A stretch of 22,731 bases of DNA, taken from assembly GCA_024243835.1 (NCBI GenBank), contig JALPMN010000576.1, positions 1 through 22,731 of the forward strand, written 5' to 3'. The DNA comes from Enteropsectra breve. Taxonomy: Eukaryota > Microsporidia. Made by a program: the position numbers and the translations under genes. The notes beneath the pieces were generated by a model, which saw only the letters and a program-made list of their open reading frames with translations, searched no databases and had not been told where the DNA came from. Positions 1-22,731 of the stretch are shown in pieces (position 1 is the stretch's first letter; each line of letters starts with the position of its first letter).

Positions 1-2282
1 AATTATTTAAATGTGAAGCTTTCAGAATTAGACAAAATTCCTAAAATTCCAGACTTGGCTGAAAGACTCAAATATATTTAGGATATAGTTTATAACCAGG
101 ACAAGAGATTTTGGCTCCTTGAAACGACAAGAGATGTAAATGTTTTGTCGTACACCGAAAAATTTACTAGAGTAGGCGAAGTACTGATGGCAGGCATTAC
201 TGGTGAAGATGCCTCTCAGGAGCAACTTATAAATGATTTATCTGTGCAATATTTGTTTTATACGGCATGCAAACAAGGTGCACCGACTTTCGCAAAGCGT
301 ATATCATCATGAATTTTATCTCGAACTGCAAAGAGGAAATTAATTATAAATTCATAATTCCCTTAAAAAGTAAATTTTTACTTTCCGGCCTAGAACCTAA
401 AGACCTTGAAGAAGTTTTTAAAAAAATCTGCACGTCAGTCCCTTTTGAACATGCAGACAAATTCTCCTTGATCTATTACTGTATGCTCACATCTTATTTT
501 GACTTAACTAAAGATTACGAAATGAACCGCCAGTTTATCATAAAGTGGATTCTTTCTAGACATTCATTTATACTCATGGGATTTAAACATCAAGGAGATG
601 TTACCGACGCAGAGGCTGCGTACTATCCCCGCGCGGAAGATATTTACACTGCATTCGCTGATTCTCTCCATGATCCGCGACTTATAAACAATATTATCGA
701 CCAAAATGCATTAGAGTTTACGTTTAAAGGGCTTTGTCACTATCCAGAGAGCAAAGAAGCATATGAAAAACTTGTTACGCATCTGATGGAAGAGTATTAT
801 ATTAAATTGAGGGAAGAAAATAGTTCTGATTACTACCATGGGATATTTGTGGCCAGGCATGGTGCTGATCCCCAGCACTTTTCCTATCCAATTTATAAAA
901 AGATTCTTACAAAAACTGGAAGAGATTTAAAATCATCCGCTTTTAACTTCACTGATATCGACACAAAACCAGTAAGTTTGCCGGCTTTTATTCACGATGC
1001 GATTCTCAAAATGCTTTTTACCATGGCCCCAGTGCGTTACTGCAATGTCGTTGAAAAAATCACTCAATATGCCATCAAATACAGTAATATTTATAATATA
1101 GATAAAAAATATGCTGATTTTCTCCGTGAAACATACAACGTAAACCAAATCGCTCGTATTTCTGCAAGGGCACACATTGTGGAATGCATTGAGAAAGAAG
1201 ACTATCCAAATGCTATTTATATTTTCAAAAATATCATTGGTTCTTCTTCTTTGCGTGATTCGATTGATCTATTTAAAAACAGAGGGAAAATGCCTGAGCT
1301 TATTGAGGGGATAAAACCATTTGAATTCGTTAACTGTGAAAATGAAAGGATTATATATAATTTAGTGAAAGAAAACGGTAGTTCAGAGGATGTGGAGGCA
1401 TTACTGCTACGAATGAGCAAGCAGTCCTGTTGCTTTTTTGATGTGCCATCTGAAGAGATTAACTACATTATTAGAAAGCAAATTAAAAATGTCAATAGCT
1501 GTGCAGAAATTGGATCTCTTGCGTTTGTTTGCAAAGACAAAGAGCTTCTTGAGAGCTTTAAGGATGATGTTGATGACATTCTTACAAACTGGGATTTTGC
1601 GCAGAATTTAGAGAAATTTTACAATGGCGTTGCCTCAGTTGAAGGCAGAGCATCAGTTAAAGATTTGCCGTTTTTTACAATGTGCTACACAGAACTGTTT
1701 TTATGGCTAGATAAAAACATCTCAATTTATGATAAGGCGCAGAAGATCAGTAGAATGCTCATGGTAGCAATGCTTGCAGTTAAGGGGCCAAACTCCAGAA
1801 TGGAAGCAGCCTCGATTGAAGACACTAGCATTACTCCCACATATGCACTCGAAAAAGGCATATTTAGGGCTGTTTCTAAAACAAGATTCGGGTATGAAGC
1901 GGTGTGTGCGTTCCAGTTCTATATGGGCGAATCTTTTAGAAAATACTTGGACGAAGAGGTTTTACCGAATATTATCGCCATCGAGGGTGCCGACAGTGTT
2001 GAGTTACTGCAAGCAAGAGAGTTCCGATGCTACTATAGAAAACTTCTAAATCTGAAGGAAGGCCTAACTATCGATTATGGAAGTGGCAGTTGCAGTATAG
2101 AAAAGATGCAGAAGTTTATATATATGACAGAGGCACTGATTCAAATCGAAATTCTTGGTGCACTGAAAGCCATTAAGAAAAAGAGCGAAATAAAGGGAGA
2201 ATTTACAGATATCAAGTACTATACCGAAAATATTCCTATTATTTCGAGGGATATTTATAGAATGATTGCTTCGTCTTTATAA
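1..2282 (+). pseudogene. Truncated, broken member of the secreted RING-like family
   Basis: The reading frame entering from the left edge (starting NYLNVKLSELDKIP) aligns with the stretch just after the last RING cysteine pair of the two intact copies at 2637-5513 and 8404-11376. Signal peptide and RING domain would therefore lie beyond the edge. In this frame there is a TAG at 79-81 where the copy at 2637-5513 has GAG (Glu) in the motif KYIEDLVY. The frame then ends at a TGA near 310-312, while homology continues in another frame (FISNC, matching FIENC/FIKSC in the other copies). One frameshift therefore lies at about 290-312. From there to the TAA at 2280-2282 the frame is open for about 650 residues and aligns throughout with the family body. 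An ATG at 267 opens a 671-residue frame, but it is internal to the domain and has no signal peptide or upstream start motif. Either a pseudogene or, less likely, two sequencing errors. Confidence 0.8.
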
Positions 2283-2636
2283 GTAAAAGATTCATTTACA
2301 AATTTATACTCTTGGTATTAAAAATGTATTTATCACTTAAATTAATGTTTTTAGTACTTGGGCAACAAAAGTTTAAAATAGCAGGCATTTTATGTGTAGA
2401 AATTTAGCATTTTGATATAATTCTGGAGGCAGAAATTATCAATTTCCTCTAGATTTTGCAGGTAAAATTTATATTGGTGTTTTTATTCATTTTTTCGAAC
2501 ATATCCGACATGCGCTAGAAATAATGTTCGTATTTAATTGTTTTTATTCTCCTTTTAATTTGATTTTTAAGGGGCGCATATGAAGCCTTGATTTGTCAGA
2601 AAAATTTACATAAAAAACGGTAGCAAAAATTTGTCC
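2283..2636. other. Intergenic region, 354 bp, AT-rich
   Basis: This stretch separates the broken first copy from the intact second copy. Apart from the promoter-like elements at its right end, I see no RNA gene or convincing coding sequence. A 27-codon frame at 2324-2407 (MYLSLKLMFLVLGQQ...) begins with a hydrophobic stretch but has no other support. Confidence 0.5.
2571..2636 (+). promoter_or_regulatory. GGGGCGC box plus AAAAATTTGTCC start context
   Basis: GGGGCGC at 2571-2577 lies about 60 bp before the ATG at 2637, and AAAAATTTGTCC abuts that ATG. The copy at 8404 has the same two elements (TTTTTAAAGGGGCACA about 55-60 bp upstream, then AAAAATTTGTCC). The gene at 15083 has the box in reverse orientation, GCGCCCC, at 15011-15017. 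GGG/CCC-like and AAATTT-like elements near start codons are described for microsporidia; the role here is inferred. Confidence 0.55.
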
Positions 2637-5513
2637 ATGATAGTTGTGCATCTTCTGATGCAGTGCCTTTGGGCTGCAGATCAAGCAGGAGAAATCGAAA
2701 CGCAGCAGAAACCTACTGCTGCAGAATTATGCGAGGACATCGAGGAAAACCAGAAACAAATTAAAGCTGCGGAGGAGAACAAGGAAAGAAAAGTTTTTCT
2801 AACGCGTCCGATGCCTACCATAAAGCAAATTTATAATGCAAGTGAGCTTAGGAAGTTTTTAGCTCGTGAAAAAGAATCCCAAGGCCACAACAGCCAAATA
2901 AATGATGATATTGCTAAAGAATGCCATATATGCAGTGTTCCGTTTTTCCTTGACAGATATGCAAACAATTTATTCAAGAAACGAGTGTACAAAACACACG
3001 AATATCTTCCAATATGCGTGATGTGCCCTAAACCGCACTGCAACAGCGGAAGGCTGTGCTGCAATTGTACACGCGACTTGATTAACAATTACACTAAAAC
3101 CAAAGCTCCTATAGAGTATTATGATAATAAAAAAAACCCAATTTCAAATCAGAAGATGGCTCCCTGTTATTTATGTTCTACATATTTTAATATCGAGCTT
3201 TCAGAACTGGATCATATTCCTGAGAAAGCAAAGTCGGATAATAAGGAAACGCTAAAGTATATTGAGGATCTTGTTTATTACAAAGACAAGACACACTGGC
3301 TCCTGGAAACAACCGTATCTTCAAATGCCTATTCGTACGTTCTATTTTTTGAAATGATAAAAAAATTAAGCTCAGGCATAATCACACTGGATGCCTCCGA
3401 GAAGCTTCTTGTGGATGATCTTTCAAGGCAAAGTAATTTCTACAGGGCATGCACCCATAGCTATAAATATTTTGCAATTCAAGTTCATGATATCAAAACA
3501 TTCATAGAGAATTGCACAGAGAAAGTCAACTATCCTTTCATGACTCATTTAGCCAGAAAATTTGCATTATCTAACCAAACACCTGATATGCTTGAAGAGC
3601 ATTTTAAAGACATCTGCTCGTCGGTTCCTATTGAGCATGCGGACAGATTTTCAGTGATTTACTATGCCATGATAATCGGTTATTTTGAAAAGACAAAAGA
3701 TAATAATATGAACCTCCAGTTTATAAAAAGATGGATTCTTTCCAAATATTCTTTTATATTAACAGGATTTAAGCATCAAAATCAAATTTATGATCAAAGT
3801 TTAGAGGCGAAATACTATCCTCTTGTAGCTGATTTTTACACTGCATTTATCGATGCTCTTCATGATATCAGGCTTATAGACAACATTATACACTATAATG
3901 CACTGGAATTCACTTTTAAGGGCCTTTGTTACTATCCACGGAATAGTGCTCAATATTATCAAGATCTCATTACCAACATAATGGAAAGGTATTTCAAAAA
4001 GCTGAAGGAAGAGAATAACTACGGGATGTACAAAGACATCTTTGTAAACAGGCACGGTGCAGATGTCCGCCGTTTTTCATATCCAGCTTATAAAAATATT
4101 CTTACAGACGGATTAGGGCATGAAATCAATTCAACCCCTTTTAACGAGCCTAATAGTGCCAATTATATGGTGGGCTCACCGGCATTCATTTACGATGCGA
4201 TTCTTAAGGTGTTTTTCACCATGGCCCCTGAACACTTCGATTATTTTACTAGAAAAATTACTCATTTTTTCATTCAGTACAGTGATCAATATGCAAATGA
4301 AAAAAATTATGCAGATTTTCTCAGAGAAACCTACAAGGCAAAATCGTATGCCGATGCTGTTGTAAGAACAAGCATCAGAGAATGCTTCACAGATAACGAT
4401 GTTCCAAATGCTGTTTTGCTCTTCAAAAACCTGCCAACATCCCTAGCAGTTGAAGATGCAATCGAGCTATTTAATGAAAGGAATTTATTGCCTGAGCTTA
4501 TTGAAGGAATCAACAAGTATGAATTTGTAAACTGGGAAAATGAAACTGCCATATACAAACTGCTAAAAGACCAAAACAAGCTGAGTTCTTTGCCTGCCTT
4601 GCTCGTGGGAATGAGCAAGCAGCCTTCGTGCTTTTTTGAAGCGACAAGTGATGAAATAGATTATCTTCTGATTAATATGTGGCCTAAAAAGTATAAAGAC
4701 TACAGAAGAATTGGGTCACTGGCATTCGTGTGCAGAAATGAGAAGCTTCTTGAAGCCTTCAGAGACGATCTTGATGGGATTCTCACCAACTGGGATTTTG
4801 CACTGAACCTTCATAAGTTTTACAACGGTGTTATTTCGCCTGAGGGGACTACAAACATATCTGATTTGCCGTTTTTCAAAATGTATTATGCCGAGCTGTT
4901 TCAGTGGCTTGACAAGAATATATCAAGTGATGATAAAGCACTGAAGATCAGCAGAATGCTTATGGTGGCGAAACTTGCACTGAGAGACCTGACTGTTAAA
5001 ATGGAAGTTGATCCTATCGAAACAGGAGATGCCTCAATAAACATGGATTCGAGTAGCAGTAGCGCATCTATTTTTGCACTTGAAAAGGAAATAATTAAGG
5101 CTGTAGGAAACACTACAGTCGGATATGAGGCCTTCTGTGCATTCCAGTGTTTTTTAAGTGCGGCATTTAAAAAGCATTTGGAAGAGGAGATTTTCCCGGA
5201 TATTGTTGCCATAGAGGGCGAAGACAAAGCTGGGCTGCTGAAGGAATGGGAACTTAGGGGCTACTACAGAAAAATTTTTAGGCTGCAGGAAGGACTAAAT
5301 ATTAAACAAACTATGATCAGCTGCAGTGAAGAGGAGATGCGGGAGTTTTTAGAAATGCTTTCTGCGCTGCAGCAGATCGACAAGTTTAGTGCTCTGAAAG
5401 GCATCAAGTCAAAAAACGAGATAGAAGGAAAAATGACAGATATCAAATACTACACGGATAATATCGCTGTATTACCGATTCATGCTTATGGCTTTATATT
5501 ACGATCTCTATGA
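2637..5513 (+). CDS. Secreted RING-like zinc-binding protein, family copy 2
   Basis: This encodes 958 residues from the ATG at 2637, chosen because AAAAATTTGTCC immediately precedes it; the in-frame TTG six bases upstream is not a credible eukaryotic start. Residues 1 to about 15 (MIVVHLLMQCLWAA) form a signal peptide. Residues 30-80 are charged and helical. Residues 96-180 carry a RING-like array: C96-x2-C99, H121, C127-x2-C130, H134-C135, C141-C142-x-C144 and C177-x2-C180, with long insertions compared with a standard RING. The remaining ~780 residues look helical and are shared with the copies at 1-2282 and 8404-11376; I recognise no named domain in them. There is no C-terminal membrane segment. 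RING domains typically recruit ubiquitin-conjugating enzymes, so a secreted, possibly host-directed ubiquitin-ligase-like role is possible, but activity is unproven. Parts of the body are almost identical in nucleotide sequence to the third copy. Confidence 0.85.
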   Translation: MIVVHLLMQCLWAADQAGEIETQQKPTAAELCEDIEENQKQIKAAEENKERKVFLTRPMPTIKQIYNASELRKFLAREKESQGHNSQINDDIAKECHICSVPFFLDRYANNLFKKRVYKTHEYLPICVMCPKPHCNSGRLCCNCTRDLINNYTKTKAPIEYYDNKKNPISNQKMAPCYLCSTYFNIELSELDHIPEKAKSDNKETLKYIEDLVYYKDKTHWLLETTVSSNAYSYVLFFEMIKKLSSGIITLDASEKLLVDDLSRQSNFYRACTHSYKYFAIQVHDIKTFIENCTEKVNYPFMTHLARKFALSNQTPDMLEEHFKDICSSVPIEHADRFSVIYYAMIIGYFEKTKDNNMNLQFIKRWILSKYSFILTGFKHQNQIYDQSLEAKYYPLVADFYTAFIDALHDIRLIDNIIHYNALEFTFKGLCYYPRNSAQYYQDLITNIMERYFKKLKEENNYGMYKDIFVNRHGADVRRFSYPAYKNILTDGLGHEINSTPFNEPNSANYMVGSPAFIYDAILKVFFTMAPEHFDYFTRKITHFFIQYSDQYANEKNYADFLRETYKAKSYADAVVRTSIRECFTDNDVPNAVLLFKNLPTSLAVEDAIELFNERNLLPELIEGINKYEFVNWENETAIYKLLKDQNKLSSLPALLVGMSKQPSCFFEATSDEIDYLLINMWPKKYKDYRRIGSLAFVCRNEKLLEAFRDDLDGILTNWDFALNLHKFYNGVISPEGTTNISDLPFFKMYYAELFQWLDKNISSDDKALKISRMLMVAKLALRDLTVKMEVDPIETGDASINMDSSSSSASIFALEKEIIKAVGNTTVGYEAFCAFQCFLSAAFKKHLEEEIFPDIVAIEGEDKAGLLKEWELRGYYRKIFRLQEGLNIKQTMISCSEEEMREFLEMLSALQQIDKFSALKGIKSKNEIEGKMTDIKYYTDNIAVLPIHAYGFILRSL

Positions 5514-5950
5514 GTAAAATATTCGTTTTTAAAATAGATTTTGTCGTAATAAAGTTTTTGTATTAATATAACTTTATAATTAAATGCCCATGTTTTATGT
5601 AAATGGCTAAAACAAAAGTATTTAATTATAAGTGTGGGAGAGATTAGGGGTTCTAAAATAACGATATTTTATAGTGTTATATATTATAGCATGACAGATT
5701 TAGTAAAATGCCCATTCGAGAAGAATAGGGCCACAAAGCAAAATAATAACGCTTTTATTAATATTTTATTCTATGGTACTAGTTTTAAGGGATTTATTGT
5801 GAAAAACTAGTTTTCCAGACGAGCTGTATAATGATTTTAAAAATACCGTTAGTTTATAAACAAGACTCTAATGTGTATAATATTGTTTTAAAAAAACTGC
5901 TATGATGTTTCTTTAGTTTAATTATCATGCATGGGCATTTCCTACTGTAT
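5514..5950. other. Intergenic region between convergent genes, 437 bp
   Basis: This lies between the 3' ends of the convergent genes 2637-5513 (+) and 5951-8281 (-). It is very AT-rich and holds no plausible gene. It contains AAATGCCCAT at 5582 and at about 5706, and the reverse complement near 5930, listed separately as an inverted repeat. Confidence 0.5.
5582..5940. repeat. 11-bp inverted repeat spanning the convergent intergenic region
   Basis: AAATGCCCATG at 5582-5592 is the exact reverse complement of CATGGGCATTT at 5930-5940. A third, direct copy of the core AAATGCCCAT starts at about 5706. The arms sit close to the two convergent 3' ends. Could be a 3'-end processing signal used on both strands, or chance. 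Confidence 0.45.
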
Positions 5951-8281
5951 TTACCCTTCCATTTCAAAACGAATCTTTTCCCTCAAAACACTTTTGCTAT
6001 CGCAGGGCTTATTTCCACTACTGCTCCGTTCCAATATAAAATCAAGGACTTCATCTTTCCAGACATCTGTGTTTATAATCTGATATTTTTGTGAATGGAA
6101 CATAATTGTTAATTTCGCTTGTTCTGATTTATAAATATACCGATGATAAATATATTCTATAGTAGACTTTGCAAATTGAGTAACAGGGTTATTGTTGGGC
6201 TCTTCTGTTTCACTGAAAAAATCCTCTAGAGGGTAGCATATTGTCATTGCTTTATCATCAAGCTCTAAATTAGCAAGACATTTTAAAATACCACTCTGGT
6301 CAATCCTTTCACCCAGGGTAAATGATACTACTAAATTATCGCTGAAATTTACCACCGCAAAAAGATCTTGTGTATTGTTAAGGGATCTTTCGTAAATCAA
6401 GGTGCTTGTTACAACCAGTGCAGATACTTCATAGATACAAGTTTTGCATTGCATTGGCTGACTGAAGAAATTCTTCGTTGCAATTCTTTTATTTGTTTCC
6501 CTGAGCATATTGGTAAATTCCTTCATGTAGTCACGCTCTGGGTAGATTTCTAATGTTTTAAGGGCCAGGGGCGTTTGTTTAACATTTTTACAACTGTCTT
6601 TGAATTGAGTGAACTGTGCTAAAATAAGCGATTCTTCATGAAACAGCTCACAGTTATTATTGTACCCGTGCAAAAAGGCTGATGCCCCTCTAATATTTTC
6701 AACAAGGCAATACTTCACGGCATCTCTCACAATTTCTTCAGTGCCGGTAAGGTGTGTTACAGAGTTCCTCAGGCTATTATATTTCTCAACATCATCTAAA
6801 GTATATTCGATCCCATAGATTTTGTGTAAATCAATGAGGGTTTCAATAGTTTCTGTTCTGAAAAGCAGAAATAGATAGAGCGGGTCCACGCAGGAGTTGA
6901 TGCCGCGCATGCCGAAGTGTTCAAACCTGTGCTGCTTTAAAAGCACAACAGTTCTTAGTGTTAACCTGTTGAAGCCGTATACTTTAAAGCCTGTCAGTGC
7001 CTTTAGTGATTCTTCATTATTAGAAACAAGGGATTCTAAAAACATGTCGTAGTAACTGTATTTATCTTGCTTTGGATTGTTATACTTTGATTTGGGTTTA
7101 TTTGAAATATTAAGGGTTTTAATATCAGGGAAGAGTTGTAGAACCGCAGAGATCATGCCATCTAAATCCTCTGTTATTTCCTCTGTAGCTAAGGCTTCAT
7201 AGCTAATCACTTTCTTAAACACCCCGTTTCCTTCGTTAAAAAGATTGAGAAAAGTGACATGATCGTGGGTGCTTTCACGTGTCGGAGTAAAGAGACAGAT
7301 CTTATCCCCTTCCGTGCGCCTGTATCTCAAATCACTGAATGCATCGTTCAATTTTATTGAATATTCATTCTCGTGGCTAATAATCTCAACAATACGGAAA
7401 AGTGGCTTAATGAATTTTATTCTGCTAAACAGGGAGTATAGCGCTGCAGACTCAGGATCTAAAATATTTGGAGTATCTGGAGTATCTGTTTTATTAGATG
7501 AAACTTCACTGTTCATTTGAAGCAGGAAGTATAGGTTCAGAGCGAACATAATGTCGCATTTTATTTTTAGATGAGCATATTTTTCAGGCTCGTATTTGAG
7601 AAAGATGTCACAAGTTGAATCGGGGTTAAATAGCAGCAACTCATAATAGTTAAGCAGATTAAAGAGCGTGTCTGGGCACAGCTTTATACTCGTTTTGATA
7701 AATAGGTGGTAGCGCATCTGGCATATCAGCTTTATCAGCTCAATATCGTATTTCTCTAATATTTTTAGCACGGGAATATTATCATCATCAATTTCTGCCA
7801 GAAGATCTGCATTTTTTTCTTGCAAAATATCAGCAATTTTCATAGAGAAAGCTGCGGGCTTTTCAAAAAAGTCGTATGGCGCCGTTTCCAAAGCCTCGAG
7901 ATAAAGCTCTGCAAACTTGCAGCGCTGCTCTATTTGATTAGGCATTACTTTTGTATCAGAGGTATCATTTGAATTGGAAGGCTTTTCCACACTTTCATTA
8001 TTGCGCCATCTATAAATTAGCGCACTCAACACTTCTGAGGAAAGCAGTTCTGACAGTGAAAAGACACTTGTATCCGCGCTTCCCGAATCCACTTCTACTG
8101 CCAACTTGTTTGTATATGGGCTGTCAGGCTCTAAAATGCAAAAATTTTCATTCAGAAATCCTGGGAGTTTTTCAAAGAGTTTCATGGCTGCAAATATGCA
8201 GAATATTATGTAGGGGGTAATTAATATGATTTGGCCACATATTTTCTCCTTTATTAAAAAGGCCCCACACGGCAATGCCAT
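5951..8281 (-). CDS. Secreted or membrane protein of unknown function, possible leucine-rich segment
   Basis: The ATG at 8281 gives 776 residues. An in-frame GTG at 8290 is rejected as a eukaryotic start. ATG at 8185 (MKLFEKLPG, 744 residues) is an alternative, with TACCCCC about 35 bp upstream. The longer form is preferred because residues 17-32 (IILITPYIIFCIFAAM) make a signal peptide or anchor after a short charged leader. The middle contains a stretch with LRR-like spacing (FPDIKTLNIS, then LKALTGFKVYGFNRLTLRTVVLL); it is weak evidence, though LRR-bearing secreted families are known in microsporidia. A Cys pair (MQCKTC) lies near residues 608-611. It is unrelated to the RING-like copies that flank it and lies on the opposite strand, convergent with the second copy and divergent from the third. 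No catalytic motif was recognised. Confidence 0.75.
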   Translation of the reverse strand: MALPCGAFLIKEKICGQIILITPYIIFCIFAAMKLFEKLPGFLNENFCILEPDSPYTNKLAVEVDSGSADTSVFSLSELLSSEVLSALIYRWRNNESVEKPSNSNDTSDTKVMPNQIEQRCKFAELYLEALETAPYDFFEKPAAFSMKIADILQEKNADLLAEIDDDNIPVLKILEKYDIELIKLICQMRYHLFIKTSIKLCPDTLFNLLNYYELLLFNPDSTCDIFLKYEPEKYAHLKIKCDIMFALNLYFLLQMNSEVSSNKTDTPDTPNILDPESAALYSLFSRIKFIKPLFRIVEIISHENEYSIKLNDAFSDLRYRRTEGDKICLFTPTRESTHDHVTFLNLFNEGNGVFKKVISYEALATEEITEDLDGMISAVLQLFPDIKTLNISNKPKSKYNNPKQDKYSYYDMFLESLVSNNEESLKALTGFKVYGFNRLTLRTVVLLKQHRFEHFGMRGINSCVDPLYLFLLFRTETIETLIDLHKIYGIEYTLDDVEKYNSLRNSVTHLTGTEEIVRDAVKYCLVENIRGASAFLHGYNNNCELFHEESLILAQFTQFKDSCKNVKQTPLALKTLEIYPERDYMKEFTNMLRETNKRIATKNFFSQPMQCKTCIYEVSALVVTSTLIYERSLNNTQDLFAVVNFSDNLVVSFTLGERIDQSGILKCLANLELDDKAMTICYPLEDFFSETEEPNNNPVTQFAKSTIEYIYHRYIYKSEQAKLTIMFHSQKYQIINTDVWKDEVLDFILERSSSGNKPCDSKSVLREKIRFEMEG

Positions 8282-8299
8282 GTTCCCCACACAGCAATT
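8261..8299. repeat. Short tandem duplication at the start of the 5951-8281 gene
   Basis: CCCCACACGGCAAT and CCCCACACAGCAAT occur about 22 bp apart, with one mismatch in the core. On the minus strand the copies read attgc[tc]gtgtgggg and straddle the proposed ATG at 8281. The duplication puts a GGGG tract on both sides of the start codon. Confidence 0.55.
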
Positions 8300-8342
8300 C
8301 CATGCTCCAATCAGCAGGCATGATGAAATACAGATTTTTAAA

Positions 8343-8403
8343 GGGGCACAGCTGATGATTGATTCATTTTAATATTTTTAAAAAATGACACAAAAATTTG
8401 TCC
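8343..8403 (+). promoter_or_regulatory. GGGGCACA box plus AAAAATTTGTCC start context
   Basis: GGGGCACA at 8343-8350, preceded by TTTTTAAA, and AAAAATTTGTCC touching the ATG at 8404 match the elements in front of the second copy. The sequence between the two elements is not conserved, which suggests that the elements themselves are under selection or that only these parts are recognisably ancestral. Confidence 0.55.
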
Positions 8404-11376
8404 ATGATCGTTGTGCACTTATTAATACACTGCCTCTGGGCAGCAGAGCAAGCACAGGACACAGAAATACGGCCGGAGAAAAAAGAAACCAATTATAAAG
8501 AGGAATATGAGAAAAATATACAAGCACTTAAAGACGCAAAGGAAAAAAAGTTGACTAAAGTGAAACTACCAGGTGTGATGCGCACACGACAGCAGTTCTA
8601 CAATGAAAGAGAGCTCAGGGAGTTCTTAGAGCAAGAAAAAAATGCACAACCACTTGAAGATCAATGCAACAAAACACATAACGACAAAGTTTCTGAACAA
8701 TGCGTTATATGCCATGAATTATTTTTTTCCGATCTTAACGAAGGCAGTCTGTTCAAGCAGAGAGTCTACAAAACGCACGGCTACAAAATACTGTGTGTGA
8801 TGTGCCCTAACCCGAACAACTGTGGTGGCAGGATGTGCTGCGACTGTGCACGCGAATGTATTAGTGTTGAAACTAAAAAGCTGTCTTATGCAGAGCCTGT
8901 TACTTATTCAGATTGTAAAGATGCCGAAATTTCAAGCAAAAGAATTATTAACTGCCCGGTTTGCAGAGGTTACTTGAATATTGAGCCTATGGAACTTGAA
9001 ACAATTCCTGAAGATGCAAAAATGGAAATCAATGAGAAAATCAATTATATTGAGGATGTAGTCGCTGGCCAAGATAAGAAATACTGGTTCTTAGAAACGA
9101 TAGAGCTTAACTCACATGAGTTTTCTGTCAGTAAAAGGCAGTATGATACAGTACATGATGTAGTTGAAGCTGGCAAAAGCAGTAAGAATCTGTTACTTAA
9201 TCCCACCCAGGTGTTATTGTTGGAAGATCTTAGAGTGCAATTTTATTTTGTTAATAGTTGTATCAGTACAATCTGTAAACATTTTTCAGATCGGATTCGC
9301 CCTATCAAAGACTTTATCAAAAGCTGCACCGAAAAAATTATCTCTCCATTCATAATGACAGAGTTTAGAGAAAGAATTATAGAATCTAACATACCAGACG
9401 CAGAACTCGACTTTTATATTGAAAGGATTTGTTCCGCCGTTCCAATTGAGCATGCAGAGAATTTCACAAGAATCTACTACTCTATGATAATAGGCTATTT
9501 CGAAAAGACAAAGGATTATAATAAGAATCTCCAGTTTATTAAGAAATGGATGCTCTCGAAATACTCCTTTATACTCACTGGATTTCAACATAAAAGTATA
9601 GTTAATATTGTAGAAGCTGCATACTATCCTCGTGCTGAAGATTTTTATACCGCATTCGCTGATGCGCTTCATGACCCGCGGCTCATAAACAACATTATCA
9701 ACTGCAACGCATTGGAATTCACGTTTAGGGGGTTAAGCAACTACCCACAGGGTGCACTTGCCGCTTATGAAAATCTCATCACGAATCTAACGGAAAAGTA
9801 TTACAATGCATTGAAAAAAGAGAATAACTACGGGATGTACAAAGAAATATTTGTAAACAGGCACAATGCCGATGTCCGCCGTTTTTCATACACAGTTTAT
9901 AAAAATAAACTTGCAGAAGAATTAGGGCATATTATTATTTCATCCGATTTTAACAAGCCTAATAGTGCCTATTATATGGTGGATCCACCAGCATTCATTT
10001 ACGATGCGATACTCAAAGTGCTTCTCACAATGGCCCCCTCTTATTTCGATGGTGCTGTTGAGAAAATTACTGATATCGCTATAACTAAAAGTAGCATTGT
10101 TAAATGCGACGAAAACTATGCAGATTTTCTCTGTGAGACATACAAAGCAAAATCAAGTGCTAAAGGTGTTTTAATTACGAGTATTGCAGAATACATCAAG
10201 AAGAAACAATATCCCGCCGCGGTGCTTCTTTTCAAAAATCTTCCCGATGCCTTCGCTACTCAAGAAGCTATTAATCTGTTTTATAAAATGAAAGCATTGC
10301 CAGAGCTTCTAAAAAGACTTAATAAATATGAATTTGTTAACTGGGAAAATGAAACTGCTATATACAAACTGCTAAAAGACCAACGCAAGCTTAGTTTTTT
10401 GCCTGCCTTACTTAAGCAAATGAGCAAGCAGCCTTCATGCTTTTTTGAAGTTTCGAGTAAAGATATTGATAATTACATTGTAAGGTATTATTTAGACAAT
10501 CACAACTACGAGAGTCTAGGATCAGTGGCATTCGTGTGCAGAAATGAGAAGCTTCTTGAAGCCTTCAGAGACGATCTTGATAGGATTCTCAGCAACTGGG
10601 ATTTTGCACTGAACCTTCATAAGTTTTACAACGGTGTAATTTCGCCTGAGGGGACAAAAAACATATTTGATTTGCCGTTTTTCAAAATGTATTATGCCGA
10701 GCTGTTTAAGTGGCTGGATAAAAAGATCGATGATAAAGCACTGAAGATCAGTAGAATGCTGATGGTGGCGAAGCTTGCTTTGTGGGATTCAACCGTTAAG
10801 AAGAAAGCCGAGCCTAAAGAAGGGGTTAGTACTGGAGATGTTCCAAATAACATGGATTCGAGTAGCAATGCGCCTATTTTTACACTTGAGAAGGACATGC
10901 TTATGGCTGTAGGATCAACTAAAGTTGGGTTTCAGGCATTCTGTGCATTCCAGTGCTATTTGAGTTCTGCTTTTAAAAAGCATTTGGAAGAGGAGATTTT
11001 TCCTGGTGTTTTAGCTATCGAGGGTGCTGACAGTACTGAGCTGCTGAAGGAATCGGAGTACCGAGGTTACTATAGAAAGCTGTTGTTATTGCAGAAAGGA
11101 TTAAATATTCAGGAAGGGATGATCAGCTGCAGTGAAGAGGAGATGCGCAAGTTATTAGAAATGCTTTCTGTGCTGAAAAAAATCGAAGAATCTGGTGCGC
11201 TGGCAGCTATCAAGAAAAAGAGCGATATAAAAGGGGATATGACAGATATCAAGTACTATACCGATGCTATCGCAGTATTGCCAAAATGTGCTTGTGTAAT
11301 TGTTCAAAGATTTTTCAGAAATGCTAGTCAAAATATTAGCAGTGGTAGAAAAAGGCCATTTCCATACGATGCATAA
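8404..11376 (+). CDS. Secreted RING-like zinc-binding protein, family copy 3
   Basis: This encodes 990 residues from the ATG at 8404, placed by the AAAAATTTGTCC context; the upstream in-frame TTG is rejected. The signal peptide MIVVHLLIHCLWAA is nearly identical to that of the second copy. The RING-like domain (residues 100-187) has C100-x2-C103, H125, C131-x2-C134, C140, C145-C146-x-C148 and C184-P-V-C187-R, the last being a classic RING-type C-P-x-C-R ending. The helical body follows, with stretches almost identical to the second copy at the DNA level (for example 10540-10715 against 4733-4908). The C-terminus runs about 17 residues beyond its relatives: where the second copy ends with TGA this one reads AGA and continues to a stop after PFPYDA, suggesting a stop-loss extension. 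Likely host-exposed and possibly ubiquitin-related, by inference. Confidence 0.85.
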   Translation: MIVVHLLIHCLWAAEQAQDTEIRPEKKETNYKEEYEKNIQALKDAKEKKLTKVKLPGVMRTRQQFYNERELREFLEQEKNAQPLEDQCNKTHNDKVSEQCVICHELFFSDLNEGSLFKQRVYKTHGYKILCVMCPNPNNCGGRMCCDCARECISVETKKLSYAEPVTYSDCKDAEISSKRIINCPVCRGYLNIEPMELETIPEDAKMEINEKINYIEDVVAGQDKKYWFLETIELNSHEFSVSKRQYDTVHDVVEAGKSSKNLLLNPTQVLLLEDLRVQFYFVNSCISTICKHFSDRIRPIKDFIKSCTEKIISPFIMTEFRERIIESNIPDAELDFYIERICSAVPIEHAENFTRIYYSMIIGYFEKTKDYNKNLQFIKKWMLSKYSFILTGFQHKSIVNIVEAAYYPRAEDFYTAFADALHDPRLINNIINCNALEFTFRGLSNYPQGALAAYENLITNLTEKYYNALKKENNYGMYKEIFVNRHNADVRRFSYTVYKNKLAEELGHIIISSDFNKPNSAYYMVDPPAFIYDAILKVLLTMAPSYFDGAVEKITDIAITKSSIVKCDENYADFLCETYKAKSSAKGVLITSIAEYIKKKQYPAAVLLFKNLPDAFATQEAINLFYKMKALPELLKRLNKYEFVNWENETAIYKLLKDQRKLSFLPALLKQMSKQPSCFFEVSSKDIDNYIVRYYLDNHNYESLGSVAFVCRNEKLLEAFRDDLDRILSNWDFALNLHKFYNGVISPEGTKNIFDLPFFKMYYAELFKWLDKKIDDKALKISRMLMVAKLALWDSTVKKKAEPKEGVSTGDVPNNMDSSSNAPIFTLEKDMLMAVGSTKVGFQAFCAFQCYLSSAFKKHLEEEIFPGVLAIEGADSTELLKESEYRGYYRKLLLLQKGLNIQEGMISCSEEEMRKLLEMLSVLKKIEESGALAAIKKKSDIKGDMTDIKYYTDAIAVLPKCACVIVQRFFRNASQNISSGRKRPFPYDA

Positions 11377-11864
11377 AGTCACGCTTCAAGTTGATCGTAT
11401 ATTTTTTAACATTAAAATATATAACTTATGCAAGTCTTATTTTTCTCTGCAAAATAAACAGTGTTTTCGGAATATAAGCCACGGCTGTACAAGTAAAAAA
11501 CTATATATTTTTAAAAACATCGTAGTGCGGCTTATCTATTGATGCTTTTTAATGATTGCTTTATTAATCTTTTCAGCCAATTATTCATATTCATCTTTTA
11601 CACAATGGAGGAATTCTCATTAGCAAGTTTATAAGCACAATATCTCTATTCTTAAGATCTATTCTATATACTATCTTTAAATGCTTATCATAAAGTGGTG
11701 CTATCTAAATAGAAGCGAAAAATAATTTTTTGGATAAAAAGTTTGATGCAAGCACTCTATTGAAAATTTGAGGGGGTGCCGTTGGCCCTTATATGATTGG
11801 TTATCTATATATCTTTAAGGAAGCCTATTGTTTATTAAAAATATATAGACCGAAATAAAAATAA
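11377..11864. other. Intergenic region, about 490 bp
   Basis: AT-rich sequence after the third RING-like gene. It holds a G-rich stretch, AGGGGGTGCC at 11771-11780 followed by GTTGGCCC, which could be an upstream box for the decayed frame at 11865. An 80-codon frame running 11300-11542 overlaps the upstream gene in another phase and has no support. No RNA gene was seen. Confidence 0.45.
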
Positions 11865-12173
11865 ATGAAAAGGGTTTAAATCATTGTCTTTATTCTAACG
11901 GTCAGCGAGAGACCCGCCGTACCCAAGGCTTATAATCCAAAATGCGGATTTAATGAGAGTTTCACTGAATATTTTGGCACTAATCCTATATACACAAAAT
12001 CATTTTGTTCGTGTTCTATGCAACGTTTTAAAGTACACTCCATGCAAGTTTCCATCATGAATGGGTTTGGTCTGGCAGGTGCCCTGAATGAGTTTGTAGT
12101 GAGCAAAAAGGAATATATTCTTTTATCAGAGGTCTATGGACAAATGTTTATTATTATATTTTTATTACTGTGA
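11865..12173 (+). pseudogene. Possible decayed small secreted-protein gene
   Basis: ATG at 11865 is followed by AAA AGG GTT and then TAA (11877-11879). The same frame stays open for 97 further codons to TGA at 12171. Ignoring the stop, the N-terminus reads as a signal peptide (MKRV, stop, then IIVFILTVS). The rest is a non-repetitive 100-residue protein ending in a hydrophobic tail (GQMFIIIFLLL). Base composition at 11895-12130 is clearly richer in GC than the flanks, as in the real genes. Minus-strand frames are also fairly open here (one runs about 70 codons and includes ETCMECTLKRC), so strand and identity are uncertain. I recognise no homolog. Confidence 0.35.
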
Positions 12174-12363
12174 TAACAAATATACTCTTTTCTAACGGCT
12201 ACTTCATTTAATATTGTTTTTTATTTTGTCAATAAAATAACGTTTAGCTCTAGTGCTACAGATACAATATGTGTAATGACTGCACACCTCATTTTACTAT
12301 CATGTTCGGTGTGCTTTTATCGTTTATTTAAAAATTTTATGAATAAAATTTTAATTTACCGTT

Positions 12364-13263
12364 ATGAAAAGCAGAAACGTATGGATATGCTTCACAACAC
12401 TGTTTACACATATAAGAGGATCGGTGTATTGTACTAACGAGGAAGACACAATCTCCAAGCTCAATGATGACTTCGCTACAGAATCCAGAAAAGGATTCAT
12501 TCAAAGAAATAGTTCTTGCTTTGGGTGCTTGAGACCAAACAGACCAATAAAAACAGCATCAAAGAATAGCTTTTCTGATGCTCTTTGCGACTTTTTGCGT
12601 TGCTCTGTAGTAGCGAGAAAAGAATTGCTTGAAACTGAAAAAATTCTCTTAGAGCACATAGAAAAAGACGGGAAGACAAACTTAAAGAATATTTTTTATT
12701 CTATGGAAAATGATAGCAAAGACAAAATATCAAGGGTATTTAAATTGTTCAGCGAATACAGTGCCATTTCTCCCAATGGAGTTCAGTCAAAGCCATTCCA
12801 TTCTATTGAGTATGTTCTTAGTCACAATGAGCTTTTAGACTTCATCAACCCGAAACTAAGCTCCGGACGGATTTTCAAGATTTTAGAGAGCATAGCTAAA
12901 CAATATCGTGGTAACAAATATTCATCATTTAGTTTTTACAATATTAATCTGCCAGAAAATTTCATCTTTGAAATAAGCGAGGGCTCATTTGCGCACATTA
13001 AAAGTCTCTTCGAAAATAAAGACTTTAATTCACTGAGCCATGGGCTTGTAACAAAACACTTTGAGGTTTTCGATGGCCTTGAGGAGACCTATAGTTATAG
13101 AGTAAATGCAGTGCTTTATAAGGAAAAGGATATATGGAGAGCTGTGCCAGTTAGAGATGATGAGAAGTACAGAAGCGATATGATGAGCGCAATTGAATCT
13201 TTAGCCATCAATGGCGGATATCTTATGTTTAAGAAGGTGCAGCCCCGTTCCATTAAAAACTAA
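12364..13263 (+). CDS. Secreted protein, putative inactive USP-like fold (copy A)
   Basis: This encodes 299 residues. The ATG follows AAAATTTTAATTTACCGTT, similar to the context of the next gene. Residues 1 to about 23 (ending GSVYC) look like a signal peptide. Its pattern matches the paralog at 13544-14377 and, more distantly, ubiquitin-specific proteases. S69-F-S-D-A-L-C-D-F-L resembles the Cys box (C-[FY]-x-N-[AS]-x-L-Q-x-L) with Ser in place of the nucleophile. LPENFIFEIS (196-205) resembles the 'LP..L...L' strand. YRVNAVLY (245-252) resembles the strand that opens the His box, and GGYLMFKKV (284-292) resembles the terminal 'AYLLFYER' strand. The His-containing G-H-Y motif is not visible. 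If right, this is a secreted, catalytically dead ubiquitin-binding or decoy protein. The gene itself is well supported; the fold call is an inference from motif reading only. Confidence 0.75.
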   Translation: MKSRNVWICFTTLFTHIRGSVYCTNEEDTISKLNDDFATESRKGFIQRNSSCFGCLRPNRPIKTASKNSFSDALCDFLRCSVVARKELLETEKILLEHIEKDGKTNLKNIFYSMENDSKDKISRVFKLFSEYSAISPNGVQSKPFHSIEYVLSHNELLDFINPKLSSGRIFKILESIAKQYRGNKYSSFSFYNINLPENFIFEISEGSFAHIKSLFENKDFNSLSHGLVTKHFEVFDGLEETYSYRVNAVLYKEKDIWRAVPVRDDEKYRSDMMSAIESLAINGGYLMFKKVQPRSIKN

Positions 13264-13543
13264 TCATTTCAAAATTTAATATTCGTTATTCAATGCTTTC
13301 GTACACACTGGTGAAAACTTTCTTTTTAAATTTAGAAGCTAAAAATATCATATGTCGTATAAATATTCTAACTAATTAAAGACCCATCTATGAACAACGC
13401 GTGTTTTCTTAATTTTTCAGCTATAAAAATATCATACATAGGAATTAAAGCATCATTGAGAGGCCTATTTTCCGACTATAAATTACTTTAAACTGTCAGA
13501 TAAAAATTTTCAATCAAAAAATTATTGCAAATAATTTTACCTT

Positions 13544-14377
13544 ATGATCAGAGGTCTTTGTATTTCACTCACACATGCTGTCTCAGCTTTTATGCCTGGC
13601 GAGTCTCCCACGTTAAAGCGTCGTTCAGCCTCCAGAGTGGAACTCTCATCATACGATGATGCTCTTGCCATCTGTGAGTTTCTGTCTTACAGCCCCAAAT
13701 TCAAGAAAGCAATCAGCAAGGCAGCAGTTTGTGAAGAAAGCAAAATTTTAAAGGCCCTGCAGAAATTCGTGCAAAATAAGGGCAAACTGAGTAGGACCAG
13801 AGTAGCAGAGATTGAAAATGTTATTGATAGCACAGACACAGGCTTTGAGAGCTTCGAATTCTTCATTACCGAGATGTGCTGTGAGCAGGACGGCCTGGCT
13901 GCACCCTTTTTTTCTTTCAGCTTTGAAACAGGCCCGCAAATAAATAAATCTGCCGCCCCAACTCTTCTGCAGAACCACATCATTGATTTCGGGTATTTGC
14001 ACCAGTTTTCAACTAGCCACCATGCCATTTCGATTCCACTAATAACCGAAACCCTTGCTACCAGAGCAGCTACACTAAACTTTGAACCACGAAAAGTAAA
14101 AAATATTCATTTTCCCGAGAGCCTTATATTCGCGCTGAATGATACAAACAGAAAAAATGCACTGACTGCATATTTCTCAATATCCTCGTTTGTATCCTCG
14201 AGAAAACTACAGGGCTACCGGATCGCTGCTGCACTGATAAAGGAGGCACGGCCAGCATCTGGAACAGTCTTAAAAGTATTGAAGCTTAAGCATGATGCTG
14301 ACTCAAGCAATCTAACGAAGGAGGATTCAAAGCATATCATGAAACACGGCATGTATCTTTTATATGAGCGTGTTTAG
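13544..14377 (+). CDS. Secreted protein, putative inactive USP-like fold (copy B)
   Basis: This encodes 277 residues, in tandem with and 280 bp after copy A; the start context is ATAATTTTACCTT-ATG. A short signal peptide (MIRGLCISLTHAVSAFM) is likely. It gives the clearer USP-like series. SSYDDALAICEFL (35-47) parallels T-C-Y-M-N-A..Q-x-L, with S36 at the nucleophile position. FESFEFFITEM (101-111) parallels Q-D-A-x-E-F-L..L. IHFPESLIFAL (188-198) parallels the LP-strand. YRIAAALI (225-232) parallels Y-x-L-x-A-V-I, and MYLLYERV (270-277) parallels the C-terminal A-Y-x-L-F-Y-x-R. The G-G-H-Y catalytic His motif is replaced by ARPASGTVLKV. At 277 residues it is near the lower end for a USP catalytic core, and the zinc-ribbon part is missing. 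The alternative is an unrelated fold with chance resemblance. Confidence 0.75.
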   Translation: MIRGLCISLTHAVSAFMPGESPTLKRRSASRVELSSYDDALAICEFLSYSPKFKKAISKAAVCEESKILKALQKFVQNKGKLSRTRVAEIENVIDSTDTGFESFEFFITEMCCEQDGLAAPFFSFSFETGPQINKSAAPTLLQNHIIDFGYLHQFSTSHHAISIPLITETLATRAATLNFEPRKVKNIHFPESLIFALNDTNRKNALTAYFSISSFVSSRKLQGYRIAAALIKEARPASGTVLKVLKLKHDADSSNLTKEDSKHIMKHGMYLLYERV

Positions 14378-14441
14378 TTAGTGCTCTATTCAAATAAAAT
14401 AATTTAAAATTAGACTCTCACCGTTGTTATTAAGGCGAAGG

Positions 14442-14493
14442 CAATCTCCTCAGAAATGAATGATAAACAATCTCTACAGAAATGAATGATAAG
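14442..14493. repeat. 26-bp tandem duplication
   Basis: Two adjacent 26-bp units begin CAATCTC and share CAGAAATGAATGATAA. They differ at three positions (CT against TA in the middle, and the last base). The duplication lies in intergenic DNA downstream of the copy B gene. Confidence 0.8.
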
Positions 14494-14790
14494 TTGAGTA
14501 AGATATAGCCATAACAGTATATTGCTGTTATTATAAAAGCTAGAAATTTACTTTTTTACATTTTCTTGCGTCTCTTCTAATCATGTTATATGGCAACAAG
14601 TAATTTGAGGGAAATAATATAGCTCTACCAACTATACAATTGATATCGTTCTTACTTTATGAAAGGCCCAAAGATATGTTCTTTTCATAAAATGGAAAAA
14701 AGAAGCGATTGACTGTTTCTAAAAAACTCAATATAACAATTGATAATATGGCATATAACAGTTGCATTTATTTTATAAAGCTTTGCTGCG

Positions 14791-14812
14791 CCCCGGGGTA
14801 GAAGCTTTCTAC
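14791..14812. other. GC-rich palindrome next to a small hairpin
   Basis: CCCCGGGG at 14791-14798 is a perfect palindrome in otherwise AT-rich DNA. It is followed by a stem GTAGAA (14798-14803) / TTCTAC (14807-14812) around a GCT loop. Too short for an RNA gene on present evidence. Confidence 0.35.
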
Positions 14813-15010
14813 TTGCGGTCTAATTTATTGCATTTTTATCAACTGATAGAGCATTGCTATAATTTTATTGATGCTTTATTAACGATATCTGTAAGATTTT
14901 AAAAATTTTCATTCGAAGTTTGTATGATTAATACCATCAAACTGGGGAATAAAGTCTATTTAAAAAATGATAATTTATAAGACCATTTTAATACTATAGC
15001 CATTATATTA

Positions 15011-15082
15011 GCGCCCCTTATTCATTTTACGGCCAACGGTTGAACCCCTTTTTCAAATAATATTGAATGAAAAATTTTGCCC
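15011..15082 (+). promoter_or_regulatory. GCGCCCC box plus AAAAATTTTGCCC start context
   Basis: GCGCCCC at 15011-15017 is the reverse complement of the GGGGCGC box ahead of the gene at 2637 and sits at almost the same distance (about 66 bp) from the ATG. AAAAATTTTGCCC touches the ATG at 15083. Two unrelated families thus share start architecture. Confidence 0.55.
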
Positions 15083-17518
15083 ATGATATTTGGAAAAGCA
15101 GAATTTCTACTGGCATTTATTGCTTGTAACAGATGCATAAGCAATATTGAGGGAAATAGCGCCGCTGCTAAAGGAGTATTTGACACACAAGAACGAAGCT
15201 TAGAGGATCCGCAAACAACCAATCCCGAATTAATCCATTTAAATCCTCCTAAGAGAGATAATACTGGTAGCCATGACTCTGTATCATCGGACAATACGCA
15301 TAGCAACTCTTTGAAACTCTCGGACGAATGCTTTCTTAATTTACAATTTAAAATTGACGAAATGAGAGGGCATGTTAATCCTATGGACGAAAATACCGTT
15401 GAAAAGTTTAAGAATTATGAACAAATAATTATAAATAGCTTCAATTTTAGTAAAGCCATAACTTACATAGCTGAAATAACTTCTATGAAAGATAAAGAAG
15501 GTAAGGAAAAATGTCGGCTATTTTATTTGCTAGTTCAGATGCATAAGCTTTTGGAGAATGCGTTTTACAACATCGAGGCTTTGAATGAGCAAACAACAGC
15601 ACAAGCTTCTGCGTTAAATGATTCTCGTAACAACGAAATTGCAAAAATCAAGTCATCATTTTTTTGCTTTAAAATGCATAATATTTTAAAGTTATCAGAA
15701 AAAATACTAAATACAATGATAGAAAATAATTGTGACCAAACAGAAGCTTTTGCTAAATATTATAGTTGGTCATTGGAGCCGTCAATTAACTTATATGATG
15801 AATTTAGAATACTAGTATATGAACGCGATTTTTCGGTCTTCTTGTCTGATGTTATTGGACTACAGAATAAAATGTATAACGAAATATATGGAAAAAGTGA
15901 TGAAGAGAAGATGCTTAAATGGAATGAGTCCGTAAAGCTATATTTTTCTAATCTTGCCGACATGATCGCGAATGGCCCGGAAAAAAATAGAGAAAATAAT
16001 ATAAACAAAGGGGATGATAGACAGGATGCTGCTAGAATGACAGCAACCCATTTAAATACTAAGAAAACAAGCGAAAGTGTTGTCACCGGCGGACATGCAA
16101 ATCGCACTGATGCGAAAACCAAACACCGCGGAGTGTTCGATAGCTCAGATGATGAGGATGATGCAACGAACCCGGGAAAGCCTAAAAAACTGACTGAAAA
16201 AGAATTTCGCGTTTTAGATAATGATATAGATAAGCGTTTTGGGGAAGCAGAAGCATTTTATGCTAAAATCAAAGATAAATATACTACTAATGAGCTGTTA
16301 GAAAAAGTAAATATGTTTATTGGCGAACTGACAAATGCAAGTGAAATAAGGAAAGGAAGTAATGACTGGGACATTCTTAACAAGTATTTAATAGAATATA
16401 AAGACCTTCCTAATATTTTTGAGAAAAATAAAGAAAGATTCAATGATATTAGTGATAAATACAATGAGTTAGTTGGAATTTATAATGCCTTCAAAATAAT
16501 GCATTATGTTGAAAGTAATTTCTATACAGAAGTTCAAAAGAAAGTAGATTTAATTATGCCTTTGGTAGAGGAGATTACATCCACGTGTGAAAATTTAGAT
16601 AGATTTTATGAGTCAATAAAGCGCCGTTATGAAAAAGCCTATCCTGAGGTACAGCCTATATTTGTTTCAATCGAAAAAGAACAAAAGGAAAACCAAGAAA
16701 AACAGGCTAGGAAGAACAGTGAAGAGCAAGAGGTTATTGGAGATAGAAAGATACCACGCAAAGATATTGAGGATTCATCCAAGCCAGTAAAAACTGGAGT
16801 CACCACCGAAGCAGATTCAACAAAAAACACTTACAACGTTGCGAATGGTAGGTTTGGGACTGGTTATAGAGTTGCTAGTGATTCAAACCAAAGACAATTA
16901 AACCAAAGTCATTCAAACCACAGTAATTCAAGCCACAGTAATTCAAACCACAGTAATTCAAACCACAGTAATTCAAGCCACAGTAATTCAAGCCACAGTA
17001 ATTCAAGCCACAGTAATTCAAGCCAAAGTTCTAGAGTTGTTGGGGGTCCTAGTGTTGTTGGGGGCCCTAGAGTTGAGAGCCATAAAACGACTGACGAAAA
17101 TATTGTGAATGGTGGTTTCGAAGCTGGCCGTTTAGATGAAGGTAAAGGAACTAAACAAAGTACTGAGACTAAAAGTGTCAAAAGCGATAGTTTAAAGAAT
17201 AATCCTTATAAGAATAATAATCTTGTGAAAGAAGCTCTGGAATATCATGCTATAAAAGAGCAAAAAAGAAAGCATGGTAGAAAGGTTGAAGATTTTATGG
17301 AAAATGGCAGCAGAGAAAATATTCTTGGCGGTGATGCCACTGATGAAGATGAATTGAGTGGTGGTTCTTCTAAAACAAATATTCCGAAAGGGCAAGGAAC
17401 TTCTGATAATGAGAAGGATAACAGTGGTGAGAGTAAAAGCTACTTTAAAGAATGCGCAGCTATTGGAATTGCAGGGATTGTGATATGTGCTGTTATCTTT
17501 GCTTTCTTCAAAGCGTAA
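15083..17518 (+). CDS. Secreted helical protein with His/Ser/Asn repeats and C-terminal membrane anchor
   Basis: This encodes 811 residues from the ATG at 15083, preceded by AAAAATTTTGCCC; the in-frame TTG two codons earlier is rejected. MIFGKAEFLLAFIACNRCIS is a signal peptide. Residues 80-300 are helical and weakly resemble the N-terminal body of the family at 18755-21055 (shared pattern IIIN..N, a lysine-rich loop, LLxM, LE..YN). An acidic linker (VFDSSDDEDD) follows near residue 350, then a second helical or coiled-coil block to about residue 560. Residues 608-647 are Q/H-S-N-S-[SN] pentapeptides, then two VVGGP units and a charged low-complexity region. The last 20 residues (AAIGIAGIVICAVIFAFF) form a membrane anchor. 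The layout suits a surface or secreted host-facing protein, with the repeat as a possible metal-binding or variable surface patch. No known domain was identified. Confidence 0.85.
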   Translation: MIFGKAEFLLAFIACNRCISNIEGNSAAAKGVFDTQERSLEDPQTTNPELIHLNPPKRDNTGSHDSVSSDNTHSNSLKLSDECFLNLQFKIDEMRGHVNPMDENTVEKFKNYEQIIINSFNFSKAITYIAEITSMKDKEGKEKCRLFYLLVQMHKLLENAFYNIEALNEQTTAQASALNDSRNNEIAKIKSSFFCFKMHNILKLSEKILNTMIENNCDQTEAFAKYYSWSLEPSINLYDEFRILVYERDFSVFLSDVIGLQNKMYNEIYGKSDEEKMLKWNESVKLYFSNLADMIANGPEKNRENNINKGDDRQDAARMTATHLNTKKTSESVVTGGHANRTDAKTKHRGVFDSSDDEDDATNPGKPKKLTEKEFRVLDNDIDKRFGEAEAFYAKIKDKYTTNELLEKVNMFIGELTNASEIRKGSNDWDILNKYLIEYKDLPNIFEKNKERFNDISDKYNELVGIYNAFKIMHYVESNFYTEVQKKVDLIMPLVEEITSTCENLDRFYESIKRRYEKAYPEVQPIFVSIEKEQKENQEKQARKNSEEQEVIGDRKIPRKDIEDSSKPVKTGVTTEADSTKNTYNVANGRFGTGYRVASDSNQRQLNQSHSNHSNSSHSNSNHSNSNHSNSSHSNSSHSNSSHSNSSQSSRVVGGPSVVGGPRVESHKTTDENIVNGGFEAGRLDEGKGTKQSTETKSVKSDSLKNNPYKNNNLVKEALEYHAIKEQKRKHGRKVEDFMENGSRENILGGDATDEDELSGGSSKTNIPKGQGTSDNEKDNSGESKSYFKECAAIGIAGIVICAVIFAFFKA
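16904..17023 (+). repeat. 15-bp coding minisatellite (H-S-N-S-S/N)
   Basis: Seven consecutive 15-bp units CACAGTAATTCAA[GA]C occupy 16919-17023, differing only at the G/A that switches Ser to Asn. A degenerate unit (CAAAGTCATTCAAAC) precedes them at 16904-16918. The very low divergence between units indicates recent expansion or ongoing homogenisation. The unit keeps the frame, so copy number could vary without breaking the protein. Confidence 0.95.
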
Positions 17519-18156
17519 TGAGCTAGATATTTATTAAAGTAAGTTACTTAAAGTTATCAAAATTTAAATAAGACTTTATAGAGAATGTTAGATTGTTGCT
17601 TAAATATTTTATTTATTTTAGTGACTTATCATATTATACTTTGTATCTTAATAATTGTATTTATAGCTGACTTAAAACGTAGTTTAATATTGTTCAGTGA
17701 TGGTTTCATTACAACAATTTAGTCTTTTAACGGGGTATTACATAATAGCATCCAATCAATTTAAGACTAAAGGGGATAATATTTGAGAGTAATATCGTAC
17801 AAGCTAGAGCATTGCATGCGGTATAAGTACTAAATTTCAACACTATTTCTTTTTACAACAAATTAATTAAATACACGGTAATTGTATTTTTGATTGGGGA
17901 ACAGATTTCACATTAAAAATTTAAAAAACTAAAAATTAAATGAACATTTGTATTCTATTGATTCATAAACCATTCGCAGCGTTTCAGATATACTTCTTAA
18001 AGCGTTATTAAATTGTATCTGAGAAAATTTGAGCTAATGCGCAATGTTATCATTTTCAACTTAGCATACTTGGATCTTTGCTCAATAGCACCAATGATTC
18101 AATAGCTTTTGTTGAAAATATGTATATGAGCTAATATTTTAATTAAAGTACCCTTA
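17519..18156. other. Intergenic region, about 640 bp
   Basis: AT-rich sequence between the repeat-protein gene and the transposase relic. AAGTAA-G-TTACTT just after the stop codon is a small inverted repeat. A minus-strand frame at about 17940-18050 (NNALRSISETLRMVYESIEYK) reads as protein-like and could be further transposase or gene debris. The stretch at 17738-17785 resembles the upstream region of the gene at 21055. No intact gene was seen. Confidence 0.4.
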
Positions 18157-18721
18157 TCATGATTTTATCTTGTTCCAACAGCTTTGGATCACAAGAGCTC
18201 TTCTATTATCATACTTGCGAGTAAATAGGCGGGTTCCATCCATCTCGACAGTTGAGCAAGCACCGCCATTTTAATCTCCATCGAGCAAGCAGTACTCTTT
18301 AAAAAGATTATTGTAGTTTGCCATTAAAAGAGATTCACTTCTCCTCTCAATCCTCATTGCTTCTGCTTTGCAATAAAAGATGATATTTTCCAGTAAGCAT
18401 AAATAAACTCAATTATCCGACTTATAGAAAATATGGAATAATAATAGTATTGTTGTTAAAGATATTAAATGCTCCTCTACAGCTTCTTTTGTTGCTACGC
18501 CACCAAAGATCAAACCAGTGTCTTTTTAAACCGTTCTTTTTATTTTAAATCCGATTTCCGGGCGCTGGCATCATTTTTAAGGTAATCATTCTTACTCTCT
18601 GCGCATATTCAATCGCTTTTCCATTGTTATAATTTTCCTGTAGTATTCTACTCTTCGCATCAGCTCGGAAATCTAACTGATAGATCTGTCCTTCATAAAA
18701 AACGTTTATAGAACAACTAAA
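18157..18721 (-). pseudogene. Decayed ISXO2/IS1595 (Merlin-like) transposase
   Basis: No long frame is open here, but joined minus-strand frames carry the family's features in order. From 18721 down: NNGKAIEYAQRV..I followed by APGNRI, matching the N-terminal 'A.E.AQ..GLI...CP.CGN.M' zinc-ribbon region (stop at 18545-18547). Next, in the same frame, RSNKRSCRGAFNIFNNNTI matches 'C....SIR..SFF..S.I'. Then, in a second frame, RIIEFIYAYWK matches the helix 'IL.LIY.W'. Finally, in a third frame, NGGACSTVEMDGTRLFTRKY matches the catalytic 'GG.G..VEIDES.F..RKYNRGR' box with the first Asp at 18238-18240. It carries at least three stops and two frameshifts. The second half of the catalytic domain is not recognisable. 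Terminal inverted repeats were not found. Such elements are known from microsporidian genomes. Confidence 0.65.
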
Positions 18722-18754
18722 TTAATCCATGTAAAAGTTTGAAGAATATTTATT

Positions 18755-21055
18755 TTAGATAGATGCTTCTGGCACAGCAGCGCCTTTGCTGTCTGATCTC
18801 ATCATAACGATAATCACTATAATCAAAGCAATTGCACTAATTGCTACTATCACTATCATTCCCTTGTGCTTATCGACTTTATCCATAAGAGTTGGCTTTT
18901 TATTGGGGTCTGATGTCTTATTCTCAAGCCCTGATGCAATGGCAGTGTTTTGCTCCTTAAGGGCTACTAGTTTTGCTTTTATAGCCGCTATTACATTAGT
19001 GAATCTGTTTTCAATATCAACATTCAGGTCATTCATATTGTTCAGAAGCAAGTTAAAATCAGCCTCAGTTTTCAATTCGGTTTGATATCTTTCTAATTTA
19101 CGTGATGCCGTGTTAGCGAAGGCCTCCAGTGGCTCGATTTCCTTCAACCGCTCATCAAGGAAGGCCAAATTCTTCTGAAGAATTTCCTTCTTATTTTTGA
19201 GATTCTCGTCGGTTGGCACACTTTAAAGATGCTCATCGATCTGCGTTATCATCTTTTCCATGCTTTGTTTCAGTGCCTCATTTTCTTCCTTGTTGTTTAT
19301 CTCAGCAAGCTTGCTTTTCCCGTCCTCTAAGATTTCTGCTAGTTTGATAGCGAGATCCTGGCATTTTGCGCGCTCAACTGCCTCCTTCTCTCTGTTATTC
19401 ACGACCTGAACAGGATCCTCTTTTTCAGCACCATCGGGTTTTTGTTCTGTTGGTATTTTCTTTTCGTGTGAATCATCAACTACCGGTGGATCGCTTGTTG
19501 TCGAATTATCAGGCTCTGCTGGCTCCTCTATAAAGTCTTTGAATTCAGGATGTTGTTTCAAAAATGCCAGTGCTTCGCTCCATTCTTTATAGATAGGGCT
19601 ATGTTCATTACAGCAATATAGATACCCTTGATTACGATTTGGCTTGTTAGAAAATTTTCTTACAAAATCTCTTATTTGTGACAATAATACATTTATTGCC
19701 ACTACTTTACTATAGCATTTTATATTTGCTTTATTAATTTCTACACCATCTATACAACCTTTATTCATCTTATATTCGTAATCGAGGATAGTAACAATGT
19801 TTGCGATTATAACCATGTTTGTTTTTTCTTTACTCTTATCACGATTAATTTTCTCCGCGGCCGCGTTAAAAGCGGCACTAAGATCGTAATTATCTACTAT
19901 TACCTTATCCATTCTTATAACCTGCTTATTCATGTCATTTGCTAAACCACTTGCCTGCAATATTTTTTGACGATTATTAATTTCAGTTTCAAGATCGTTG
20001 TAAAACTTCTCATAGGAACAACCCGGCTCATCAGTTAGAACCACTTCATCATTAAATTCCTTCTGGGTGATGGGAGTTTCAATTTTAAAAGAAGTTTCTT
20101 TTGTAGTATTTATTGATTTGTATGCAACAGAAGTGTCCATATTTATAAACTTTTCATATTCTTTTTGGCTGAGTATGAACTCCAATGCATGGTCATAGCT
20201 CATATATAGCTCGAGCGGAAAAAGGACTCTTGTAAGAAAGCATTCTATTTTGCCACGCCTTATAAAATCACGTGAAATCTCAGTCGTTATAGAACCCATT
20301 AGTCTGAATATGCTGTATCGTCGTTGAATGAATAACGCATTCTGGGAATTTATTTTTTCTCGTACTATAGAAATAGCAGTATTGAAATCGTTGAGAGTTG
20401 AAGGCTGCTTTGTTTCATGGTTCAACGTTTTTGTGACTTGCTGTATGCAGATTTGTTCTAGTTCATAACATTTGATTTTATTTTCTGCTTCCTCTAAAAT
20501 CTTTTTATGTTCGTTGGAAGTCTGGTTATACAAATGTTCCAAAGCTACAATCATTTCAAGTAGGACTTTTAAATGCTTGCGCACATTTTTTACATCCTTC
20601 CGATTTTTAGCTTCAATTTGCACAAATGCAAATTCCGACGCAGCATTTAGATTAAGATTATTTATAATGATAGGCAATATGTCTATTTCATGATTCGTGA
20701 AGTCAAATTCTTCACTTAATTCACCTCCAATTTTATGATGATTTTGTTCTTGATTAATAAAAAATTTTTTATAAAAATCCTTTACACTACCATTATGACT
20801 AAAAACATGACCTGGGAGTTCGGTTGATACAAGAGTGTTGTTATCTTTGTTATCGTCAGCATTATGCGGAGGCACTGTTTCACCCTTTGGATTGGGCTGT
20901 GGAATTGGACTTTCATGCGCTTTTTCTACTTGATCACCGCTGATTTTAGCTGCTTGTGGTGATGAAAGTGGTGTTGGTCCTACTGTTTCATCTGATGGCA
21001 CACATTTGCTGATTGCAATCAATGTCAATATCATGTCATATCCGTTGAACAGCAT
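18755..21055 (-). pseudogene. Secreted/membrane-anchored family gene split by an in-frame TAA
   Basis: The ATG at 21055 follows AAAAAATTTCACCC. MLFNGYDMILTLIAISKC is a signal peptide. The upstream 610 residues comprise a Pro/Ser-rich segment, a helical body aligned over more than 250 residues with the gene at 21389-22731, an acidic linker and a coiled coil ending MITQIDEHL, then TAA at 19223-19225. The same frame continues without another stop for 155 more codons to TAA at 18755-18757. It carries on the coiled coil (PTDENLKNKKEILQKN) and ends in a membrane segment (MIVIVAISAIALIIVIIVMM) and the tail AAVPEASI, matching the C-terminus SDAVSEAAI of the neighbouring paralog. One base change therefore separates protein from anchor. 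It may be a pseudogene, a newly soluble secreted form, stop readthrough or a sequence error. If the stop is used, the product is 19223-21055. Confidence 0.8.
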
Positions 21056-21388
21056 GGGTGAAATTTTTTAAAAAATTTTATAGGGGTATTTTATAATAAT
21101 ATCAATGGTGTTCAAGATTAAAGGAGAAAAGACGTTTGAAATACAAATCCTATCCACTTTAAACAATGCATTTGTATAAATTATAAATTAAAAAGTGATG
21201 ATAGTTTATATTACCAAAGAAAATGCATTTACGATCACTTTTATTAATACTCTATGCTATAATAATAACCGCCTCTGTAAAATATCGTTACTTTATTTCT
21301 ACAAATCTAACCTACAGCACTATTTAAATACTTAAGACATGTATTTAAATTAATGAAGATCTAAATGAAATTTAATAAATAATCTTTT
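21056..21388. other. Intergenic region, 333 bp, with minus-strand start signals
   Basis: On the minus strand, TACCCCTA (centred near 21085) lies about 30 bp before the ATG at 21055, with AAAAAATTTCACCC abutting the ATG. The rest is AT-rich spacer after the stop of the right-hand gene, with nothing else recognised. Confidence 0.5.
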
Positions 21389-22731
21389 TTAAATAGCTGC
21401 TTCTGATACGGCATCGCTTTTGTTGCTTATCTTTAAAACAACAGCAATTGCTAATATTAGAGTGACTGCTCCTATCAGTATCTTTCCTTTGTGTGCAAGT
21501 ATTTTACTCATTAGCGAAGGCTCAGTTTTAATCTCGTTTTCATTTTTTGGGTCTTGTTTTACTGGTGATGCATTAGCCTTGGAAGAATCGGTTACAACCG
21601 GAATCTCTATTTTAGGCTTCTCAACTTCTTCTTTTCTTATAGCTTCACTCGACTCTGTGCTTTCTGTTGATGTCGTACTGACATCAATACCGCTGGGATG
21701 AGAATCTTCTGCTAAATCATCGATGCACGGCATTACAATTGTGTTAGTTTCTGATGACTCCTCAATAAAAGCTTTGTATTCTGGATGGTGTTTCAAAAAT
21801 CTCAGTGCTGCCTTATCATCTGCCTTCATATAACTATGATATACACAGCAGCCTATAAAGTCATTAATTAGGCTCGGCTTTTTACTCTGTGCTTTTATAA
21901 ATGGTATTATAATATTCCTCATAAATACCAATATGCCAACCATGTTGTTATAGCAATGTACCTTGTCTTTCTTAGATTTGCTTTCTTCTTTGAATCGGCA
22001 ATAATTAAGCCTGAAAGCCCAATTTAGAATAGTTACTATTTTGCCTATTATGTCCATGCTTTCTTTTTCTGACGAATTTTCACGTTTAATTTTCTCAACA
22101 GCATACTCAAAAGCTTTTGAAATATTATACCGGTATATTATTATGGTTTGTTCTATTGTGAACACTGCTCTTATTTTTTTTTCCGCTTTAAGTATCATTC
22201 TGTAAAATTTTTTTCTTCACTAACTAAGTCTTTCGAAAATTCGTGCCATGAATATTTTTGTGAACCATCCTTTAGAACCACATCTTTATCAAAGGTCTCA
22301 CTTGTAATAGGAGTTTCTACATTAAAAGTAACTTGTTCCGAGTTAAATGCATGGCTGTTTGCATTAGCCGTTACTCCGTTTTTAAACTTTTCATATTTTT
22401 CATGATTAAGAATGAACTGCAGTGCTGGTTCATAGTTCACATAAAGTTCGTGTGGAAGATAAATTCTCCTAAGAGGACATTTTAATACATTAATATTAAG
22501 AAATTCAGATTCTAAAAACGACTGTATCTCACTCATGCGATTAAGTATGCTATATAGTCTTTTGCAAAATGTTCTTTTGGTAGCTGCTGCATTTATTCGT
22601 GCTACTGAAATAGCACTATTGAGCTCTTCGATCTCTTCGATAGATAAGCATTTCTTGTTTCCAGTGTTTAGAATATTTTCTTCATAGCTCTTAATCTTCT
22701 CGGCAGAGTCCTTAGTTAGTTTTTTATATTC
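21389..22731 (-). pseudogene. Partial, frameshifted paralog of the 18755-21055 gene
   Basis: The gene runs off the right edge: the frame reading leftward from 22731 is open and aligns with the paralog at 18755-21055 (YKKLTKDSAEKIKSYEEN against the coiled region, and NSAISVARIN against NTAISIVREK). It continues through LPHELYVNYEPALQFIL (paralog LFPLELYMSYDHALEFIL). At a seven-A run (T7 on the plus strand, 22208-22214) the homology moves to another frame, the first ending at 22195-22197. The second frame carries on to 21389 (YNISKAFEYAVEKIKREN against YDLSAAFNAAAEKINRDK), then a Ser/Thr/Glu-rich linker, a membrane anchor (GKILIGAVTLILAIAVVL) and the tail SDAVSEAAI. It lacks the long coiled coil before the anchor seen in the paralog. 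Signal peptide and start lie outside. Pseudogene, or a one-base sequencing error in the homopolymer. Confidence 0.8.

Follow-up and report, generated by a model that had tools for sequence, protein, structure and literature searches.

Genes A and B of the microsporidian Enteropsectra breve are members of a gene family that numbers at least 11 in the genome searched (3.96 Mb), and sequence comparisons place the chance that this family has USP (ubiquitin-specific protease) ancestry without USP catalysis marginally on the favorable side of even. The two genes lie in a window of 22,731 nucleotides, the whole stretch of DNA that was analyzed, which is the entire contig C23 of the genome assembly (3,958,979 bases, 155 contigs). 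The original prediction had described them as tandem secreted proteins resembling catalytically dead USPs. The genes, and the segments on which the comparison with USPs turns, are as follows.

12364-13263, plus strand: gene A, an intact ORF of 299 aa, the most divergent of the 11-gene family, with a weakly signal-peptide-like N-terminus.
13544-14377, plus strand: gene B, an intact ORF of 277 aa, a core family member, with a weakly signal-peptide-like N-terminus.
12568-12597, plus strand: A residues 69-78 (SFSDALCDFL), where the helix begins that matches the one following the catalytic Cys in USPs; the nucleophile site originally predicted is Ser69.
13679-13702, plus strand: B residues 46-53 (FLSYSPKF), corresponding to the 'ALLSVPEI' stretch that follows the Cys box in USPs, in the N-terminal of two collinear profile matches.
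12952-12975, plus strand: A residues 197-204 (PENFIFEI), the 'LP' strand, with a Pro invariant in the family, inside the USP-aligned region.
14114-14137, plus strand: B residues 191-198 (PESLIFAL), the 'LP' strand, with P191 invariant in 11/11 members, inside the USP-aligned region.
13096-13119, plus strand: A residues 245-252 (YRVNAVLY), the Y-x-x-x-A-x-L strand; the USP GH[YF] box expected downstream is absent.
14216-14239, plus strand: B residues 225-232 (YRIAAALI), the Y-x-x-x-A-x-L strand; the His box is absent downstream.
13219-13239, plus strand: A residues 286-292 (YLMFKKV), the last strand, corresponding to the 'AYxLFYER' end of USPs.
14354-14374, plus strand: B residues 271-277 (YLLYERV), the last strand, at the protein C-terminus, as it also is in the small USP on contig C29.

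The relatedness of the two adjacent, intact ORFs was borne out by BLASTP (30.8 bits, E 2e-5, 20% identity, without composition correction) and by the family HMM. Built without A, the HMM recovered A at E 1.7e-6, the best of 102 decoys reaching 5.4, and built without B it recovered B at E 1.3e-54 (Z = 3500 in both tests). The decoys were 51 proteins and their reversals, the 51 being what was left of a background set of 89 ORFs after removal of 20 that matched the family or USPs and of 18 near-duplicates. When B was used as query against its own genome, 9 relatives were found (best E 7.8e-29), one each on contigs C50 and C94 and seven on C9, where other genes are interspersed between some of the family members; a short fragment at C89:5148-5339 was left out of the family count. 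One of the C9 genes (C9_21k, C9:21088-21912) has an in-frame stop upstream of the domain and is possibly a pseudogene, or carries a sequence error. All family counts are lower bounds, since the genome size given for the species in the available text of Wadi et al. 2023 (PMC10393165) is ~6.0 Mb, against the 3.96 Mb searched. With A as query, A itself was the only sequence recovered in its own genome and in the protein database, and phages gave no match; the family profile likewise found A and B alone in the protein database. Such absence means little, because the database appears to be incomplete for E. breve, with the C9 paralogues and the C65, C122, and C93_38k genes missing from it even though they are within its length range.

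The soluble domain of the family, lying behind an N-terminal stretch, is about 250 residues long. Besides the start Met, the B positions F46, F123, F155, P191, and Y225 are invariant in the family alignment, and L47, F53, F196, A229, L231, L273, and Y274 are near-invariant across the 11 members. Three of the elements that had been picked out by eye, namely the LP, Y-x-x-x-A-x-L, and C-terminal strands, are conserved family-wide. A conserved C-x-x-C pair was not found in the family. The signal peptides assigned to A and B fared less clearly: their N-termini have a signal-like character, but they are only weakly hydrophobic, with best 19-residue Kyte-Doolittle means of 0.94 and 1.11 (1.51 in C9_24k and 0.87 in C9_21k), while 7 of the 11 members carry a strong N-terminal hydrophobic anchor, with means of 2.59-3.09 as judged by hydropathy.

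The word 'tandem', taken to mean a recent duplication, does not suit the two genes. In the tree, B is sister to the gene on C50 (support 96/93), and A forms a long branch of unsure placement. A block of the window (8398-14377) corresponds to one at C50:668-5497: a gene of a second, large family precedes a B-like gene there too, order and orientation being preserved, and the large-family genes of the two contigs share 65% identity; an ORF of at least 180 aa in place of A was not found in the C50 block. As the large-family gene ahead of the C50 gene has a relative ahead of A and B, part of the A/B block is common to two contigs, and this shared gene order, together with the grouping of B with the C50 gene and the long branch of A, makes A and B unlike a recent duplicate pair. 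Three members of the large family lie in the window (267-2282, 2631-5513, and 8398-11376), and genome-wide it gave 25 match rows, some of them split or with stops. In the second and third of these genes the N-terminal segment is rich in Cys and by eye resembles a RING, the Cys pattern of the third being C-x2-C, C-G-G-R-M-C-C-D-C, C-P-x-C; a RING assignment was rejected, the best Pfam zf-RING match (E 0.45, to the C50 relative) being below the cut-off. On the minus strand, positions 5951-8290 encode a 779-aa protein with a sub-threshold match to the CNOT1 N-terminal domain (E 1.2e-4, 22.2 bits, cut-off 27), and at 18755-22536 the adjacent ORFs 18755-19219, 19223-21055, 21389-22198, and 22195-22536 appear by eye to be one or two paralogues in pieces.

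Whatever the ancestry of the family, it does not look, from its sequences, as if the USP catalytic mechanism is available to it. The GH[YF] box is missing in 11/11 members, and none has [GS]H[YFWASV] downstream of the helix; in the family-USP alignment the USP box faces a gap. This agrees with the earlier statement that the catalytic His motif is gone, and it supports the view that these proteins cannot work as USPs independently of where they came from. With the GH[YF] box gone and the C-x-x-C pair not conserved, ubiquitin cleavage of the USP type is not expected of any member. The proposal that a Ser stands where the nucleophile should be was not upheld. A gapped alignment of A and B can pair S69 with S36; in the ungapped column (the conserved Leu minus 9) A has Ser and B has Asp. 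Across the 11 members this column holds S, D, Y, R, and K once each, E four times, Q twice, and Cys never, a variability which means that a Ser standing in for the Cys in A and B does not characterize the family. Because the profile alignment to USPs begins after the site, the exact nucleophile column is unsure. Nor was the Q-D-A-x-E-F-like segment read in B supported: the Q-D there, Q116-D117, falls some 18 residues beyond the QDA box in the alignment, and the box is opposite a gap.

Two residues past the ungapped Cys position, Ser is found in 7/11 members, Cys in two (C9_22k and C9_24k), Gly in one, and Ala in one (B). The two Cys-bearing members raise the thought that a USP-derived family might have kept enzymatic activity through a different arrangement, say with the C9_22k/C9_24k Cys as nucleophile and a migrated His; in favor of this, USP53 and USP54 were annotated as inactive and proved active, according to the available text of PMC12037411. 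This alternative is nonetheless very improbable, given that the same column is Ser, Gly, or Ala in the other nine members, that A and B lack the Cys, and that a GH[YF]-type motif is absent from all 11.

The same genome encodes TLC-family nucleotide transporters and several USPs. At C93:30666-39468 there are four consecutive genes with signal-peptide-like starts and UCH domains. Three of them retain the Cys (N-A-C-F-I-N or Y-A-C-F-I-N) and the His (G-H-[YF]), with UCH matches of E 2e-8 to 4.9e-10, while in the fourth, ENBRE01_0327 (C93_30k, C93:30666-32162, 498 aa), Gln takes the place of the Cys (N-M-Q-F-V-N) and the His is retained (S-H-F); this protein has a UCH match (E 0.0044) below the Pfam cut-off and matches a neighboring USP of the array at E 1.2e-6. 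From its sequence, ENBRE01_0327 is likely to be a secreted pseudo-deubiquitinase. The idea of a secreted pseudo-USP, originally attached to A and B, thus survives in a different place, being clearer in this gene, with its Gln for Cys and secretion-type start, than in either of them. Elsewhere, C65:15894-16997 and C78:2411-3514 carry an identical membrane-anchored USP next to an identical neighbor gene, reflecting either a recent duplication or assembly redundancy. The gene at C108:18717-19898 has a UCH domain with a sub-threshold zf-UBP match, and both the Cys of the Cys box and the GH[YF] box are absent; we take it to resemble the nuclear pseudo-USP Sad1/USP39.

The case for a USP relationship of the A/B family comes from profile-profile comparison. 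The fullest template held 30 USPs, made up of 10 own-genome domains and 20 database proteins (P0022 and P0024 were excluded from the USP profiles as too long, and P0003 and P0004 were dropped as the same proteins as C93_30k and C29). Against it, hhalign gave a score of 25.0 (P 0.01) for family columns 22-90 on USP 32-110, and a second match of 22.0 (P 0.029) for columns 171-251 on USP 200-288. The two are collinear: the first covers the helix that follows the Cys box, and the second begins at the LP strand and extends to the last strand, the end of the domain falling where it should. Realignment gave a single alignment over family columns 21 to 254. Their sum, 47.0, exceeds 184/184 decoys (80 block shuffles, 32 forward or reversed pieces from other E. 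breve families, and 72 single-protein pieces), for which the maximum was 40.1. Both matches persist when A, A together with B, or the pair of Cys-bearing members is left out of the family.

Other template sets, which overlap one another, pointed to the same regions. A 28-USP profile matched both, more weakly (20.2 and 19.0), and against the trimmed family the sum of 39.2 was reached by 0/100 shuffles and 0/32 decoy pieces. Ten own-genome USPs also matched both (21.7 and 19.8). The C-terminal region was matched by four canonical USPs (32.8, P 9.3e-4; score reached by 0/150 shuffles), by nine diverse USPs (33.6, P 7.7e-4; best match reached by 0/184 decoys), and by six own-genome USPs (25.9, P 0.01). 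Taken singly, the 11 members scored above 90 background pieces with the 28-USP profile (p 3.9e-4, the members not being independent), and in the reverse direction the family HMM placed 29 USPs above 144 background pieces (p 1.5e-4) and above the 72 forward pieces (p 1.8e-3). Among all 173 sequences, C93_30k was the best of the 29 USPs, in the same register, and second overall behind a reversed decoy.

Against this stands the possibility that the family is a lineage-specific secreted or membrane-anchored one, with a fold unrelated to USPs and a likeness that is due to convergent hydrophobic patterning, an explanation whose chances fall somewhat short of even. It draws on the missing curated family or PDB match: none of the 11 members matched Pfam UCH (PF00443) at E up to 10 (HMMER filters drop weak matches), and the family profile found no PDB chain at E 10. 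It draws also on the low hhalign probability for the family against USPs, which was 22% at best, 4% with the 30-USP template, and below 2% in some sets, and on the dependence of the outcome on the template set. When canonical USPs were dropped one at a time the signal was lost in 3/4 sets, and the C93 array profiles and C65 alone gave P 0.22-0.24, the full-length C93 alignment 0.39, and C93_30k alone 0.05. With a plain HMM of 28 USPs the members did not stand clear of background, the best of them reaching E 2.1 against 1.2 for the best decoy, though 5/11 were within its first 11 rows, and single sequences in hhalign showed no significant advantage of 29 USPs over 72 decoys (p 0.084); C101 was omitted from the single-domain USP tests owing to a long insert. 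Of the five USPs above the 95% line of the family HMM, C93_30k alone was in register. With the modules taken separately, the C-terminal score of 14.1 was reached by 12/200 shuffles and the N-terminal score of 19.7 by 4/200; the best single match of the 28-USP profile was reached by 2/100 shuffles and 1/32 decoy pieces, and the collinear sum of the nine-USP set by 2/80 shuffles and 1/32 decoy pieces. These figures are to be read in the light of some 18 overlapping template profiles having been tried, of a USP fold that had been proposed by eye beforehand, and of family members that are not independent tests. Finally, other large microsporidian families have an unrecognized fold: four further of the largest nematode-microsporidian families were modeled, and NemLGF2 alone resembled a solved fold in the available text of Wadi et al. 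2023 (PMC10393165).

An unrelated fold would nevertheless have to produce a pair of collinear matches, one toward each end of the domain, that beats every decoy with the inclusive template, and a C-terminal register that is matched by several overlapping USP profiles. On balance, USP remains the best candidate fold, as the original prediction proposed; its collinear profile matches beat decoys, but single scores are weak and template-dependent, and comparison with curated families and solved structures gave no match. A decayed USP fold in the A/B family is probable, not proven, and its USP ancestry has odds a little above even. Other candidates were judged to be chance matches: A alone gave sub-threshold Pfam matches to YlmH_1st (E 0.029) and the papain-like Peptidase_C97 (E 0.072) and a best PDB match of E 0.45, and B matched 3C-like proteases in the PDB at E 0.76-0.80. 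NCBIfam returned nine families, with one member each (best E 0.019), and these were likewise set aside.

Compared with USPs of peptidase family C19 (PF00443, UCH), the A/B family appears to keep the order and spacing of the post-Cys helix, the LP strand, the Y-x-x-x-A-x-L strand, and the last strand, above decoys with the inclusive template although not with all. In B, Y225 lies 34 residues after P191, which equals the Ser-Tyr distance in the own-genome C29 USP. The family differs in having no GH[YF] box, no conserved C-x-x-C pair, no Pfam match, and an ungapped nucleophile column that is never Cys in the 11 members. The C93 array shares with it the genome, secretion-type N-termini, and side-by-side copies, and includes the best USP match of the family HMM (ENBRE01_0327, in register), but its proteins have a recognizable UCH domain, are 462-736 aa in length with long regions before the domain, and in three cases keep the Cys and His. 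There is also a likeness to the microsporidian large gene families (NemLGF, PanLGF, EbrLGF), as characterized in the available text of PMC10393165: at least 10 paralogues in one species, no known domain, and a signal peptide or transmembrane segment in at least half of the members, to which the N-terminal anchor in 7/11 members (hydropathy ≥2.59) may correspond. The large gene families of Wadi et al. 2023 may already include the A/B family.

What such proteins might do can be considered against the host setting. E. breve forms spores in the intestinal cells of Oscheius nematodes (PMC5179134, available text). In C. elegans, ubiquitin marks some Nematocida parisii cells and limits the parasite, while most cells escape, possibly by suppression (PMC4063957, available text). 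According to the accessible part of PMC5423893, the UCH domain ranks with those found most often in microsporidian proteins that are putatively host-exposed. A literature search on secreted, inactive, or effector USPs, microsporidian deubiquitinases, and Nematocida UCH gave no such family in titles or opening abstracts, the nearest being EnP1, a microsporidian effector that raises host H2A monoubiquitination (PMC12795459, in the text available).

If the soluble domain does descend from a USP, it would have retained the strands of the palm and the thumb helix that follows the Cys box, in order and at their spacing, and, with the His box lost and the C-x-x-C pair not conserved, would not cleave ubiquitin in the USP manner. 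The strong anchor of seven members could place the domain at the surface of the parasite or within its secretory path, and the weaker, signal-peptide-like starts of A and B may allow release. Most likely, in that case, the non-catalytic module would bind ubiquitin, ubiquitylated parasite-surface proteins, or parts of the host ligase, and once bound could mask or sequester host ubiquitin signals, hiding them from host recognition. Such a masking function, added to USP ancestry without catalysis, is a tentative proposal that we place well below even odds, secretion, binding, and masking all being inferred. Equally doubtful, at present, is the wider picture of a microsporidian USP fold turned into an expanded, non-cutting, mostly membrane-anchored surface family that captures or hides host ubiquitin marks, working alongside a pseudo-USP with Gln for Cys and signal-peptide-like USPs in which Cys and His are retained. 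If true, a non-cutting USP-like family would be a concrete candidate for evasion of host ubiquitin without proteolysis, and would suggest that some of the large gene families labelled 'unknown' are decayed ubiquitin enzymes.
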